A stretch of DNA of 64,000 nucleotides from a virus. The notes under the pieces were generated by a model that did no database searches, was not told the DNA's origin, and was given only the letters and a program-made list of their open reading frames with translations. The stretch spans positions 1 to 64,000 of the IMG/VR virus record IMGVR_UViG_3300043811_000176, one strand, 5' to 3'. Position numbers and translations under genes: made by a program. Positions 1 through 64,000 of this stretch are shown one piece after another. Each line of letters opens with the position of its first letter. The first letter of the stretch is position 1.

Positions 1-235
1 CGCGAGGAGTGTGGCGGAGAACGCAGCGTGGAGCGCGGCGGAGAGCGCGAGGAGTGTGGCGGAGAACGCAGCGAGGAGTGTGGCGGAGAACGTAGCGTGG
101 AGCGCGGCGGAGAGCGCGATGTGGAGCGCGAGGAGCGCGAGGAGCGCGAGGAGCGCGAGGAGCGCGAGGAGCGCGAGGAGCGTGGCGGAGAGCGCGATGT
201 GGAGCGCGAGGAGCGTGGCGGAGAGCGCGGCATGG
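1..235 (+). repeat. GC-rich tandem/degenerate repeat (GAGCGCGAG, GTGGCGGAGA units)
   Basis: Tandem and interleaved copies of GAGCGCGAG (six in a row near 127-180) and GTGGCGGAGA(A/G) fill the left edge. All unit spacings seen keep the reading frame. A slippage-prone array of this kind can change length between isolates, and assembly of the exact copy number is suspect. Confidence 0.85.
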
Positions 236-304
236 ATGTCGGCGAAGGGCGCGGCGTATGTATTAATGTCCGAAAAATTGATCGAACTCGTCAAGGCGGC
301 CTAA
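2..304 (+). CDS. Ala/Ser/Arg/Glu/Trp-rich tandem-repeat protein (5' end outside window)
   Basis: The frame is open from the window edge, so the true start probably lies upstream; a GTG at 11 is the first internal candidate. The protein is almost entirely repeats built from ARSVAE, NAAWSAA and SAMWSARS blocks, then a short unique tail ending KLIELVKAA. Such Ala-rich, Trp-punctuated repeat proteins occur as hypothetical proteins in soil phages; their function is unknown to me. The stop lies 2 nt before the next ATG (307), which supports this frame over the equally open Glu/Arg-rich frame (28-306). Low complexity makes the assignment uncertain. Confidence 0.5.
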   Translation, partial: ARSVAENAAWSAAESARSVAENAARSVAENVAWSAAESAMWSARSARSARSARSARSARSVAESAMWSARSVAESAAWMSAKGAAYVLMSEKLIELVKAA

Positions 305-306
305 AC

Positions 307-537
307 ATGACCGAATACGAACAAGCAAAAGCATGGCGAGTCGCCAAGGGGCTGTCCCTCGATGACCTCGCTGATCTCACGGGATATTCCCGCACCTCGA
401 TCCTTTGGTTCGAGCGCGGCGCGCTTCCTTCCGGCAAGGAAATCAACAAATTCGCTTGGCACCGCTACAAGCGAATTTGCCAAGCTATTGACGCCGATCT
501 GAATCCTGTACTGTTTGGATGGGGAGGATCGATATGA
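307..537 (+). CDS. XRE-family helix-turn-helix regulator
   Basis: A 76-residue protein whose segment from about residue 8 to 60 has the Cro/CI fold pattern: WRVAKGLSLDDLADLTGYS is helix 1 plus the first HTH helix, and RTSILWFERG is the recognition helix. No second domain is present, so it is a DNA-binding-only regulator. The start at ATG 307 follows the upstream stop by 2 nt; the longer in-frame extension through the repeat array is rejected because the HTH begins right after this ATG. Its stop overlaps the next start (ATGA). Target operators are unknown. Confidence 0.8.
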   Translation: MTEYEQAKAWRVAKGLSLDDLADLTGYSRTSILWFERGALPSGKEINKFAWHRYKRICQAIDADLNPVLFGWGGSI

Positions 538-698
538 CCTTTTTTACTCTGGGGCTGGTTTCCGCCGCTTTGTTCCTGCTCGTAGCCGTGGCGTGGCTGG
601 TTGTTCTGGAACGCGAGCGCCGCCGGCACTGCGGCGTCCGAGACGAGATCGGGCGTTTGCGGCGCAAAGCCGAGCGGTTGAAGGCGTTCAAATCATGA
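534..698 (+). CDS. Small single-pass membrane protein with basic coiled tail
   Basis: A 54-residue ORF with an ATGA overlap to the upstream regulator. Residues 3-25 form one hydrophobic transmembrane helix (LGLVSAALFLLVAVAWLVV). The remainder is charged, RERRRHCGVRDEIGRLRRK, and probably helical and cytoplasmic. Its stop overlaps the next start. Reminiscent of small phage membrane proteins of unknown role; too short to assign to a family. Confidence 0.6.
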   Translation: MTFFTLGLVSAALFLLVAVAWLVVLERERRRHCGVRDEIGRLRRKAERLKAFKS

Positions 699-775
699 CG
701 ACGTGGCTGTCGACGCATCTCATTTTGGCGATCCTGCCGTTTATTTTGCTGGGGTTGTGGAGTACGATCGAATGA
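695..775 (+). CDS. 26-residue membrane peptide
   Basis: MTTWLSTHLILAILPFILLG followed by LWSTIE: essentially one transmembrane helix. It overlaps both neighbours by 4 nt (ATGA), so it is probably translated by coupling. Function unknown. Confidence 0.45.
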   Translation: MTTWLSTHLILAILPFILLGLWSTIE

Positions 776-1137
776 GCGTATGCCCTTCGTGCGGCCAGAC
801 GCTACCCCGCGACTTTCTCTTCGTCGGAACGTCCGAGTGGTTTCGCGTCGAAGGCAAGCAGCGCCTCGTGCTCCAGCGCGTGCTAAAAGCCGGCGTGCAC
901 GGAGTTCATGCCGAAGTGCTGTTCGAGCATATTTACGGAAATGACGTCGATGGCGGCCCCGATTTCAAGTGCTTAGCGGTTGTGATTCGGCATTTGAATA
1001 AGAAACTCGCCCCTTTGGAAAAACGGGTGTGGGCCGGACGCAACAAGCGTTTTTACCGATTGGAGGATGTAGGCGCCGCACAGGAAATATATGAGAAGCG
1101 TAAAAAGAGGGTGACAAAGACCAATGACAAAAAATAA
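772..1137 (+). CDS. Zinc-ribbon plus OmpR-type winged-helix protein
   Basis: A 121-residue protein. Residues 4-7 give CPSCG, half of a zinc ribbon. From about residue 25 the pattern RLVLQRVLKAGVHGVHAEVL, then IYG, a loop and IRHLNKKLAP, then KRFYRLED matches the winged-helix effector domain of OmpR-like response regulators (HTH, recognition helix, wing). There is no receiver domain. Start at 772 (ATGA overlap) rather than the longer frame. Probably a DNA-binding protein in the early operon; the target is unknown. Confidence 0.6.
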   Translation: MSVCPSCGQTLPRDFLFVGTSEWFRVEGKQRLVLQRVLKAGVHGVHAEVLFEHIYGNDVDGGPDFKCLAVVIRHLNKKLAPLEKRVWAGRNKRFYRLEDVGAAQEIYEKRKKRVTKTNDKK

Positions 1138-1711
1138 AATCGATCCTTTACGCGACCCGTGCTGGATTTGTGAGCGCAGCAAATACGACAGCTTGCGAGC
1201 GCAAGCGCCATGCGTGCCGGGGAAATGCCCGCATGATGGGAACCCTAAATTCGGAGGATATACTGTAAAAGAATCCATAGCAACGCGAGGTTGGCTCAAC
1301 GCAAACGGGGCGATCCTGGCCTTTGTCGCCGCGCTGGTTCTGGTTCTGGGCGTCATGTTGGGGGCTATTCAGGAAGAACCTGAGATCAGTTTGTACCTCC
1401 CCACGGCTGTTGAAGAAAATGCGCAAACGTTCGACGGATTCTGTTGTTCGCTCAGCGCTTCGCAAAGTGAACCATCCAATTACAGCCAAAGCATAGGTAA
1501 AAAAACCAATAGCGAGATCAGTAAGCTTCATTTCACCACAAAACAAAGTCGTTGGCCAATATATTATTTTGGTATTTTTGGATGCGTCGTTTGGATTGTT
1601 GGTATTTATGTCTTTGGATTCAATGGTAGTGCTGGGCTTATGATTGTATTGTTCGGGACGTGCATTCTTATTTTCTACGCCAGCGCCTTGCTCGGGAGGC
1701 ATGTTCCGTGA
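1124..1711 (+). CDS. Multi-pass membrane protein with N-terminal Cys motif
   Basis: A 195-residue ORF overlapping its neighbour by 14 nt. It starts with a short Cys-containing region (CWICE, CVPGKC). Hydrophobic helices follow at about 60-82, 145-167 and 170-190. Local base composition is more AT-rich than neighbours. The opposite strand also carries a long ORF (1148-1717) with a plausible membrane helix; operon context favours this strand, but only moderately. No function recognised. Confidence 0.5.
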   Translation: MTKNKIDPLRDPCWICERSKYDSLRAQAPCVPGKCPHDGNPKFGGYTVKESIATRGWLNANGAILAFVAALVLVLGVMLGAIQEEPEISLYLPTAVEENAQTFDGFCCSLSASQSEPSNYSQSIGKKTNSEISKLHFTTKQSRWPIYYFGIFGCVVWIVGIYVFGFNGSAGLMIVLFGTCILIFYASALLGRHVP

Positions 1712-3597
1712 GGGCAATTTGTATTGATTACGAAACGCATTTCAGCGATGAATACAGTCTGTCGCGCATGTCGACAGAAAATTATGTGCGAGATCCGCGC
1801 TTCAAAGCGCACGGTGCTGCTATCCGTTGGAGTGCGACAACTGAGCCAGTTTGGTATGATGAATCTCGCCTTCGTTATGTCCTCTCGCAAGAGGATTGGA
1901 GCGACACCTTAATCTTCGCGTGGCACTGTAATTTTGATGGTTTGATCCTCACGCATCATTACGGTGTAAAGCCCAAGATGTGGGGCTGCCCGATGAGTAT
2001 GGCGCGCCTTCTACATCCCATTCACCAATCCGTGGCACTCGATGCGATCCGCAAACTATATGGAATGCCGGCAAAAATTACGCCATATTCAATCTTTAAG
2101 GGTAAGCAATGGGATGAGCTTACCAAACGCGAACAGGAGATGATCGGCGAGGGGGCGTGCGACGAGGTAAATAGTATTTGGACACTGTTTAAGAAGTTTG
2201 TGTCACAAGTGCCGATAGAAGAGCTAGACGTAATTGACTCTTTGGTGTCGATGTTCGTCGATCCCGTCCTCCAAGCCGACGTCCCGCTCCTCAAGGAACT
2301 ATGGAAATCGGAAGAAATAGCGAAGCGCGAGCGATACGCGGCGCTCGATATCTCCGAAGACGATGTCCAATCGACCGCTAAATTCCAAGCGCTTCTCGAA
2401 GCCGAGGGCGTCGAGATCGAGTACAAGGACAGTCCTCCTCGCAAAGACGGGACGCGGGGGCTGATCCCCGCCTTCGCCAAGACCGACGATTTCATGCAAA
2501 ATCTATTGGAGGACGAAGATGACCGGATCAGAGGGCTCGCCGAGGCAAGGATCGGCGCCAAGTCGACGCTTCTCCAGACGCGCGCCGCGACCCTCGGTGG
2601 AATGGCGAAAAGAGGATCTTTGCCGGTTTATTTGCGCTACTGCGGCGCTGCTACCCTCCGGCCTACGGGAGGCGATGGTGCAAACTGGCTCAACTTCAAG
2701 CGTGGTTCCGCTATCCGACGTTCGATTTTGGCGCCGGAAGGATATCTGCTAGGGCCGGTCGATGCTTCGCAGATTGAGTTTAGGGTATGTATGTATCTCG
2801 CCGGGCAAGACGACGTGCTCGACTTGATGCGCTCAGGCGGCGATCCCTACGTGACTTTGGCCAGCGAGATTTACCGGGAGAAGGTATATAAACCGGCGAA
2901 GGATGATCCGCGCCGACTGGAGATGGAACAGAAGAGGGGGGCAGGTAAGCAAGGGCGACTCATGGTGATCTATGGTTGCGCTGCCGAGAAGTACCAGAAA
3001 ACCGCCAAAGCGGGTCTGTATGGTCCTCCTGTCGAAATGGATTACGGCGAAGCCGCGCGGCATGTCATAGTTGCTCGCGACATGATGCCTGCTGTGACCG
3101 CCCCTAATACCGGCTACTGGGCGCAATGCAACCGCATAATATCGCGTTTAGCCGGCGGACCTCCGATGGAGTGGGGACCGTTCCTGGTAAAGGATCACCG
3201 CTTGATTCTGCCGAGCGGTCAGGCGATGATCTACGACACGCTGGAGTTCCATCGGCCGGACGTCGACGAGGACTGCCGCGACTTCGAGCGCAACGGTTAC
3301 TGGCGGATGAGGGTCAAGCGCGGCTGGAAGAAGATGTGGGGGTCGAAATTGACCCAGAACATTTGCGAAATGGTCAGTCGCGTCATCGTCAGTCAAGCCA
3401 TGATCCGCATCAAGCGGCAGTACGGAATCAGGAGCCTGAACTGGCCCTATGACGAATTACTCCTCTTGCTCCCCGACAATTCGAAAGCCGAGGAAACGCT
3501 TGAACTGTGCCGGTTGGAGTTGTGTCGGACCCCGGAATGGCTTCCCGAGATTCCCTTAGACGCGGAAGCGAGCCTTGGGAAACGCTACAGTAAGTGA
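1708..3597 (+). CDS. DNA polymerase I-like (family A) with 3'-5' exonuclease
   Basis: A 629-residue replicative polymerase. Exonuclease motifs: IDYET (D7, E9), NFDGL (N75, D77) and GACDEV (D152). Polymerase motif A is DASQIEFR (D352), the O-helix/motif B is KQGRLMVIYG (K414-Y422), and motif C is YDE at 581-583. Most family A enzymes have HDE there, so this is a substitution of the His. There is no 5'-3' exonuclease domain, as usual for phage enzymes. GTG 1708 is chosen as start: it overlaps the upstream stop (GTGA), has GGGAGG about 9 nt upstream, and leaves the first exonuclease motif at the expected place. Acts in the cytoplasm copying phage DNA. Confidence 0.95.
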   Translation: MRAICIDYETHFSDEYSLSRMSTENYVRDPRFKAHGAAIRWSATTEPVWYDESRLRYVLSQEDWSDTLIFAWHCNFDGLILTHHYGVKPKMWGCPMSMARLLHPIHQSVALDAIRKLYGMPAKITPYSIFKGKQWDELTKREQEMIGEGACDEVNSIWTLFKKFVSQVPIEELDVIDSLVSMFVDPVLQADVPLLKELWKSEEIAKRERYAALDISEDDVQSTAKFQALLEAEGVEIEYKDSPPRKDGTRGLIPAFAKTDDFMQNLLEDEDDRIRGLAEARIGAKSTLLQTRAATLGGMAKRGSLPVYLRYCGAATLRPTGGDGANWLNFKRGSAIRRSILAPEGYLLGPVDASQIEFRVCMYLAGQDDVLDLMRSGGDPYVTLASEIYREKVYKPAKDDPRRLEMEQKRGAGKQGRLMVIYGCAAEKYQKTAKAGLYGPPVEMDYGEAARHVIVARDMMPAVTAPNTGYWAQCNRIISRLAGGPPMEWGPFLVKDHRLILPSGQAMIYDTLEFHRPDVDEDCRDFERNGYWRMRVKRGWKKMWGSKLTQNICEMVSRVIVSQAMIRIKRQYGIRSLNWPYDELLLLLPDNSKAEETLELCRLELCRTPEWLPEIPLDAEASLGKRYSK

Positions 3598-3606
3598 GGA
3601 TACAAT

Positions 3607-3903
3607 ATGGACACTTATGAATCCCTGCTTGGCCACGTCCGACACCACAACATCAGGCGGATGCTGCTGCGCGGTTGCGAATCTTCGTCTGGATTATTGA
3701 TGATGAAGCGCAGTTTAATAGATGGCTGTATGGAAGAAGATGCGAGAACAATAGGAACGGCCATCAAGGACATGACGGACGAAGAATTCAACCGTCGAAT
3801 CGCGCGGTTCCTAGATATCAGGGGGACGATTGTACTCATGCCGAGCGATCATCTCGACCGTCGCTTCGCCGGTATGCTTGCCCGCGGAATCCCGCACACT
3901 TGA
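3607..3903 (+). CDS. Hypothetical protein (98 aa)
   Basis: Follows the polymerase by 9 nt with a GAGGATA-type ribosome binding site. Mixed alpha/beta composition, Met- and Arg-rich, no membrane segment. A DEEFNRRIARFLD helix is followed by an IVLMPSDHLD strand-turn. I do not recognise a family. Position suggests a replication accessory role, by context only. Confidence 0.6.
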   Translation: MDTYESLLGHVRHHNIRRMLLRGCESSSGLLMMKRSLIDGCMEEDARTIGTAIKDMTDEEFNRRIARFLDIRGTIVLMPSDHLDRRFAGMLARGIPHT

Positions 3904-3975
3904 CCTCGCTCGACGGTACGACCCAGTCCGCGCAATTACACTCCCGTCACTGAAATTCATGAGGGAACAGCCGAA

Positions 3976-4251
3976 ATGAGCACTGAAAAAGACGACAGAG
4001 ACGCTAAATTAGCGAAAATTGCGAAATCGCTTCCTTCCATGACGACTTCCGAACAGTGTGAATTTGCGTGCTATTTGCTGGTAGTTGCGGTCAGTATGGA
4101 GCGAGATACGGTTACCGAAGCGATGGACCTTTTACGTTTTGGGTATCCCAGGATCGAAAAGTTGCTACGAACGACTTTTGGTCAAGTCCAAGATGCTAAA
4201 TTGCGAGTACGTAAAGCGTTGAAAGACACAGGAATCGATGAACGGCGATGA
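3976..4251 (+). CDS. Hypothetical protein (91 aa)
   Basis: Preceded by GAGGGAACAG and with an ATGA overlap to the nuclease gene downstream. Mostly helical and charged, with basic ends (KDDRDAKLAKIAKS; RVRKALKDTGIDERR). No motif recognised. Tight coupling to the Cas4-like nuclease suggests co-expression. Confidence 0.6.
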   Translation: MSTEKDDRDAKLAKIAKSLPSMTTSEQCEFACYLLVVAVSMERDTVTEAMDLLRFGYPRIEKLLRTTFGQVQDAKLRVRKALKDTGIDERR

Positions 4252-4943
4252 ATTCCGACCCCGGCCCCATCCCGACCTTTCTCGATCGCACTCCGCTGAT
4301 CCATTCGTTCAGCGCTCTGAGCTGCTACGAGAACGTATGCCCGCACCAGTATTATCACACCTATATCGCTAAGACCGTTCCCTACGTCGAGACGCCCAAG
4401 CGCAAACGCGGCAACGACGTGCATGCGGCGCTCGACAAGCGCGTATCGCAAGGCGCTCCGCTCCCCCCCGACATGCTCCAGTGGGAGCCGTTCGCCGCTC
4501 CGTTCGATGGGAAGGGGGCGAAGACCGAGTTGAAGCTGGCGATCACCGCCCAAGGCGTCGCGACCGACTATTGGGGAAAGACCGGGACGTGGTTGCGCGG
4601 GCGAGTCGACGTGGCGCTCGTCAACGGCGAGAACGCTTATATTCTCGATTGGAAAACCGGGGGCAGTAAGTACGAATCTCGTTTCGAGCTGGACGTCGGG
4701 GCGTTACTCCTGCACGCCGCGAATCCCCAACTGACTAAGATAAAAGGCGCTTATGCCTGGCTAAAGGAAAACCGGCTTGGAACGACGTACGATCTCTCGG
4801 ATACGCGTCACGCGTGGACCAAGGTAACGGGGATCGTGACGCATATCGAGCGCGACCGGAAAAGGGGCGAGTTCGACAAGCGGCCGGGGGCCTTATGCGG
4901 CTGGTGTTTCGTGGAATCGTGTGAGCACAGGAGGTCGCGATGA
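4248..4943 (+). CDS. Cas4/RecB-like PD-(D/E)XK nuclease with Fe-S cysteines
   Basis: A 231-residue protein with the Cas4/RecB nuclease order. An N-terminal CPHQYY cysteine (about 30) and GNDVHAAL (helix with the His) come first. Then GRVDVAL gives the active-site Asp and LDWKTGGSKY gives the D-x-K core. A C-terminal CGWCFVESC supplies three cysteines, which with the first could ligate a 4Fe-4S cluster as in Cas4/AddB. Likely an end-processing or recombination nuclease. ATGA overlaps on both sides. There are no cas1/cas2 genes or CRISPR nearby, so a recombination role is more likely than adaptation. Confidence 0.85.
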   Translation: MNSDPGPIPTFLDRTPLIHSFSALSCYENVCPHQYYHTYIAKTVPYVETPKRKRGNDVHAALDKRVSQGAPLPPDMLQWEPFAAPFDGKGAKTELKLAITAQGVATDYWGKTGTWLRGRVDVALVNGENAYILDWKTGGSKYESRFELDVGALLLHAANPQLTKIKGAYAWLKENRLGTTYDLSDTRHAWTKVTGIVTHIERDRKRGEFDKRPGALCGWCFVESCEHRRSR

Positions 4944-5146
4944 TCGCTTGGTTTTTGCGTAAATGGCGCCACTGGCGAGACCCTCACGGGGAGCGACAGA
5001 TTCTAGCCAAATACTCGACTCCCGGTCTCAAGCGTTCCGAACTATCGCGCTACGGCAAGATGTGGCACTTGCGCGAATGTTATAGGATGACTCCCGAAGA
5101 ACGCGAGAAGTTGCTTTCGGAGATGTATCCCGATGCGCGTCGTTGA
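4940..5146 (+). CDS. Hypothetical basic protein (68 aa)
   Basis: Strongly basic and tryptophan-rich N-terminus (WFLRKWRHWRDPHGERQ), then two helices ending TPEEREKLLSEMYPDARR. ATGA overlap with the nuclease upstream and 14-nt overlap with the zinc protein downstream. No family recognised; could bind nucleic acid, by composition only. Confidence 0.55.
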   Translation: MIAWFLRKWRHWRDPHGERQILAKYSTPGLKRSELSRYGKMWHLRECYRMTPEEREKLLSEMYPDARR

Positions 5147-5366
5147 AAAATTTGTTAACTGGTTCAGGCGATTCTTTGCATCAAATGAAGCGACGCGGCA
5201 GGAATTCGTGTCCGAAGATGCCAAGCGCCCTGATTTATTGCGTTATGAAGCGCGGGCGCGCGGGTATGAGGGCAACGCTTGCGTGACATGCGGTAACTTC
5301 ACGATGGTTCGCAACGGCACTTGCCTCCGTTGCGATTCGTGCGGCAGCACGACGGGATGCTCCTGA
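5133..5366 (+). CDS. Stand-alone zinc tail of class II ribonucleotide reductase type
   Basis: A 77-residue protein. Its last 35 residues (EARARGYEGNACVTCGNFT, then MVRNGTCLRCDSCGSTTGC) match the C-terminal zinc-binding tail of B12-dependent (class II, NrdJ) ribonucleotide reductases, with two CxxC pairs and the terminal GC motif. In the full enzyme this mobile tail carries cysteines that re-reduce the active site. No reductase catalytic domain is present in this window. It may service the host NrdJ or be a repurposed zinc ribbon. The N-terminal 35 residues are basic and aromatic and not recognised. Confidence 0.75.
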   Translation: MRVVEKFVNWFRRFFASNEATRQEFVSEDAKRPDLLRYEARARGYEGNACVTCGNFTMVRNGTCLRCDSCGSTTGCS

Positions 5367-5367
5367 T

Positions 5368-5646
5368 ATGCACACCCCTGAATGGTTTGAAAAACGGGAC
5401 ATAAAGAAGTACCTCGATGAGCGCAAGTGCTGGTACTTCTCGCCCCAGATGGCCGGCTACGGTAAGGCCGGCGTGCCCGACATCATCGCGTGCATCGACG
5501 GAAAGATGGTTGCGATCGAGGTCAAGCGGGCCGGTAAGCCCTTGACGCCCATACAGGCGCGGATGCTGGAAGAGATCGCAGCGGCCGGTGGGGTGTGTTT
5601 CTGGGGAATCGCAGAGACGGTGATCGCGTGTTTGAAGGATTTGTGA
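5368..5646 (+). CDS. VRR-NUC domain nuclease
   Basis: A 92-residue minimal VRR-NUC protein (PD-(D/E)XK superfamily). It has GYGKAGVPDIIACIDG (the G-x-PD core with Asp), then VAIEVKRAGKPLTPIQ (E-x-K plus the conserved Q region) and a C-terminal helix. Phage members are Holliday-junction or flap-type endonucleases in replication modules. One nucleotide separates it from the previous stop. Confidence 0.9.
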   Translation: MHTPEWFEKRDIKKYLDERKCWYFSPQMAGYGKAGVPDIIACIDGKMVAIEVKRAGKPLTPIQARMLEEIAAAGGVCFWGIAETVIACLKDL

Positions 5647-5647
5647 A

Positions 5648-5776
5648 ATGAGCGAGAACACAGAGGCGATGCTCATGCTGCTGGGGCTGGTCGTCTTCTT
5701 CCTGGTTCTGCCCGCCAGGTGGGACCCCGCGGTCCGTCTCAAGGAGTGGAACGAGACCAGGGGGAGGCGACGATGA
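5648..5776 (+). CDS. 42-residue membrane protein
   Basis: Begins 1 nt after the VRR-NUC stop and overlaps the cupin gene start by 4 nt. Residues 8-23 (MLMLLGLVVFFLVLPA) form one transmembrane helix; the tail is basic (ETRGRRR). Unknown function. Confidence 0.55.
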   Translation: MSENTEAMLMLLGLVVFFLVLPARWDPAVRLKEWNETRGRRR

Positions 5777-6216
5777 CCTGGTGGCACGACCTGGCCGCGA
5801 GTCGGCCTCCCGACTTCGTGGTTGGGGCCGACAAGGAGAATCCCTACCTCCGCCGCTGGTGGGTCGTCCCGCGCAACAACCTCGCGAACGCCTACCTGCA
5901 CCAGTTCCTGCGCTCGGACGATGACCACGCGCTCCACGATCACATGTACGTGAACCTCTCCTACCTGCTGGAGGGCACCTACGTGGAGCACACGATCGCC
6001 CAGGGCGGGGTACACCACTCGCGGCGGTACCGGGCCGGAGATCTCCGCCTGCGCTGGCCGACGACGGCGCACCGCATCGAGGTCGCCGAGCCGTGCTGGA
6101 GCCTCTTCCTGACCGGCCCGCGGGTCCGGCAGTGGGGCTTCCACTGCCCAGGGGGCTGGCGCCACTGGCGCGAGTTCACGAGCGAGCGCGACGCGACCGG
6201 GAAGGGGTGCGAGTGA
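5773..6216 (+). CDS. Cupin-like phage protein
   Basis: A 147-residue protein of a conserved phage type. ALHDHMYVNLSYLLEGTYVE and AGDLRLRWPTTAHRIEV form a beta-barrel pattern, with His residues (HDH, AHRIE) placed like cupin metal ligands. The end is FLTGPRVRQWGFHCPGGW. Probably a small-molecule-binding or oxygenase-like cupin; the substrate is unknown. Start at 5773 by ATGA overlap, not the longer frame. Confidence 0.75.
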   Translation: MTWWHDLAASRPPDFVVGADKENPYLRRWWVVPRNNLANAYLHQFLRSDDDHALHDHMYVNLSYLLEGTYVEHTIAQGGVHHSRRYRAGDLRLRWPTTAHRIEVAEPCWSLFLTGPRVRQWGFHCPGGWRHWREFTSERDATGKGCE

Positions 6217-6257
6217 TGATTATCTCCCGCGACGCCATCTACGCCTCCCCCAGTTAA
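6216..6257 (+). CDS. 13-codon leader mini-ORF coupled to the helicase gene
   Basis: ATG at 6216 has AAGGGG about 9 nt upstream and encodes MIISRDAIYASPS. Its TAA overlaps the helicase ATG (TAATG), while the helicase start itself has no Shine-Dalgarno. This arrangement suggests translation coupling. The peptide itself may have no function. Confidence 0.4.
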   Translation: MIISRDAIYASPS

Positions 6258-7876
6258 TGAACTTCTACCACGACCATAAGCGCAATTTGCTCGTTTACGA
6301 GACGCCGTCGCCTTTGCACGTGGCGCAGCTCACGCAGAGCATTCCGGCCGCGCGTCAGGTCAATGGCGCTCACGTAGCTGTTCCGATTACGCTCCAAAAC
6401 TCCCAGATTCTCCGTTATCTCCAATACCCCGTGGCTCCAATCGTCACCGACGCCAATTACGATTTTCCGATCGAACCCGGGCGCGTTCCTAAAGAGCACC
6501 AGAAGGCGATGTGCAATTTCTCGATTTTGCACCCCCGTAGCTTCAATCTCAGCGATCCCGGCACGATGAAAACGCTTCCGGCGCTCTGGGCTGCGGATTG
6601 GCTCATGAGGCAAAATCCCGGCTGGCGAGCGCTTATTATCGCGCCCCTCAACGTCATAGAGAACGTGTGGCCGCAGGCCGTTTTCAGCAACTTTTTGGAG
6701 CGGCGTTCTTTTGAAGTCCTGCATGGCGGCGCTGAAAAGCGGCGAGCGCTGTTGGCGAAAAAGCCTGATTTTTCGCTTATCAACGTAGACGGCATGTCGA
6801 TCGGCGCTCACGTGCGGCGCAGCACTCGCCAGCGGCTCGAATTGGACGGGCTTTCGCGCGATCTCGCCGAGGATAAGGCGATCAAGATAATCATTGTGGA
6901 CGAAGCGGATGCCTACTGCGATGCCCAGACCAAACGCCACTTGGCAACGCGCCTTGCGATCGGCGACAGGCCCTATTTATGGCTGTTGACCGGAACGCCC
7001 ACAGGGCAAACTCCGACAGATGCCTACGGCTTGGGAAAACTGGTCAACAACGCGCATGGTAAGAGCTTCAGGGATTTTCGCGCGGCGACCATGATTCAGG
7101 TGTCCAATTTCAAATGGATTCCGCGCAAGGACGGCAACGAAACAGCTTTTAGGCTTCTGACGCCCGCAATTCGCTACGATATAAAAGACGTTTGGAAAAA
7201 CGCGCCGCCCTGCGTGACGAAACAGCTTGCAGTCCCATTGACCGCCGATCAGATACGGCATTTGGGCGAACTCAAGCGTTCCTTGCAGATCACGATGCGC
7301 AGCGGCAAGACGATCACTGCTCAAAACGAAGCCGGCGCCCGTTTGAAATTGCTCCAGATCAGTCTGGGCATGATCTATGATTCTGTTCATAAAGCGCATG
7401 CGATCGATGCTGTGCCGCGGTACAAAGAAGTTGAAAAAATAATTAACTCGACTCAGAGAAAAGTGTTGATTTTCTCTCCATTAACCAGTATCGTTGATTT
7501 TCTCTTTACAACGCTGAGTAAAAAATGGAAATGCGGCGTCATCAACGGCGAGGTGTCTCTAAAGGACAGGAAAGCGGCCATAGACGCTTTTGTAACGAAG
7601 CCGGAATACAAGATCATGATCTTGGATCCTCAGTCTGTGAGTCACGGCATCAACGATTTCGTGGTCGCTGACACTGTGATCTGGATAGCTCCAATCGACA
7701 AGACGCGACTTTATATCCAGGGAAACAAGCGTGTGCATCGACCAGGACAAGAGCATCCTGTAACCATCTGGCAGGTCGTATCCAACAAGACCGAGATTGG
7801 CATGTTCGAGCGCTTGGAGAGCAATACGTCGATGCAAGGGCTTCTTCTGGACATGGTGCGGAGGGGAGAGATATGA
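6257..7876 (+). CDS. SNF2-family superfamily 2 helicase
   Basis: A 539-residue two-domain helicase. Motif I is SDPGTMKT near residue 100, an unusual P-loop with Met for the usual Gly/Ser. Motif Ia is ALIIAPLNV, motif II is IIIVDEADAY, and motif III is LLTGTP. The C-terminal RecA domain shows VLIFSPLTSI and motif VI QGNKRVHRPGQ. SNF2-like proteins of this type in phage replication modules probably remodel forks or strip proteins from DNA. The downstream gene overlaps by ATGA. Confidence 0.93.
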   Translation: MNFYHDHKRNLLVYETPSPLHVAQLTQSIPAARQVNGAHVAVPITLQNSQILRYLQYPVAPIVTDANYDFPIEPGRVPKEHQKAMCNFSILHPRSFNLSDPGTMKTLPALWAADWLMRQNPGWRALIIAPLNVIENVWPQAVFSNFLERRSFEVLHGGAEKRRALLAKKPDFSLINVDGMSIGAHVRRSTRQRLELDGLSRDLAEDKAIKIIIVDEADAYCDAQTKRHLATRLAIGDRPYLWLLTGTPTGQTPTDAYGLGKLVNNAHGKSFRDFRAATMIQVSNFKWIPRKDGNETAFRLLTPAIRYDIKDVWKNAPPCVTKQLAVPLTADQIRHLGELKRSLQITMRSGKTITAQNEAGARLKLLQISLGMIYDSVHKAHAIDAVPRYKEVEKIINSTQRKVLIFSPLTSIVDFLFTTLSKKWKCGVINGEVSLKDRKAAIDAFVTKPEYKIMILDPQSVSHGINDFVVADTVIWIAPIDKTRLYIQGNKRVHRPGQEHPVTIWQVVSNKTEIGMFERLESNTSMQGLLLDMVRRGEI

Positions 7877-8118
7877 AAATTTTCTGTACGCGCTGGTGTT
7901 TGACGGCGGGGATCGAAGAGATGGAAGCCGAAAGCGTACCGCAAAACGGGATGGTCACTGTTAAACGCCCAAATGGAGGGTCGTTGTACATACACGGCGA
8001 AGGGCGGGATTGGCACCGAACGCGCGAGCAGGCGGTCGCACGGGCAAACGTCGTTCGCGTGAAAAAAATTGCGGCTGTGAAAAAGCAGCTTGCCAAGTTA
8101 GCGGTGCCATTCAAATGA
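7873..8118 (+). CDS. Hypothetical protein (81 aa)
   Basis: ATGA overlaps at both ends. The N-terminal half looks beta-rich (RWCLTAGIEEMEAES, MVTVKRPNGGSLYIHGEG); the end is a basic helix (RVKKIAAVKKQLAKLA). Phage proteins of this layout are common between helicase and recombination genes; function unknown. Confidence 0.6.
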   Translation: MKIFCTRWCLTAGIEEMEAESVPQNGMVTVKRPNGGSLYIHGEGRDWHRTREQAVARANVVRVKKIAAVKKQLAKLAVPFK

Positions 8119-8561
8119 GCGCCGAAGCCCTGATCCAAGAACACTTCGCGCTCCAAGACAAGATCAAGGCTGCCAACAAGCAGCTCGCCGACTTCATCGC
8201 GCCGTGGAAAAAGCGCTTGGAGGAGATCGATGGAGAACTCTTGCAAGCGCTCAACGCGCTCGGGACCGGCGACAAGGCGTCGATCTCGACGGACGTGGGT
8301 ACGGCGTATCTGAGTCATCTCTTGAATATCGGGATTGATCCCGAGGCGAGTCCTTACGTGAACGAAGCCGGGCAAGAGCAGATGGGACGCATGGCGCTCC
8401 TGGACTTCGCATTAGAGGCGTGGGATGAAATTGGATCCGAGTTGCTTTTGATACAGCCTCAAAAGGACGCCGTAAAGCGGTGGATGGACGAGCATGAGGG
8501 TGTACCTCCGCCGGGTGTGAAGACTTCATGGTTTACACGGGTCAATGTGAGGCGATCATGA
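8115..8561 (+). CDS. Conserved phage replication-module protein with N-terminal coiled coil
   Basis: A 148-residue protein. An N-terminal coiled coil (LIQEHFALQDKIKAANKQLA to ALNALG) is followed by GTAYLS, a middle domain, and a C-terminus PPGVKTSWFTRVNVRRS. This layout (coil, T-A-Y-x-S strand, terminal VNVRRS strand) recalls a widespread phage family found beside ssDNA-binding protein genes, resembling Gp157-like proteins; the biochemical role is not established here. Start 8115 chosen by the ATGA overlap. Confidence 0.65.
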   Translation: MSAEALIQEHFALQDKIKAANKQLADFIAPWKKRLEEIDGELLQALNALGTGDKASISTDVGTAYLSHLLNIGIDPEASPYVNEAGQEQMGRMALLDFALEAWDEIGSELLLIQPQKDAVKRWMDEHEGVPPPGVKTSWFTRVNVRRS

Positions 8562-8728
8562 TCGACCGTCAAAACGGAAACCTCGTATTCGAATGCGACC
8601 AGTGCGACGAGGTGCTGGAGTCCGGGACATCGGATTTCAATTCGGCCTGGAATCAGGCCAAGCGCGACGGATGGCGCGTAAGAAAGATCGACGAGGAGTG
8701 GTGCCACTCCTGTCCTAATTGTCACTAA
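8558..8728 (+). CDS. Small zinc-ribbon protein
   Basis: 56 residues with two cysteine pairs: CDQCDEV near residue 13 and CHSCPNCH at the end, separated by a helix with NQAKRDGWRVRK. Probably one zinc ion. Start at 8558 (ATGA overlap). Small phage zinc ribbons of this size often bind nucleic acid or polymerase, but nothing specific is visible. Confidence 0.65.
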   Translation: MIDRQNGNLVFECDQCDEVLESGTSDFNSAWNQAKRDGWRVRKIDEEWCHSCPNCH

Positions 8729-8743
8729 CCAGGAGAACAAACA

Positions 8744-8998
8744 ATGACTATTGGTGAAGATCGCGTCAGGATGAAATTCAACCCGAATGCGAATACCCTC
8801 GTCGACAAGATCGAGCAGAAGTCGGCCGAGCTGATCGACATCTGCGAGACTTTGAAAGCGAAGGATACACGCCTCGCGTCGCTCGCACAGACCCATTACG
8901 AAGCTGCCGCCATGTGGGCGGTCAAGGCCGTAACGGAATATCGAGCTGATCGAGCTGATCGACATCTGCCAGACTTTGAAGGATGCACGCTTGATTAA
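8744..8998 (+). CDS. Acb2/Tad1-like hairpin protein, candidate anti-CBASS/anti-Thoeris sponge
   Basis: An 84-residue protein with two helices forming a hairpin: RVRMKFNPNANTLVDKIEQK leading into AELIDICETL, then RLASLAQTHYEAAAMWAVKA. The R-V-R-x-x-FNP opening and the E-x-A-x-MWAVKA second helix are the pattern I associate with the Acb2/Tad1 hairpin domain, which sequesters cyclic nucleotides of host CBASS and related immunity. Assignment is from memory of the family, not a search. Strong GGAGAA ribosome site. The C-terminal 17 residues (about 68-84) come from a partial internal duplication read in another frame. Confidence 0.55.
   Translation: MTIGEDRVRMKFNPNANTLVDKIEQKSAELIDICETLKAKDTRLASLAQTHYEAAAMWAVKAVTEYRADRADRHLPDFEGCTLD
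8827..8990 (+). repeat. Direct repeat pair within the Acb2-like gene
   Basis: 8827-8856 and 8951-8980 are identical at 29 of 30 positions (CGAGCTGATCGACATCTG...). The following GGATACACGC (8863-8872) is matched by GGATGCACGC (8981-8990) after a 6-nt deletion. A further short copy TCGAGCTGAT lies at 8941. The two copies are in different frames of the gene. Confidence 0.9.
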
Positions 8999-9062
8999 AT
9001 AACCCCGAGAAACAAAAATACTACCGAAGTCAATCGTATCGCGCTCACAAAAAGGTGCCAAA

Positions 9063-10061
9063 ATGACCACACCGATGCTGCCTGCCTACCTCCAAAATTC
9101 GAACCTTCCCGACTTCACCGATCGCCTCGGGCAGAATCTCGGGTCCGGCTCGCCTCCCTACGTCTCGATTATGGGCAATCGATTCACGCTCTTCGATTCG
9201 TCCGGGGATAGTGAGCCGGTCACGACCGTCGACCCTAAGACCGGAGTGCCCTATCTCGACTGCGTGATCATCGATTTCAACGAGCATCTGTCCAAGATTC
9301 ACTATGGGCAGGCGTTCGATCCCAACGCCACGTCGTACTCTCCCCCGAAGTGTTGGTCTGACAACGGCATTGGTCCGAGCATCAACTGCAGCGAACCGCA
9401 AGCCAGGTCATGCACGCCGGATCCTGAAGGATTGCATGGCTGCAAGCTCGCCGTGTGGGGCTCGGTGGTGTCCAAGGTCTCGGGCAAGGGTATTCCCGCC
9501 TGCGGCGCATATCAGAAGTTGGCGCTTTTGATCCCCGGCGACGAGGTCGAGTTTCTGCTTCGCGTGCCGCCAAATTCACTCGATAATCTTCGCACGTATA
9601 ATGCGAAGTTCAAGGGGCAACCGATCTCGATGCGCGACGTCGTCACGCGACTTTCGTTCGAACAGGGCGGAATTGGCACCCTGACTTTCGCCGGCCTCAA
9701 TTACATCGACGAGGCGACTACAAAGCAGCGCAACGAGGCGCTCATGGCGAAGAAAACCGATGCGCTGGTCGGGCGCGGCGACAAACCGAGACAGGCTGTC
9801 CTGGCAGCGCCGGCCGAAGCCCCTTTATCGTTAGGAGCACCCCCTGCTCATATTGCGTCATCACCCGTGTCTGCACCTGCGGCGCCTCCACAAGGAATTG
9901 AAACTTCTCCTGCGGCGACTCCAACTCGTCGTCGGCGTAAGTCGGCCGAAGCAGCTGTGCCGGAAACAGCGCCTCCTGCGAATCAAGGCAGCAACGGTAT
10001 CGTGCAAGGCACTGCGCCGAACGCGGATCTCGAAGCTTCCCTGAAGTCTCTTTTTGGCTGA
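9063..10061 (+). CDS. Phage single-stranded DNA-binding-like protein
   Basis: A 332-residue protein ending the replication operon. An N-terminal beta-rich domain (about 1-220) contains a cysteine cluster (CWSDN, INCSE, SCTPD, HGCKLAVWGS, ACGAYQK) that could hold zinc, then VEFLLRVPPNS and TRLSFEQGG strands. A low-complexity Ala/Pro linker (about 240-300) contains a basic RRRRKSAEAA patch. A short terminal DLEASLKSLFG resembles the protein-interaction tip of SSBs though without the classic acidic run. Assignment rests on this architecture and position. Confidence 0.65.
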   Translation: MTTPMLPAYLQNSNLPDFTDRLGQNLGSGSPPYVSIMGNRFTLFDSSGDSEPVTTVDPKTGVPYLDCVIIDFNEHLSKIHYGQAFDPNATSYSPPKCWSDNGIGPSINCSEPQARSCTPDPEGLHGCKLAVWGSVVSKVSGKGIPACGAYQKLALLIPGDEVEFLLRVPPNSLDNLRTYNAKFKGQPISMRDVVTRLSFEQGGIGTLTFAGLNYIDEATTKQRNEALMAKKTDALVGRGDKPRQAVLAAPAEAPLSLGAPPAHIASSPVSAPAAPPQGIETSPAATPTRRRRKSAEAAVPETAPPANQGSNGIVQGTAPNADLEASLKSLFG

Positions 10062-10103
10062 CGGTATCCCGGCGATTGAATCGAGATTGCTCTTGCTGGC
10101 ACT

Positions 10104-10140
10104 TTATATGGGCGCCAGTGACGGCAATCCTGCCATATAA
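10104..10140 (+). promoter_or_regulatory. RNA hairpin just upstream of a ribosome binding site
   Basis: Perfect 8-bp inverted repeat TTATATGG (10104-10111) and CCATATAA (10133-10140), immediately before GGAGAATAAC and the ATG at 10152. There is no U-tract, so it is not a terminator; it may stabilise the transcript end or influence initiation of the next gene. Confidence 0.5.
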
Positions 10141-10151
10141 GGAGAATAACT

Positions 10152-10331
10152 ATGACTGTCCTAGTCTTGATCGCTTATACGTACTACCAGACTGTTGCAT
10201 CCGCAGCCAGTCTCCAGATTACTACGATCAACTTTTCAAGTTTGGATACCTGCAACGCAGCTCTGGCCGCAATCAAGGCCGCTCCGGTGAAAGGCAGTCC
10301 TCTTGTGATCGGTACATGCAATCCCGTATGA
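10152..10331 (+). CDS. Small exported/membrane protein (59 aa)
   Basis: An ideal AGGAGAATAACT ribosome site supports the start. Hydrophobic N-terminus MTVLVLIAYTYYQTVASAAS could be a signal or anchor helix. The rest has two cysteines (LDTCNAAL, VIGTCNPV) that could form a disulfide outside the cytoplasm. Last gene of the plus operon, facing the minus-strand late operon. Function unknown. Confidence 0.6.
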   Translation: MTVLVLIAYTYYQTVASAASLQITTINFSSLDTCNAALAAIKAAPVKGSPLVIGTCNPV

Positions 10332-10365
10332 GTTGGCGAGGCAGGTAGTGATGGAGTTCAGGCCA

Positions 10366-10896
10366 CTAACTCGCGACCGTGAAATACGCCTCGTGCAGCT
10401 CATACATCGGCCAGAACCACCTCTGCAGCAGGTTGCACCATCTCTCGGTGTTGCGCCTGATGACGGCAGGCCCCCCGGCAATTCCCGTCGGGATCAACCA
10501 CTCGACGCTGTAATGGCCCGTCGTTCCGACGTCGCCGTGTATGATGGAATCGATCGAGGAATATCCGAACTCGTGCCCCGAGGAGTCGATGATCTTGCGG
10601 TGGACGTATCCGGAGCATCCCCCGCCAAACGTCCCGGCACGCAGCACATGAACGGTCCACCGGACCTCCACGCGCTGTCCGGGGGCGGCGACGTCCGGCA
10701 CCACGCTCATCACGGTCCTGACGGCGGGGCGGCGGTCCAGCAGCATCGCCGCCGGCAGGGCAAATATGCCTACCCCGACAGCCACGAGCATCATCAGCGC
10801 CCGGTCCCTGACCCACACCCACGGCAGAACCATGACGAGCAGCAGCACTACGAGGCCGCTGAGCCACTCCGCGAGGATGTATTTGGACTCGGTCAC
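10366..10896 (-). CDS. Membrane protein with extracytoplasmic beta domain (176 aa)
   Basis: GTG start at 10896 overlaps the upstream stop (GTGA). Two transmembrane helices at about 11-28 (GLVVLLLVMVLPWVWV) and 32-50, followed by a beta-rich soluble domain from about 60. A short cysteine loop (GGGCSGYVHR) lies mid-domain. Last gene of the late operon. No family recognised; the lysis-region location suggests an envelope function. Confidence 0.6.
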   Translation of the reverse strand: MTESKYILAEWLSGLVVLLLVMVLPWVWVRDRALMMLVAVGVGIFALPAAMLLDRRPAVRTVMSVVPDVAAPGQRVEVRWTVHVLRAGTFGGGCSGYVHRKIIDSSGHEFGYSSIDSIIHGDVGTTGHYSVEWLIPTGIAGGPAVIRRNTERWCNLLQRWFWPMYELHEAYFTVAS

Positions 10897-11192
10897 TGGG
10901 ATCGTATCCACTCTATTAATTTGAGTAACGCCTGCCACAGCGCAACGATGGCCGGACCGCCCAGGAATACGGCTCCGATGCTCTTCCAGAACCACTGCCA
11001 ACGCCTGCGTGCTTCCAACATCTCCTTGATCTGGGGGAGTATCTCCCTAATCTGCGCTATCTCGTAGGAGTTGAAATTTTCAGAAACGGTGCGCTGCTTC
11101 TGGCCGAGCTGCTCGACGACTCTCCTCAGGACTCTCAGCTCTTCGCTCGGAGTATGGCCTCCAAGGGTGTCGTCTTCATCAGCCTGTTCCAC
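10893..11192 (-). CDS. Coiled-coil membrane protein, holin-like (99 aa)
   Basis: N-terminal acidic region, then a long amphipathic coil (EELRVLRRVVEQLGQKQ to QIKEMLEARRR), then one membrane helix FWKSIGAVFLGGPAIVALW and a short amphipathic tail. GTG start at 11192. A single-pass protein with a charged coil in a lysis region could be a holin or spanin-associated protein; this is inference from topology. Confidence 0.5.
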   Translation of the reverse strand: MEQADEDDTLGGHTPSEELRVLRRVVEQLGQKQRTVSENFNSYEIAQIREILPQIKEMLEARRRWQWFWKSIGAVFLGGPAIVALWQALLKLIEWIRSQ

Positions 11193-11270
11193 TTCGCACT
11201 GCTCTCTTACCCCATCTTGTTGCCGGAGAGTGTGGGCTGGTTAACACACGGTAAAAAATAATTAGTGCCG

Positions 11271-11753
11271 CTAGCGATCGGTATCATCAGACGGCTTAGG
11301 TACGGCAACCAGAACCAAATCCTTCATGTTGGCAGATTGGTCCATCTCGTCTGCGACGCGCTTCATCACCATCGGCAGCATGTGTGCGGCGTCGCGTTCG
11401 CTGTCGTCGATCTGGCCCCCAACGTCAGCCTCCCGTTCCTGCAGCAAAATGGTCAGTCTGGCTCGATCCTCCGCGGTAAGCACCATCGGCGGCCCGAGCT
11501 TCTTCAGGAGTTCATCCAGTTCCTTCGTGTGGAAATGCGTGAGCTGCTTGACCAGCATCGCCTGAAACGCGGCATTCATCTGCTGCACAGGTATCTGCAG
11601 AATTGCCATCTGTCGCTTGAGGTCGGCAATTTCATCGTTTCGTTTTTCGCCCTGCCGTTTGTTGTGCCAATACACGGCCGCTACGAAGGACAGAAGCGCC
11701 GTCAAAACCACAACTCCAACCGAGTTGAATATGACTTGTGTCTGCTCGCTCAT
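11271..11753 (-). CDS. Membrane-anchored coiled-coil protein (160 aa)
   Basis: One N-terminal transmembrane helix at about 8-29 (VIFNSVGVVVLTALLSFVAA) followed by a long cytoplasmic or periplasmic helical region (RNDEIADLKRQMAIL, LTAEDRARLTILLQE). Start chosen at ATG 11753 because it overlaps the stop of the tiny upstream ORF. No enzymatic motif. Lysis-region protein of unknown role. Confidence 0.6.
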   Translation of the reverse strand: MSEQTQVIFNSVGVVVLTALLSFVAAVYWHNKRQGEKRNDEIADLKRQMAILQIPVQQMNAAFQAMLVKQLTHFHTKELDELLKKLGPPMVLTAEDRARLTILLQEREADVGGQIDDSERDAAHMLPMVMKRVADEMDQSANMKDLVLVAVPKPSDDTDR

Positions 11754-11806
11754 GGAAAGCACCACCACATCGGGACGGCCCAGGGCTGATGCGGATTATA
11801 GATCAC
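11750..11806 (-). CDS. 18-residue Trp/Pro-rich mini-ORF
   Basis: GTG-initiated peptide V-IYNPHQPWAVPMWWCFP whose TGA overlaps the next ATG. Too short to be sure; the aromatic, proline-rich composition and tight coupling in a chain of tiny genes suggest it is translated. Confidence 0.3.
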   Translation of the reverse strand: MIYNPHQPWAVPMWWCFP

Positions 11807-11850
11807 CACGCCGTACCTACTGAAATAAACCTCAGTTGGAATGGCAGGAC

Positions 11851-11940
11851 TCACCACGCCCACCCCATGATCACACACGTCGCGTGGGCGGCATACCCCC
11901 CGGCCATGCCGAGAGTCAGGGCGCAGATGGCGCGGATCAT
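11851..11940 (-). CDS. 29-residue membrane peptide
   Basis: ATG at 11940 overlaps the stop of the preceding mini-gene (ATGA). MIRAICALTLGMAGGYAAHA is a signal-like or membrane helix; the tail is ATCVIMGWAW. Supported only by coupling and hydrophobicity. Confidence 0.4.
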   Translation of the reverse strand: MIRAICALTLGMAGGYAAHATCVIMGWAW

Positions 11941-12008
11941 CAAAACCGCCCGAGCAGTACCATCACGAGCACCACCACGAGCACAACGATAAACAGAACG
12001 ATACCCAT
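11940..12008 (-). CDS. 22-residue hydrophobic membrane peptide
   Basis: MGIVLFIVVLVVVLVMVLLG plus RF: a bare transmembrane helix rich in Val and Leu. Preceded by GGGGTGAC and coupled to the next mini-gene. Comparable tiny hydrophobic peptides occur in phage lysis regions, where they may modulate holin timing; that role is inferred. Confidence 0.5.
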   Translation of the reverse strand: MGIVLFIVVLVVVLVMVLLGRF

Positions 12009-12016
12009 GTCACCCC

Positions 12017-12178
12017 CTACCGGATTGCAAACCCGTAAACGCCCCAACCGAGAAGGAAGATCAAAACCACTAGAACCCAATTGCCCCATCCCCACCAAGG
12101 CGCCTGATTGTAGGTTCCCCATCCTCCGAAGATCACCGAGATGATGAAAATCATCCAGAAAACCAAACCTTTGTCCAT
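12017..12178 (-). CDS. Two-helix membrane protein of a phage/prophage type (53 aa)
   Basis: Strong AAAGGAGAATTAAA ribosome site. Two membrane helices: LVFWMIFIISVIFGGWG and WVLVVLIFLLGWGVYGF, joined by a Trp-rich loop (QAPWWGWGN). Small proteins beginning MDKGLVFW with this layout occur in alphaproteobacterial phages and prophages. Function unknown; possible lysis or membrane protein. Confidence 0.65.
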   Translation of the reverse strand: MDKGLVFWMIFIISVIFGGWGTYNQAPWWGWGNWVLVVLIFLLGWGVYGFAIR

Positions 12179-12198
12179 TTTAATTCTCCTTTGGTCAA

Positions 12199-12231
12199 AG
12201 AAGGCTCCGGGCCGACTGGTTTACCGGAGCC
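12199..12231 (-). terminator. Intrinsic-terminator-like hairpin
   Basis: GGCTCCGG (12203-12210) pairs perfectly with CCGGAGCC (12224-12231), 13-nt loop. In the minus direction the stem is followed by TTCTTTG, a weak U-tract. It lies between the 12343 gene and the 12178 gene, so it may trim expression of the distal membrane genes. Confidence 0.5.
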
Positions 12232-12342
12232 TCCCATCCCGGACGGAGCACGGCGTGGGGGGCACTGGGGATGTTGTGCTCTTTCGTCCAGGATGTTCCT
12301 CAGTCACTTAGCACAAAAAAGTTCCGCTGCGAACCTGGACCT

Positions 12343-12531
12343 TCACGGTTCACCAGGCGCACCGGCCCCGGCCGCGAACGGCGGCGGTTGGGTGCCGTAG
12401 ACTGCGATGATGCCGTAGTTGGCGGTAGGCGGGACCAGCGCTGCGGCAGATGCCTCGGCGACCGCGAGACTTGGTTGCGGACTGGCTACGCCGTACGCAA
12501 CCAGCAGATAGTAAGATGGTTGAGTGGCCAT
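12343..12531 (-). CDS. Ala/Pro-rich small protein (62 aa)
   Basis: AAGGAGACTATCA precedes the ATG. Composition is Ala, Pro, Tyr-rich (SYYLLVAYGVASPQPSLAVA; YGTQPPPFAAGAGAPGEP) without a clear membrane helix. Small Ala-rich virion decoration-like proteins look similar, but no family is recognised. Confidence 0.55.
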   Translation of the reverse strand: MATQPSYYLLVAYGVASPQPSLAVAEASAAALVPPTANYGIIAVYGTQPPPFAAGAGAPGEP

Positions 12532-12549
12532 TGATAGTCTCCTTCGGAT

Positions 12550-12915
12550 TTACGGGTTGACGACGGCCGTGAGGTTGGAAACGGCCGGGACAACCAGCGT
12601 GACGGGCGCGATCGTGACCGTCGCCGTGTTCGACATCGGTGAACAGTTCGCGGGGGTCATGTTGTCGCAAACCGTCACATTGAACGTGTGAGTCCCCGGC
12701 GGCAGGACAGTCGTGGTGAATGTATTGATGGCGCCGGACTGCGCAGCCTGGGCGCCGTCAATGAAGATGCTCACTTGCCCGACCGTGAGCGGCTGGCCGC
12801 TCTGGTAGGTCGGCGGATTTGTCCAGCTCAGCGTGACGCTGTCTGACGGCGGCGTCTGTGCGAAGGAGGGACCGGCGAAGAGAAGGGCGGCGGCGAGGAT
12901 CATGGACTTTTTCAT
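12550..12915 (-). CDS. Secreted Ig/fibronectin-like domain protein (121 aa)
   Basis: Classic Sec signal MKKSMILAAALLFAGPSFAQ with A-x-A-type cleavage. The mature part is a single beta-sandwich-like repeat: VTLSWTNP, VSIFIDGAQ, TFTTTVLPPGTHTFNVTVCD and a disulfide-compatible Cys pair (VCDNMTPANC). Probably exported to the periplasm or cell surface. Downstream of, and coupled to, another signal-peptide protein that ends in a similar VTNLSAKINP motif (here VSNLTAVVNP). Confidence 0.65.
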   Translation of the reverse strand: MKKSMILAAALLFAGPSFAQTPPSDSVTLSWTNPPTYQSGQPLTVGQVSIFIDGAQAAQSGAINTFTTTVLPPGTHTFNVTVCDNMTPANCSPMSNTATVTIAPVTLVVPAVSNLTAVVNP

Positions 12916-13103
12916 CGTGGGGGTGCTCCTGGATTGATTTTAGCGCTTAGGTTTGTGACCCGCGGAACATGATGTTGCACGGGCGGTGGACGGCACTGCT
13001 GGAGCCAAGGAAAGATCCAGCAATACCAGGGCTCGGCGTCTGCCGGAGCGACGATCGAAAGAAACACCACGACGACCGTCAGCAACGGTAAAATCCTGGT
13101 CAT
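12912..13103 (-). CDS. Small secreted Cys/Pro protein (63 aa)
   Basis: Signal peptide MTRILPLLTVVVVFLSIVAP ending ADAE; mature part WYCWIFPWLQQCRPPP with two cysteines, then VTNLSAKINPGAPP. ATGA overlaps on both sides. The conserved tail resembles the end of the following Ig-like protein, so the two may share an origin or partner. Function unknown. Confidence 0.6.
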   Translation of the reverse strand: MTRILPLLTVVVVFLSIVAPADAEPWYCWIFPWLQQCRPPPVQHHVPRVTNLSAKINPGAPPR

Positions 13104-14140
13104 GATCTCAGCTGGCTGTGGGAGATCAGCGTCCCCTCGATCGTGTAGACGCGTTCATGCCGATCGTGCGGGACGGGCTCGATCGAGACGAGGTCGCCTT
13201 GAACGCGGATCAGCGACGGGCTCGGCACCGGCGGGACCGGCGTCGGCGGTGGAACGGGCACGGGAGGAACGGGCGTCGGAGGCGTCGGGACCGGTGTGGG
13301 CGGCACGGGCGTCGGCGGCGGCGTCAGGTTCCCACCCATCGCGTTCCAGTCGGCGATCATCTGCGCGAGGTCGAGGCCGTCCGGCGCGAGCCCGGTCGTC
13401 GCGTTCAAAGTGTCCTCATTGAACACGACGTAGAGTTCGCCACCGGCGGATTCCACGCAATACTGCGCCAGGGCGGCCCAGGTCATCGTGCCAGTCATTC
13501 CCCAGGTCGAGATCACGATGCCCTGCGCGTTGTAGTCGATGCCGGGCGGGCAGTGCCCGTTGTCCGGGTCCGGCGCGCCCGCGACGTCCCACGTGAAGCC
13601 CGAAGCGGATGGAAACGGCGTAATCCACGCGTCCGGGAGGTCCAGGCCGGGTATGACGTTCTGGAACAGCCAGATCGCCGTCATCACCTCGGTCTGGTTG
13701 GTCGGGTCGACCGCGAGCCACGCGATCGGTTTATGCGCGCTCCCGGCCGGGACGCCGTTCTGCTCCCACCAGGCCAGCGTGGTCTGGATATCGCAGCCCT
13801 GGTCCGTGCTCTCGTTGCCCGGCACGTAGCCGCAGGCGCCGGAGTAGATGGTCGTGATCTGCGGGTCGGTCAGCACCAGCGGGGACGCCGGCTCGTTGGC
13901 GGTCATGACGCCCTCGACATGCGCGATGCCCGCGATGACGCAGTCGCCCAGCGTGTCGTTCTCGTACATCTGCGAGAGCGGGGATGCCGCCAGCGCCGCG
14001 TAGTTGGTCGAGGCCGGAGGCGCGGGTAGGCCCGGCAGCAGGTAGTTTTTGAGGCTCAGGACGGGCCGGCGTGCCGCGGGGCGGCGACGCCCGAAGCGTG
14101 CGGTGCGCCCGTCTGGGCGGGTGATGGTTTTTACAGTCAT
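13100..14140 (-). CDS. Papain-like fold protein with Pro-Val-Pro repeat stalk
   Basis: A 346-residue protein; start at ATG 14140 behind AGGAGAAAT. The N-terminus is basic, then NDTLGDCVIAGIAH carries a Cys placed like a papain-family nucleophile. Further on, NGHCPPGIDY gives a GH motif, and VISTWGMTGTMTW resembles the N-S-W-G region of papain-fold enzymes with Ser where Asn is usual. Then comes a stalk of about 45 residues of PVPPTP-type repeats and a short C-terminal beta domain. Similar proteins in soil phages are uncharacterised. Peptidase activity is possible but the altered triad makes it uncertain. Lies beside the endolysin. Confidence 0.6.
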   Translation of the reverse strand: MTVKTITRPDGRTARFGRRRPAARRPVLSLKNYLLPGLPAPPASTNYAALAASPLSQMYENDTLGDCVIAGIAHVEGVMTANEPASPLVLTDPQITTIYSGACGYVPGNESTDQGCDIQTTLAWWEQNGVPAGSAHKPIAWLAVDPTNQTEVMTAIWLFQNVIPGLDLPDAWITPFPSASGFTWDVAGAPDPDNGHCPPGIDYNAQGIVISTWGMTGTMTWAALAQYCVESAGGELYVVFNEDTLNATTGLAPDGLDLAQMIADWNAMGGNLTPPPTPVPPTPVPTPPTPVPPVPVPPPTPVPPVPSPSLIRVQGDLVSIEPVPHDRHERVYTIEGTLISHSQLRS

Positions 14141-14151
14141 GTATATTTCTC

Positions 14152-15390
14152 CTATGCTTTGAGAGCCTGAAAGTGCATCGCGTCTCTGTAGGCCGGCGAC
14201 CAGTCGCCGCCCCACGTCCAGCCCTCGCCCTTGAACGCCTGGACGATCAGGCTGTCTTCCTTAAACTTGGTTTGTGACGCCGTTGCGTGCTGCGGATTTG
14301 CCGCCGCGTTGAAGTCGAGCGCGCCGCCGTAGGCGTGCTCGCTCAGCGTCGAAGTGCCGGCGATCGGGCGATAGTTGTAGGAGCCGTCGAAGACATTGTA
14401 TCCGAACGCATTGATTTGAGCCTGCGACTTTCCGCATTGCTCCCAGATATAGTCGAGCACGCGTCCGAGACTCAGTGCGCACTTTCGGTGAATCTTGATC
14501 CGGTCGGTCTTGGTTCCCTCGACGGTCAATTCCCACGGGCAGGTCACCTCGACGAGATTCGCCGCCTCCCATCCCGCCGAAGCTGGATTACCGAAGAAGG
14601 ACATGGCTTGCGATTGAGATGGCCATATGTTCTTCTGGAGGACGGTCCCGCCGCTTAATGGTGCCGATGGCTGCGCTGGAGTTGGTGACGGCGGATTGCC
14701 TTTGTCGAGCACGGACACGAAGTCCCATGACGTGACGTCCGTGATGTCGTCGAGGTTGCCGGTCTTGCCGAGCGCGCTCCATGCTCCCGGTGTGAGATCG
14801 AGTCCGGCATGGTTGGTTCTCCTGCCAGTCGTGTCGGTTCCGGTCTCGGCCTGGGGACGGGCACCATGATCCCAATAGGGGTCGTGGGTATTCCAGGGGC
14901 CGACGTCGACGACGGGGCAGTCGACGGTGGCGCCACGGAAGAAGACCCGGATGATGGGTGGGGTTCCAGGGAAATGATAGGGGAGCGCGGCCCCTGGTTT
15001 GTTGCTATCGATGAGCTTTCCGGTATAGGCGGAGAGCTTGGAGCTGACGCTGTCGCTGACCCCGGCGAAGCTGGTGGTGGTGATCCCTGTAAACCGGGGG
15101 ATGCCGGGGGCGGGGGAAGGGACAGGGGCGGGGGAAGGGACAGGGCCAGGCTCGGGCGCGGTCGGGGCAGAGGGGTCGATGGTGGGTGGAACAGGAGCGA
15201 CAGGGCCAGGGACAGCGGGCTGAGGAGGAGCAACCCCGCCAGTGGGAGGCTGTGGGATGGGGGCAGGCTGAGGGATGACGGGAGCATTTCCGCCTCGCGC
15301 AAGAAAGCTGAGCAAGCTGAGCAAGTACCACGCAAGGAGGCCGTCCCGCAGGACGACTATCAGCAGAGCAAGCGTGGCGTCAATCATCAT
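14152..15390 (-). CDS. Endolysin: membrane-anchored M15 D-Ala-D-Ala/L-Ala-D-Glu peptidase with DPBB-like domain
   Basis: A 412-residue modular lysin. Residues 4-31 form a membrane or signal-anchor helix, followed by a Pro/Ala linker of about 60 residues. A double-psi-barrel (RlpA-like) region follows with VDVGPWNTHDPYW and GLDLTPGAWSALG. The C-terminal M15/VanY-type peptidase has SEHAYGGALDF (zinc ligands H and D) and MHFQ (third His). Would cleave peptidoglycan stem peptides in the periplasm; the N-terminal anchor suggests a signal-anchor-release mechanism. Coupled to the upstream small gene by ATGA. Confidence 0.88.
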   Translation of the reverse strand: MMIDATLALLIVVLRDGLLAWYLLSLLSFLARGGNAPVIPQPAPIPQPPTGGVAPPQPAVPGPVAPVPPTIDPSAPTAPEPGPVPSPAPVPSPAPGIPRFTGITTTSFAGVSDSVSSKLSAYTGKLIDSNKPGAALPYHFPGTPPIIRVFFRGATVDCPVVDVGPWNTHDPYWDHGARPQAETGTDTTGRRTNHAGLDLTPGAWSALGKTGNLDDITDVTSWDFVSVLDKGNPPSPTPAQPSAPLSGGTVLQKNIWPSQSQAMSFFGNPASAGWEAANLVEVTCPWELTVEGTKTDRIKIHRKCALSLGRVLDYIWEQCGKSQAQINAFGYNVFDGSYNYRPIAGTSTLSEHAYGGALDFNAAANPQHATASQTKFKEDSLIVQAFKGEGWTWGGDWSPAYRDAMHFQALKA

Positions 15391-15695
15391 GAAGTGAACC
15401 CCCCGACTGCAGGCGGGTTCAAGATCGACCCTACCTTGACTGCGGGCGGTTTCAGGCTTGCCACCCAGGCATTGAAATCCGTTACCGGGTTGCCGGTCAG
15501 GTGAAGCATGGCCGCAGACGTGAGCAGCCCCGCAGCCTGCTGACTAGCTGTGGCCGTCGGAACGCCCGCAGCGACTTGCTGATTAAGAAGGCCCTCGACC
15601 GCCTTGACGACCGCCTGGAACTGCGGATCGTTGAGCAGCGCAAGAACTGCGGGGATGAGCGAGGTCAGGGCCGTGATGATAGGTCCGAAGCTCAT
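15387..15695 (-). CDS. Small hydrophobic protein (102 aa)
   Basis: ATG 15695 follows GGAGATAGAACCGCC. The N-terminal half is hydrophobic (GPIITALTSLIPAVLALL), the rest a helical Ala-rich region and a Pro-containing tail (LKPPAVKVGSILNPP). Located directly upstream of and coupled to the endolysin, where holins or chaperone-like lysis proteins are usual. No family recognised. Confidence 0.55.
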   Translation of the reverse strand: MSFGPIITALTSLIPAVLALLNDPQFQAVVKAVEGLLNQQVAAGVPTATASQQAAGLLTSAAMLHLTGNPVTDFNAWVASLKPPAVKVGSILNPPAVGGFTS

Positions 15696-15702
15696 GGCGG
15701 TT

Positions 15703-16029
15703 CTATCTCCTCTGCGATGTGGTTGGAGAAAGTGGGGCACTGCTGGCCGGAACAACAGTCGGGATGCTGCTATCAGCCGCCATCGCCTGGATCGCCGGCG
15801 ACGCGGCGGGCGTCACCTGGATGGGGGCGACACCGGGGACTTGGCTCGCCGTCTGGACGACCTTGCTGTCGCGGTGGATGAAGAGACCCCACACGAACGG
15901 CACGGCTATGCCGGCCGCGCTGACGATCGTCTGGGCGGTGTTTCCGTTGATGATTCCGTCGGTCGCCGCTGCGCTCGCGGCCGCACCGATGGTGCTGGTT
16001 ACGAAGCTTATCCAGGTATTCGGGTTCAC
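15703..16029 (-). CDS. Putative holin-like membrane protein (108 aa)
   Basis: GTG 16029 overlaps the stop of a tiny upstream ORF (GTGA) and has GGGAGATTATCT upstream. Two hydrophobic stretches: WISFVTSTIGAAASAAA and IVSAAGIAVPFVWGLFI, then HRDSK and an Ala/Pro-rich tail. The two-helix topology and position just before the endolysin fit a holin; not proven. Confidence 0.55.
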   Translation of the reverse strand: MNPNTWISFVTSTIGAAASAAATDGIINGNTAQTIVSAAGIAVPFVWGLFIHRDSKVVQTASQVPGVAPIQVTPAASPAIQAMAADSSIPTVVPASSAPLSPTTSQRR

Positions 16030-16088
16030 AGATAATCTCCCATGATGAGGATGATCACGCATAAGAAAAACAGAAGTCCGAACAACAT
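16026..16088 (-). CDS. 20-residue membrane peptide
   Basis: MLFGLLFFLCVIILIMGDYL: one hydrophobic helix. GGAGG sits 6 nt upstream of the ATG and the stop overlaps the next gene's GTG start, so it is very likely translated. Confidence 0.55.
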   Translation of the reverse strand: MLFGLLFFLCVIILIMGDYL

Positions 16089-16103
16089 GCGGTCCTCCAT
16101 AGC

Positions 16104-16229
16104 TCACGGCCGCCTATTTCTTTTCCCAAACAAAAACGTCAATATAATCAGGACTCCAGCAACAGCGTTTACCGTCGCCACGGCATGTTGAAAACGCACA
16201 TAGGACACGATGGTCTCCGATATCATCAT
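16104..16229 (-). CDS. 41-residue single-pass membrane protein
   Basis: ATG at 16229 overlaps the upstream stop (ATGA). Short N-terminus, then a helix from about 17 to 34 (VATVNAVAGVLIILTFLF) and a basic GKRNRRP tail. Sits between a signal-peptide coiled-coil protein and a tiny membrane peptide; a spanin or antiholin component is possible by context only. Confidence 0.5.
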   Translation of the reverse strand: MMISETIVSYVRFQHAVATVNAVAGVLIILTFLFGKRNRRP

Positions 16230-16423
16230 TTGGGCTCCCCCGGTTTATCGGCTGCTTGCCGCTCCAATTCGCGGATGCGATTCTGTAAGGCTGCAAGTTG
16301 CATTGAGCAAGCCTTCTGCGCGATGCTGAGCTGCCATTCGGTCCATTGCAGCGCCGGATCGGGCGTAATGGTCTGTGCAATAGCAGATGTGCTCAGTAGA
16401 AGCAAAATAATAAAGCTGCGCAT
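16226..16423 (-). CDS. Secreted coiled-coil protein, spanin-like (65 aa)
   Basis: Signal peptide MRSFIILLLLSTSAIAQ, mature part WTEWQLSIAQKACSMQLAAL into a coil (QNRIRELERQAAD) and KPGEPK. A short periplasmic coiled-coil protein in the lysis region resembles outer spanin components, but there is no lipobox cysteine near the cleavage site. Closely resembles in layout the 18288-18530 gene, which may be a paralogue. Confidence 0.55.
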   Translation of the reverse strand: MRSFIILLLLSTSAIAQTITPDPALQWTEWQLSIAQKACSMQLAALQNRIRELERQAADKPGEPK

Positions 16424-16432
16424 GCGAACTCC

Positions 16433-17782
16433 TTATGGCGCGTTGGTCGTCCACGCAGGCACCCAATACGCTGTAGTGCCTGCGTATATTTTTACCCAGG
16501 CCGCGCTGTTGGCGCTGTTGGCGCTCGACATTTTCACTGTGCCGGTTCCAGAGCTGATAGTGGTGCTGGAAACGCTGCTGAGCGTATTAGCTGACGCAGT
16601 TCCGCCCGGATCGGCGGTGGCCACAAGGCCGCCTCCCGTAATCGTGGACGACGCGGCGACGGCACCGGTAACATCAAGAGCTACACCAGGCGTTTTGTTG
16701 ATGCCGACACGGTCGTTGGTGGTGTCCACGACAAGGATGGAAGTCGATAACGCCGCATTCTTGACTATGACTCCGGTTGTGCTGTCGACGACAGGGGCGA
16801 TTACGTTGGAACTCAGAGCTACATAGCTAGCGGTGACGTTACTGCTGAATTGTCCGGCTCCCGTAACGTCGAGCGTAACCGCGGGATTCGTCTTGCCGAT
16901 TCCCACTCTTCCGTTCGTCGTATCCACATTGACCACGACGGTGCTCGCGGCGGCGTTTGTAATTTGTATGGCTGTCGTGGAATCTGCGGACGGAAAAATG
17001 GTGCCGGTCGAAAGATCGAGCGCGGTCGCATTAATTTGCCCGGAAAAATTTCCTAGAACAGAGTAGATATTGGACCACCGGAGCGACGTGATGCCGAGGG
17101 ACCAATAATTATTGGTGCTCGGCGTGAAATTACAGGACGTGCCAACACAGGTTTCGCTCAGAATGCGATTGGTCGCGGTGGCGCCTTCGTAAACCTCAAA
17201 ATCGATCAGACCTTGCTCGGCGCCCGCTGTTGCTACTATGTAACCGCCGTTTATATAAGCGCCAGTGTGGTTGACCGCGTTTGAATTGTTTACGTTGAAT
17301 AGAAGGCCCCCACCAGCCCCGTTGGTCCCAGCGGTATTATTCAAAACCAACAATGGATTTCCGGCCCCGGAAATCTCGCTTATGGTCAACGTGTTGGTCG
17401 TGATCGCGGTAATCGCGCTCAGGCTTTCCACCCAAGCCGTAGTCGCTACATTCGTCGTTGAATCGCCGGCCGCTCGCGTCGGAGCAGTCGCACCCCCGTT
17501 TAAATTCTGGACTCCCGGCCAGTTGTTGGTCCCGGTCGCCGACAAGCCGCAATCGATCAAGGACGGCGTCGAGCTGGTGGCATTGGCGCAGACGAAGTCG
17601 TTGATCGTGAAATTACCGTTTAGGGTCGCGCCGCCGCCGATCGCGCCGCCGTCGCCGATGACGCCGTTGGTCAACCACTCCGCTATGTGTCCAGGAGTCA
17701 CGACTCCGGATTGCTGCACGGATTGAGCGTGCGCAGAAGACGCCAGCGCGAGGCCAAAAAGGGCTTGCGACAAAAACTTCAT
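16433..17782 (-). CDS. Tail fibre/spike-like protein with signal-like N-terminus (449 aa)
   Basis: ATG 17782 chosen: MKFLSQALFGLALASSAHAQ is a Sec-type leader. It is followed by a head module (SGVVTPGHIAEWLTNGVIGD) shared with the next upstream protein. The shaft has Thr/Ser/Asn-rich beta repeats and two copies of the T-N-x-R-V-G-I-x-K-T-x-P-x-V-x-L-D-V-T-G motif typical of phage fibre and endosialidase-chaperone regions. A leader on a virion protein is odd for a phage, but repeats among the fibre genes here. Likely host-recognition. Confidence 0.65.
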   Translation of the reverse strand: MKFLSQALFGLALASSAHAQSVQQSGVVTPGHIAEWLTNGVIGDGGAIGGGATLNGNFTINDFVCANATSSTPSLIDCGLSATGTNNWPGVQNLNGGATAPTRAAGDSTTNVATTAWVESLSAITAITTNTLTISEISGAGNPLLVLNNTAGTNGAGGGLLFNVNNSNAVNHTGAYINGGYIVATAGAEQGLIDFEVYEGATATNRILSETCVGTSCNFTPSTNNYWSLGITSLRWSNIYSVLGNFSGQINATALDLSTGTIFPSADSTTAIQITNAAASTVVVNVDTTNGRVGIGKTNPAVTLDVTGAGQFSSNVTASYVALSSNVIAPVVDSTTGVIVKNAALSTSILVVDTTNDRVGINKTPGVALDVTGAVAASSTITGGGLVATADPGGTASANTLSSVSSTTISSGTGTVKMSSANSANSAAWVKIYAGTTAYWVPAWTTNAP

Positions 17783-17808
17783 GGTCGAATCTGGAAGCAT
17801 GTGATTCT

Positions 17809-18291
17809 CTAGCTGAGATTGTCCAGTACGAAGTAGATGTCCGCAGTCGCCGCTGCACCCTGCGGCGTGGTCAGGGAAAGCCAGATTGCAAGCAATCCTC
17901 CGATCGCCCCGAGGTTGGCCGACGAAAAGCGCGTGTTCGATCCGAATGACGCCAGTGTCGCCGTCAGCAAACCGGCTGATGTCGTGAGCGCTGAATACGC
18001 CTGCGAGTTCGCCACGATCGGCGTGCCGCCTTTCGAAGCGGCCGGATAGAAGCCGCCCTGTGCCGTCGTCAAGCTGATCGAAGCGTTGGTGATGATGATG
18101 TTGGCGAGCCGGAAGGCGGTGATGTATTGCGGGATCGCGATCGGCTGATCGTTGGTCGTGTTGAAATTGTACGAGCGACCCGAAACAATGAAGCGTCCTG
18201 TCGGCGCCGGCCCGCCGTCCTGGATGACGCCGGTAGATGCCCACGTCGCGATGTGATTGGGGGTGACGAGTCCGCTCTGGGTGACGGTCAT
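17809..18291 (-). CDS. Fibre-associated protein sharing a head module (160 aa)
   Basis: Begins MTVTQSGLVTPNHIATW, then STGVIQDGG, nearly the same as residues about 22-45 of the protein encoded just downstream. The remainder is a compact beta-rich domain (FIVSGRSYNFNTT, YFVLDNL). The shared module could be a common attachment domain to the virion or a chaperone-recognised segment. ATGA overlap with the upstream gene. Confidence 0.65.
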   Translation of the reverse strand: MTVTQSGLVTPNHIATWASTGVIQDGGPAPTGRFIVSGRSYNFNTTNDQPIAIPQYITAFRLANIIITNASISLTTAQGGFYPAASKGGTPIVANSQAYSALTTSAGLLTATLASFGSNTRFSSANLGAIGGLLAIWLSLTTPQGAAATADIYFVLDNLS

Positions 18292-18530
18292 TTTGCGTCC
18301 TCGATCGCGCTGCGCAACGCGGCTTCGGCATCGGCGAGCTTCGCCTTGAGTCCTGCCGCCTCAGCCGCAAGCTGTCGCATCAGCGTCTGCGCCTGCTCGC
18401 TGTCGGAGAGGAAGATGGCCTTCTGCTGCTGGCAGACGCCGAGCTGGGTCGCGAGGTCGAGCGGCGGGAGCTGCTGAGCCGCGGCTGGAGCGGCTAGGAG
18501 CAGAAGAAGGATCTGCGCATGCGCCCTCAT
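18288..18530 (-). CDS. Secreted coiled-coil protein (80 aa)
   Basis: Signal peptide MRAHAQILLLLLAAPAAAQ, then a region with one Cys (LGVCQQQKAIF) and a C-terminal coil (MRQLAAEAAGLKAKLADAEA). Same layout as the 16226-16423 product. ATGA overlaps on both sides, embedded among fibre genes. Function unknown. Confidence 0.6.
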   Translation of the reverse strand: MRAHAQILLLLLAAPAAAQQLPPLDLATQLGVCQQQKAIFLSDSEQAQTLMRQLAAEAAGLKAKLADAEAALRSAIEDAK

Positions 18531-19147
18531 GGATTAATCTCAAAAGCCGTAAGGTTGAAGTTGGCTGACCCTGCGGTCAGATACACGCCATGGCCGAAGA
18601 ATGAACCGCCGCCGAACGTCATGCCGATATTGCCGACGTTTTCGAGAGCGTCTTCGAAACCGGCGAGTTCCGCGGTTCCGAATTGACCGTCCATGTCTGA
18701 CCATTCCTCAGGGGTAAGCGACACGAGCAGCGTCGTGGGTCCACCAAGCGCAAGCGGCACGGACAATGGATTGCTCCACCACCGATAGGCGGGCTGATTG
18801 AGGGCTGCATCATTGCGCCGTTCGATCAGAAAGCGAACAGTCGCCGGCGTCGAGCCGGTATTGTTTGGCGCCGTGTGAAAGTCGAAGACAGGGTTATCTC
18901 CGGTGACACCGAACGTCATCGAGATAGATGATCCGACGAGCGCCTTGGTATAAGGCGTCGTCACATAGTCGACGTGCGGGCAAGCAGAAATATTATAGTT
19001 CGGCGGCTGCGTCGCGGGTGCTGGGCATGCGCCAGCTGGCGCTACCGGAAAAGCGAACGTCCAGCCGCCGGCCATCGCCGCCGGATGCAGGGGCATCTTC
19101 GGGCTGTAACGGATGTTCCAAGCGTTTGCCGCTAGAGAGATCGTCAT
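18527..19147 (-). CDS. Beta-rich virion-associated protein (206 aa)
   Basis: Start at 19147 by ATGA overlap. Residues suggest a beta sandwich (WTFAFPVAPAG, ISMTFGVTGDN, TPATVRFLIERRND, SANFNLTAFEINP), with a cysteine pair near the N-terminus. The layout is that of carbohydrate-binding or baseplate-like proteins in fibre clusters; I do not recognise a named family. Confidence 0.55.
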   Translation of the reverse strand: MTISLAANAWNIRYSPKMPLHPAAMAGGWTFAFPVAPAGACPAPATQPPNYNISACPHVDYVTTPYTKALVGSSISMTFGVTGDNPVFDFHTAPNNTGSTPATVRFLIERRNDAALNQPAYRWWSNPLSVPLALGGPTTLLVSLTPEEWSDMDGQFGTAELAGFEDALENVGNIGMTFGGGSFFGHGVYLTAGSANFNLTAFEINP

Positions 19148-20934
19148 CAAAAACTCCAAGCTGACGGATTTTGAATGTAGGTCTGAGCATTCGCTAGCGT
19201 CAGGGGCGGTGTGGGCCAGCGTGTCGGCGGTCCGGCCGCAACGGCGCGCGCATTCCAATCCCAATGAAACTGCGGACCGGCGCCGATGGCCGCGACCTGC
19301 GCGCCCGCACCCGTGCTGCCGAGCCGGAAGTCCCCGTTCGCCACGGTGCCCGAGAGCAATGCGACTAGGTCAGAAGCTCCAAGCGCGATCGAATGTGCGT
19401 CCTGACCCGTAGCCGCCTGCCATGCGGCAAGCGTGGTGTAGATAGTTCCGTTATATTTCATGCTGAGCGTTCCGGCGGCACCGTTAGACAGGAAGACATT
19501 GAAATTTCCGACGTAGGGCACGCCTCCAGGAATTTCCAACATGAGTCCGCCGGCCGTATTAGCAAAAATGCTATTCATTATCGTCAATGAACCACTCGTC
19601 CAACCCCCGCCGTCCAGGAACGTCCTGCGAACCCCGGCATGGTAGAAAAAGCAATTTAAAAACGCCAGAAATGTTCCGTTCAAAGTAGAATTTAAAGATA
19701 GGCCCGGATTGGGGGAACCGACATCATAGGATACCAAATTTGAGATAACGATCGGGCCTCCAGCAGACGCCTTGGACAGAAAAAAATCCTGATTGGTGCT
19801 GCCTGACACTGCGTCATTTATCTGCACGTAATTTATTGACCCGTTATCGGACTGTGCTGTCACTCCAAATTCAGAATTATTGGTTATGAAATAGCCGTTT
19901 ATAGACAGGTTCTTTGCTATCGAGCCAAACCCATTGCAATTTCCTATCCATATCTGTTGCGCGTTGTAATTGGTCAGAAGAGTTGCTAGATCGTCATGAT
20001 CAAAATACGCTGCTGAGTTTGCTACATAAGAAATGTCGGAGTACACGCCGACCCTGGTAAGATTGATGGTGTTGCCTGCGAGCGTCTCCGGCGAGTTTGC
20101 GTAGGAAATGATCGGATTATTGCTGGGTTCAACCGCGGTTGTCGCGTCCCAACGGCAACAAATGCTATCTACGACATTTGATCCGTTTCCAGTCCATAGG
20201 TTATGCTTGGTGCCATCCTGTGCCAGCACGTTTATTATCGTCTGGCCCAAGCCTATGAGAATGCAGGAGCCATTGTTGATCAACTGGCGCTTGGTGTTGA
20301 TTCCGATAACAACAGAATCATCGCCGCTGCACTGAATTCCGTACTCGCGGACGGATACTTCGTAGGTGTTGCCATCGGTGTTGGGATTATTAGCGCCGCC
20401 AGGATTGATTTGCACCGTGACGGGGCTCGATAACGGTTCACCGGGGTCGACGAACGATCCAGGGGTCGAGGCGCACGTAGACACGTTGGCGACTCGCAGC
20501 AGCAAAAGCCCATTTTGGTATGCAGTCAAGCGGCTGATGTTCACTACGTCGATCGTCACGCTCTGCTGCCACACCGTGGTCTGTCCGGCGGTCAACGTCC
20601 AGCCTGTGACGACATTGGCGCCATCGATGATTGGGGCTGCGCCGGAGCCGTAGGAAACGATCGAAGTCGCGGTGCTGATTTCTTCGCGAAACGAAGATCC
20701 GCACTTGAGGGCAACGCTGGTATGAGTTGGATTTGCCGCGATAGCCGTCTTCACGGCCGCCAACGTTTGAAATGGAAGGGCTTGAGACGTGCCCGGATTG
20801 GAATCACTGCCTGCAACGCTATCGGCATACCAAGTTACCGGCGTAGCGCCTCCACCGCCTACTATTTGCGCAGCCGCGCGAAAAGGGCAAGTCAGCACCG
20901 CTGCCGAGATGAGTAGTCGACGACGAGATATCAT
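19147..20934 (-). CDS. Tail spike-like right-handed beta-helix protein (595 aa)
   Basis: The N-terminus MISRRRLLISAAVLTCPFRA looks like a twin-arginine or Sec leader. The rest has the pectate-lyase-like pattern WYADSVAGSDSNPGTSQALP followed by FQTLAAVKTAI, an opening typical of parallel beta-helix proteins. Many Asn- and Ser-rich turns follow, with LNCFFYHAG and IMNSIFANT rungs. Likely a polysaccharide-degrading or binding spike. No catalytic residues can be assigned by eye. Either exported or a virion protein with an unusual leader. Confidence 0.65.
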   Translation of the reverse strand: MISRRRLLISAAVLTCPFRAAAQIVGGGGATPVTWYADSVAGSDSNPGTSQALPFQTLAAVKTAIAANPTHTSVALKCGSSFREEISTATSIVSYGSGAAPIIDGANVVTGWTLTAGQTTVWQQSVTIDVVNISRLTAYQNGLLLLRVANVSTCASTPGSFVDPGEPLSSPVTVQINPGGANNPNTDGNTYEVSVREYGIQCSGDDSVVIGINTKRQLINNGSCILIGLGQTIINVLAQDGTKHNLWTGNGSNVVDSICCRWDATTAVEPSNNPIISYANSPETLAGNTINLTRVGVYSDISYVANSAAYFDHDDLATLLTNYNAQQIWIGNCNGFGSIAKNLSINGYFITNNSEFGVTAQSDNGSINYVQINDAVSGSTNQDFFLSKASAGGPIVISNLVSYDVGSPNPGLSLNSTLNGTFLAFLNCFFYHAGVRRTFLDGGGWTSGSLTIMNSIFANTAGGLMLEIPGGVPYVGNFNVFLSNGAAGTLSMKYNGTIYTTLAAWQAATGQDAHSIALGASDLVALLSGTVANGDFRLGSTGAGAQVAAIGAGPQFHWDWNARAVAAGPPTRWPTPPLTLANAQTYIQNPSAWSF

Positions 20935-20990
20935 CGCATTTCACCGCAACTTGACGCCAGCAGAAATTCTCGTTTGGAAAACATTCTGCA

Positions 20991-21557
20991 TTAATACCCT
21001 GTACACAGGTACGAGATCACGTCGCCGGTCGTCGTGGTCGCCGTAAAACTTGCCGCCGTTGTAGAGACGGTGGCGGTCGGTACTAGAGTGTTCGTCGGTG
21101 TGGTGCGGTCCGTTAGAATACAATTCCAGCCAGTGCCTACATTTCCCGATGCAAACGTCAGAGTAAGCGTCGTGCCGGAACAGGTCGGCGCCACAAAAGT
21201 TCCAGCCGCGGCACCTCCCGTGGTCGTCCCGCCTGAACATGCGCCGGCAGAAGCTGTCGGTTTCAGACCGGTGGAATAAAACCCTCCTCCTTGAATTATA
21301 CCGCTCGCATTCAGTGCCGACAATCCGTTCCCTGCGGCTATCCTTCCTAAAGCTGTAACCTGCCCACCAGCACCTTGATAAGTGAATCCCGAATCGCACG
21401 CGACGTTCCCGCTCGACTGATACAGAATTCCCGTCGTCCCCGACGTGCATGTAAGAGGCGTCGCGCCGGAGACGATTGAAGATGAGCCGCTGCCCGATAT
21501 CTGCTGTGCCCAAGCAGCGTGGGCAAGCAGTATGAATACGAGGATTCTCCAGATCAT
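20991..21557 (-). CDS. Secreted Ser/Thr/Gly-rich beta protein (188 aa)
   Basis: ATG 21557 overlaps the upstream stop. Signal peptide MIWRILVFILLAHAAWAQ, mature part low-complexity GTTTGGAAAGTFVAPTCSG with scattered Cys (four or more). The terminal strand repeats TFTATTTTGDVISYLC. Looks like the end domain of a fibre or a small decoration protein. Function unknown. Confidence 0.55.
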   Translation of the reverse strand: MIWRILVFILLAHAAWAQQISGSGSSSIVSGATPLTCTSGTTGILYQSSGNVACDSGFTYQGAGGQVTALGRIAAGNGLSALNASGIIQGGGFYSTGLKPTASAGACSGGTTTGGAAAGTFVAPTCSGTTLTLTFASGNVGTGWNCILTDRTTPTNTLVPTATVSTTAASFTATTTTGDVISYLCTGY

Positions 21558-22006
21558 TGGTAGGTTCCTCGCACAAAACCAACCGTGGAAAGCGTCAGCG
21601 TGGCACACGCGGTCGAGCTGATGGCGACCACGATGCCGATCGAGTACCAGACCGGGTAATTCGGATAAGTCAGGGAGCGAGACGAACCTGCCGAGACGTC
21701 GACGCAATCGACGAGATTGCCCGAAGCACCGCTTCCGTCGCCCGCCGTCGTCGATCCGTTGGCCGGCGCGGTCGTCGAGTTGAATATCATGATCCAACAG
21801 GCCGCCGTGCATTCGGCATAGACTCCCAGCAGAAATCCTTCGCTCGTTTTGAGCACGCAACTCGATACGGCCGAGCCGCAAGTTTGGCTCTGGAGCCCAA
21901 GGTTTGGGGGCGCAAGACGCACATTGCTTTGCGCTCGAAGCGGGTTCGCTCCAGCGACCAGCAAGCATATTGTAGTGAATACGACTACAAGAGCGTTTCG
22001 CTTCAT
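21554..22006 (-). CDS. Secreted beta protein of a phage tail-region type (150 aa)
   Basis: Signal peptide MKRNALVVVFTTICLLVAGA, then SSCVLKTSEGFLLGVYAEC and WIMIFNSTTAPANGS. The pattern (a strand, F-N/D-x-T-x-A-P-A-N-G, glycine-rich loop, P-x-P-V-W-Y-S-I-G-I-V-V-A-I-S-S-T) matches small beta proteins common in phage tail modules. ATGA overlaps on both sides. Confidence 0.55.
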   Translation of the reverse strand: MKRNALVVVFTTICLLVAGANPLRAQSNVRLAPPNLGLQSQTCGSAVSSCVLKTSEGFLLGVYAECTAACWIMIFNSTTAPANGSTTAGDGSGASGNLVDCVDVSAGSSRSLTYPNYPVWYSIGIVVAISSTACATLTLSTVGFVRGTYQ

Positions 22007-22308
22007 TTCCGCCTCACCAGCCAGTTGGCCGCGAGCACGAACGCGGCGAAGATCGATAGAGACACGATCTGGGTCGGGTTGGGATCCGGGGTTTTATACC
22101 ACAGCCACCACGTGCCTGTCATGGTCACCAGGGTAAAGAGATTGGCGATGGCAGAGAGCGTGCGCTGAGACAGCGTCTTCAAGCTCAGCAACAGGAGATC
22201 GAGCCCAGGAGGTGCGGCGTCTTGTCGCTCCTGAGCCCTTGTCGAAGGAGCATCCGTCTCTTCAGGCTCGTCCTGAATGACTTCCCACTTTCGTGTCGCG
22301 TCGCTCAT
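22003..22308 (-). CDS. Two-helix membrane protein (101 aa)
   Basis: Acidic N-terminus, then membrane helices at about 58-73 (LFTLVTMTGTWWLWY) and 83-98 (LSIFAAFVLAANWLV). Overlaps the previous small gene by 47 nt in another frame. Role unknown; could be a virion-associated or lysis membrane protein. Confidence 0.6.
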   Translation of the reverse strand: MSDATRKWEVIQDEPEETDAPSTRAQERQDAAPPGLDLLLLSLKTLSQRTLSAIANLFTLVTMTGTWWLWYKTPDPNPTQIVSLSIFAAFVLAANWLVRRK

Positions 22309-22432
22309 CGCGTTTTTCCTTCTTCAGGCGGTCCAATAGCGGTTGCCAAATCTCCCACTGCCACGGTTCAAGCATGACAGGAGGCTGCTTCGGATCAGGA
22401 CGCAACTCGTCGTATATTTCCGGGTCGACCAT
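22262..22432 (-). CDS. Small Pro/Trp-rich protein (56 aa)
   Basis: ATG 22432 with CCAGGAGAACCGCG upstream. DELRPDPKQPPVMLEPWQWE then a basic helix (DRLKKEKRDERRD). Extensive overlap with the next gene (47 nt). No family recognised. Confidence 0.5.
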   Translation of the reverse strand: MVDPEIYDELRPDPKQPPVMLEPWQWEIWQPLLDRLKKEKRDERRDTKVGSHSGRA

Positions 22433-22634
22433 CGCGGTTCTCCTGGTTGAATCGATCAAAGTCGAACCCGCCTTCGGCGGGCAAATCATCCTTTACTTTA
22501 GATTTCAACAGCATCGTATAGTGCGGATTGAGGATTTTCAACGCCTCGCGGCGGTCCTCGGGGGTCGCGCTCGGATCCAGCGCATCTTCTGCGACGCGCA
22601 GCGCGAGTTCCTCGATCTTCTCCTTGGCGCTCAT
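22395..22634 (-). CDS. Small helical phage protein (79 aa)
   Basis: MSAKEKIEELALRVAEDALD, then PEDRREALKILNPHYTMLLK and an acidic glycine tail. It is coupled by ATGA to the large internal protein gene and overlaps the next gene by 38 nt. Similar small helical proteins occur beside phage internal protein genes; function unknown. Confidence 0.55.
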   Translation of the reverse strand: MSAKEKIEELALRVAEDALDPSATPEDRREALKILNPHYTMLLKSKVKDDLPAEGGFDFDRFNQENRDGRPGNIRRVAS

Positions 22635-25600
22635 TTGAATCGCACCGTGTGGTAAGGTGATTCTCCCGGTACCTGTATGGCACCTTCGATCTGCTCTGGC
22701 GACAGCCGCCCCTCTGGAACGCTGGACTGGTGAATGGAGACTTCTCCCCTTCTGGCCGCTTCCGCTATCGCCCGTTTCACGCTTTCCAAGGAAAGACCTG
22801 ATTTTTTGGCGAGATCGGAAATGTACACGGAACTAATGCCCCCGTTATCCTGCACTGCAGATTTGTAAGCCTGCCTCAAGTCTCCGAGGCCCGTGGCTTC
22901 TTTCCTCGTGCCGAGCGACGCGAAGCCAAGGCGGTCGCCGCCGACTTCCAAAGACTGGTCAGGCGCAACAGGCTCCTTTGCTTTCGCTGCGAGCCGCTCT
23001 TTGAGCCGCGCCTGATATGCCTGGGAACGAGCCAGCGCTTCCTTCACTTCTTCATCGGTCATTTTACTTATCGACTTAGTGCCGCCTTCTTCGCGCTGCG
23101 CTCCGGCCGATCGGAAGTTGACGCGATCAGCCCCGCCCAATTTTCCGCCCGCCATCCCTGCCGCCCCACGTTGCGCCAGCGGCATCCCACTTGTGATGGC
23201 CATTCCGGCTACTGCTTTGCCGCGCCGGATAGCTTCCGGTGTCGGCATCCCCGTCTCAGGATCGGTCACCGGGAACGCGCCATGGAGCGCGTCGTACGGC
23301 GCCCCGACCGCGCTCGTCACCCGGTTGCCGAAATAATCCAGCACCTGCGGCAGCCCGCTCTCACGAGCGTTCGCCTTCGCATAGGGCGCTCGCGACCTCG
23401 CCGCGGCGACGTCGGCCGCCTGCTGCGCCGCGGCGGGATCGTCCAAGGGGACGACAGCCTCCGGCCCGGCCTCGCCGATCATGGCGACCGTCGGCTGGGT
23501 GACGATCCCGCCTTCGGCGAATTGCGGTAGCTGGTTACCACCTACCGGATTTTCTTGGGACGGCGGGAGACCTTCCGAGCCAGCCTGATACTGGCTTTCG
23601 CCGACGGCCGCCCCAACCGCACCGCCGGCATTCATGGCGCGCTGCACGGCTTCCTTGACGACTTCTCGCGCTCGACTGTCGCCTTTGAGTCCCTTTTGGA
23701 CCCACTTCATGAAGGCGACGTTGTTCGACAACTTGGTAACCATCTCGTAATATTTGCCCAACACAGAGCGCGCTACAGCATCACTGCCCGGCAACACCGA
23801 GAAAGGTTCCTTGATCGCTGTCCGAAGGATGCCTTTATTGGTTGCAAGCGTCCCCCACGGATGTTCGACTTTAGCAGTTGCCGACATCGAAAGGCCAGCA
23901 CCGGGGTCAGCTCCCTTGGACGACATCAGGAAGTCCATTTCCTTTGCGAGAGTCTGCATCTCTTTGATAGTCGTGCCGGGAAACATGATATTCTGCACTT
24001 CGGGAGAAACAGTCTTTAACCGTTCACTGGGTTTAAGAGTATCTCGCAGAAAGCGTTGCAACCACACTTGCCGAAGCATGTTGAACTCGGGCGACTTCGG
24101 ATCGAACCGGCCAGCGGCGGCAATCAGAAGATCCTCATTATCCAATATCTTGTCGGCAGCCTTCGCGGCACCGAAGGTCGGATCATACAGAAACCCAAGA
24201 GGATCATTCTTGCGCTCAGCTCGTGCCTTGCCTGCTACTTGCGCGTGCTCGCGCTGCATACGCTTTATCTCGGTGTTCAGCGTGCGCAACGGGTCCGTTT
24301 TAGCCGCGACTCTGGCTGCTTCAGCAGTCGCGTGCGCCTGCGCGATGGCATCCGCCATGCGGTCGCCGGGACGGAGCGTCAGCGGAATTCGACCATCGAG
24401 CGCCGCCACGTCCTGTGCCTGCCGAAGTAGTCGCTGACTTACATTACGACCGTGCACGGCGTCGAGGATGCCTGATCTGTGCCGATCCAGGACTTGGCGC
24501 GTGAACGCGCCGCCATCGATTTCGCCCTCAACCAAACCGCGACTCGAATTCAATATCTGCCGGAGATCGGCGGCTTGCACGCCGGCCCATAAATTGGGGC
24601 CGACCATCTCGCGAATCCGGTTGGTCAGGTCAGTATGCCCTTCCTTGACCACGGTATCGAACAGCCGCTGCGGATCGGCAGGTTCGCCGGATTCGAGTCC
24701 GCGCATGACTGCCTTGATCTGGTTGGCTTCGAAGATCGGCATGTTCTCACGGTAGAAGGCATCGGCACGATCGAGTTGACGCGCGGCCTCCTGCAATTCC
24801 GGGACAGCGTGAGGATCGTGAAGCGCCTCGTCGACGCGTCGCGCGAAAAACTTGTAAGTGCCGTTCTTGATGTCGGAATTAAGCCGGTAAAAGTCAGCGT
24901 TTGAGCGTATCTGCGAGCGTAAATTATGTAGTTGCCCAAATGTTGGAGCCGACGACGGTTCGCGAATAACCGCGCCCGTCTGGGGGTCGTGTTCACCGGC
25001 CATGGCACGCAGCTGCCGCACCAACGCAGGTTGGTTACGCTCGAACTCTTCGGGCAATTGCGAGGCGAATTGTTCGGCTAACTCCGGCAAGCCTTGCACA
25101 TTCGGCAAATGCTCGCCGGCAAGCTCGTCGGCCTGATTATACATGTCCGTGGCGCGTTCTTGCAGGCCACGCTTCACAGCTTGTAGACGCTCACCGACCG
25201 TTGCCCACAGGTCGCCGCCATTGTGCCCGGCACCGGACACGCGAGCCGCTTCGTGCATAGTCTGCTGAATGTGCTGGTAGCCCTGATCGATAAGCCGCTG
25301 AGCTTCGCGACGACTGCTCTCAGCCGCACGGTTGATCGCCGCTTGCTGTTCCTGCGCCGCAGGCAACCCCGCCTGCAACCCCGCGCGTCGTTCGTCCAGA
25401 ACTCGACGCAATTCGTCATCGGCCGCTCTTGACTGCGCAAGCACCTTGGCTTGCAACGCCTCTCCAGCCTGGCGGGAAGAAACTGCCGCCGTCGGTTTAA
25501 CCAGAGAACCAGCATCTGAGACGCCAACTTGGTCCAAAAGACTTGCACCGCTTTTTTCATAATGAGCGGTTGCTGACTTCAACAACGGTTTGCTTGTATC

Positions 25601-26560
25601 GAACGCCGGATGAAACACTTCCGCCATGTTTTGGATGTGCGGCGCGCCTTTAGCCCACATGGAGGGCGGAACCAGAGCCCCTTTTTCGCGAAGGCCGATT
25701 GCAGACTCCAAACCTTCGGGATCGGCCCCCAGGAACTTGGCGGCAACGCCAGATCCTGCGCCGCTCTTGATAGCTTGTTTTAAACCTCCCGCGGCCCCGA
25801 TTGTAGCACCCATCGAACGACCAACACCAGCGCCTGCTGCCGCGAAACCGCTGGCTTGAGCAAGATTGAGCGCTTCTTCGCCTCCAGATCGGTCGTAGAC
25901 GCCCGCGAGTTGCAAAATGATGTCGTTGAAGCCCTGGCCAAGCGCCCCGCCCAACCCCGCGCCAGCTACCGCTCCAACAGGTCCGCCGACAACAGCTCCA
26001 CCGACTTCCCCCAGGGCGCTGCCCGCCATTGGACCACCTGCCCCGCCAACAGTAGAGATAATACCCGTCGGGCTTTCTAGGATGTTCTTGGGGCGCAACC
26101 GCTTCCCGTCATCGTCGACGTAGAATCGCCCCTGCGTGTCCTGCTGCACTTTGCCTGGATAAGATCGTTCCAGCGCTTTGCGGCGCTCCTTATCGTTGAC
26201 GGCCATGTGATAGAGCGTAGACGCGGTTAGGTCGACGTCCTGATAAGCGGGCTTGGTGCGGCGGATGCCTTCGGGATCGACGTATTCTTTTCCCTCCGGA
26301 ACGAGATCGTAACTTTCCTCGTCGGTAACAGTCCACGATTTAATACGGGTAACACCGTCCGGATCAATAAAGCGCATGCCGGGATTGAGCGCGTTATAAC
26401 CTTCTTCATCCGTGATCTTGATCGGAGGCGCAATCTTCTCTTCCAGCGGCGCTTTAGCGCTTGCAGGCAACGCGCGGCGCATGACGGTGCGCAGGCCGCT
26501 GCCTGCCAAGGCGTCGGCTTGTTGCTCGGGCGTCTGTTCCGGAGCCTGATCCAGTTCCAT
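22631..26560 (-). CDS. Large internal/ejection virion protein with tape-measure-like motif (1309 aa)
   Basis: The longest gene in the window. The N-terminus is acidic; a Gly/Ala membrane-active segment lies near 180-280 (GSALGEVGGAVVGGPVGAVA). Helical coils rich in Ala, Arg and Gln run from about 380 to 900. Near 1065 the motif FAEGGIVTQPTVAMIGEAGP (EAVVPL) matches the signature found in tail-length and ejection proteins. The last 80 residues look like a winged-helix domain (SVYISDLAKKSGLSLESVKR, AIAEAARRGEVSIHQ). In short-tailed phages such proteins form the trans-envelope DNA channel. ATGA overlap with the small downstream gene. Confidence 0.7.
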   Translation of the reverse strand: MELDQAPEQTPEQQADALAGSGLRTVMRRALPASAKAPLEEKIAPPIKITDEEGYNALNPGMRFIDPDGVTRIKSWTVTDEESYDLVPEGKEYVDPEGIRRTKPAYQDVDLTASTLYHMAVNDKERRKALERSYPGKVQQDTQGRFYVDDDGKRLRPKNILESPTGIISTVGGAGGPMAGSALGEVGGAVVGGPVGAVAGAGLGGALGQGFNDIILQLAGVYDRSGGEEALNLAQASGFAAAGAGVGRSMGATIGAAGGLKQAIKSGAGSGVAAKFLGADPEGLESAIGLREKGALVPPSMWAKGAPHIQNMAEVFHPAFDTSKPLLKSATAHYEKSGASLLDQVGVSDAGSLVKPTAAVSSRQAGEALQAKVLAQSRAADDELRRVLDERRAGLQAGLPAAQEQQAAINRAAESSRREAQRLIDQGYQHIQQTMHEAARVSGAGHNGGDLWATVGERLQAVKRGLQERATDMYNQADELAGEHLPNVQGLPELAEQFASQLPEEFERNQPALVRQLRAMAGEHDPQTGAVIREPSSAPTFGQLHNLRSQIRSNADFYRLNSDIKNGTYKFFARRVDEALHDPHAVPELQEAARQLDRADAFYRENMPIFEANQIKAVMRGLESGEPADPQRLFDTVVKEGHTDLTNRIREMVGPNLWAGVQAADLRQILNSSRGLVEGEIDGGAFTRQVLDRHRSGILDAVHGRNVSQRLLRQAQDVAALDGRIPLTLRPGDRMADAIAQAHATAEAARVAAKTDPLRTLNTEIKRMQREHAQVAGKARAERKNDPLGFLYDPTFGAAKAADKILDNEDLLIAAAGRFDPKSPEFNMLRQVWLQRFLRDTLKPSERLKTVSPEVQNIMFPGTTIKEMQTLAKEMDFLMSSKGADPGAGLSMSATAKVEHPWGTLATNKGILRTAIKEPFSVLPGSDAVARSVLGKYYEMVTKLSNNVAFMKWVQKGLKGDSRAREVVKEAVQRAMNAGGAVGAAVGESQYQAGSEGLPPSQENPVGGNQLPQFAEGGIVTQPTVAMIGEAGPEAVVPLDDPAAAQQAADVAAARSRAPYAKANARESGLPQVLDYFGNRVTSAVGAPYDALHGAFPVTDPETGMPTPEAIRRGKAVAGMAITSGMPLAQRGAAGMAGGKLGGADRVNFRSAGAQREEGGTKSISKMTDEEVKEALARSQAYQARLKERLAAKAKEPVAPDQSLEVGGDRLGFASLGTRKEATGLGDLRQAYKSAVQDNGGISSVYISDLAKKSGLSLESVKRAIAEAARRGEVSIHQSSVPEGRLSPEQIEGAIQVPGESPYHTVRFK

Positions 26561-26577
26561 TTTAGAATGCCTAGTCT

Positions 26578-26811
26578 TTAACGCCGCTTACGCCACTTAT
26601 CGGCGATTTCGCGCGCGCGCTCGTGTTGCTTCTTCTGTTCCTCGGGCAGCAAAATACGCATATTCTGCGCAGCAATATTGCCGCGCACGAATCGGCCGAT
26701 CGTGCGTTTCAAGACGAGGTTCCAAGCCTTCGCCACGTCGAAACGAGGCGGCAGGCTCGCAAAGTGAGTCCCCATGCTTATCACCGCCTTTCTCTCCTCC
26801 CTTGGTTCCAT
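26578..26811 (-). CDS. Small basic protein between internal virion genes (77 aa)
   Basis: Start at 26811 by ATGA overlap. Helical and basic: FDVAKAWNLVLKRTIGRFVR, LLPEEQKKQHERAREIADKW, ending RKRR. Context suggests a virion-assembly or internal protein. No family recognised. Confidence 0.55.
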   Translation of the reverse strand: MEPREERKAVISMGTHFASLPPRFDVAKAWNLVLKRTIGRFVRGNIAAQNMRILLPEEQKKQHERAREIADKWRKRR

Positions 26812-28412
26812 CAGGGGCTCGGTGCGTCGTTGGCCCACGGCTTTTTACCGGAAGTGGGCGGCGGAGCAGGTGCAGCACTCGGCGCAGCGGTCACCGGCCG
26901 CCCCAACTCCTGCTCGGTCTCGCTTCGCATCGTCGCATAAAGCTTTTTCAGTTCTCGCAACGAGCGCAGCGTGTTGGCGGTGGTATCGCCAGCTGAAAGT
27001 CCGGCAATGATGCTGTCAATCCGGTCACCGGTCGACTTCAACCGGTCGTTCTTGCTCGTGAGAAGTTCCTTACCCCACAGTTGGAGAAAATTGACGTCGC
27101 GCATCATCTGCACGCGGTCGCTGTCCTTTATGGCGCCAGCCGAGACCATGTTAGAAAGGCGTTCTTCCAGTCGTAGGGCTTTGCCCGGAATACCGGCCGA
27201 CATGGCGTGTGCCTGCAATTCGTGCTCCACGCGGTCGATGATTTCTTCCGAATGCGTGAATTTGTAGGCGCGCTCTTGGAGTTCCACCTGCTTGTTGCCT
27301 GACAGGTTGGTCACGGCTTGAGAGATGATCTTATTGGTTTCCGCGGCATTCGGTTCGCGCCCATCGTGCGCAGCTCTGAATTCGGCCTTGGCTTTCTCGA
27401 TAGCATCCACCCTTTCAGCGGCTAAAGTTCGCGCGCCCCCCGCGCTCGTCGCGCGAAGCTGCTCCGGGGTCAGATCGCCTTGCGAAGCGCGCAGGGCGTC
27501 ACTCCACGCCTTGGCCTTAAACGCCACGTATTCCGGCGTCTTGTTCTCGTCGTTCACCCCCGGATGGGCGTCTTGATACTCTTTGATCGAATCCGCGTAC
27601 TGCTGCCGGAAGAAATCCTGCTTCTCGAACTCGAACTTCGACTTGCGCATCTCCTCCGACGCCTTGAACTGCGCGGCCTGCACGTCCAGCACCTCCTTGT
27701 CCATGCCGTTTTCCAGCATGATCCGCATTTTCTGGTTGTCGAACTGCGCCGCAAGCATCAAACTTTTCTGCTTCCAGAGACCCATGTCGGTCGTCAGCAG
27801 CTTGTTGGCGTCCTCGTAGAGGTTGCGCTCCATGTCGAAGCGTTTGAGTGCCAGGTCGGAGTTGCTTTTCCAAGCGTCGAAATACTGCTTGTACGCCTTC
27901 TCGTCGGACTGCGCAGTCGCCTGCATGGCAGCGGCACCCGCATTCAAGGCGCTGATCATGGGCGTGCGGGTGAACGCGGAGGCGGCCATAGCGAAGATCA
28001 TGCCGACCGAGCCGAAGTTCTCCATGGGGCCGCGGATGTATTTGGCTTTCTCCTGCTCGGCGTTCCACGGCCGGAGGGCAGGATCGCGCGCATCGGCCGA
28101 CTCCAGGGCATAGGATTGCGCCATCTTCTGGCGATCCTGTCTCATCTGGTCTTCCGCCCGCCGATCGACGTAAGTCTGAGCCTCGCCCTTTGCCGCGGCC
28201 TCATCGGCGAGGCGGCTTGACACGTAGTCGGAGGAACCCGGCGCCAGACCGGTTATGTTGGAGCCCCCGTAGGGCGCGTAGTCGGGAAGGGCGGAACCGG
28301 GCGGAGGGGCGGCTTGCGGCAAGGCCGACTGTCCGACGGGCGGCTCGCCCGGTTTCCAGGTTAGGGCTGGACCAGAAAGCGCCGGAGGATCGTTGACAAA
28401 AACGTCGGACAC
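26811..28412 (-). CDS. Internal virion-like helical protein (533 aa)
   Basis: A Pro-rich N-terminus leads into a coil (AEDQMRQDRQKMAQSYALES), a hydrophobic Ala-rich segment near 140-165 (VGMIFAMAASAFTRTPMISA) and long helical repeats to the C-terminus, which is Pro/Ala-rich. This pattern (helices plus one membrane-like segment) is that of ejection proteins of short-tailed phages. Lies between the two other internal proteins in the usual order. Confidence 0.6.
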   Translation of the reverse strand: MSDVFVNDPPALSGPALTWKPGEPPVGQSALPQAAPPPGSALPDYAPYGGSNITGLAPGSSDYVSSRLADEAAAKGEAQTYVDRRAEDQMRQDRQKMAQSYALESADARDPALRPWNAEQEKAKYIRGPMENFGSVGMIFAMAASAFTRTPMISALNAGAAAMQATAQSDEKAYKQYFDAWKSNSDLALKRFDMERNLYEDANKLLTTDMGLWKQKSLMLAAQFDNQKMRIMLENGMDKEVLDVQAAQFKASEEMRKSKFEFEKQDFFRQQYADSIKEYQDAHPGVNDENKTPEYVAFKAKAWSDALRASQGDLTPEQLRATSAGGARTLAAERVDAIEKAKAEFRAAHDGREPNAAETNKIISQAVTNLSGNKQVELQERAYKFTHSEEIIDRVEHELQAHAMSAGIPGKALRLEERLSNMVSAGAIKDSDRVQMMRDVNFLQLWGKELLTSKNDRLKSTGDRIDSIIAGLSAGDTTANTLRSLRELKKLYATMRSETEQELGRPVTAAPSAAPAPPPTSGKKPWANDAPSP

Positions 28413-28449
28413 GTCACTGGTCTCTGGCTCGTTCTAATTCGGTCATGTT

Positions 28450-29586
28450 TTACCCCAAACTCAACTTAACATTCTGCCCGCCACCCATCCCGCCCCCCAG
28501 CGCCGCAGCGAACGACGAGATCGCCGACATCAGGTCCTTGTTCTGCTGGAGGTCAAGCTGGGTCAGCATCTGATAGAGCTGCGACGACAGCCCCGTTTCT
28601 TTCAAGCCGGTATTCATCATCTCGACCTGGACGTTCGCCATCGCCGCGATCGCATTAGTCTGCACGTTGTTCAGATCTTGTGCGAGCGCGGAATTCTGGT
28701 TGGGATCGGTTGGCATGCCCTTGGCTGCGTAGCCCGAAACGATACGCGCCTTCTCGGCGGCGACCGCCTGGTCGAGCTGTGTCTGGAGAGCGGGGGGCAG
28801 CTTGCCGGTCTTGAGGTAGGACTCCAGCACCTGTCCGGACTGCCCGAGTTGGGCGGCCTGCTGTGCCAGTACGGCTTGATTAGGGTCCATCTGGTTGCGA
28901 TTGAGGAGGTCCATGCCGAGCCCGGTGCCGGCCGCGGCGACGCCCGCCACCTTGCCAAGGCCGCCAAGGGTCCATTTGGACGGGTTCGTCAAAGTGTTCC
29001 AGAAGCCCCCTTCCCCGGCGGGAGATGCGGCAGGGGTCGCGCCGGCTGCGGGCGCCGCGTCGCCCGTGCCGGTAATTCCGCCAGAAAGTTCGGCGTCGGT
29101 CGGGGCGAAACCGCCTGCCGGCGCGCCAGCAGAGGGAACGCCCGTCGCGCCGCCAAACAGCTCGGCATCGGTCGACGCAAATCCGGCCGGCGACGCTCCT
29201 CCACCATAACCGAGCGCACTTTGGATTGCTCCACCGGCAGGCGTACTGCCAAAAGTAGAAGCAGCATCGGTCGGCGCAACAAGAGAAAGCGGATCGGCAG
29301 CCGTAATTGCCGCGTCAGTGCTCGCCCCAGCAGTATTGCCAAAGATGCTGCTGAACATCCCGCCAATATCCACCCCTGCGCCCGCATCGGCCGCCGCGCC
29401 TGCCCCTGCACCCGCACCAAAGAGCCCGCCGGCTCCCCCCAACAGCGCGCCGCCTGTCAGAAGCCCGCCGGCAACCAAACCAGCACCTTCCAATGTTTGT
29501 CCGATCTCGTTCGGCCGGAACATGCCGGTGATGTCGTTGCCAAGATTACTATCGTGCCCCTCGACAAGATCCGTTAGGAACGACAT
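28450..29586 (-). CDS. Internal virion-like Gly/Ala-rich protein (378 aa)
   Basis: ATG 29586 behind GAGGTGGGCCG. Residues about 30-75 are a Gly/Ala hydrophobic stretch (GAGLVAGGLLTGGALLGGAG); a Ser/Ala/Gly-rich region with TDAELFGG/TDAELSGG repeats follows. The second half is helical (LAQQAAQLGQSGQVLESYLK, LNNVQTNAIAAMANVQVEMM). Consistent with a small ejection protein acting in the host envelope. Confidence 0.6.
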   Translation of the reverse strand: MSFLTDLVEGHDSNLGNDITGMFRPNEIGQTLEGAGLVAGGLLTGGALLGGAGGLFGAGAGAGAAADAGAGVDIGGMFSSIFGNTAGASTDAAITAADPLSLVAPTDAASTFGSTPAGGAIQSALGYGGGASPAGFASTDAELFGGATGVPSAGAPAGGFAPTDAELSGGITGTGDAAPAAGATPAASPAGEGGFWNTLTNPSKWTLGGLGKVAGVAAAGTGLGMDLLNRNQMDPNQAVLAQQAAQLGQSGQVLESYLKTGKLPPALQTQLDQAVAAEKARIVSGYAAKGMPTDPNQNSALAQDLNNVQTNAIAAMANVQVEMMNTGLKETGLSSQLYQMLTQLDLQQNKDLMSAISSFAAALGGGMGGGQNVKLSLG

Positions 29587-29611
29587 CGGCCCACCTCTTC
29601 CTCCTGCCTTG

Positions 29612-29800
29612 CTAGTCCCTGATCGAATGAAAGTACGCCAGCCAATCTTCTCGCGGTAGTCGGCCGATGATTTCGACGCACTTCCCACAATGCTCTCGCG
29701 GCGGTTTGCGCCCGGAGATGTAATCTCGCGCCAAGCCGAAACCAAAGCACGCTGTCAGCTCGGCACCGCAGCGCAAACAAGCTCTGAGCGTGCAAATCAT
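29612..29800 (-). CDS. Small four-cysteine protein (62 aa)
   Basis: CTLRACLRCGAELTAC followed by HCGKCVEII gives two possible zinc-ligand pairs. No strong ribosome site is visible, and the alternative frame is also open, so the call is tentative. Resembles small phage zinc ribbons. Confidence 0.4.
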   Translation of the reverse strand: MICTLRACLRCGAELTACFGFGLARDYISGRKPPREHCGKCVEIIGRLPREDWLAYFHSIRD

Positions 29801-29806
29801 GACGAA

Positions 29807-30280
29807 TCAAGCCTTTACATAGCGTTGCGCCGTATCGTAGATGCGCCCGACTTGCGCCTTGATCATCTCGGAAGGGACGTCGGTGCTGTTCTCGACATGG
29901 ATGTTTTTTGCCCCCAGTCCCTTGGCCCACTTCACGATGCGCGGGTAGAAGAACGCCGCCGCCGCCTGCTGCTTGGCGTCGGACGGGGTCTCGACCCACA
30001 CGAACCGCTCCCACACGATCGGATCAGGCTCCAGACCGCCGGATCCAACCAACTGCGCGAGCGCTACGGCTTTGTCCTGAAACAGGAACTGGAACTCGTT
30101 GGAATAGATGATCCCGCGCAGGAAACCGATCGCCGAGCGCTCGTTGAGGTGCGGGTATTTCTGCAAGAATCTCGGCATGAACCACGTCGCATGGCGGTCC
30201 ATGTCGGGGAGTTCGAACCGGCGCACGTCGGCGGGCGCGAGGACAGGCGGCGAGACGGTTTTTAAGGCTTCAGCGGGCAT
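29807..30280 (-). CDS. Virion-region protein, possibly acyltransferase-fold (157 aa)
   Basis: An alpha/beta protein with LRGIIYSNEFQFLFQDKAV (strands), EPDPIVWERFVWVET, then AAAAFFYPRIVKWAKGLGAK and IHVENSTDVPSEM. The order strand-strand-strand-helix with WAKGLGAKNIHV resembles GNAT-like proteins encoded beside phage internal proteins, but the acetyl-CoA P-loop is not visible. Likely a structural or assembly protein. Confidence 0.5.
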   Translation of the reverse strand: MPAEALKTVSPPVLAPADVRRFELPDMDRHATWFMPRFLQKYPHLNERSAIGFLRGIIYSNEFQFLFQDKAVALAQLVGSGGLEPDPIVWERFVWVETPSDAKQQAAAAFFYPRIVKWAKGLGAKNIHVENSTDVPSEMIKAQVGRIYDTAQRYVKA

Positions 30281-30282
30281 TG

Positions 30283-30615
30283 TTACAACCCCAAGATGTT
30301 ACCGAGCCTATTGTGCTCGTCGTTGTGCAAGGCGATCCATTGTCGCATGTAATCAGTGTCTTGCCAATTGACCCAGGTGAGGTCGTAGCCGGCGCCGCCG
30401 ACCGCGGCCCAGGCTTGGTTGTGCATGACCTGGTGCTGCCACGCCCAGTTTCCGAGATTCTCGGGGTCGAAGGGATCGAGCAGGTACTCGACGACCTGGA
30501 CGCCCATCGTCTGAAAAATGACGCGATTGATATCGCGATGCGAGGTCATGTTCGAGAACGACCAGCTCATCAGATCGTCGGAACTTTGCGGCAGAAATGC
30601 AAGATCGTCAGCCAT
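30283..30615 (-). CDS. Conserved phage virion-region protein (110 aa)
   Basis: Helical with many Trp, His and Asn (MSWSFSNMTSHRDINRVIFQ; WQHQVMHNQAWAAVGGAGYD) ending WIALHNDEHNRLGNILGL. The Leu-Gly-Ile/Leu end and H-x-x-x-H-x-x-W pattern recur in small proteins located between internal and tail genes of short-tailed soil phages. Function unknown. Confidence 0.6.
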   Translation of the reverse strand: MADDLAFLPQSSDDLMSWSFSNMTSHRDINRVIFQTMGVQVVEYLLDPFDPENLGNWAWQHQVMHNQAWAAVGGAGYDLTWVNWQDTDYMRQWIALHNDEHNRLGNILGL

Positions 30616-31208
30616 CAGATCAGGCCCCAGGCCACGAAACGCTCCTGTTCGAACAGCACTAGCGGCTGCGCCTCCGCCAATTCATGCAAGTACCTGACGA
30701 CACCGGGCCAGCCGATATCATAGTCATCCCACAAAATTACACCGTCCGGACGCACGAGCTTGAAAGCGCGATCGCTATCGGATTTTACCGTCTCATAATC
30801 GTGCCCGCCGTCTATAAAAACCAGACCGGCAGAATGAGGCGCAACAGGAATATCGACGGTCGCGGAATCTCCCACAATCAAAATAGGCTTGTTGGGAATG
30901 TCCAAATCGATGAAATCGGAGCCCGGAACATAAGCCGGGTACTCGTAATCATCTCCCGAGTGTCCCAGATCGATCGTGTACACCTGCTGCTCGGAATTAA
31001 GCGCCATGTTGCATGCGCCGCGCCCCGTGAAAGTTCCGAATTCTACGATAGGACCTTTAGATCGCCGAGCCAGAAGACTGAGAAACACGTAGTTGGCTTG
31101 GTGCGTCATATGCCCGAATTGCAAATCGCTAGTGAGCAAGGACACAGGAAAATCAAACCACGACTTAAAGGTATGATACGTGCTCGGAACTACTAACACG
31201 CCCGTCAT
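30615..31208 (-). CDS. Class I SAM-dependent methyltransferase (197 aa)
   Basis: Rossmann methyltransferase of the Methyltransf_24 type: motif I VEFGTFTGRGACNM, acidic loop after strand 2 (YTIDLGHSGDD), then VFIDGGHDYETVKSD and FKLVRPDGVILWDDYD. The D-G-x-H-x-Y motif and WDD are typical of O-methyltransferases acting on small molecules or sugars. Embedded between tail genes, which is unusual; it may modify a virion glycan together with the sugar-active genes at 48-55 kb (inference). Confidence 0.85.
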   Translation of the reverse strand: MTGVLVVPSTYHTFKSWFDFPVSLLTSDLQFGHMTHQANYVFLSLLARRSKGPIVEFGTFTGRGACNMALNSEQQVYTIDLGHSGDDYEYPAYVPGSDFIDLDIPNKPILIVGDSATVDIPVAPHSAGLVFIDGGHDYETVKSDSDRAFKLVRPDGVILWDDYDIGWPGVVRYLHELAEAQPLVLFEQERFVAWGLI

Positions 31209-31209
31209 T

Positions 31210-33465
31210 TCAACCTCTATACGACACCGGCTTGTCGTCCATCATGACGGACACGATGGCCATGTCGGCGCAGTTCGTGCGCAGCGTGAAGCCGGTCAAG
31301 ATGCCCTGCTGCCCGATCGCCAGCGGAGGGATCACATAATGCCCTGTCGCAGCCGGCCCCGCAATCGTGTACTGAGCCGAGTTGTAGGAAATCGTGCCGG
31401 AGCCGGGATCAGTGTAGACGGCATCGGCGAACAGCGTGATCGACGGCTGTGAGATCGAATAGTAATCCAGCGTGCCCCAGAAGCGCCCAGGCGCCTTGGT
31501 CAGCATGTAGCCGCCGGGATCGCCCCAGAGCTTCGACTGAATCTGCTTGGTAAAGTTGGATGGTGTGTTGAACAGCGGCGCCACGATCGTTCCATCAGTG
31601 CCGTAAGCCGTGAAGACGGAATTGATTTCCAGACTGTCGATGAAAACTATACTCATCGTCTGCGGCGACGAGAACCAGTGTTTGCCGTCCCACATCGTCG
31701 GCTGCGTAACGGTCGCATTCGTGATCGGATTTACGAAGGTGGACAGCATCATCCACACCTCGCGATTGAATATGGTCTGATGCGCCGCGGATACAGCAAG
31801 CCCGCTCATAGGCGCATTCCAGATGCCGTCGAGCATGCCGCTGACCTTGATCGGCTGAGCGCCCGATATGATGTAGGTGCCTATCGAGTTCGAGAACAGG
31901 ATGTCCTGCCCATGCAGGATCACGCTCCACGGGAAAGGCGTTCCGATCGTCGGCGCCGCGTTCTGCTTGGTGAAGGTCGTGACCGGAGGCGTGCCGGCAG
32001 TCTGCACGCCCGAAATGTAATCGATCGAGGAATCCGCGATCAGGTAGAGGAAGCCATTGGACTGGATCAGGCGCGTGTACCCGATCTTGAGATAGGAATC
32101 GGCCGATTGCGCCGAGCCGCCTCCGTCGCTTGTTGCGAAATCGTTGACGGAACCAGGAGCTGACCACGAATAATTGTTCTGACTTGCAACCCACACATGA
32201 CCGGAATAGGTCTCGACCGCGTTGCCGCTGACGCCGTATGGCATGAGGGTGACGGTGCCCGCGGCCGTGGAGGCTGTATCGGTTATGACGACGGTAGGCG
32301 CGACATTGGCAGTCATCTGCCCGCCGGAAACGATGCTGACGGAAGTAATCGAAGATCCAGCCCCGGAAACGCTGGCAGTCAACACGGGCGACGACGTGAT
32401 GGTGTTCGCAGAAGACGAGACGGTAAAAGTCAAAACAGGAAAATTGCTGTAATTCTGGCCTCCGGCTACGATCGTGTCGCTGCTTATGAAATAATAACCT
32501 GTATCTGTAATACTGGCAGTAGGGACAACAGAGTTTTGATACCCACCGCCCGTATAGGTTATGCTGGTAAGCGCTCCAGCCGATTCATAGGCTTTTATCT
32601 TCAAACCCGCGCTGGGAAATGGATCGCCGCCCGTGACATTCACTTTGACATTCGGTCCATAACCGGAACCATCTGCCGTCAGCGTAGGATAGGCAGTGTA
32701 ACCGCTGTTGGGGTTGCCGACCAGGGTTATGACGATCGCGCCCCCTGATCCGCCGGCATGATGAGACAATCCCACGGTTATGGTCGCCAATGATCCAGAC
32801 TGATTGCCGCCCGAGAAAGTCAAGGTAGGAGTATCGCCGACCAAATACCCGGTGCCGGGATTGGAAATTTGAACCGATACGACCGAACCGTTGTTTATGG
32901 ACGACGTGAACACAGCGCCGGAGCCGCCGCCGCCTACAAGACCGATAATGGGTTGCGACACATACCCCGAACCGTTGTGAGTTAGAGTAACTATAGGCCC
33001 TATAGTACCGGCGGCGTATGTGATCAAGCCGTCCCACAACCAATAGCCGTTCGTCTGGTTGGCGACAATGATGGCATATTGCTGCCCCCACTGGGACAAA
33101 CCGATCTGCAATTGGTTTACGGTCGATATCGATCCGGCCGGTAGAATCGCTATGACCGCTGCGGTGTTGACATTGACCGCGACAACCGACCCGTCCGACT
33201 GGAACAGGATCATGTAAGGAACGGTCGAGATATTAACGAAGCCGAAAAAGACGATCGTGATCCCGCCCGGAGCCGTGTAGAGCGTCGCGCCCACATCGTA
33301 AAGAGTACGGCAATTGTTCTTGTCGAGCGGCATGAAGCCGTCGAACCAATAGACTTGGTTGTCGGGAACGCCTGCGCGCGTGGTCGAGGTATTGCAGCCC
33401 TCGAACTGATCCATGATGAGCGGACCAGGAGGGGCGGGGATGTAGGGGTTTTGTTGGATGGGCAT
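31210..33465 (-). CDS. Large tail hub/stabilisation-like protein with inserted GAGY repeats (751 aa)
   Basis: N-terminus IPAPPGPLIMDQFEGCNTST and YWFDGFMPLDKNNCRTLYDV, and the later VWVASQNNYSWSAPGSVNDF, recall the beta-propeller-type tail hub proteins of short-tailed phages. Roughly residues 150-400 are an insertion of Thr/Ser/Gly beta repeats with GSGY, GTGY, NSGY and GGGY turns. The C-terminal part returns to propeller-like strands. ATG 33465 (overlap with the adaptor stop) is preferred to the TTG 3 nt earlier. Confidence 0.65.
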   Translation of the reverse strand: MPIQQNPYIPAPPGPLIMDQFEGCNTSTTRAGVPDNQVYWFDGFMPLDKNNCRTLYDVGATLYTAPGGITIVFFGFVNISTVPYMILFQSDGSVVAVNVNTAAVIAILPAGSISTVNQLQIGLSQWGQQYAIIVANQTNGYWLWDGLITYAAGTIGPIVTLTHNGSGYVSQPIIGLVGGGGSGAVFTSSINNGSVVSVQISNPGTGYLVGDTPTLTFSGGNQSGSLATITVGLSHHAGGSGGAIVITLVGNPNSGYTAYPTLTADGSGYGPNVKVNVTGGDPFPSAGLKIKAYESAGALTSITYTGGGYQNSVVPTASITDTGYYFISSDTIVAGGQNYSNFPVLTFTVSSSANTITSSPVLTASVSGAGSSITSVSIVSGGQMTANVAPTVVITDTASTAAGTVTLMPYGVSGNAVETYSGHVWVASQNNYSWSAPGSVNDFATSDGGGSAQSADSYLKIGYTRLIQSNGFLYLIADSSIDYISGVQTAGTPPVTTFTKQNAAPTIGTPFPWSVILHGQDILFSNSIGTYIISGAQPIKVSGMLDGIWNAPMSGLAVSAAHQTIFNREVWMMLSTFVNPITNATVTQPTMWDGKHWFSSPQTMSIVFIDSLEINSVFTAYGTDGTIVAPLFNTPSNFTKQIQSKLWGDPGGYMLTKAPGRFWGTLDYYSISQPSITLFADAVYTDPGSGTISYNSAQYTIAGPAATGHYVIPPLAIGQQGILTGFTLRTNCADMAIVSVMMDDKPVSYRG

Positions 33466-34406
33466 CAAGCCCCGCCAGAGTAGCGGCCGTAAGGATTTGT
33501 CCTCCTGGATACACGTGCCGCATTGCTATATCCCAAACAACGGCGATTAAACTGGTCTTCATAAAAGCGTGCAGCGTTCAGATTCTGTAAAGACATATAG
33601 CATAAAGAAGCCGCCCAGTACGCAACCGCATCAGTCCACGGGTCTGGGATCACCTCCACACTTAAATCAGTAATCAAATCCTGCGGTAGGCAAAAACAAT
33701 CCCATTCCATTTGATAGGCTTGGCTGGGAATAGGGTACATATAAAAAGAACCGTTGCTACCCTGACCATACTGGGCGCAAACGGCCGGCACATACTGCCA
33801 TTGCTGAGCCCATATACGAATTAGCGCCTGATAAGTGCTGAAATCGTAGCAGAGCAGACTGTAGCGAAAACCGCTATACAGAAGACTTACTGACTGAATC
33901 GCATAAATCGACTGCACTCCAGGGAACGGGCTTAAATTCACCTGTGAAAAAGGATAGACCTCCTGACCTTGGCTTACTTGGTTGACGTAGGACAGAGTGG
34001 GCGTGATCGACGCTCCCGTTCCCGTCGCATCCGTAATCGAGAACGCAGGCTGCCAATAGCCCGCACCACCATAGCCCACATTGACGCCCGTGATCGAACC
34101 TCCAGAGACAACCGCCGTAATCGTGCCGCCTTGGCTTCCATTCGGGAATGGCGCTGTGCCAGAAGGAAAATCCGGAGCCGTGAGCGTGATCGTCGGCGAC
34201 GACGAATATCCCGAACCGCCTGCAACAACCGATCCTCCTATGACTGCCCCGGTAATGGGCGTGAGCACGCGCACACATTGCGTCCGGATCGCAATTTCCC
34301 GGCGCGCCCGGTTGATGTACTTGATGATGTCCTCGGGATCGAGCAAGTCCTGCTTGACGTCCCGGAGGAAGGCTTGCGTGTCCTGCATATACCCGTTTAG
34401 CGACAT
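33465..34406 (-). CDS. Tail adaptor (gp4/gp11-like) with GAGY insert (313 aa)
   Basis: MSLNGYMQDTQAFLRDVKQD then IIKYINRARREIAIRTQC is the N-terminal helix pattern of head-tail adaptor/tail-tube A proteins. A beta insert with GGSGYSSSPTITLTAP and VGYGGAGYWQPAF follows, then CFCLPQDLITDLSVEVIPDP and AVAYWAASLCYMSLQN-type helices at the C-terminus. It resembles the 35002-35781 protein in order of elements; the two flank a homing endonuclease. Start could also be GTG 34412, which sits nearer the GGGAGG. Confidence 0.7.
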   Translation of the reverse strand: MSLNGYMQDTQAFLRDVKQDLLDPEDIIKYINRARREIAIRTQCVRVLTPITGAVIGGSVVAGGSGYSSSPTITLTAPDFPSGTAPFPNGSQGGTITAVVSGGSITGVNVGYGGAGYWQPAFSITDATGTGASITPTLSYVNQVSQGQEVYPFSQVNLSPFPGVQSIYAIQSVSLLYSGFRYSLLCYDFSTYQALIRIWAQQWQYVPAVCAQYGQGSNGSFYMYPIPSQAYQMEWDCFCLPQDLITDLSVEVIPDPWTDAVAYWAASLCYMSLQNLNAARFYEDQFNRRCLGYSNAARVSRRTNPYGRYSGGA

Positions 34407-34459
34407 GGGCACGGGACGCCTCCCTTGCCAAACGTAGTGCATTTCACTACAAAGAGAGG

Positions 34460-34999
34460 ATGACAAAAAGCAGAGTACACAGACGTACCATAAGCGACGG
34501 ACTGACGCGAAAATTTCTCAATGAAATTCTGCGCTATGATCCATCGACAGGAACGCTTTACAATCGATATCGCCCAGAAAAAAGCAGTTACTGGAACAAA
34601 CGATTCTCCAACAAAAAAACGGGAGGCTTGCACTCCTACGGAGGCATCGGAGTGTGGGTCGATGGAGTCCTGTATCAAGCTCACTGCCTCATATGGATCA
34701 TGATGACAGGCGAACATCCATCGCCGGAAATAGATCACATCGATGGTGATCGCGCGAACAATAGATGGAAAAACCTGCGAATAGTTATGCACGCAGAAAA
34801 CATGAAAAACCAAAAACCAAGAAACGGAAGCCCGCATAAAGGGGCAAAGTGGAACAAGCGTATGGGTCGCTGGCAAGCAGCCATAACGGTAAATTACAAA
34901 CGTCTGCATCTCGGTACCTTTGACACCGCAGAAGAAGCTCATGGCGTATATTGCAAAGCTGCCAAGAAGCTTCACGGTAAATTTGCACGCCTGGAATAG
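34460..34999 (+). CDS. HNH homing endonuclease with AP2-type DNA-binding domain
   Basis: A 179-residue protein. Its HNH core is AHCLIWIMMTGEHP then PEIDHIDGDRANNRWKNLR (H, N, and metal-binding D/H). The C-terminal AP2-like strand set is GAKWNKRMGRWQAAITVNYK and HLGTFDTAEEAH. It is on the opposite strand to all neighbouring virion genes, precisely between two adaptor paralogues, with no disruption of either. This is typical of a free-standing mobile endonuclease gene that copies itself into phages lacking it. Confidence 0.9.
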   Translation: MTKSRVHRRTISDGLTRKFLNEILRYDPSTGTLYNRYRPEKSSYWNKRFSNKKTGGLHSYGGIGVWVDGVLYQAHCLIWIMMTGEHPSPEIDHIDGDRANNRWKNLRIVMHAENMKNQKPRNGSPHKGAKWNKRMGRWQAAITVNYKRLHLGTFDTAEEAHGVYCKAAKKLHGKFARLE

Positions 35000-35001
35000 G
35001 C

Positions 35002-35781
35002 TCACTGCCCGGCTCCAGTATTTTGTTGAATTGATAATTTGTTGATGGTCGTCGGATCAGACTGCCGCTCATATAGATATCGATTGACGCTGGGCGCCGA
35101 AGCCTGATTAGCCCTATCAACAAACATCTTGTAGAGATCAAACATCTTCTGCGCATCCTCGATCCGCGCCGAGGACTGAGCCGACATCAACGCCAGGTAA
35201 GCCGCATAGTACGGCACCGCATCCGTGAACAGATAGGGGATCGCCTCGACGTCGGTGTCCAGCGCCAAGGCGTTCGGGTAGCAGGAACAATCGATCAGGA
35301 GCGAATAGACGAGATCGGGCGGCGGATCGAGATAAAAGCTGCCAGAGTTCATCGACCCCGAGCCTATCCCGGTGATCGAGCCTTGCCCCGACCCGCCTTG
35401 AGCAAATTGCGACCAGCGCTGCGGCGGCCCCGCCACAGGCACCGGGTTGTTCATGTAGTAGAGCCAGAAATAGGCCCAGGCGCGCGGCCGGAACCACTGA
35501 TAGCCCGACGCGACCGCGTAAAGCATCTGCCGGACGTTGATGACCCCAGCGAGGCCCGTCGTAGCGCTCACACCGATATTGATCGACGAGAAGTTGTAGT
35601 TGCGCTGGGCGAGCACGGTCGAGAGCGTGCCCAGATAACGGCAACACTCTGTTTCGGCAGACAACTGCCCGCGCGCCTGATTAATCCAAGCGGTGATGTC
35701 GGGGGTCGCGTAGAGCTGGTTCGCTGCCGCGGCGGGGTACTGCAAGAGCTGTTGGGTGCGCGTCTGGTAGGTCGTGAGCAA
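35002..35781 (-). CDS. Tail adaptor-like protein, paralogue of the 33465 product (259 aa)
   Basis: Starts MLTTYQTRTQQLLQYPAAAA, then ITAWINQARGQLSAETECCR, the same helix pattern (I-N-x-A-R-x-x-x-A-x-x-T-x-C-x-R) as the other adaptor. The C-terminal helix YFTDAVPYYAAYLALMSAQS parallels PWTDAVAYWAASLCYMSLQN. Likely one ring of the portal-tail connector. A gene duplication, or two distinct adaptor rings, is possible. Confidence 0.7.
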   Translation of the reverse strand: MLTTYQTRTQQLLQYPAAAANQLYATPDITAWINQARGQLSAETECCRYLGTLSTVLAQRNYNFSSINIGVSATTGLAGVINVRQMLYAVASGYQWFRPRAWAYFWLYYMNNPVPVAGPPQRWSQFAQGGSGQGSITGIGSGSMNSGSFYLDPPPDLVYSLLIDCSCYPNALALDTDVEAIPYLFTDAVPYYAAYLALMSAQSSARIEDAQKMFDLYKMFVDRANQASAPSVNRYLYERQSDPTTINKLSIQQNTGAGQ

Positions 35782-35805
35782 GGCTCGCCTCCTTGCCCCT
35801 ATATA

Positions 35806-36057
35806 TCACACAGGCAGCAGGAAAATCAGCCCTTTTGCAGGATTGCTGCGCTCTGCATCGATCGTCGCTTTACGCACAACCCCACCGATCTGAAAGTTGA
35901 TCTGCTCGTTCCGCGACATCCGCTGCCCCTGCATTCCGGGGGTGATGTTGGTGTCGTCGATTTGCGCCGAAGCCATCAAAGCGTCGTTTGCCGAGAACCC
36001 GCAGTTGCTGCTGCCGATACCGGCGACGAACGTGATGCTGAAAGTCGGTCCTGCCAT
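35806..36057 (-). CDS. Small virion-region protein (83 aa)
   Basis: Beta-rich: FSITFVAGIGSSNCGFS, then ITPGMQGQRMSRNEQINFQI and GVVRKATIDAERS. A PGMQGQRMS stretch loosely recalls PMQGQSM of the capsid arm, but the similarity is short. Located between capsid and adaptor genes; a head-tail or decoration protein is possible. Confidence 0.5.
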   Translation of the reverse strand: MAGPTFSITFVAGIGSSNCGFSANDALMASAQIDDTNITPGMQGQRMSRNEQINFQIGGVVRKATIDAERSNPAKGLIFLLPV

Positions 36058-36058
36058 G

Positions 36059-37321
36059 CTACGTCTTCAAGGGCTGCATGACCACGAAGTCAGGACGCGA
36101 TCCCATCGTCAAGGTGATCGTGCTGGTGCCGATAACCGACCCCGTCCCAGCCAGCAATATCCCAGCGCCCGCTGCCATGACCGGGGTCGGGACGCCGTAG
36201 AACAGGCCGCCGTCATAAATGATCCCGGTTTGCGCCGCGACCGTGCCAGTGGCGCCAACCGCAAGCACGGCTTGCAGCGGCCGGGGCCGTGCAAACAGGC
36301 CGTAGTTCGCACTGCCGGCGCTCACCGCGCCGCTGACGAGATAAACCGGGGCGTTGGTGATTGTGCCGGTGATCGGCGTCGCCGGCCCTGCGGCCTGCGG
36401 ATAGCCGCCAACGCTGGTCAGAAGCGCCGACACGGTGCCGCTCGTAAGCGTCGAACCGCCGATCACACTGGTGTTGACGACCGTCTGGCACATAATCGCA
36501 GAAATCGTGCCTTGTGTGCCAGCGCCGGAGAGAGTGAGCGTGATGTTGTTTGGAGTCGAGAGCGGAGCGCCAGGATTGGCGCAGAGCACGCCACAGATCG
36601 AACCGGATCCGGTCGTCGAGAACGTGATCGTCGCAAGCGTGATGCCGGTCGCGATATTCGGATCGGTCGGATTCGGAAGACAAGTAACGGTGAAGGTCGT
36701 GCTGCCCTGATAACCGGCACCCGGATTGGTGAACGTGAAGCCGGAAACCGTGCCCGAAGCAATCGTGCAGTAACCGGTCGCCTGGATGCCGCCGACACCG
36801 TTCGCGTTGTTGGAAGGACCGGGGGGAGAGGGGAGAATGGCGATCGGAGCCACACCGTACCCGGCCCCAGCGTTGGCCGTAACGATCGTCGTCGTCGAAA
36901 CAAGAAGCTGCCCGCCGATGATCGGCGTCCACAACGAGCCGCCGCCGCCGGTCACCGCAATCGAAGTCGTCGCCTGCACGTAGCCGCCAGCCCCGTAATT
37001 ATTCACAAGGCCGCCGACCGGGCATCCAGTCAAGTTGGCGATGCGATAGCTGAAGCCGTCGCTCTGGAGATAGATCAACCCGCTGTCCCAAGCCGCGGTG
37101 GAGACAATCGTCCATGTCCCATTGACGGGATCGAGCATCTGAAGGACGCAGTACGAGCCGAGCCCGATCAGCCAGTCGCCGCGAGGGATCGGCAACTGAT
37201 CGCCAGCCGCGAGTCCGACTTGGTTGTTGTTGAAATCGTAGGGCGCGTTAAACAGCTCGCTAGGATACAAATTTTGAGGTAATTGAAGGCCTACAGAAGG
37301 ACCTGAAAGCGGGCCAGGCAT
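36059..37321 (-). CDS. Virion protein with repeated beta modules (420 aa)
   Basis: Begins MPGPLSGPSVGLQLPQNLYP, then a small domain with PIPRGDWLIGLGSYCVLQML. From about residue 110 it is a string of Thr/Ser/Gly beta modules with NAGAGYGVAPIAILP and NPGAGYQGSTTFTVT turns shared with the tail hub and adaptor. Directly downstream of the capsid gene, so a decoration or head fibre protein is likely. ATGs near 37321 give a reasonable start. Confidence 0.6.
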   Translation of the reverse strand: MPGPLSGPSVGLQLPQNLYPSELFNAPYDFNNNQVGLAAGDQLPIPRGDWLIGLGSYCVLQMLDPVNGTWTIVSTAAWDSGLIYLQSDGFSYRIANLTGCPVGGLVNNYGAGGYVQATTSIAVTGGGGSLWTPIIGGQLLVSTTTIVTANAGAGYGVAPIAILPSPPGPSNNANGVGGIQATGYCTIASGTVSGFTFTNPGAGYQGSTTFTVTCLPNPTDPNIATGITLATITFSTTGSGSICGVLCANPGAPLSTPNNITLTLSGAGTQGTISAIMCQTVVNTSVIGGSTLTSGTVSALLTSVGGYPQAAGPATPITGTITNAPVYLVSGAVSAGSANYGLFARPRPLQAVLAVGATGTVAAQTGIIYDGGLFYGVPTPVMAAGAGILLAGTGSVIGTSTITLTMGSRPDFVVMQPLKT

Positions 37322-37334
37322 TTATCAGCTCCTC

Positions 37335-38381
37335 TTAGAAGGCGTTTCCGCCAAAATTGACTGCAATCGCACCCGAAGACGACTTCGCGCTCACAACGTT
37401 GTAGCCAACGACCACGACGCCTTGCTGCCCGATCTGCCCCAAGGGCACGAGCGAGTAGAACCCGCTGAAATCGAACGCAGCGTCTTCGGATAGATACATC
37501 GCCGTGTACTTGACGTTGGGAAAGACGGCCGTTCCCTGCGGAACGAAGTGATCGGCAAAAATCGGGATGCCCGAAACATTCAGGTTCGGGAACGAAGTGC
37601 GTCGGCTGGTGTCGATCGAGTAATTTCCGCCCGGATCCACAAACGCCGTTTCGTTCGACACAAAGTCCTTGTTCAGGGTCGCGAAGTCGCCAGGGTTGAG
37701 AACCCCGTAAGTCGGCGCCTCGCCGCCAGCCGAATCGGTGATATTCGCCAGCATCGTGGCCATCGTCGCGCGGGTAAAGCCCGAGATCGACACCGACGTA
37801 TAAGAAGTGTTCGTAGCCGTATTGATGTACTGGCCTTTGAAAGCCGAGTTGCCCGCTGCGTTGCGCGAGATACCGCCATAGCTTGGAAAATTCGTGCCGC
37901 TGTCGAAAGCGTCGAGGAAGCTGTTGGGGAAGAGCGAATTCGACGAGTTGTTGGTGTAAAGCAGTCGCGCCATGTTCTGGCGCGTCACCGCAAACACATC
38001 ATTCATGCGCGCCTTGAGCAGGCTGATCTCGCGATCGGTCGCCTGGAGCACGGCTTCGCCGAAGGGAAGCGGAACGGGGACAACCCAGTAAGCCAGGTTC
38101 CACTGTCCGTTCTGCACGCCGGGGGTCACGTTGGGAGAGTTGAACCCGCCGCCGTAACCGGTGAATTGGCCTTGGACCATCGACTGTCCCTGCATTGGGA
38201 TAGTGATCTGGTTCAAGCCGCCGGCTGCGCGTTGCGCATTCCCGGTAAGGTAGAACAAAGAGGGACTGCCGAAATAAATCTGGACAAAGAGGCGGGGAAC
38301 GAATGCCCTTCTCGTGGCGGCTGTCAGTTCAGTATAAAGGCTGCCGGCCGGGGGCGCGACACCGATTCCGGGGAGTGGGAT
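37335..38381 (-). CDS. Major capsid protein (apparent ATC start)
   Basis: A 348-residue HK97-type capsid protein in the expected place after the scaffold gene. Arm: GVAPPAGSLYTELTAATRRA, AGGLNQITIPMQGQSMVQGQ, FTGYGGGFN; core: WVVPVPLPFGEAVLQATDRE; end: GVVVVGYNVVSAKSS. The frame is open only back to a TAG at 38391-38393. Just inside it AGGAGG (38387-38392) stands 5 nt before an ATC codon (38379-38381). There is no ATG or GTG before the conserved arm; the next NTG codons are CTG (codon 19) and TTG (codon 42, 38258), both inside the arm. Start therefore placed at ATC; an ATG changed by mutation or assembly error is the alternative. Confidence 0.8.
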   Translation of the reverse strand: MPLPGIGVAPPAGSLYTELTAATRRAFVPRLFVQIYFGSPSLFYLTGNAQRAAGGLNQITIPMQGQSMVQGQFTGYGGGFNSPNVTPGVQNGQWNLAYWVVPVPLPFGEAVLQATDREISLLKARMNDVFAVTRQNMARLLYTNNSSNSLFPNSFLDAFDSGTNFPSYGGISRNAAGNSAFKGQYINTATNTSYTSVSISGFTRATMATMLANITDSAGGEAPTYGVLNPGDFATLNKDFVSNETAFVDPGGNYSIDTSRRTSFPNLNVSGIPIFADHFVPQGTAVFPNVKYTAMYLSEDAAFDFSGFYSLVPLGQIGQQGVVVVGYNVVSAKSSSGAIAVNFGGNAF

Positions 38382-38451
38382 GGCAGCCTCCTATTTAATT
38401 AACTGGTTGTGGGCGGACGATCGCCACCCTCCGATGCCCGGAAGTGGCATG

Positions 38452-39051
38452 TTACCTTACTCCTCGCGAACTGCCTCGGACTTCGTTGATCGCCTCGCCG
38501 GCCATCTTGCGAAGCAAGGGTTCGTTCTCGCCTTTGGTATCGATCAGCTTCTTCCAATCGGCGTCCGTCTCATTGGCGAGCGCCTCGGAGAAATTCCAGC
38601 CGCCGGACCCGGTCGGCATCGCCGGCTCGATCGGCGGCATCTGGCTCTCGATCCATTTGGCGGCGATTGCGACGTCGAGGATTCCCTTTTCCTCCATGAC
38701 CGCCTTGACCTTGGCGATCCCGTCATCAGTCCACCGCTCGCGGCGAAGCTGGGCAAAACCTGCATCCTGCTCCGACCGGATGCGATCGAGCTTCACGTTC
38801 TTCTCGCGATCCGCATTCTCGGCCGCGCGCGCCGCGCGCTCATCGGCGAGGTCTTTTTCGAGCTTGGAAAAGCGATCCTCGGTCGGATCCGGTTTCTCCA
38901 GCTCTTTGACGGCAGGATCTTCCGGACGGACATCCTTGAGCGCTTCAAGCAGCTTGCGCTTCGCGCCCGGCGACCGCGTCATCGCAGTGACGGTCTCGCC
39001 CAGCCGGCGAAGCCGAAGCAATTCCTGCTCGTCGATCTCGACTTGCGGCAT
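38452..39051 (-). CDS. Scaffold-like protein (199 aa)
   Basis: Charged helical coil protein: LLRLRRLGETVTAMTR, then DRFSKLEKDLADERAARAAE, followed by a small C-terminal region GGWNFSEALANETDADWKKL. Directly upstream of the capsid gene, where scaffolds lie in podovirus-like genomes. The terminus is basic (NEVRGSSRGVR). GTG 39054 overlapping the upstream stop is the alternative start. Confidence 0.65.
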   Translation of the reverse strand: MPQVEIDEQELLRLRRLGETVTAMTRSPGAKRKLLEALKDVRPEDPAVKELEKPDPTEDRFSKLEKDLADERAARAAENADREKNVKLDRIRSEQDAGFAQLRRERWTDDGIAKVKAVMEEKGILDVAIAAKWIESQMPPIEPAMPTGSGGWNFSEALANETDADWKKLIDTKGENEPLLRKMAGEAINEVRGSSRGVR

Positions 39052-39230
39052 CACTTCGTCCCGATGCTGGTGCCGCCATTGGGCACATGACTGATCGTCA
39101 AGACGCCGGACTTCTGCTGCGCCGGCAGCGCGCTCTTGCGTCCCTGAAGCTCGATCTCTTCCATTCCGACGCGCACGATCTGCTCGTCGGAAGTCGGAAC
39201 GGATTTCGCCGGGTTGTGGAAGAGGTCCAT
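39051..39230 (-). CDS. Small virion-region protein (59 aa)
   Basis: MDLFHNPAKSVPTSDEQIVR then LQGRKSALPAQQKSG, ends NGGTSIGTK. The opening M-D-L-F-H-N is similar to M-N-L-F-E-N of the 39816-40028 protein. Adjacent to the scaffold, overlapping it at the stop. Function unknown. Confidence 0.55.
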   Translation of the reverse strand: MDLFHNPAKSVPTSDEQIVRVGMEEIELQGRKSALPAQQKSGVLTISHVPNGGTSIGTK

Positions 39231-39242
39231 GAATCGAATCCT

Positions 39243-39803
39243 TTACATCGGGGTCGGCGGCTTTTGCGACGCGGGCGGGGCAGGCGGCGTTTCAGTCTTC
39301 GGGTAAAACGGTTTATCGACTGCTGCCTTGTCGGCTGCTGCCTTGTCGGCTGCTGCCTTGTCGGCTGCTGCCTTGTCGGCTGCTGCCTTGTCGGCTGCTG
39401 CCTTGTCGGCTGCTGCCTTGTCGGCTGCCGCCGAAACCGGCTCGATCGGCTTCGGAACCTTGTAAGGAGCCGCTCCAACCGCGCCCTCGCAAGCGCGGAC
39501 TCGCCCTTCCAGTTCGACCAACTTCTCGGCATGCTCGTGCGGCAACTTGGTCGCATCGTTGACCGACCGGCGAAACTCGACGCCGTCAGTCGTCAGCGCC
39601 GCAACATTACCCTCGACAGTCGTGAGCCGGTCGGCATTAATTCGCGCCTGCGAAAGCGCCTTGAGATGCGAATACTCCGCATGACTCATTCGATTGCGAA
39701 GATCTTCAAGCCCGGCAGCCAGGACGCGCGAATCCAGCTCGTGCACATCAACGCCAGGATCTTTCAATTTCGCAATCAAGGTATCGAGATCGGTGACGGG
39801 CAT
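39243..39803 (-). CDS. Coiled protein with tandem AADKA repeats (186 aa)
   Basis: N-terminal two thirds are helical coil (MPVTDLDTLIAKLKDPGVDV; LKALSQARINADRL; HAEKLVELEGRVRACEG). The C-terminal region is seven perfect AADKA repeats, then KTETPPAPPASQKPPTPM. The Lys/Ala repeats with a Pro tail resemble linker regions in head-associated proteins. Between portal-proximal and scaffold genes, so head assembly is likely. Confidence 0.6.
   Translation of the reverse strand: MPVTDLDTLIAKLKDPGVDVHELDSRVLAAGLEDLRNRMSHAEYSHLKALSQARINADRLTTVEGNVAALTTDGVEFRRSVNDATKLPHEHAEKLVELEGRVRACEGAVGAAPYKVPKPIEPVSAAADKAAADKAAADKAAADKAAADKAAADKAAADKAAVDKPFYPKTETPPAPPASQKPPTPM
39321..39425 (-). repeat. Seven perfect 15-bp tandem repeats
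   Basis: The plus-strand unit TGCTGCCTTGTCGGC is repeated seven times without a mismatch, in frame in the coiled protein gene. Perfect repeats of this length recombine or slip readily, so copy number may vary. Confidence 0.97.
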
Positions 39804-39815
39804 GAGCCAGGCTCC

Positions 39816-40028
39816 TCAATAACCGTGCCCGCGACGCGGGCGAATGACGTTGACGACGCTCTGAGCATCATTGGCTCGATCGGCGTAGCGCTCCTGCAGC
39901 GTCTGCGAGACGCGCACCGGGCCTTCATTACGAGGCGCTGGCATCGGACCCAGAAACACTGTGTTGTCGGACGCGCGCTTGACATGCGCGTTGTCCGGCA
40001 TCGGCGTCTTGTTTTCAAAAAGATTCAT
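39816..40028 (-). CDS. Small virion-region protein (70 aa)
   Basis: MNLFENKTPMPDNAHVKRAS, then VFLGPMPAPRNEGPVRVS and QTLQERYADRANDAQS, ending RPRRGHGY. Shares the M-x-L-F-x-N opening with the 39051-39230 product. ATGA overlap with the upstream gene. No family recognised. Confidence 0.55.
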   Translation of the reverse strand: MNLFENKTPMPDNAHVKRASDNTVFLGPMPAPRNEGPVRVSQTLQERYADRANDAQSVVNVIRPRRGHGY

Positions 40029-40411
40029 GCAGCCATTCCCGGCATCTGCGGCTGGCCCTGCTGCCCTTGAGGTTTCATGAGCTGCTGATTGGTCTGCGAC
40101 GCCTGCATGTTCTTCATAGCCATCTGATCGATCGCATTGCGCTCGGACGCCTGCGTGTTCGACCCCGCCGGAACGTGCTTCAGTCCCATTTCAATCATTT
40201 TGTTGATGGTCTTGCCGAGGTCGGTCGCGCCGGCCATCGGCAAGAGATCCATCAGGTTTTTGATCACCAGCCCCAGGCGCTGCATCGCAGCCGCTTCATA
40301 CCCCTTGTTGGGAGTCGGACCCGTCGCCGAGCTTACTCCCATCGGAGGGGATTGCGTCTGCTGCGGTCGGGGAAGCCCCGAGCCTGCAGGCATGGGCATG
40401 GCGTCAGGCAT
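40025..40411 (-). CDS. Met/Pro/Gln-rich virion-region protein (128 aa)
   Basis: Pro/Met-rich N-terminus, a helical centre (AMQRLGLVIKNLMDLLPMAG, then LGKTINKMIEMGLKHV) and a Met/Gln-rich tail (QLMKPQGQQGQPQMPGMAA). Small Met/Gln-rich proteins of this kind are common between portal and scaffold genes; likely a head protein. Confidence 0.55.
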   Translation of the reverse strand: MPDAMPMPAGSGLPRPQQTQSPPMGVSSATGPTPNKGYEAAAMQRLGLVIKNLMDLLPMAGATDLGKTINKMIEMGLKHVPAGSNTQASERNAIDQMAMKNMQASQTNQQLMKPQGQQGQPQMPGMAA

Positions 40412-40412
40412 G

Positions 40413-40451
40413 TTACCGGCGGCCCTTGCGCCCCTTGCGTCGATTACGCAT
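40413..40451 (-). CDS. 12-residue Arg/Lys-rich mini-ORF
   Basis: MRNRRKGRKGRR with GGAGACTTCCG upstream of the ATG. The stop lies 2 nt before the next start. Highly basic peptides of this size recur in phages before head genes; translation is plausible, function unknown. Confidence 0.4.
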   Translation of the reverse strand: MRNRRKGRKGRR

Positions 40452-40545
40452 CGGAAGTCTCCTGGTTAGGGGGTTGGTCCAAAACACGCGAATTATCCGA
40501 CACTTGGCGAGAGTGGCCCACGTGGTTTGATAAGACCGAGGCGGG

Positions 40546-40574
40546 TTGCAACAGATCAAAAAAGCGGCTAGGTT
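40546..40574 (+). promoter_or_regulatory. Promoter for a plus-strand HTH gene, possible leaderless mRNA
   Basis: TTGCAA (40546-40551), 17-nt spacer, TAGGTT (40569-40574). The predicted start lies at about 40581, 2 nt before the ATG at 40583, so the transcript may lack a leader. Closely resembles the site at 58837-58865 (TTGCTA-17-TAGGGT). Confidence 0.5.
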
Positions 40575-40582
40575 GCGACAAC

Positions 40583-40798
40583 ATGGTCGACGGAACGGCA
40601 ACGCGCTGGCTCACGCCCAAGCAAATCTGCGCCGACATGGGCGTGCATTACGACGCCTTCAGGCGCATCCTGCGCCGCGGCGACGGCCCTAAATTCAAGC
40701 GCTATGGAGCGCGCTACCTGATCCGGAAGGACTGGTACGAAGAGTGGATCGAGACGAATGATGTTAGACCGCAAAACACTAGAGCAGCAGCTGGCTGA
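40583..40798 (+). CDS. Excisionase/MerR-type HTH protein (71 aa)
   Basis: WLTPKQICADMGVHYDAFRR then ILRRGDGPKFKRYGARYLI and RKDWYEEWIETN: the pattern of a small excisionase-like winged HTH protein (I-C-x-x-M-G-V-x-Y-D-A-F, then G-x-x-Y-L-I-R wing). First gene of a four-gene plus-strand cluster lying against the late operon. ATG 40583 is preferred because the longer frame overlaps the intergenic promoter. May act as a repressor or as a directionality factor for the serine recombinase at 51 kb (untested). Confidence 0.65.
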   Translation: MVDGTATRWLTPKQICADMGVHYDAFRRILRRGDGPKFKRYGARYLIRKDWYEEWIETNDVRPQNTRAAAG

Positions 40799-40991
40799 AT
40801 ACGTTAAATTGACGCCAGCACCTGCCCCGGCACCGCCAGTTATCGTAAGTCCAATGACGCGCGCCGAAGCAATCGAATGGATCAAGAGTATAGCGGCTGC
40901 GTTCAAGTCGGAATTTTGTTGCACCGACAAGCATCACCAAGAAGTAAACTTGGAACTAGTCGAAGTTCTCAAATGGATCAAAGAGGAATAA
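40758..40991 (+). CDS. Small Pro/Ala helical protein (77 aa)
   Basis: LEQQLAEYVKLTPAPAPAPP then AEAIEWIKSIAAAFKSEFCC, and a Glu-rich helix end. Overlaps the HTH gene by 41 nt in another frame. No family recognised; included because it is in a tight cluster. Confidence 0.5.
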   Translation: MMLDRKTLEQQLAEYVKLTPAPAPAPPVIVSPMTRAEAIEWIKSIAAAFKSEFCCTDKHHQEVNLELVEVLKWIKEE

Positions 40992-40994
40992 AAG

Positions 40995-41393
40995 ATGTTC
41001 AGCCTGACAATCGTTTTCGGACCCGGCCCGATGGTGTGGACGTTGATGTTCAAGACAGAAGAAAAACTAAAATTCGCCCTTGAAGAACTCGCCTTTCGAT
41101 CTACAGACGGGCACGCTGGCCACAAAGAAGCATTTTGCGTTACGGACGATTTCGGACAGAATTGCGCGATCCGAGATGCTCAAGTTCACGGCTTCATGTC
41201 CGAAAATCTCGACGAATCCAAGCATGCCCACATCGAGCGCGCACTTCACCAAGCCCGCACCAAGATCACCGCCGACAAGCTGGCCGAAGTCGATCCCGTC
41301 ATCAAGGAAGCCGCTCGGCGCCAGCAAGGCGGGATGCCGATGATCCAGCCGATGCACGCAATGCCGGGGCCGAACGGACGCTTTCCATCGTGA
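40995..41393 (+). CDS. Conserved phage protein of portal region type (132 aa)
   Basis: MFSLTIVFGPGPMVWTLMFK, then CVTDDFGQNCAIRDAQVHGF, and a helix HIERALHQARTKITADKLAE; ends MIQPMHAMPGPNGRFPS. The V-T-D-D-F-G-Q-x-x-x-I motif followed by an amphipathic helix and Pro/Met tail is a pattern I associate with small proteins next to phage portal genes. On the plus strand here, unlike the surrounding virion genes. Confidence 0.55.
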   Translation: MFSLTIVFGPGPMVWTLMFKTEEKLKFALEELAFRSTDGHAGHKEAFCVTDDFGQNCAIRDAQVHGFMSENLDESKHAHIERALHQARTKITADKLAEVDPVIKEAARRQQGGMPMIQPMHAMPGPNGRFPS

Positions 41394-41752
41394 ACCGGCG
41401 CGAATTCATTAAGGGAGCGCTTGCCGCGTGGGCAGCGCTCCCGATTGCCAAGATCACGCCCTCTATCGCGATGATAAGTCCCAACTATCTGGTCGAGCTG
41501 ACAGCAATAACCCGAAAGGCATTTTTGCCGAGGCTATCGCAATACTGCACGCACACCATCCTTTACCACACAGAAGACGTGCCGCTGGAATTCAACGGAT
41601 TCCAAATGCTTCTACCGACCTCCACATCCGACATCAACGGCGCCCGCCTCCCAACTGCTTCGCCAGAACCTTCTCGGCCGCCTCCGGATTCTCCGACATC
41701 AGCTGCCGAATCATCGCCTGCTTCTCCTTCGCCGCTTCGCGGTTCTGATTGA
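41390..41752 (+). CDS. Twin-arginine-leader protein carrying a capsid-arm-like segment
   Basis: GTG 41390 overlaps the upstream stop (GTGA). Residues 1-21 (MNRREFIKGALAAWAALPIA) look like a twin-arginine leader. Residues 36-49 read ELTAITRKAFLPRL; capsid residues 18-31 read ELTAATRRAFVPRL (11 of 14 identical), though most codons differ. Residues about 83-120 are antisense to the portal 3' end, so the natural C-terminus may be shorter. Function unknown; see the findings for possible roles. Confidence 0.5.
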   Translation: MNRREFIKGALAAWAALPIAKITPSIAMISPNYLVELTAITRKAFLPRLSQYCTHTILYHTEDVPLEFNGFQMLLPTSTSDINGARLPTASPEPSRPPPDSPTSAAESSPASPSPLRGSD

Positions 41753-43379
41753 GCGCATCCTGCACATTCGGAAACGGCATGTTATTGAGAACGTACTCAG
41801 CTTGCACCAAACCTTTGGAATGCGCCGCCATGATCAATTGCGCGTTCTCGTCCGAGAAGATCGGCGATGAAGAATGCGAATCCACGGTGACACGCCAATC
41901 CTCGGGCATGTCGGTCAGCTTGAATTCCGTCTCGCGTACATCCTGAATCGTATCGGCCTTGGTCCAGTAGACCGAATCGTCTTTGGCTTCTTTGATTTCC
42001 AACGCGAGATCGCCCGCAACTGCGCAATTGCGCTCGGCGATCAATGCGCGATCGCGCAGCGTCGGCGACCCTGTCTTCATGAGAGTTCCGGCATGCGCTC
42101 CCGCTCGCACCCCCTGCTCGCCTTGTCCCTGCATGATCGGCGGAAAGCCCGCGTTGATATCCATCTGCTCGATCACGAACTTGATTACCGGCAACAATTC
42201 CGGCGGGAAACTAGGCGTCATGTCCTCGATCTTGGAATTAGAATCGAGGTTGCCGAACCCGGCCATTCGCATCTGGCCGTACAGTTCATCGGTGATACGA
42301 TTCTCGCCGACAAAGAAAAGGATCTTGTCGACCTGGACCCCGATCAAACGGCGCATGTCGTCCAGCAAACCAGCCAGGAGCGACTGCGGCTCAGCCATGT
42401 TGACGAGTTCAGACTTGCCCCAGAACCATCCAGAAGTCTCGTTGACCTGTATCGACCGATACGGTTGGCAATGCGACATAAGCCCAAGAAGATTGGAATG
42501 CTTGAGCACCTTCCCGCCCATGGCGGGAGGCGAAATCAAAATATCCGGCTCGATCAACTGAATCGTGACGTAATCATCCTGCCCCTGCACCCACAACTCG
42601 TGCATAGTCACCGTCTCGGCAGCGACTTGCGGCCCCATGATCTGGAACGAACCCCCGCTCGACACGTTAACCATCCCTCCCGGAAGCGTCCCCGAGAATC
42701 CGTTGGGATTATTAGTCTGGAGCTGACTGGTCGAAAGCACCTGGTGAAAGAACGACTGGTTCGCATCCTGCGTCTGCCCCGGTGCAGCGTGCGCGCGGAT
42801 GCGCTCGAACAGCTTGACGGCGTTATCCTGATGCCAAATGCGGCGCCAAACTTCAGGAAGCGTCAACGATGTCGTCTCGCAGAGCGCTTCCTGGAGCGAA
42901 ATGTCGGACTCGGATTCCTTGTAGACTCCAAAATTCCACGGCATGACCAACTTGGCGTATTGCTTGGAAACTTCACCTTTGCCCTCGGATTGCGCCCACT
43001 GCTTGAGTCCGCACCAGCCGTATTTGAGGGCCTCGAACACGCCGCGACCAAAGAGGATATCGGTCGACGATCGGTCCCACTGACGTGTCAACTGCAAAGC
43101 AGCGACACGAGCCTGATCCAAGTTCTTCTTGGGATACATCCGATCGAAATCGACCGAGAATTTGAGTTCGACCGGCGAGAAAATGTGCGCCGCCGCGCGC
43201 GCTAAGTGCGGATCGATCTTGTTGATCAATGCCTTCTGACCGTCATAACGACCAGTTTCGGCGATCTGGTTGAGGCTCATATAATAAGCCGAACGCGATG
43301 CTGCCGACACCCGGCACTGCTCCACCATCTGCCGAGCGAAGGTGCGAAGCGCGTTGAGTTCGGTCGGGACTTCGATCAT
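41634..43379 (-). CDS. Portal protein (581 aa)
   Basis: ATG 43379 with the terminase side genes upstream. Pattern typical of short-tailed phage portals: LIGVQVDKILFFVGENRITD, DMTPSFPPELLPVIKFVIEQ, MDINAGFPPIMQGQGEQG and RAGAHAGTLMKTGSPTLR, then a helical C-terminus (NAQLIMAAHSKGLVQAEYVL; AMIRQLMSENPEAAEK). Forms the dodecameric DNA entry ring. Ends tail-to-tail overlapping the 41390 ORF by 119 nt. Confidence 0.85.
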   Translation of the reverse strand: MIEVPTELNALRTFARQMVEQCRVSAASRSAYYMSLNQIAETGRYDGQKALINKIDPHLARAAAHIFSPVELKFSVDFDRMYPKKNLDQARVAALQLTRQWDRSSTDILFGRGVFEALKYGWCGLKQWAQSEGKGEVSKQYAKLVMPWNFGVYKESESDISLQEALCETTSLTLPEVWRRIWHQDNAVKLFERIRAHAAPGQTQDANQSFFHQVLSTSQLQTNNPNGFSGTLPGGMVNVSSGGSFQIMGPQVAAETVTMHELWVQGQDDYVTIQLIEPDILISPPAMGGKVLKHSNLLGLMSHCQPYRSIQVNETSGWFWGKSELVNMAEPQSLLAGLLDDMRRLIGVQVDKILFFVGENRITDELYGQMRMAGFGNLDSNSKIEDMTPSFPPELLPVIKFVIEQMDINAGFPPIMQGQGEQGVRAGAHAGTLMKTGSPTLRDRALIAERNCAVAGDLALEIKEAKDDSVYWTKADTIQDVRETEFKLTDMPEDWRVTVDSHSSSPIFSDENAQLIMAAHSKGLVQAEYVLNNMPFPNVQDALNQNREAAKEKQAMIRQLMSENPEAAEKVLAKQLGGGRR

Positions 43380-43380
43380 T

Positions 43381-43983
43381 TTATACTCGGGGCCTGTAAT
43401 TCGCGGCAAACATCTCATTCGCCGGTCGACTGACGGTCGCGTCAGGCCCCATGCGCTCACCGTGCGCCTGATTGAGCGTGCGTTGCATCTTGGCGCCCAC
43501 ATTAGGCATAATTGAGCCTTTAACCCCCTCTGCAATGTGCCCGCTCGCTACGCCGGCTCCAAAATGCAGCCCCGCTTCGCCTCCACCTGCACCAAAACCG
43601 AACATGGAATTGGGATTCACCGCGGCGATGGCATCCATCTGCCGGGTCACGTCGTTATCGACCGGTATCGCGGCAATGTCCCCCTGCTTCATATTGTCGC
43701 GGAGGTTGGTGATTTTCAAGCCCGACATCTCGGACGGCGAGCAGCCCGCCTGCTCGGCGGCAGCATACATCCGGTCTTCGGACGACTTTTCCATCGCCCT
43801 GTAGACGCCGTCGCTACAACGTGTTGAAAAGCTTAGAATATTCGGTACGACGACATCGGCGTCATCGCGATCGTGGCCAACATAGGCGCCGCACTCGGGG
43901 CAATCCCTGGGGTAGGGCTCCGAGACCGCGAGCCAGCGAAACTTGGTCTTGCACATAGGGCAGCGGATGACGACGGCCATCAA
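43381..43983 (-). CDS. Zinc-ribbon virion-region protein (200 aa)
   Basis: N-terminal CPMCKTKFRW and CPECGAYVGH form a zinc ribbon. A middle region (YRAMEKSSEDRMYAAAEQAG) and a Gly/Ala-rich part (MFGFGAGGGEAGLHFGAGVA) follow, then a basic tail. Located between terminase and portal. Similar proteins are common in short-tailed soil phages; function unknown. Confidence 0.65.
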   Translation of the reverse strand: MMAVVIRCPMCKTKFRWLAVSEPYPRDCPECGAYVGHDRDDADVVVPNILSFSTRCSDGVYRAMEKSSEDRMYAAAEQAGCSPSEMSGLKITNLRDNMKQGDIAAIPVDNDVTRQMDAIAAVNPNSMFGFGAGGGEAGLHFGAGVASGHIAEGVKGSIMPNVGAKMQRTLNQAHGERMGPDATVSRPANEMFAANYRPRV

Positions 43984-44192
43984 TACCTCCGAATCAACAC
44001 TTCCTCGATTGCTGCCCGACGCTTCACAAGCATGATTTTCAGCTCCTCATCTACACTTGGCGGCACCTTCGTATCCCCCGAAAGCCAACGTCGCACCGTA
44101 CGATCGCTGACCGATAGCGCCTTCGCCAACTCAGTCTGCCAACGAACCCCAAATAGCAACTCTCCGAATTTGCGCAGACGATTCGACACCAT
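43980..44192 (-). CDS. Small HTH DNA-binding protein (70 aa)
   Basis: FGVRWQTELAKALSVSDRTV RRWL is a helix-turn-helix of XRE/transposase type, preceded by a basic helix and followed by a Lys/Arg-rich tail. A DNA-binding protein between terminase and portal could be a small terminase-like packaging-site recogniser, or a regulator. ATGA overlap with the zinc gene. Confidence 0.65.
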   Translation of the reverse strand: MVSNRLRKFGELLFGVRWQTELAKALSVSDRTVRRWLSGDTKVPPSVDEELKIMLVKRRAAIEEVLIRRY

Positions 44193-44208
44193 CGACGCCT
44201 CCGACTTG

Positions 44209-44442
44209 TTACAGGCCGCCGAAGCCAGTAAATTGACCCTGCACCATCAGTGAGTTTACCACAACTTTATCCATATGAGTCTGGCGTGGAGACCCGTTCC
44301 ACAGTTCTTCCCGAGTTTGCACCAAAGTGCCGACTTTAGCACCGCCAATTTCTTGCGACACCCATGGCGGATTCTTAACAACCTCTTGCACCGCTACCGG
44401 CACCGCAGTAAGCCAACCGAACAACGTTCTACGATTCAACAC
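44209..44442 (-). CDS. Twin-arginine-leader protein ending in a capsid-arm motif (77 aa)
   Basis: GTG 44442 is preceded by GGAGGTATTGAG. The N-terminus MLNRRTLFGWLTAVPVAVQ has an R-R-x-L-F leader resembling the 41390 product (MNRREFIKGALAAWAALPI). The last residues 66-76 are MVQGQFTGFGG; the capsid arm has MVQGQFTGYGG at 68-78 (10 of 11 identical). Six of the shared codons differ synonymously, so this is not a recent DNA copy. Location between terminase and portal. Function unknown. Confidence 0.55.
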   Translation of the reverse strand: MLNRRTLFGWLTAVPVAVQEVVKNPPWVSQEIGGAKVGTLVQTREELWNGSPRQTHMDKVVVNSLMVQGQFTGFGGL

Positions 44443-44443
44443 C

Positions 44444-46375
44444 TCAATACCTCCGACCTTGTCCGTAACGCCATGCTTGCCGATTCATCGCCACGGCCTC
44501 CTGCCGGCGCGCAGCGCCCTTGGCCGCGAAGAAATTGTCAAGGTTATTCTGATTGAAAAGCGCCACCTGGTCAAGAATCGACAGACGCTGTCGGGCTTCC
44601 TCCGCGGCGCGCGTGCGGCGCTGCCCGACGAGCCCTTGCCGGATCTTGGTCGCCCAGTAGTAATTGGCGAGCGCCATCGCCACCGCGCGATCGTCACGAA
44701 GCGAGGTCGGAGCGCCAATCGAATCTCCATCGCGCGAGATCGATCGCAATTCCTCGATCAGGTCGAGCGAGCGGATACGAAGCTTGCCGGCCGAGGCGAT
44801 ATCCCGGAGCTGCTCCATGATCGTGATCTTCAAACGCGTATTCGTGAGCCAGTGATAATTGTATCCGGCGCCCATCGAATCCGGACGCGTGTATATGTAA
44901 GTCCGTACATTCCTGAAAATGTTTGCGAGTCCCTGCTCCTCTACGGATTTGCGAGCGCTCGGCGAGTTCTCGATATAGAACTTCAAAGCTTTGATCTCGT
45001 TGAAGACGGCGGTTCCAGGACCGTTGAGTTCGAGGATGTATCGGCACTCGGCCCGAGGACTGGCGCCGTACCAACCCATGAGTGCGGCCAAGGTCCATGC
45101 GAGGTGTCTTGTAGTTTGAAGGGGCCAGGCGTACTCGGCGACTTGATCAACTCCATCGGCATAACATCGGAGCACCTCGATAGCCGAGTTGCAGTTATTC
45201 TCGTTTTCTCCGTAGGCGGGATCGAGTGCAAAGACATATACTCCCTCCGAATTAGGCTCCTCCCACACCTTCAACTCCGTCGAAGGGAGGTTGTTGGCGC
45301 GATAAACCTTCATGTCGACGAATTCCTCGCCGGCCACGAAAAGATAAGGCTGGAACTTCTTGTTGACGTACTTGTTGGTGATGTCGGTCAGGTTGTTGGA
45401 AGCGAAGAAAACCGAGCCGGTTTGCTGGAAGCTCTCTTCCTCCGTCCAGGGCTGCTCCTGAATTCGCAGCGCATTACCTTCAAAATTAAAATCGCTGCCC
45501 TCCTGATCCGCCTGCCCGAGGCTGGGATTCATCTTGCGGCGATACCAGGCAAGCTGCTCGATATCGACATCAACGTCGTACCGTTCCTTCACCTCCTTGA
45601 TCTTGGCTGCTTCCTTGGCGGTCGGAGGATCCTTGGCGTAAAGATGATAATCGATATCGGCAGGCGTGATGCGCTGCGTACCCTTGCTCCACCAACCGAG
45701 GAAAATGCACTTACAGTGCATGGGATCGCTGCGCGCATCCTTCCAAAGCGTCCACCAGCGATTAAAACCGCGTGCCGTCGATTCGTAGATGTAAAGCCGG
45801 TCAGGGTTGATGTCGGAGAGCGAGTTCTCGAAGGCTTCGAGACCTTCGTCGTTATCCCAGGAACAAAGCTCGGACAAGTGCGCCACGGACAGACCGACCG
45901 ATCGCCCGAGCGTTCCCGACGTCTTGGACTTCTTGACGCCGGCCGACATGAACAGAACCTTGGAATCGTTGGCAAGCGCCAAGCCGGTGCGGTTGTTCGA
46001 AGTGATGGCAGGAAAGCGAAGCGCGGGCGGAAGGTCGTTGATCATTACCTCCAGCTCGGCGCGGGACTCGGACTTATTCGAATCCGTGTCGAAGACGATC
46101 GCACCCTTTAGCCCCTTGTGCACGCCAAGGAAAAATATGATCAGAGCGCGGATGATCGTCGAGATGCCGAGCTGACGGGACTTGAGAATATAAATCTTGT
46201 GAATGCCGGCTTCGAGAGCGTCAAAAATCTGGGTGATGACATCGATCTGTCCCTGGTACAGGTTGTCGCCAAGGCAAATCTGCCCCGCGTCCTTCGAATT
46301 AACGAAGCAGCTGCGAAGGTAAATGTAGAACGCAGTCTCGACGCGGTCTCGTTTAAGTGCTGACCAGCCTGCCAT
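44444..46375 (-). CDS. Terminase large subunit (643 aa)
   Basis: ATPase: YILKSRQLGISTIIRAL (Walker A), AHLSELCSWD (Walker B-like with Glu), ESTARG (coupling). Nuclease: FALDPAYGENENN, YILELNGPG and SLRDDRAVAMALANY, the RNase H-like metal-binding Asp/Glu set. Packages DNA through the portal and cuts at the end. Downstream genes follow in packaging-region order. No recognisable small terminase subunit adjoins; the HTH gene at 43980 is a weak candidate. Confidence 0.95.
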   Translation of the reverse strand: MAGWSALKRDRVETAFYIYLRSCFVNSKDAGQICLGDNLYQGQIDVITQIFDALEAGIHKIYILKSRQLGISTIIRALIIFFLGVHKGLKGAIVFDTDSNKSESRAELEVMINDLPPALRFPAITSNNRTGLALANDSKVLFMSAGVKKSKTSGTLGRSVGLSVAHLSELCSWDNDEGLEAFENSLSDINPDRLYIYESTARGFNRWWTLWKDARSDPMHCKCIFLGWWSKGTQRITPADIDYHLYAKDPPTAKEAAKIKEVKERYDVDVDIEQLAWYRRKMNPSLGQADQEGSDFNFEGNALRIQEQPWTEEESFQQTGSVFFASNNLTDITNKYVNKKFQPYLFVAGEEFVDMKVYRANNLPSTELKVWEEPNSEGVYVFALDPAYGENENNCNSAIEVLRCYADGVDQVAEYAWPLQTTRHLAWTLAALMGWYGASPRAECRYILELNGPGTAVFNEIKALKFYIENSPSARKSVEEQGLANIFRNVRTYIYTRPDSMGAGYNYHWLTNTRLKITIMEQLRDIASAGKLRIRSLDLIEELRSISRDGDSIGAPTSLRDDRAVAMALANYYWATKIRQGLVGQRRTRAAEEARQRLSILDQVALFNQNNLDNFFAAKGAARRQEAVAMNRQAWRYGQGRRY

Positions 46376-46392
46376 TCCGGCAGGTTAGCAGG

Positions 46393-46659
46393 TCAACGGA
46401 ACCCCTGCAACCGACGCTGCTGGTCCTTGAGTTCCTCCAATTGAAGCTGGAGCTTCGTCTGGATCGTCGAATAGAACTGGGCGAGATCGCCCTTGGGGTC
46501 CACGACCAGGAACTCGATCGGATCGACACTACCGGGAGGTACGATCACGCACGCGCCGCCGAATTCCGCGGGATTGCGCTCGATGCGGTCGGCCATGGCG
46601 CGGAACCGATCCGCCAGCTTTCGGTCGAGGGCCTCGATGAGGGGTTGGCCGTCGTTCAT
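46393..46659 (-). CDS. Small helical protein (88 aa)
   Basis: MNDGQPLIEALDRKLADRFR then FLVVDPKGDLAQFYSTIQTK and a coil (LQLQLEELKDQQRRLQGF). Immediately upstream of terminase. The coil could mediate oligomer formation as in small terminases, but no DNA-binding motif is visible. Confidence 0.55.
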   Translation of the reverse strand: MNDGQPLIEALDRKLADRFRAMADRIERNPAEFGGACVIVPPGSVDPIEFLVVDPKGDLAQFYSTIQTKLQLQLEELKDQQRRLQGFR

Positions 46660-46961
46660 GTCAACCTCTCTTTGTGCTTCTCGACGACCTTCGCGAGCTT
46701 CTTCTGAACTTGCTCGTCGAGCTTCGCGCCTTCAATATCGAAGCATCGAGCCAAGAGTTCCAGGTACACGCGAATATCGGCAAGCTCGTCCCTGATTTCT
46801 TCCGTGAGATCGGCGCCGTCCCGCCACCGCTTCTTAATCATGTTAGCGAGTTCGCCGGCCTCTCCGCACAAGGCCAGTGCTAGAAATCGTTCGTCCTCGG
46901 AGGCATATGAAGGAAACAGGTGTTTAGTCATGCGCTCGTGCAACGAGTAGATATCGATCAT
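46656..46961 (-). CDS. MazG-like nucleotide pyrophosphohydrolase
   Basis: 101 residues with the MazG signature: ALALCGEAGELANMIKK (E-x-x-E metal site) then EIRDELADIRVYLELLA (E-x-x-D). Helical all-alpha NTP pyrophosphatase family. Phage MazG proteins hydrolyse (d)NTPs or alarmones and may influence host stress signalling. ATG 46961 chosen with AAAGGATACGGC; GTG 47063 would add 34 residues and overlap the KTSC gene. Confidence 0.85.
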   Translation of the reverse strand: MIDIYSLHERMTKHLFPSYASEDERFLALALCGEAGELANMIKKRWRDGADLTEEIRDELADIRVYLELLARCFDIEGAKLDEQVQKKLAKVVEKHKERLT

Positions 46962-47059
46962 GCCGTATCCTTTCCAGCCTCTACCGCCAGACGCAACTCG
47001 CGCCCGTATTAATTCGTACGCGATCGACGCTTTTTCGAAGATCATCGCTTGCGTCGTAA

Positions 47060-47275
47060 TCACCGATAGCTGTGTCCATAATATGGTTTTATCTCGCTAT
47101 TGAGCATTGCCCCAACCGAAGGCGCATTGGCAACGCGGAGCGCCACATCCTCGGGCACACCCTCGTAAGCGGAGACCTTGCCCGATTTAGACCAAGTTAT
47201 GAGCAGCTCGCCTGTGTCAGAATCAAATCCGACCTCGCTGACGACGGACGAATAAACGGATTGGGACCAGCTCAT
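47060..47275 (-). CDS. KTSC-domain protein (71 aa)
   Basis: VYSSVVSEVGFDSDTGELLI then ITWSKSGKVSAYEGVPEDVA and PSVGAMLNSEIKPYYGHSYR: the KTSC domain pattern (aromatic strand pair, G-V-P, S-x-G-x-x-x-N-x-x-I-K-x-Y). These small domains occur in phages and next to lysyl-tRNA synthetase-like genes; the role is unclear. Stop overlaps a possible MazG start. Confidence 0.8.
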   Translation of the reverse strand: MSWSQSVYSSVVSEVGFDSDTGELLITWSKSGKVSAYEGVPEDVALRVANAPSVGAMLNSEIKPYYGHSYR

Positions 47276-47333
47276 GTCACCTCCTCGAACTTGTCGAGAA
47301 TGACCTTGGATTTCCCCGTACCCATGTGATCAC

Positions 47334-47519
47334 TCATGGAGTGGCTTCCCAAATCGCGACAAAGATGAGCGTGCAAACAAGCGCCGTAGCAAGAATAGCA
47401 ATGATGATGCCTGGGGCGTGCGAAGGTTCCTCAATCTTGTGGCTTATTTCAGCAATAACTTCCGGTGATATTCCTCGGAACCGCAATTCATCTTCGATAG
47501 TTTTTTTCGTCTTTGCCAT
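47334..47519 (-). CDS. Tail-anchored membrane protein (61 aa)
   Basis: ATG 47519 behind GGAGAATTGG. Acidic/basic N-terminal half (MAKTKKTIEDELRFRGISPE) and a C-terminal membrane helix IIIAILATALVCTLIFVAIW. A longer open frame reaches 47618 with a Gly-rich, Cys-containing stretch and its own AGGAG, so the true start is uncertain. Function unknown. Confidence 0.55.
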   Translation of the reverse strand: MAKTKKTIEDELRFRGISPEVIAEISHKIEEPSHAPGIIIAILATALVCTLIFVAIWEATP

Positions 47520-47647
47520 CCAATTCTCCTCATAGCCGTTGGCCTCCCCGATCGCGCGAAGCCTTCCCGAGCGTCCGCCGGCAAAGTTACCACCACCACA
47601 CGCCGCACCGCCACCCATTTTGCATAACTCCTGTTTTGGCTACACCA

Positions 47648-47713
47648 CTACAGCTCCACAAACCGCGTCGTCTGCGGCTTGGCCAAATACAATTTTTCCC
47701 TGGCCCGCGACAT
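47648..47713 (-). CDS. 21-residue basic mini-ORF with a strong ribosome site
   Basis: Perfect AGGAGG (in TTTAGGAGGCGTTAATG) before MSRAREKLYLAKPQTTRFVE L. The match to the ribosome site is the main evidence; conservation unknown. Confidence 0.4.
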   Translation of the reverse strand: MSRAREKLYLAKPQTTRFVEL

Positions 47714-47917
47714 TAACGCCTCCTAAAGGTGCCGTCTCTCCGGCTGTCACGACTACGGCGCGCTGCAGACCTTCCTCTCAGTCGAACCGCCTTCGCGTCT
47801 GTTACCCTGCCAACCTAGTTGGTCGTCGTTCACCGCGGCCATATCGTGGGCAGTTCACGTCCCGTCGCTAGCGGTTCCTCACGACGGGCTTGCCGGATTC
47901 GAAACCCCGCGGCAGTA
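47714..47917 (-). other. Intergenic region with hairpins, no gene recognised
   Basis: A stretch without a convincing ORF. Hairpin CCCGTCG (47861-47867) pairs with CGACGGG (47882-47888), 14-nt loop, and TGCCG/CGGCA flank a TTCGAAACC sequence that superficially resembles a tRNA T-arm. No T-tract follows in the minus direction. It may hold a processing site or small RNA; nothing definite. Confidence 0.35.
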
Positions 47918-48244
47918 TCACTTTAATTTCTCTCTCTTCAAGGCGTCGGCCATGATGTCGCGTACTATCGGGAAAAGTATATCGTCAGTATCCTCAATCG
48001 TCTCGTCCGAAAACGCAAGAAACGGAATCTTCATGATCTTGCGATCCGGCAGCGGCTCCATCATCGCGTTGACCCGGCACAGCACGATCCGACGCCGATT
48101 TCGCGCGTGCTCACCCAAAGTCCAGAACTCGCCCTCGCATTCGTTGTTATAGGCGTTACGAATATGAAAGAACCTGTCGGGATGGTGCTTGAAGTAGACG
48201 CCGTCCGCGCGTTCCCACAGCTTCGCAAGGGCTCTGTCGTTCAC
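47918..48244 (-). CDS. Hypothetical protein (108 aa)
   Basis: GTG 48244 overlaps the methyltransferase stop (GTGA). Features ADGVYFKHHPDRFFHIRNAY, a CEGEFWTLGEHARNRRRIVL strand pair and an acidic C-terminus (DETIEDTDDILFPIVRDIMA). Likely an alpha/beta protein working with the neighbouring sugar-active enzymes, but no family recognised. Confidence 0.6.
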   Translation of the reverse strand: MNDRALAKLWERADGVYFKHHPDRFFHIRNAYNNECEGEFWTLGEHARNRRRIVLCRVNAMMEPLPDRKIMKIPFLAFSDETIEDTDDILFPIVRDIMADALKREKLK

Positions 48245-49272
48245 GGCGGAATATCCTCCCACGCACCATGCACCTTCATCTCGGTCGAAAAGAGGATGTG
48301 CATGTTCTCCGGGCCGCTCAAACAGTGCCCGCGATCGATGAACGACGGTCGGCTGCCGTCATCGTGCAGCATGAATGCCGAGTAGCCCTTGCTCGCCATG
48401 TAATCGCGCAATTCCAACTGAGACGATCCGAATTCACGAAGGGTGCGATCATTACACTCACAGGTGATGAAGTCGATTCCCTTGATCAGAATATCCTGCG
48501 CGCCGACTAGAGCGTGTTCCTCGGCGCCCTCGATATCGAGCTTCAGCAAGCGACAAGGATTCTCGTACATCGAACACCAGCGATCCAGCGTGAGCCCGTT
48601 GCAAGGAATCTTGCTGATCTCGCCTTCGACCGGCATGAGGCTGCATAATCCGGTATCCGGATGTACGTGCAGGACAACTTCCGAATTCTCGCTCCACAGG
48701 GGACGATTTACCGCGTTCACGTTCTCCATGCGGTTAAGGGCGATGTTGGCGCGAAGCTTGTTGAAGTTGGTCCACTGGGGCTCGAACGCCTCGACATGAC
48801 CGCGCTCGCCGACGAGACGCGCCATCAGAAGAGTAAAGAACCCGATATTAGCGCCGCCATCGATCGCGAAATCGCCTTGCCTCAGCACGCGACGCATGAG
48901 ATGCACGACCTCGGGCTCGCAGGCGCCGTTGTGGCGAAGAAACGCCGCAGTGTTGGCATCCGAATGGAACTCGGGATCCCACGTCATGTCGAACGTGACG
49001 CGCTTCCCGTTAATCGTCATGTCGACGTGCATCGGGGGGTGCACAATCGAGCGTTTGGCAGCAAGCGCGTTCGCGAATGCTTGATCGCGCTCCTGCGTCT
49101 CGCGCTTGTAAGCCTCGCGACCTTCGATCGTGATGCAGTAATTGTGCTCGCTGTGCTTGTACATCAGGCCGCGCGCAGTCAAGGATTCGACAGGCGCTTG
49201 CCAGCGGCCGATCGGCGCCATCGCCATGCCTTCAGAAGCGATCATCAAGACAGCGAGTTCGTCGTCGGTCAT
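48241..49272 (-). CDS. FkbM-family methyltransferase with N-terminal winged-helix-like domain (343 aa)
   Basis: Residues about 1-60 (DDELAVLMIASEGMAMAPIG then ESLTARGLMYKHSEHNYCIT) resemble a winged helix. The catalytic FkbM domain has GDFAIDGGANIGFFTLLMAR (SAM site), VEAFEPQWTNFNKLRANIAL and LLKLDIEGAEEHALVGAQDI. FkbM enzymes methylate hydroxyls of sugars or polyketides. With the neighbouring glycosyltransferases this suggests modification of a virion or host-surface glycan. ATG 49272 by ATGA overlap. Confidence 0.85.
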   Translation of the reverse strand: MTDDELAVLMIASEGMAMAPIGRWQAPVESLTARGLMYKHSEHNYCITIEGREAYKRETQERDQAFANALAAKRSIVHPPMHVDMTINGKRVTFDMTWDPEFHSDANTAAFLRHNGACEPEVVHLMRRVLRQGDFAIDGGANIGFFTLLMARLVGERGHVEAFEPQWTNFNKLRANIALNRMENVNAVNRPLWSENSEVVLHVHPDTGLCSLMPVEGEISKIPCNGLTLDRWCSMYENPCRLLKLDIEGAEEHALVGAQDILIKGIDFITCECNDRTLREFGSSQLELRDYMASKGYSAFMLHDDGSRPSFIDRGHCLSGPENMHILFSTEMKVHGAWEDIPP

Positions 49273-49454
49273 GTGTTTTCTCGCACGCTGAGAACTTCCC
49301 AATCGGGGGTATCGAGAATCTGTCCTTCCTCCCCCTCCAAATTAATAGCCTTCAATTTAGCCTCATCCACAGTACGCGCTTCGACATAAAATTCCTTAAT
49401 ATGAGTGACCCTCATCCTGACAATATAATTATTGTCCTTATTTTTCGACTTCAT
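49269..49454 (-). CDS. Small beta-strand protein (61 aa)
   Basis: IVRMRVTHIKEFYVEARTVD then EAKLKAINLEGEEGQILDTP and DWEVLSVREN, a ferredoxin-like or DpnD-PcfM-like layout. A one-domain protein at the start of the glycan block; function unknown. Confidence 0.5.
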   Translation of the reverse strand: MKSKNKDNNYIVRMRVTHIKEFYVEARTVDEAKLKAINLEGEEGQILDTPDWEVLSVRENT

Positions 49455-49455
49455 A

Positions 49456-50835
49456 TCACTTCCCCTTCAAACGCTCCCGCAAAGCAAGCGCAATCTCATC
49501 GAACACCGGCCCCCAGCGCATGTCCTCCCCTTGCTTGAACACGCGATGCTTCGACCAGACCTGGTCCTTGCCGTCGATCCCGAGCCGGTAATCCAGCCCG
49601 AGGCGCGAGTACGGAATCCAGCACTCAGTCCCCGCCAGAGCGGCAATGTGCGCCAGAGCGGACTCGCAGGATATCACGAGATCAAGCTTCTTGAGAATCG
49701 ATATCGTGTCGACGACGTCGCGAACGTAAGGAGAGAGGTCGCGGACGAAGGGCGTCCCATGGACATCATAGAGCTGTTGCCCATGCTGGCCCACCTGAAG
49801 CCCGTACAGCTGGATACCCGGCACCTGCACGAGTTCGAAGAACTGTTCGACGGGGATGCTGCGATGCACATTGATGTCGTTGAGCGGAGAGCCGGCCCAC
49901 GCGATCCCGATATGAAGCTTGCGGTCCGGCACCTTCCAATTCATCGGAAGAGGGACAACGGGGTAGCTTATGTGCGGTGCTTGTCGGATTTCTTGCGTCG
50001 TGAGACCGAGCGCAGTCGGGAGGCTGACGAAGGTCGTCCACGCGTCCGCTTCGGGGAAGGGAGCGGGCTTGGGGATGATGTTAAAGTTGGGAATTCCAAC
50101 GAAAGCGTGCATGAACAAACGGACAAGCTCGGGTTGAACCATAAGATGTAAGTAGCGTGCCTTTTTTGCAGCTGCCGGGATAAAGCGCGCAAAGCTGATG
50201 GTGTCGCCGAGACCCTGATCAGCATCGACGTAGACTGTTTTGTCACTCTCGCCCTCCCATTGCGGATAAGGAAACGCCAAGTAAGACCGAAGCTTGTAGC
50301 GGAATCTGACCTCGAACCGCTTGAGCCCTTCGGACAGCCTGCGCGACTGCAGGAGCGCGAACGCATAGGCAAGCTCCACAATCGAGTCATTGGGCATCAA
50401 GTCCCACGCGCGCTCGGCGGCCGGCAACGCCAAGTCCATGCGATTTAACTGCATATGGATATGCGACAGATTCACCCATCCGTACTGCAAGTTTGGATCG
50501 ATCGCCAGCCCTTCCTCGGTGATCTTGAGCGCTTCGTGCAAGCGCCCGAGCCCCCAAAGACGGTAGCCGATGTTCACCATGCACTTGGCCTTGATGCCGA
50601 TATCCAGATTGTCGCATTCCAGGGCGCGATACCAACAGGCGAGCGCTGCAGGGATCACGCCGAGATCGGAGTGGTTGCAGCCGGCCTGATAGAACGCCTG
50701 TCCCCACGTCGGGTCGGTTTGGCAAGCGGAAGCAAACAAATGGAGCGCATGCTCCAAGTGCTTCGGATTGTCCTTGTCAGCAACGGACGCCTCCGCTTGA
50801 TTGTAGAAAACGAGCGCTTGCTGGCGGTCGCCCAT
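49456..50835 (-). CDS. TPR repeat plus GT9/GT41-type glycosyltransferase (459 aa)
   Basis: N-terminal TPR helices (HALHLFASACQTDPTWGQAF; ALACWYRALECDNLDIGI; ALKITEEGLAIDPNLQYGWV) to about residue 170. The C-terminal domain has YVDADQGLGDTISFARFIP, GIAWAGSPLNDINVHRSIP (motif shared by TPR-linked transferases) and CESALAHIAALAG. Likely transfers a sugar to a protein or glycan. ATG 50835 overlaps the upstream stop. Confidence 0.8.
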   Translation of the reverse strand: MGDRQQALVFYNQAEASVADKDNPKHLEHALHLFASACQTDPTWGQAFYQAGCNHSDLGVIPAALACWYRALECDNLDIGIKAKCMVNIGYRLWGLGRLHEALKITEEGLAIDPNLQYGWVNLSHIHMQLNRMDLALPAAERAWDLMPNDSIVELAYAFALLQSRRLSEGLKRFEVRFRYKLRSYLAFPYPQWEGESDKTVYVDADQGLGDTISFARFIPAAAKKARYLHLMVQPELVRLFMHAFVGIPNFNIIPKPAPFPEADAWTTFVSLPTALGLTTQEIRQAPHISYPVVPLPMNWKVPDRKLHIGIAWAGSPLNDINVHRSIPVEQFFELVQVPGIQLYGLQVGQHGQQLYDVHGTPFVRDLSPYVRDVVDTISILKKLDLVISCESALAHIAALAGTECWIPYSRLGLDYRLGIDGKDQVWSKHRVFKQGEDMRWGPVFDEIALALRERLKGK

Positions 50836-51059
50836 CAATACTCTCCCCACACTTCAATTTCTCCGACTTGTTCGATCTTATCCGCGACCTCCGCAAAAAA
50901 CGGATCTCGCGCAGCGACAGCCATTGCGCGCAAAACAACGATATGCCGCTCCGAGATATTACTGCCGCACGCCTCTAACAACGCATTCAAGGAATCTGAT
51001 CGTCCCGATTCGAAATGTTTGGTCCCTTTAGTAGGTCGCCAGCAAATCGTAACGCTCAT
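50835..51059 (-). CDS. Hypothetical protein (74 aa)
   Basis: MSVTICWRPTKGTKHFESGR then SNISERHIVVLRAMAVAARD and FFAEVADKIEQVGEIEVWGE. Coupled by ATGA to both the recombinase and the TPR protein. Reads as a small alpha/beta protein; no motif recognised. Confidence 0.55.
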   Translation of the reverse strand: MSVTICWRPTKGTKHFESGRSDSLNALLEACGSNISERHIVVLRAMAVAARDPFFAEVADKIEQVGEIEVWGEY

Positions 51060-51826
51060 GTCGCCGCCTCGAACACATTCTCCATCTCCCCGCGATCCGG
51101 GTTGCCGGGCACGTTCGCCCGCTTGGCCGCTTCGCCATGCAGCATGCGCCACACGGTCATGCGGTTGTACGGCTTGCCGTCGCGCCCCAGTATCCCCTCC
51201 CCCGCCAGCCGCGCCGCTATCCGTGCACAGGTGGGATTGTCTTCCGAAGCGTGATAGCGCATTCGCCGAAGGTGCTCCACCTCGGCTTCGTCGCGCACGA
51301 GAATGGACTTTGGGCCTGTCCCGATTTTTCGGTAGCCGATCGGCGTCGGGCCGCCAATGTGCCCGCCGCGGGCCTTCTTGCCGAGCTTGCCGACCGTGAT
51401 GCGCTCGTGGATGCGCTCGCGCTCGAACTGGGCGAAGGCAGCGAAGACGCTGAAGATGACGGTGGCGACCGGGCTCTCGGCCACCGGCTCGATCCCGAGG
51501 TCGCACAGGATTAAACCGATCTTTTCCTTCTTGAAGCGCTCGATCGTCGCCAAGGCGTCGGCGCCGGAACGGAAGATGCGATCCATCTTGGCTGCGACGA
51601 TGCAATCCCCCTTCTTGGCCGCGTCGAGAAGCTCCTTGCCGCCGGGACGCTTATGAAGAGGAATCGACCCAGAGACGCCTTTGTCGGTGAAGGCTTGGTA
51701 ATCGTACTTGCCGGTAGAGGATCGAATCTGAGCGATAGCCTTGCACTTGTCGAGCTGCTCGCCGATGCTGGTCTTGTTGGGACCGGCTTGGTCGAGGGTC
51801 GAAGTTCGGGCGTAGGCGATGAGCAT
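51056..51826 (-). CDS. Serine recombinase (resolvase/invertase family, 256 aa)
   Basis: The N-terminal resolvase domain begins MLIAYARTSTLDQAGPN, where the Ser in A-R-T-S-T is the nucleophile. VAAKMDRIFRSGADALATIE carries the conserved R, and FSVFAAFAQFERERIHERI the Q-F-E-R motif. A short recombinase-like extension (GGHIGGPTPIGYRK; TCARIAARLAGEGILGRDGK) follows, shorter than large phage integrases. Could integrate, resolve multimers or invert DNA. Its place in a glycan block raises the possibility of site-specific variation there; no inverted site pair was recognised. ATG 51838 is an alternative start. Confidence 0.9.
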   Translation of the reverse strand: MLIAYARTSTLDQAGPNKTSIGEQLDKCKAIAQIRSSTGKYDYQAFTDKGVSGSIPLHKRPGGKELLDAAKKGDCIVAAKMDRIFRSGADALATIERFKKEKIGLILCDLGIEPVAESPVATVIFSVFAAFAQFERERIHERITVGKLGKKARGGHIGGPTPIGYRKIGTGPKSILVRDEAEVEHLRRMRYHASEDNPTCARIAARLAGEGILGRDGKPYNRMTVWRMLHGEAAKRANVPGNPDRGEMENVFEAAT

Positions 51827-51856
51827 GAATCCCTCCATGTAGTCACCGTCACTACA

Positions 51857-52825
51857 CTACTTCCCGCGCTTCGTCAAGCGCATCGCAACCCGGTCGATCC
51901 CTTCTTCGAGCGCGATCCGGGGCTTGTACAGCCGGTGCATCTTATAGATGTCGGCTACGCGCCAAAAGACGCCTTCGGGTTTGGACATATCGAAACTAAA
52001 TATCGGAGCGGATTCAGTATTATAATGTTGCTTACAAGCTATCGCTGTCAATTCTGTAAACGAAGTCGGAATCCCGCTCCCGATATTGAGAGAATCGCCG
52101 GCTGGAAGCGTCTCCATCGTCTGCAGGACGCATTCGACGATATCGTCGATGTGGATGAAGTCGCGAACCTGATCGCCGGAGCCCCAAATCTTTATAGGGT
52201 TCTCACCGGCCACAACGCGCCTGATGATCGAAGGGAAGGGATAATCGAGACTCTGATCCTCGCCATATCCAGAGAACGGACGGTAAATCTTTACATCGGC
52301 ACCGTAGTCGTGCACGGCCTTCTGCGCAAGGAACTCGCCGGATAACTTGGACCACCCATAAGTCTGGTCGGGCATGCCGATCCGATTACCGTCAAGATTA
52401 ACGTAGCATTCGGCAAGCGCAACATGCTTCTCGCGCGCCTGAAGTTCAATCGGATAGACGGCAGAAGACGAGAAATACACGACGAGCGGCTTGCGCTTCG
52501 CCTTGACGATCCAAGAGAAAAAGTCGCTGTCGATCGCGAGATCGGTTGCGACCGCCAAGGGATCGCCATCGATCTTGAGGCGCCCGCCGACGACCGCGGC
52601 GCAGTGAATGATCAGGTCGTATTTATCGGGAATTCGCGCAACGAGCCAATCGCGCAAATTGCTTTTGGAGAACTCCCAATTTCGAGGAAGCGCGGCAGCG
52701 CTCCAATCGCCGCGAGTCGAGAGGTTATCGACGAGAGTCAGCACCCAACCGTCGTTGGACAGGCGCTGGGCGAAGTGTCTTCCGACAAAACCATGGCTGC
52801 CGAAAATCGCCGCTCGCTTCGTCAT
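51857..52825 (-). CDS. NAD-dependent epimerase/dehydratase (322 aa)
   Basis: Short-chain dehydrogenase of extended type: FGSHGFVGRHFAQRLSNDGW (G-x-x-G-x-x-G), SSSAVYP, YGWSKLSGEF (catalytic Y-x-x-x-K), KIYRPFSGYGEDQ and DFIHIDDIVECV. Acts on nucleotide sugars, for example GDP-mannose- or GlcNAc-type substrates. With the transferases nearby forms a small sugar-synthesis module. Coupled to the transferase upstream by ATGA. Confidence 0.9.
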   Translation of the reverse strand: MTKRAAIFGSHGFVGRHFAQRLSNDGWVLTLVDNLSTRGDWSAAALPRNWEFSKSNLRDWLVARIPDKYDLIIHCAAVVGGRLKIDGDPLAVATDLAIDSDFFSWIVKAKRKPLVVYFSSSAVYPIELQAREKHVALAECYVNLDGNRIGMPDQTYGWSKLSGEFLAQKAVHDYGADVKIYRPFSGYGEDQSLDYPFPSIIRRVVAGENPIKIWGSGDQVRDFIHIDDIVECVLQTMETLPAGDSLNIGSGIPTSFTELTAIACKQHYNTESAPIFSFDMSKPEGVFWRVADIYKMHRLYKPRIALEEGIDRVAMRLTKRGK

Positions 52826-54054
52826 GCGACCGGCCAAAGTTTGGAATGATCGAACTCGTAGGGGACCAAAGGCTGCGGTTCCTGACACGACAGGCCGTAA
52901 AGGCAAGCGGAACCAGCCAGCACCGTCAACTTTAGCGGACGCCAAGACACCTGTGTCGGGCACACCACCTGGGTAATCTGGTTCGACGCCTCAGGGAGAA
53001 GCGTGGGACGAACGGTGTAGTTGGACTTCGCATCGGATATCTCGATCTGACCGCCCTTCTCGCCGCCCATCGCCATGAAGCGACACGCGCCGGAAACGAA
53101 ACACGAGAAAGAAGCGCCGGGGAATCCTCTCGCAGCAAAGCCGCCGAGGCCGGGAGACCATTTGAGATGCCAGTCGCCGATCCAATCGGAACCTCGAAGG
53201 CCGTCGAGCTGGTGCGCGAAGACGATCTCGACGCCGTCGTCGCCTCGGAAGCGCGTGCGCGGGCCGCCGATATCGAGCTTGCCTTTCCGAATCAAAGCCG
53301 TGCCGTCCACGTAAGTCTTAAACGCTACGTCGTTGCGCCGATCCTCGACGGGGGCATCGGCGATCTTGAGACCCTGCTCGGAGAGCGAAGGCTTCTGACC
53401 GATCATCTCGACGGGAGATGGAACCAAAGCGAGAGAGGCGAGACCGCGCGACGCAAGCATCGCATCGTTCGACCAGTCGGGCGTGATCCAGTGCTCATTC
53501 GTCTTGAACGCCCAATACGTCCCGATGTCTATCCCGCAAAGGCGAGCGAAGACACGGCGATTCTCGGTCGTCCAGGCGGTGCGGAAATTACGAAGGGTCA
53601 GCTCGGCGGCTTCTCTGGTCAGGATTTGCATGCCCCAGCCGATATTATGCATAAGAGCATACCCATCTCGTTGCACAAGAATACGATCGGTATATGCCCT
53701 CGCGGAAACCGCTCCCACAGAAAGACCGTCGGCTTCGCCGCGCTTGAACAGGGCCATTGCCGGTCCGAACCAATCGGGATGTAGAAGGACGTCATTTTCG
53801 ACGAGGCCAATGAATTCATAACCTTGCTCCAGTAAAGTTGTTAAGGCGTAAACTACCGCGGGATCAGCGCCACCGCACACATTCAGTCTCACCTGTGAAA
53901 ATTGGTAACGCTCGTGAAGCTTATGACCCTTTGGCGTATCGCTGCCATCGAACCACCAAAGGTCAAAATCTTTTGAGCCAAGCAGCGGCTTAACCGAACA
54001 TTCGGTCAGTTCACACCGATCTTTTGTCAAAAAAGCAATAGCTGTTTTTTTCAC
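52822..54054 (-). CDS. GT-A-type glycosyltransferase (410 aa)
   Basis: MKKTAIAFLTKDRCELTECS then EQGYEFIGLVENDVLLHPDW is the GT-A fold core with an E-N-D version of the D-x-D metal motif. WGMQILTREAAELTLRNFRT follows. A C-terminal beta domain (about 270-410; GASFSCFVSGACRFMAMGG) may bind a glycan. Works with the epimerase. ATGA overlap with the upstream homing endonuclease. Confidence 0.75.
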   Translation of the reverse strand: MKKTAIAFLTKDRCELTECSVKPLLGSKDFDLWWFDGSDTPKGHKLHERYQFSQVRLNVCGGADPAVVYALTTLLEQGYEFIGLVENDVLLHPDWFGPAMALFKRGEADGLSVGAVSARAYTDRILVQRDGYALMHNIGWGMQILTREAAELTLRNFRTAWTTENRRVFARLCGIDIGTYWAFKTNEHWITPDWSNDAMLASRGLASLALVPSPVEMIGQKPSLSEQGLKIADAPVEDRRNDVAFKTYVDGTALIRKGKLDIGGPRTRFRGDDGVEIVFAHQLDGLRGSDWIGDWHLKWSPGLGGFAARGFPGASFSCFVSGACRFMAMGGEKGGQIEISDAKSNYTVRPTLLPEASNQITQVVCPTQVSWRPLKLTVLAGSACLYGLSCQEPQPLVPYEFDHSKLWPVA

Positions 54055-54581
54055 GCCGCGAACTCCCCATAAATCTCTCGCATAGCTTTTTCTCGGGCCG
54101 CATTTGCCTCTTCGGGGCTATCAAAAATACCGATGTATCTCGTCCCCTTACCACCGGCTTGCGCGACCCACTTATTCTTATTTTTGTGCTTGTGAACGCC
54201 GTAAAAACCGCTCGGCGGTAACGCACGTTCGCGATTAGCGCCATTCTGCGCTGGTGTCGCTGCACGCAGATTACTCCAACGATTGTTTCCTTTATCGCGA
54301 TCCGAATGATCTATAATCCGCGGCGGTTCCTCACCAGTTATCATTTTCCAAATGACACGATGCGCCGCACAGTACATATTGTCCAGATGCCCCGCTCGGT
54401 AACCCTTGGAGCTAACGCTGAAAGCCTCACACCCGGCAAACCGAGTGTTCCACATCTGCGCTACTTCGCTGCTTGGAAAATGTTCCGCCGGCCGATATTT
54501 CCAATATAGCTTTCCTGTCTCTCGCTCGTACAAGAAGCATTCCATTAGATAGTGAAGTGATGGAAGCTTTCGCAACTTCAT
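54051..54581 (-). CDS. HNH homing endonuclease with AP2-type domain (176 aa)
   Basis: Core HRVIWKMITGEEPPRIIDHS then DRDKGNNRWSNLRAATPAQN (H and N of HNH), with C-terminal AP2-like GVHKHKNKNKWVAQAGGKGT and YIGIFDSPEEANAAREKAMR. It lies exactly between, and overlaps by 4 nt, two glycosyltransferase genes on the same strand. Coupled insertion without disruption suggests a stable mobile gene. Confidence 0.9.
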   Translation of the reverse strand: MKLRKLPSLHYLMECFLYERETGKLYWKYRPAEHFPSSEVAQMWNTRFAGCEAFSVSSKGYRAGHLDNMYCAAHRVIWKMITGEEPPRIIDHSDRDKGNNRWSNLRAATPAQNGANRERALPPSGFYGVHKHKNKNKWVAQAGGKGTRYIGIFDSPEEANAAREKAMREIYGEFAA

Positions 54582-55588
54582 TTCATCACCTCGTCGCAGT
54601 CATCGCACCATGCGAGGCCCAACTCCTGCAACTTGCCGCGCTCGGGCATCCAGTCGGGGAGGTTGGTGAACATGACGCGCAGCATGCCAATGGCGGACTG
54701 GGACTTCGTAAACGTAAATCCGTCCAACCACGCAGCGAACTCCAAAATATGTTCAGAAGCCCATTGCTCATCAGCAAGGTCTTTCAACAAATTATGAGGA
54801 TTCCGCTGCTGTAGAACGAACGGCTGCCCGAAATGGACGTGATAGCCGAACTCTCGCATAACCCGTTGCGCAACAAGTCCCGCGTATATGTCATCTCCGC
54901 GCTTATACGCGGGCACCATCAAGAAACAAGGGGCAAGTTCGCGGACGAAAGCAATGTTCTGAGAGTTGAGAGGTGCATAGGTCTCCTTCGGATCAGCGAC
55001 GATGCCGGCGCGCAGAAGCTCGCTGACCTGATGCACCTCGGGGCGCTGCGAGATGCGGTCGACCGCGGAAGTGTCGGGATCCCCGAGGATCGTGCCTTGG
55101 GCGACGCCGATCCGGGCGCCGGTCACCGCATAAAAACTCGCGAGACCTTCACCAAACTCGTGCTGCGGAAAACCGCGCTGAACGACACGGGGGAAACAAA
55201 GCGACGCCGGATCGAACCAATCGCCTAGCGATTGGGCCTTAATCCCATAAAACGTACCATCGAATGCCGAGGTAAAATCCTCGAAATAGCGAGTATTCAA
55301 AGGAATATTATCGTCATCGATCGAGACGATGAGTTCCGCGCCCCATTTGAGGGCTTCGAGAAGAGCAATGTTGCGGCGGGCGATCGTGTTCCAACCAATC
55401 AATTTGTCGCACGCATGCGACGTCTCTCCGATCCGCATGCAATTCGGAAGGTTCTCGCAAAAATCCCACGCTTCCTTCGGAGTCTTATCGTCCATCGCGA
55501 CGAAGAACCGCACATCCGAATCATGCGCGCGATAAAGTGCGAGCACTCGCGGAACGTTGATGGTCGTGGTGATTAATCCAACTTTCAT
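54578..55588 (-). CDS. Glycosyltransferase with D-D-D motif (336 aa)
   Basis: MKVGLITTTINVPRVLALYR opens a GT-A fold; ELIVSIDDDNIPLNTRYFED carries a D-D-D metal site; later DPASLCFPRVVQRGFPQHEF, LAPCFLMVPAYKRGDDIYAG and FVLQQRNPHNLLKDLADEQW. Resembles reversibly glycosylated or STELLO-like transferases. ATG 55588 chosen. First enzyme of the glycan block. Confidence 0.75.
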   Translation of the reverse strand: MKVGLITTTINVPRVLALYRAHDSDVRFFVAMDDKTPKEAWDFCENLPNCMRIGETSHACDKLIGWNTIARRNIALLEALKWGAELIVSIDDDNIPLNTRYFEDFTSAFDGTFYGIKAQSLGDWFDPASLCFPRVVQRGFPQHEFGEGLASFYAVTGARIGVAQGTILGDPDTSAVDRISQRPEVHQVSELLRAGIVADPKETYAPLNSQNIAFVRELAPCFLMVPAYKRGDDIYAGLVAQRVMREFGYHVHFGQPFVLQQRNPHNLLKDLADEQWASEHILEFAAWLDGFTFTKSQSAIGMLRVMFTNLPDWMPERGKLQELGLAWCDDCDEVMK

Positions 55589-55770
55589 TTTATATGCTCT
55601 TCCGGTAGAGGCGACGCAACTTCTTTCTTCTCCTTGATCTCCAACCACTGCTTGAGGATCATCTGGATCAGCCCAGTGAGCGAATAGCGCTCGCGATCGG
55701 CGAATTTGCGCAGACGCTTCTTGTCGTGCTCGGTCAGTCGGATCGATGTCGGGTATTCGCGACGGGACAA
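55585..55770 (-). CDS. Ribbon-helix-helix DNA-binding protein (61 aa), TTG start
   Basis: REYPTSIRLTEHDKKRLRK then FADRERYSLTGLIQMILKQW is a CopG/RHH pattern (beta strand, two helices). TTG 55770 with GGGAG 5 nt upstream is the only good start; the longer frame would run through the terminator. First gene of the late operon, and probably a regulator. The stop overlaps the glycosyltransferase ATG. Confidence 0.65.
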   Translation of the reverse strand: MSRREYPTSIRLTEHDKKRLRKFADRERYSLTGLIQMILKQWLEIKEKKEVASPLPEEHIK

Positions 55771-55780
55771 GGCGGCTCCC

Positions 55781-55836
55781 AAGAAAAAAGGCGGCCGGAC
55801 TGCGGTGGGGGACACGGAGGTTGGCCCGGCCGCCTT
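55781..55836 (-). terminator. Strong intrinsic terminator in front of the late operon
   Basis: In the minus direction AAGGCGGCCGG (55836-55826) pairs over 11 bp with CCGGCCGCCTT (55798-55788), followed by TTTTTTCTT. It ends only about 10 nt before the RHH start codon. Transcription entering from the right must be terminated or antiterminated here. Confidence 0.75.
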
Positions 55837-55920
55837 GGGACAGAACCCTCTCGGTCGAGGCCGAGCCGGAGGGCCGAGGGAAATGTAGTGCCGGCGACTA
55901 CAAGATGTCAAGGGTTGATC

Positions 55921-56241
55921 TTATGAACTCGGCTGCGACTTGCGGGACGATCGCGTTGCCGTAGGCGCGCAACTTAGATGCTCTCTTGAGTACCCCATGA
56001 GCCAGCGGGAATGATCCGGGCTCAACTGGCCGCGCTTTTCCGTCGGTGCAGGGGAGCCAGTCGCAGGGGGACCAGAAGGACTCTCGTGACTCCCATGCGC
56101 GTCCGGGAATCCGCGCTTGTTCGCTCTCGGCGTGCTCCACGCCGCCTTCGCCGCATCCGCGCTCAACGCGCCGTTCGCTTGGTTCGGGCCGCCCTTGCTG
56201 CCGTCCGTCGCGCGGGGGGTGTTCCAAGTTGCCAACGCCAC
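55921..56241 (-). pseudogene. C-terminal remnant of a phage-type DNA cytosine methyltransferase
   Basis: Frame with WNTPRATDGSKGGPNQANG, AAWSTPRANKRGFPDAHGSH, APTEKRGQLSPDHSRWLMGY: this is the C-terminal third typical of phage C5 methyltransferases. The catalytic Pro-Cys region and SAM domain are absent, and the region upstream (right) is not open in this frame. The overlapping frame that ends at 55898 (LRAYGNAIVPQVAAEFIRST) matches the end of related enzymes, indicating a frameshift history. Non-functional remnant. Confidence 0.65.
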
Positions 56242-56292
56242 CGTCTTGCGGGAGTTCGCTAAGCCATTGAAATGACGAAGCGTTTTGATAAT

Positions 56293-56321
56293 TTGACAAT
56301 GTTCTCAAGGAGTTATATATA
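56293..56321 (+). promoter_or_regulatory. Sigma-70-like promoter
   Basis: TTGACA (56293-56298), 17-nt spacer, TATATA (56316-56321) on the plus strand, close to consensus. No convincing plus-strand gene lies just downstream, so it may serve a small RNA or antisense transcript through the 56488 gene. The AT-rich segment could equally hold a minus-strand promoter for the late region. Confidence 0.5.
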
Positions 56322-56487
56322 GGATGGGCGTTGGGGGTCGTCACCGCGCCAACGGCGACGCCCCTTCGGCGCAGACTTCTATGGCATGTACCACCTCGGT
56401 TCTGGGCTCCATTGCCCGCTGACGTGTCACTGCTTGCTGACTTCCTAGGTTGGCTAGACCTAGGTATTTCGATTCACCAAAGGGCTT

Positions 56488-56754
56488 TCACCCTTCGGTG
56501 GTGGCTTTTGAAACGCCTTCCGAGGGAAACCCGGAGGGCGTTTCATCTTTGCGGACAAGGCGGATTTTTCCTTTGCCCGCTTTTTTCACTTTTCCACCTT
56601 TCACAAGGCGGCGAACCATCGTGTAGTAGTAGGCACCATTATTCTTATCGAGCATTGCCTGGAACTTGGGGACAGCACGAAGCGCCTTCTGCAGCTCATG
56701 GTGCCGAACAGCCCCATGAAAACCGCCGAGAATGCGGATTGATGCGTCCCCCAT
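56488..56754 (-). CDS. Winged-helix-like DNA-binding protein (88 aa)
   Basis: ATG 56754. SIRILGGFHGAVRHHELQKA (helix, turn, helix) then KNNGAYYYTMVRRLVKGGKV (recognition helix and wing) and a basic tail. A regulator-type small protein just upstream of the late-region terminator. A TTG start would extend it to 56826 but adds a poorly conserved-looking stretch. The 3' end contains a 13-bp hairpin (56509-56543). Confidence 0.55.
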   Translation of the reverse strand: MGDASIRILGGFHGAVRHHELQKALRAVPKFQAMLDKNNGAYYYTMVRRLVKGGKVKKAGKGKIRLVRKDETPSGFPSEGVSKATTEG

Positions 56755-57016
56755 GCTTTCACCGAGCGTATGGAAAGGGCCGGGCTTGGCATCCCGGCCC
56801 TTCAACCCTTGGCCCACCACAGGCAAGAGGAGGTTCGGACGATGACGGCCAAAGCCTAGTCAGGGGCTCTTAAAGCCCCTCGCAGGGCCTTTTTGAGCAC
56901 CATTCCGGGTCCGGCCGAACTCCGGCCCGGGATGGCCCCTTGTAGCATATTAATTTGGGGTCAGCAAATGAACGACCAGCGGGCCGCCCGGCCCGTATGA
57001 CGCCGCGATAGACGCA

Positions 57017-57214
57017 TCATCGGGTAAGAGTGAACGAGCCATAAATTTGAGGCATCGCGATCGGAGGCGCCGTATCGGGTGCCGGGTTCCGTACCACTGT
57101 ATTCGATGGGGATGCGTCTATGCTGTGGACCATGCCAACCGCTGCGGCGGGAGCGCCGGCTAAGTTATCGTGTGGCACATCACTGCGCACGTCGTCTCTC
57201 GGATTCGTTGCCAT
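57017..57214 (-). CDS. Small hypothetical protein (65 aa)
   Basis: ATG 57214 behind GAGAGGGCATGTC. MATNPRDDVRSDVPHDNLAG then AVGMVHSIDASPSNTVVRNP, ends MPQIYGSFTLTR. Pro/Ala-rich, probably flexible. No family recognised. Confidence 0.45.
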   Translation of the reverse strand: MATNPRDDVRSDVPHDNLAGAPAAAVGMVHSIDASPSNTVVRNPAPDTAPPIAMPQIYGSFTLTR

Positions 57215-57292
57215 GACATGCCCTCTCGTAGCTCTCTGGTCTGCTGCTCTTAAAAAGCGGCTAATTCGAGGCAAACGTTTATCCTTTCAAGT

Positions 57293-57556
57293 TCAACAGT
57301 TTGCCGGTCTTTTTCGTAGGTGCCCTAGCGGGTCAGCAAGGTCGCCATCGAGCGCTCCCATCCTGATTTTTGCAGCCATCATCAGCATCCAGGCTGCATC
57401 GTCTCGTTCGCCGCGCGCTTCGGCGCGCGATGCGCAAGTGATCAAGAGTTCGACGCGTTCGTCGTTAGACAGCGCATTCCATTTACCGACGCTATATCTC
57501 AACGCGCGCTCCGCTTTCCGCATTACGACAGAAATTGTGTAGGTTGAAGATAGCAT
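57293..57556 (-). CDS. Helical hypothetical protein (87 aa)
   Basis: ATG 57556 behind AAAGGTGTCCG. Helical: RKAERALRYSVGKWNALSND then ASRAEARGERDDAAWMLMMA and KIRMGALDGDLADPLG. First minus gene to the left of an intergenic control region. Function unknown. Confidence 0.5.
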   Translation of the reverse strand: MLSSTYTISVVMRKAERALRYSVGKWNALSNDERVELLITCASRAEARGERDDAAWMLMMAAKIRMGALDGDLADPLGHLRKRPANC

Positions 57557-57918
57557 GAAACGGACACCTTTACAAAAACCTTTTTGGGGGGACATGAGAG
57601 GGTGCCACCGAATCCGTTTTGAGCGTGGGCCGACGGCCTGGCGATACTGACCGGTAAGTTTTGCACTACCGCGAGTGCTCGTACGATCCTACACGCAACA
57701 GTAAACTACCCTGGTACAGATCACTAAGTCGTGATCAACCCCTCTTTCACCTGCGCTCGATTGTCGCACCGCAGTATTTAGATACCGGTGATTATTCATC
57801 TATATGAATGAAAACGCAAATTGGTTAATTATATCAATGAGGGTTGTAACAGTCTTTTAAGAGGGTTACAGATGGGATCTGGGTTGCATACAACCGGTTG
57901 ATGGTGAAGGTGAAAGGC
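57557..57918. promoter_or_regulatory. Divergent intergenic control region with operator-like boxes
   Basis: About 360 bp without a gene between divergent genes. ACCGGT occurs three times (57650-57655, 57784-57789, 57892-57897), the last in a palindrome CAACCGGTTG. GGTTG-CATA-CAACC forms an inverted repeat at 57882-57895, and TTGTAACAG at 57844 matches the -35 region of the promoter at 40546. Repressor binding sites and divergent promoters are likely. Confidence 0.45.
57645..57658 (+). repeat. 14-bp repeat TACTGACCGGTAAG, copy 1
   Basis: Identical to 63696-63709, in the same orientation. Both copies sit in divergent intergenic regions upstream of plus-strand genes. Confidence 0.8.
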
Positions 57919-58392
57919 ATGCTGCAAGTAGACCAGGTCGAGCGGGCGACGGTCGAACGACGGCCGCGTTGGTGGCGAATAAAAGGCGCTGAAGCCAAAC
58001 GTGAATTTTTGCTCGCCGTGCAAGCGAGCGACTATCAAAAGCACCCGGAATCACTCGCCGCGAGCACCAAAAACACCGCAATCGAGCGCGCGTCGCATAG
58101 GTTAAAACTCGGCTGGATTACTTGGCGATGGCCGGCATTTGTTAACTGGCGCCGAGGCCTCTCGAACCCCCCGCAATGGGTTGCCAAAGTGATCGCAGAC
58201 CAGCTCCGCGCCAATGCTGCGGCCGATCTAGCGCTAGCGGACGCGGTGGAAAAAGCAGCCAGCTCCGGACCCGGACAAGGGCGCGCGGGCGCAGTCACGT
58301 TGCGAAAATGGCACGCCCGACAAAAAATGGAGCGCGAAAAAGAAAAAGCGGCCGAAGCCGCTCTAAGAGCAAAAATTGAAAGTGAAGGTTAA
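57919..58392 (+). CDS. Basic helical hypothetical protein (157 aa)
   Basis: ATG 57919 behind AAGGTGAAAGGC. Basic, Trp-rich N-terminus (RRPRWWRIKGAEAKREFLLA), a central part with LGWITWRWPAFVNWRRG, and a C-terminal coil (ARQKMEREKEKAAEAALRAK). Could bind nucleic acid. No family recognised. Confidence 0.55.
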   Translation: MLQVDQVERATVERRPRWWRIKGAEAKREFLLAVQASDYQKHPESLAASTKNTAIERASHRLKLGWITWRWPAFVNWRRGLSNPPQWVAKVIADQLRANAAADLALADAVEKAASSGPGQGRAGAVTLRKWHARQKMEREKEKAAEAALRAKIESEG

Positions 58393-58401
58393 TGGCAGTG
58401 A

Positions 58402-58755
58402 TTAACGCGACTTGCGCAATCGCACCAGCTGACTCCAATCCGAACCATAGCGCCCGTGATAAGTCGCGCCATTATTACCGCTAACCGTGACACAAGTAAT
58501 TCGAGCGCCAAAATTATTGCGGTGTACGCTTGATGCTTTAATCTCGCCAAGCTCGGCACCCAACCAAGTCGCAACCTTGGTGCCTGTCACATAAGCACAA
58601 TGCAGTTCCGGCTTCGTGCTCCACAAAGCCAATTCTTGTGCTTCCAACGCCTCGTTATGCGCTTGAACGTCGACCGGACCATCAACGCGGCCATCAGGCG
58701 CGAATCGCTCGCCGACATGTTCGAAAATATAACCCGCCGAAACCAGTGTGTTCAT
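58402..58755 (-). CDS. Hypothetical protein (117 aa)
   Basis: ATG 58755 with AAGGGAA. MNTLVSAGYIFEHVGERFAP then KPELHCAYVTGTKVATWLGA, and a basic beta end (ARITCVTVSGNNGATYHGRY, QLVRLRKSR). Lies between a divergent promoter and a convergent neighbour. Unknown. Confidence 0.55.
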   Translation of the reverse strand: MNTLVSAGYIFEHVGERFAPDGRVDGPVDVQAHNEALEAQELALWSTKPELHCAYVTGTKVATWLGAELGEIKASSVHRNNFGARITCVTVSGNNGATYHGRYGSDWSQLVRLRKSR

Positions 58756-58836
58756 TTCCCTTACTCCCCATTGCGACGGGACCGCCCCGCGCCATGACAA
58801 CAGTTAAACCACTAAAAATTTCGTGCGTCAAGCCCC

Positions 58837-58865
58837 TTGCTAACAGTTAAACATTGTGCTAGGGT
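58837..58865 (+). promoter_or_regulatory. Promoter for the small plus-strand genes
   Basis: TTGCTA (58837-58842), 17-nt spacer, TAGGGT (58860-58865). AACAGTTAAAC occurs here and again 45 nt upstream near 58799, a possible operator pair. Closely related to the site at 40546-40574. The ATG at 58915 lies about 43 nt downstream of the predicted start. Confidence 0.55.
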
Positions 58866-58914
58866 CTTGCTTGCGAGCGAGCGAGAGACGCCGCGAATCA
58901 GAAGGAATCGGGAA

Positions 58915-59142
58915 ATGAATCGAGTTTGCATCTATGATCGTAACGGCTGGCGCCTGACTAGCTACGGCAACGGTTGGGCGTATTTGCTTGAGGATACTGA
59001 GGCTGATTCGCATAAGTCGGCTTGGTTCCAAGACGACGATGCGACGGAATTTGCGTCGCAAGTGATGAGCGAAGACGGTTTCATGGTTGACAATTGCGAA
59101 GAGCGTTTTGCCGACTATTCCGAGGTTATGACGAACGCCTAA
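58915..59142 (+). CDS. Small acidic protein (75 aa)
   Basis: Preceded by AAGGAATCGGGAA. MNRVCIYDRNGWRLTSYGNG then WAYLLEDTEADSHKSAWFQD, and an acidic end. Compact beta-alpha layout recalls the partial gene at 63794. Unknown role; probably an early host-interaction protein by position and promoter. Confidence 0.55.
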   Translation: MNRVCIYDRNGWRLTSYGNGWAYLLEDTEADSHKSAWFQDDDATEFASQVMSEDGFMVDNCEERFADYSEVMTNA

Positions 59143-59179
59143 AGGGCCGGCGATGCCTTACCCGAGAGTGGAGAGACAA

Positions 59180-59743
59180 ATGACCAAATGCACAATCAAA
59201 TGGATCGATAAGCAAGGTAACCCCACGCCCGACAACAATGACGCGATAATGCTGGTGCGCACTAAACATAGATTTGAGCAACACCATGGGCTCGCGCTGG
59301 AATTTGGGAGAGCAAACGGCTGGAATGCACAGAAGCGTGATTGCTCTTGCTGCGCATCTTCGCAGTGCGCAGTGACGGCAATCAAGCCGGGTGGAGAGAC
59401 AAAAATGACTGATATCATGCACCGATATAGCAATCCCCGCATGGAAGCGACAATCGATAATTGGCCCCATGGGTCCAAACGCGTAACCGCTAAATTCCAT
59501 ATAGAAATCGACACCAAGCGCGGGCAGCGCGCCGTCCGGATTACCACGGGCGCGCCGAAGAAACTCACGTTCGCTAAGCAAATGCGAATTGTTGATGGCG
59601 CCGATGGCCGCACCTATATCGCTGCGCTAACAGAATACGGACATATAACTATATGGCGCGGCGATATGAAGTACCACGAAGAAACCTTCTTTGAGCGCGA
59701 TTACCATTTCACGGCATTGCGCGATCTGCTGTTTGGAGTGTAG
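59180..59743 (+). CDS. Two-part hypothetical protein with internal ribosome site (187 aa)
   Basis: ATG 59180 behind GGAGAGACAAA. An identical ribosome site recurs at about 59393, with ATG 59405 in the same frame. The first half contains CTIKWIDKQGNPTPDNN and RDCSCCASSQC. The second half (MTDIMHRYSNPRMEATIDNW; VTAKFHIEIDTKRGQRAVRI) could be an independent 112-residue protein. It may be a fusion of two small early genes or one gene with two starts. Confidence 0.55.
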   Translation: MTKCTIKWIDKQGNPTPDNNDAIMLVRTKHRFEQHHGLALEFGRANGWNAQKRDCSCCASSQCAVTAIKPGGETKMTDIMHRYSNPRMEATIDNWPHGSKRVTAKFHIEIDTKRGQRAVRITTGAPKKLTFAKQMRIVDGADGRTYIAALTEYGHITIWRGDMKYHEETFFERDYHFTALRDLLFGV

Positions 59744-59747
59744 TGAC

Positions 59748-59828
59748 TTGACCATCTACATCATATCCACAATCGCAATCTGGCTGTTCCTGGTCGGGTT
59801 CGCGGCAATCATGCAGGTGAAGCGATGA
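59748..59828 (+). CDS. 26-residue membrane peptide, TTG start
   Basis: MTIYIISTIAIWLFLVGFAA IMQVKR: one membrane helix. Starts at TTG 59748 after a weak GGAG and overlaps the next gene's ATG (ATGA). Confidence 0.4.
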   Translation: MTIYIISTIAIWLFLVGFAAIMQVKR

Positions 59829-60028
59829 CTAATACCTTCTGCGCCATCAAGCTCGACACAATCCCCGGAACCACGATCCTGCGTCTCACGAGAGACTGGC
59901 ATTACGATGCCGGCGTTCTCCCTCGCGGCACTGAGGTCCAGCCATTCGCTGCCGGACAAAACAATCTGACCAATCGCCACGAGCGCACCGTGATCTGCGA
60001 TGGCGAGAAATGCACTGGACCATATTGA
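59825..60028 (+). CDS. Small hypothetical protein (67 aa)
   Basis: MTNTFCAIKLDTIPGTTILR then RDWHYDAGVLPRGTEVQPFA, ends ERTVICDGEKCTGPY with a Cys pair. Probably a small beta protein. Coupled to the membrane peptide. Unknown. Confidence 0.5.
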   Translation: MTNTFCAIKLDTIPGTTILRLTRDWHYDAGVLPRGTEVQPFAAGQNNLTNRHERTVICDGEKCTGPY

Positions 60029-60108
60029 TGACTCCCGCGCAATACCGCGATGCCATCACCCGCCTCGGGGCGTGCAGGCCAACTGAGCAGCCCCGTCCCC
60101 TTCGATAA
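60028..60108 (+). pseudogene. Probable truncated HTH gene start
   Basis: MTPAQYRDAITRLGACRPTE QPRPLR: the opening M-T-P-A-x-Y-R-x-A-I-x-R-L-G is that of small phage helix-turn-helix proteins, but the frame ends after 26 residues before any HTH. It may be a frameshifted remnant. Follows the previous stop as TGATG. Confidence 0.35.
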
Positions 60109-60210
60109 ACGGGGCGTAGACGCGTTTTTCAACCTGCCCCGCTACCACCCTAGCCGCCGACACCAAAAACGTGCCAGCGGCCTTCTAAACCGCAAACAGG
60201 AGGTACTGCA

Positions 60211-60879
60211 ATGACACGTGACGAAATCTTGTTAGCTATTAAAAACGGCAATTCTCTCGCCCGCGCCAATCTCGCCGGCGCCAATCTCGCCCGCGCCGAT
60301 CTCACCGGCGCCAATCTCGCCGGCGCCTATCTCGCCCGCGCCAATCTCGCCCGCGCCGATCTCACCGGCGCCAATCTCGCCGGCGCCAATCTCGCCCGCG
60401 CCGATCTCGCCGGCGCCGATCTCGCCGGCGCCGATCTCGCCGGCGCCGATCTCGCCCACGCCGATCTCGCCGGCGCCGATCTCGGCAGCGCCTATCTCGC
60501 CCGCGCCAATCTCGCCTTCGCCAATCTCGCCCACGCCGATCTCGCCGGCGCCAATCTCGCCCACGCCGATCTCGCCGGCGCCGATCTCGACGGCGCCGAT
60601 CTCGCCGGCGCCAATCTCGCCGGCGCCAATCTCGCCTGCGCCAATCTTGGCGAGCAATGGATCATACAAGGCGCAACCCGATCGGACGGTTACCAATTCC
60701 TGTTGCAAAAACTCACAGCGAACACAGAACCGATGATAAATGCGGGGTGCCGTTGCTTCACGCTGCCAAGAGCGCGCGAGCACTGGCAAGAAACACGCGC
60801 GGGAACGCCGCTGGGCGACGAAACCTTTGCAATCATTGATTGCATGGTCGCCTTGGCGAAGGCGCGCGGGTTGATCTGA
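60211..60879 (+). CDS. Pentapeptide-repeat protein (222 aa)
   Basis: Strong AGGAGG before ATG 60211. About 26 consecutive A-(N/D)-L-(A/T)-x pentapeptides from residue 15 to about 147 form a right-handed quadrilateral beta-helix. The C-terminal domain is [20 protein letters not shown], then [20 protein letters not shown] and VALAKARG. Such folds can mimic DNA (for example gyrase-protecting Qnr proteins). In a phage, a gyrase- or host-protein-binding role is possible but unproven. Lies next to the candidate origin. Confidence 0.85.
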
Positions 60880-60884
60880 CGCAC

Positions 60885-61138
60885 TGTAGGGGGTTTGTAG
60901 GGCCAATGTTGGGGTGGCCCTACAAAAAAATTTATATGTATCAACTCTGTAGTTGGTGTAGGGGGTGTAGTCCCAATAGTAGTAGTACATATTTATATAC
61001 CAATTGGTTAATAGCCATACCGTTATACCGTTCCCTATTTACCCCACGTTTTATACGCCTCTAGGGAGCCCCCCCAACTACCCCCTACGGCCCCTACACC
61101 ATTGAAATTAAAGCAAAAAATTTTTTCGGTGTAGGGGC
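60885..61138. repeat. 9-bp iteron-like TGTAGGGG motifs, candidate replication origin
   Basis: Exact or near copies: TGTAGGGGG 60885-60893; TGTAGGGCC 60896-60904 (with its inverted partner 60916-60924); contiguous TGTAGTTGG, TGTAGGGGG, TGTAGTCCC 60948-60974. In reverse orientation: CCCCCTACG 61081-61089 and GCCCCTACA 61090-61098. A last forward copy is TGTAGGGGC 61130-61138. AT-rich segments lie between. An 11-bp stem, GCCCCTACACC/GGTGTAGGGGC, spans 61090-61138. Intergenic region between the pentapeptide and primase genes (60880-61310); the remainder of it holds no gene. Confidence 0.65.
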
Positions 61139-61310
61139 ATCGAATTCTGGTTTTCTGTATCATCTGTTAACATACTCCACATGGTAAGATGAAAATCCTT
61201 AGCTTTTTCAATAACTTCTTTTACTTTTCAAACAGATAACCAATAACATCGGTGGCGGCATTTCCGAGCGTTGTTGCCGATACAATTGGTAATATAGCAA
61301 CTACGCTTTT

Positions 61311-63506
61311 CTAAATAGTAACATTTCGTGTATAACCTTGACTTACTTTTTGGCCGATCCTGACCGGTTTGGGACCATCCCAACCGTTTTTTCGCATGAC
61401 ATGCGCGACTCTTTTGTATAACCATTGAGACTGTTGGTGCGTCGGAATCTGAAGATGGATTTCAATGACGTCGTATGACGAAATTTGCGTGCCCGTCAGG
61501 TGCGCAAGTCTGTCTTCCCATGGATCCCGTTCGCGCCGGCTTTCCTGGCGCTCCGCGGCGTCGCCCCACAATCTGGAGTGCAATGATAGCGACGCTCCGC
61601 GCTCTTGCAGCAGGGCTTCGGCCCATAACTGGTCTCGATCTCTTCGCAACGCGTCCAGGTCTATCCTGCCGGTTGTAATTGGCCAAAATCTTCTATTTCC
61701 AGTTGGTGAAGTGAGGTATAGATGGGGATTGGTGGTGGCGAACAGCACGCATGTCCTCGGTTTATCGACGCGGAAATGCCCGTAGGCGGGCCTGGCGCGG
61801 TCCGTGGTGCGACTTGCGAAAGCTTTAACCTTCTCTACCTCCGCTCTCGAATGTCCCTGCAGGTCGGCTATTTCGTACAGCCAGACCCCCTGCAAAAGCT
61901 CTTGTTGCCGCGTCTCGTTGGCGTCGAGAATCGATTGGTCCGAAAAATTCTCTCGCCCCGCCATGATTTCGATCGCCGTGCTCTTTCCCGTACCTTCCTT
62001 TGCGTCGAACGTAATGATCTGGTCGAACTTGCACCCAGGCTGGAGTATCCGCCGCACGCCTGCGAGCAGGCAGAGCCGACTGACTTCCCGATTGAAAGAA
62101 TCATCGGTCGCGCCCATGTAGCGAATCAGCCACGTGTCGATTCTGGGCGTTCCGTCCCACTGGAGCGAGTCGAAATAATCCTTGATCGGGTGATATGAAC
62201 GGCTCAAGCATTCTTGTTCGAGCGCATCTCGCATGTGAAGTTTCCCCGGGTCGAAACCATGGCAATCCCGGATCAGCACGCGCATGCGCTGTACCATGGG
62301 ATCGCTCAGCTCACCCGCCCAGGACTCCATCAGATGCCCGGCGACGTGGAAGCGCTCGTGGAATTGATCGAATTTACAACTGACGCCTAATTGCCGAATC
62401 GCTTCTACCGCGTTGGCGCAGGTCGCCTTGATCTTTCCGCCTTCCGTCATATCCGGCCAGCGAATCGATCCCTGGGTCGCCCGGATCGCCTCGGGCAGTG
62501 CGGGGGCATGGCCGTTCAATGCGCTCGCGGCCCCCCCGGCGGCTCCTTGCGCCGGGGGCCGGCTCTCATCGGCGGGGATAAGTCGAACCTCGACCGGCAT
62601 CATTTCCTTTCTGGCGTAACCGTACTTCCGGGCGGCGGCGAACAACGATCCTATTCCCACTCCGCCCCCCGGCTTGAACGTCGACCACCGGTAGCTCGTC
62701 TCGGATTCTCCTTGGTACTTCTCTCGCCCGCTCGCCGACCATCGATCCCACAACAACCCCGCTTTGGGGTGTCCGGTCGAATGGAGCGCCATACCCACGC
62801 GTATCCATTCATCCATTCCGCAATCGGCGGGGATGCACGCGATGGCGCGGGCGACCTCGTGCCAGTCGTCCGGGGCCTCTAACGCCCGCGCCATCCTCTC
62901 GGTAAAGCCGTCGGCGGGCATTGCCCCGAAGTCGCCGATGGCGGCCGGCATGGCGCCGATGGCGCTAGTGCGCTTCTTTTTCTCCAATGACCATGCAATC
63001 AGCGTCGCAGGCGCATCCGCAATTCCCCCCTCCGGCGGCGCTTCCCAAGCGTAGACGAATCCGCTGGCGTGCGGGCTGGGCGCCAGCACGACGAATCCTC
63101 CTGTGCCTCTGGTATCGAGTTGGTTGTCGCCGTCGCTGCGGGTGCCGCCCTCTCCCCGGAAGAACACGTGCACGCCGCGGCGCGTGCGCGCTCGCGCGGT
63201 CGGCGGGGGCCTCCCTACGATCCGGCCCAGCGCCATGACGCCGCGCGGCCCGTCTGCATCGGCTACCAGCAATCTGGAGGGACCGGTCGCGCACCCTATC
63301 CCGGCGTGCGGCCACTTGGTCCAGTAGCCCCGCACCGTCTGAATGTCGCAACTCGCACCCGCTTTCCATTTGATTCGCGGATGCTTGCCTACTGAGCGGC
63401 AATCCGGATTTCCGCACCCGCAGGCGCGATCGAACCGAATCGAGTGCAGCGGAAAGACGAACCAGCCTAGTGCAGCGTAGCGGAGCGCAGATTCGAGCAT
63501 GGACAT
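61311..63506 (-). CDS. Prim-pol/VapE-type primase-helicase (731 aa)
   Basis: N-terminal archaeo-eukaryotic primase-polymerase domain: ALRYAALGWFVFPLHSI, VGKHPRIKW, VADADGPRG (catalytic acidic pair), GVHVFFRG. A PriCT-like part is WHEVARAIACIPADCGMDEW. The C-terminal VapE/D5-like ATPase has FDAKEGTGKSTAIEIMAG (Walker A), LYEIADLQGHSRAEVEKVKA (Walker B) and CVLFATTNPHLYLTSPTGNR (sensor). Starts phage DNA replication by making primers and unwinding DNA. Two in-frame ATGs, 63506 and 63500; the promoter would favour the second. Confidence 0.92.
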   Translation of the reverse strand: MSMLESALRYAALGWFVFPLHSIRFDRACGCGNPDCRSVGKHPRIKWKAGASCDIQTVRGYWTKWPHAGIGCATGPSRLLVADADGPRGVMALGRIVGRPPPTARARTRRGVHVFFRGEGGTRSDGDNQLDTRGTGGFVVLAPSPHASGFVYAWEAPPEGGIADAPATLIAWSLEKKKRTSAIGAMPAAIGDFGAMPADGFTERMARALEAPDDWHEVARAIACIPADCGMDEWIRVGMALHSTGHPKAGLLWDRWSASGREKYQGESETSYRWSTFKPGGGVGIGSLFAAARKYGYARKEMMPVEVRLIPADESRPPAQGAAGGAASALNGHAPALPEAIRATQGSIRWPDMTEGGKIKATCANAVEAIRQLGVSCKFDQFHERFHVAGHLMESWAGELSDPMVQRMRVLIRDCHGFDPGKLHMRDALEQECLSRSYHPIKDYFDSLQWDGTPRIDTWLIRYMGATDDSFNREVSRLCLLAGVRRILQPGCKFDQIITFDAKEGTGKSTAIEIMAGRENFSDQSILDANETRQQELLQGVWLYEIADLQGHSRAEVEKVKAFASRTTDRARPAYGHFRVDKPRTCVLFATTNPHLYLTSPTGNRRFWPITTGRIDLDALRRDRDQLWAEALLQERGASLSLHSRLWGDAAERQESRRERDPWEDRLAHLTGTQISSYDVIEIHLQIPTHQQSQWLYKRVAHVMRKNGWDGPKPVRIGQKVSQGYTRNVTI

Positions 63507-63508
63507 TA

Positions 63509-63514
63509 ATTATA
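63509..63514 (-). promoter_or_regulatory. Consensus -10 TATAAT at the primase-helicase start
   Basis: TATAAT on the minus strand ends 2 nt before the first ATG (63506) and 8 nt before the second (63500). Transcription starting about 7 nt after the -10 would give an mRNA beginning at or within 2 nt of the second ATG, that is, leaderless. No good -35 is visible. Confidence 0.5.
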
Positions 63515-63590
63515 CCCCTTGCGCAATAATCCGAGACACGCTACAAAGGGCCTGTCTCTCTTGCTGACGATTCCTCCCATGACCCACTTG

Positions 63591-63624
63591 GCCCTGCCAA
63601 CCCATTGGCGGGGCTTTCTTTTTT
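63591..63624 (+). terminator. Intrinsic terminator
   Basis: GCCCTGCC (63591-63598) pairs with GGCGGGGC (63607-63614) with one G-U, then TTTCTTTTTT. Strong in the plus direction. No plus-strand protein gene lies just upstream, suggesting a short plus-strand RNA or protection of the following early genes from read-through. Confidence 0.7.
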
Positions 63625-63695
63625 GGGAGAATCCCCTCCCGAGGGGAACCATCAGTGTGCGCCCTCGGGCTTTATTGCGTCAACTCTCTTGGTGG

Positions 63696-63709
63696 TACTG
63701 ACCGGTAAG
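63696..63709 (+). repeat. 14-bp repeat TACTGACCGGTAAG, copy 2
   Basis: Identical to 57645-57658, about 85 nt upstream of the last gene's start. Contains the ACCGGT palindrome seen repeatedly near 57.6-57.9 kb. Confidence 0.8.
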
Positions 63710-63724
63710 GGTACGAAATTAATC

Positions 63725-63753
63725 TTTACAAGTACCGTGATTCGTGTTTATCT
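63725..63753 (+). promoter_or_regulatory. Promoter-like site upstream of the last gene
   Basis: TTTACA (63725-63730), 17-nt spacer, TTATCT (63748-63753). The -10 is a weak match. Correct spacing and distance to the gene at 63794 support it. Confidence 0.4.
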
Positions 63754-63793
63754 GTTTGCCTTAACTCAGGGAACACGGAAAGGACAAACGAAG

Positions 63794-64000
63794 ATGACGC
63801 GGATACATTGGATCGAGTGTTTTGCTTCCAATATGAAGACCGGCCAAGCGTTCGTGGCGATTAGCGATGGCACGACGACATTTTGTGCAGTCGGTGGAGA
63901 CCTCGATGTCATGATCGCCGATTACGCCAGCAATTACGGTTTTAATTCGCCGGGCGATGTGAGTTGCGTCGCTAGTCTCTACGCAGGCGACGAAGAAGCG
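63794..64000 (+). CDS. Small hypothetical protein, 3' end outside window
   Basis: ATG 63794 with GGAAAGGACAAACGAAG. Partial sequence MTRIHWIECFASNMKTGQAF then SDGTTTFCAVGGDLDVMIAD, Y-A-S-N-Y-G-F-N. Resembles in size and layout the small early gene at 58915. Continues beyond the window. Confidence 0.55.
   Translation, partial: MTRIHWIECFASNMKTGQAFVAISDGTTTFCAVGGDLDVMIADYASNYGFNSPGDVSCVASLYAGDEEA

Follow-up and report, generated by a model that had tools for sequence, protein, structure and literature searches.

An apparent AUC start codon behind a perfect Shine-Dalgarno sequence in the major capsid gene of a soil virus

The window analysed here is the whole 64,000-nt stretch of IMG/VR record IMGVR_UViG_3300043811_000176, the source of which is a soil virus. 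The features around the 5′ end of its major capsid protein (MCP) gene are as follows.

36059..37321, minus strand: next gene, 420 aa, used below as a start-codon control
37335..38381, minus strand: MCP gene, HK97-type, 348 codons plus stop (ORF, homology and Foldseek matches)
38379..38381, minus strand: AUC start codon of the MCP gene (ATG, TTG, GTG, ATC or ATT in aligned relatives)
38387..38392, minus strand: AGGAGG Shine-Dalgarno (SD) sequence, 5 nt before the AUC
38391..38393, minus strand: in-frame TAG, 9 nt before the AUC
38391..38450, minus strand: 19-codon mini-ORF MPLPGIGGWRSSAHNQLIK, in the MCP frame, its TAG overlapping the SD
38452..39054, minus strand: scaffold-like gene upstream of MCP, 200 aa from GTG, function by position only

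Read from the ATC, the MCP frame runs for 348 codons with no internal stop and no other lesion. Its product showed no match to PHROGs, Pfam or PDB sequences, but it is 34-35% identical to annotated major capsid proteins in two phage records (34.9% in one). Its AlphaFold model is of low confidence (pLDDT 48), and the top Foldseek matches of this model are nearly all HK97-type shells (HK97, SU10 and A-1(L)) together with encapsulins. In addition, a terminase homologue lies upstream of the gene and a tape-measure homologue downstream. The identity, the HK97-type matches of the low-confidence model and the head-gene neighbours together bear out the label of major capsid gene in the original prediction, and we consider this assignment sound; the product is presumably the most abundant protein of the phage. 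A family search with the product of the scaffold-like gene gave no match, and the protein encoded upstream of that gene carries ADKAA repeats specified by a 15-bp tandem repeat (39316-39432; 7.8 copies, 98% matches). Another 15-bp tandem repeat, with 26 copies, occupies 60255-60647, and GC-rich tandem repeats lie at the start of the window (1-215). Searches for tRNAs and against Rfam found none, and no IF3 domain was matched in this virus record. The single matching bacterial genome record was a contig assigned to a Verrucomicrobia MAG.

The minus-strand leader reads ...TTAATTAAATAGGAGGCTGCC-ATC-CCACTCCCCGGAATCGG, or in longer form ...CCAGTTAATTAAATAGGAGGCTGCC ATC CCACTCCCCGGAATCGGT..., and the N-terminal peptide read from the ATC is PLPGIGVAPPAGSLYTELTAATR. 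The spacer between AGGAGG and ATC is CTGCC, and the codons GAG GCT GCC separate the TAG from the ATC. The original prediction had described the AGGAGG, the 5-nt gap, the ATC and the in-frame TAG from the sequence, and every coordinate was confirmed on the minus strand. The in-frame NTG codons that it had listed downstream, CTG at codon 19 and TTG at codon 42 (38258-38256), are also present, with TTG 56 and ATG 63 further in; for gene callers allowing ATG, GTG and TTG, the first ORF in the MCP frame opens at codon 42. AUC is almost never used as a start codon in bacteria, and the prediction had left a choice between a genuine AUC start and an altered ATG.

The MCP N-terminus x-P-L-P-G-I/L-G of 80 relatives aligns exactly at the ATC codon, in agreement with the claim that the conserved capsid arm begins right after it. 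Translation from an internal NTG, of which TTG 42 and ATG 63 are the first in frame besides CTG, would lose this conserved N-terminus with its many invariant residues (E18, L19, R24 and R25) and would leave a perfect SD without a gene, and we regard it as highly implausible. Among 104 distinct MCP starts, comprising aligned relatives and pattern matches with duplicates removed, the codon at this position was ATG in 53, TTG in 24, GTG in 21, ATC in three and ATT in three, and nothing else. To check whether related capsid genes carry ATG here had been proposed with the original prediction: 53 do, and a further 45 have the GTG or TTG starts that the prediction had missed. The ATC starts are those of the window, of L022/L024 (a pair of records with the same sequence over 10,391 nt, counted as one case) and of L088, and the ATT starts are those of L026, L078 and L086. 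In all six, an SD is suitably spaced from the start, the frame is closed by a stop 12-87 nt upstream, and no NTG nearby is usable; a GTG at -5 in L022 and L088 was rejected as the true start, being out of frame and too near the SD. Targeted scans for MCPs starting with CTG or ACG matched only unrelated genes, and a scan for ATH starts found no ATA, its match in L085 being a chance match and not an MCP start. In a homologous freshwater MCP family taken as the outgroup, 45 of 45 starts were ATG, and the gene next to MCP in the same clade started with ATG in 56 cases and GTG in six. A scan of the window for further SDs followed by non-NTG starts revealed no other clear example within the structural region. 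At 56308-56873 on the plus strand, AAGGAG is followed about 5-6 nt on by ATA and a 184-codon open frame, which may start at this ATA or at a later TTG.

The phylogeny of the MCPs was built with 90 tips from codon 61 onward, leaving out the first 60 codons. It carries 32 start-codon changes and implies three independent origins of ATC and two of ATT, all forced by supported branches; the ATT locus L086 was too short to be placed on the tree, and the sequences flanking it are closest to those of TTG loci.

The start codon was closely associated with the strength of the SD. AGGAGG within 20 nt upstream of the start was present in 0/53 ATG, 7/21 GTG, 22/24 TTG and 4/6 AUC/AUU genes (ATG versus TTG, p=3e-17; ATG versus AUC/AUU, p=3e-5). 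Mean predicted SD pairing energies were -7.2, -9.4, -10.4, -10.8 and -9.6 kcal/mol for ATG, GTG, TTG, ATT and ATC starts, respectively (SD energy, p=9e-5). A stronger SD accompanied a weaker codon repeatedly in independent lineages: in a tree-corrected test, 6.5 independent pairs agreed and none disagreed (median p 0.03), so that the association is not due only to shared descent, the corrected test being modest in strength. Two findings count against the reading favoured below, namely that two of the six AUC/AUU leaders have TAAGGAG instead of AGGAGG, and that position -1 is a C in all six (post hoc p=2.5e-4). Predicted folding of the ribosome-binding sites did not set the AUC/AUU leaders apart from the others.

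The ATC of this one contig could stem from an ATG altered by a recent inactivating point mutation or by an error of sequencing or assembly. ATG is indeed the commonest aligned codon, and the window's own ATC rests on one assembly, no second contig of its population or its leader having been found. However, distinct AUC/AUU starts occur in six cases in separate lineages, one of them in two identical records, and the ORF is of full length and otherwise intact. Moreover, the AUC/AUU leaders resemble those of weak starts rather than those of ATG genes, whereas an ATG gene hit by an error would keep an ATG-type leader; the perfect SD therefore argues against it. Error is thus unlikely as a general explanation, and for the window itself we consider it improbable. 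Between the two options of the original prediction, the comparison favours a real AUC start, and the AUC/AUU capsid starts appear from their distribution among relatives to be a natural, recurrent trait and not a sequencing mistake.

Near-cognate starts were also seen outside the capsid gene. In L153 and L009, the orthologue of window 35002-35781, a 259-aa gene, has an apparent ATT or ACG start, respectively, behind GGAGG, with no in-frame NTG from the upstream stop to the conserved start, hinting that such starts reach beyond the capsid gene. Both of these genes and the MCP genes of L022 and L088 share the hexamer CGTG[CT]C directly in front of the near-cognate start. In the leader of the 259-aa gene (window 35002-35800, minus strand), many relatives (such as L018, L036, L037, L058 and L127) have a hairpin next to the start codon, with GGCAGA-GGAG-TCTGCC, GGCAAA/TTTGCC or GGTACA/TGTGCC stems and the SD in or beside the loop. 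This resembles a conserved, structured ribosome site, of which the window has a weak copy.

The mini-ORF had been missed by the original prediction. Its ATG (38450) lies 69 nt upstream of the AUC in the same frame, behind an SD-like GAGGAG, and the ORF repeats MPLPGIG and terminates at the TAG (38393-38391) within the SD of the MCP gene. This arrangement invites the reading that the AUC works only by coupling, with ribosomes starting at ATG 38450, stopping at the TAG and reinitiating 9 nt downstream. Nevertheless, a second, vestigial MCP start was sought in all relatives and found only in the window, yet five other lineages use AUC or AUU. In addition, 19 nt of the mini-ORF (38449-38431) recur without a mismatch at the true MCP start of L003. 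Obligatory coupling is thus a possibility that we hold to be doubtful, and the mini-ORF is most likely, judged from this identity, a relic of an older MCP start overtaken by a new SD-AUC cassette. It may serve as a coupling leader as well, because its stop overlaps the SD. Since ATG 38450 is in the MCP frame and a single stop intervenes, read-through of the TAG to give an extended MCP could also be imagined. An MCP extended in this way is seen in none of the relatives, conservation begins right after the aligned start codon and the TAG sits within the perfect SD, and read-through is accordingly most improbable.

Pairs of MCP genes whose bodies are 93-100% alike differ strongly over the first ~120 nt and in the SD and start codon (L034 TTG and L032 ATG; L011 GTG and L013 ATG; L003 TTG and L012 ATG; L078 ATT and L154 ATG). 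In pairs picked on the 3′ third of MCP only, divergence at fourfold sites was 0.51-0.52 over codons 1-40, 0.31 over codons 41-60 and ~0.1-0.2 beyond. Genes for HNH homing endonucleases lie immediately upstream of MCP, in both orientations, at 21 of 104 assessed loci and are absent from the others. The simplest reading of these patterns is that the 5′ end of MCP has been repeatedly replaced by recombination, partly perhaps by co-conversion with endonucleases, for whose role in the swapping the case is circumstantial. A more specific scenario can be offered tentatively, in which homing endonucleases target the 5′ end of MCP and phages escape or repair with recoded 5′ ends, while a set initiation rate fixes the pairs of start codon and SD, so that AUC and AUU would be tolerated or act as an IF3-sensitive brake. 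Where the HNH genes are reversed (L011, L044, L067, L068, L070 and L093), a TTGAC[AT]-containing end common to these loci lies beside the capsid leader and, read by eye, may be a promoter for the endonuclease. The window itself contains two HNH_3 domains, one at 34673-34804 (plus strand), on the opposite strand inside the structural region, and one at 54240-54368 (minus strand).

We consider it likely that MCP translation starts at the AUC (38381-38379), a near-cognate codon offset by a perfect SD, and that swaps of the 5′ end together with selection match the SD to the codon. This reading is supported by the observed position of the codon, its recurrence, the association of SD and start codon, and the hotspot of 5′ replacement; from these we infer initiation at the AUC, its rate, the coupling and the selective cause. 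The initiator fMet-tRNA (anticodon CAU) would read AUC as a near-cognate with a third-position mismatch, and AGGAGG at 5-nt spacing would retain the 30S subunit there, making up for the weak codon, probably helped by ribosomes ending 9 nt upstream at the TAG of the mini-ORF. The Met inserted at the AUC would probably be removed, Pro being second, leaving the same mature protein. Start codon and SD would move together as the 5′ end is swapped by recombination, partly beside homing-endonuclease insertions, and selection would hold initiation strength within a range, so that a moderate SD would accompany AUG and a strong SD would accompany UUG, AUU or AUC. Near-cognate starts are weak, which is odd for a protein made in hundreds of copies and counts against this reading; a strong SD and nearby termination could nevertheless allow useful capsid output from an abundant late mRNA.

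Among host genes, further near-cognate starts are the AUA codons of some infC genes and the AUU of E. coli pcnB. The fMet-tRNA can initiate on AUU, AUC and AUA with IF3 opposing it, and the start codon of infC is AUU in E. coli, while Streptomyces uses AUC (PMC5472188). In infC and E. coli pcnB, the initiator tRNA reads a near-cognate AUN behind a good SD, as it would in MCP. However, they are low-output regulated host genes, whereas MCP is a phage structural gene from which bulk output is expected, and its start codon shifts fast among relatives, unlike theirs. Moreover, the infC codon serves IF3 autoregulation, while the virus record has no IF3 match. In S. aureus, cvfC1 (AUU) and ccpN (AUA) likewise combine a non-canonical start with an unusually strong, extended SD and give ~10-30% of AUG output (PMC13009471); there the codon is conserved and the genes are regulators, and in MCP, a capsid gene, it recurs and switches among relatives. 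Compensation of weaker starts by stronger SDs is known for GUG and UUG, strong SDs occurring in roughly 63, 67 and 71% of AUG, GUG and UUG genes by the counts of Belinky et al. 2017 (PMC5622118). In contrast to this mild trend, AGGAGG in the MCP leaders is nearly all-or-none and its use extends to AUC and AUU. The upstream HNH genes resemble the free-standing HNH homing endonucleases found between phage late genes, but, unlike these in general, their position coincides with the swapped SD and start codon of a neighbouring gene, homing being putative.

AUC and AUU starts are known from a few low-output regulated genes, and here they recur in a phage major capsid gene. Gene callers restricted to ATG, GTG and TTG would truncate or mis-start such capsids. 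Moreover, one gene with five start codons and matched SDs provides a natural series in which the determinants of initiation strength can be measured.
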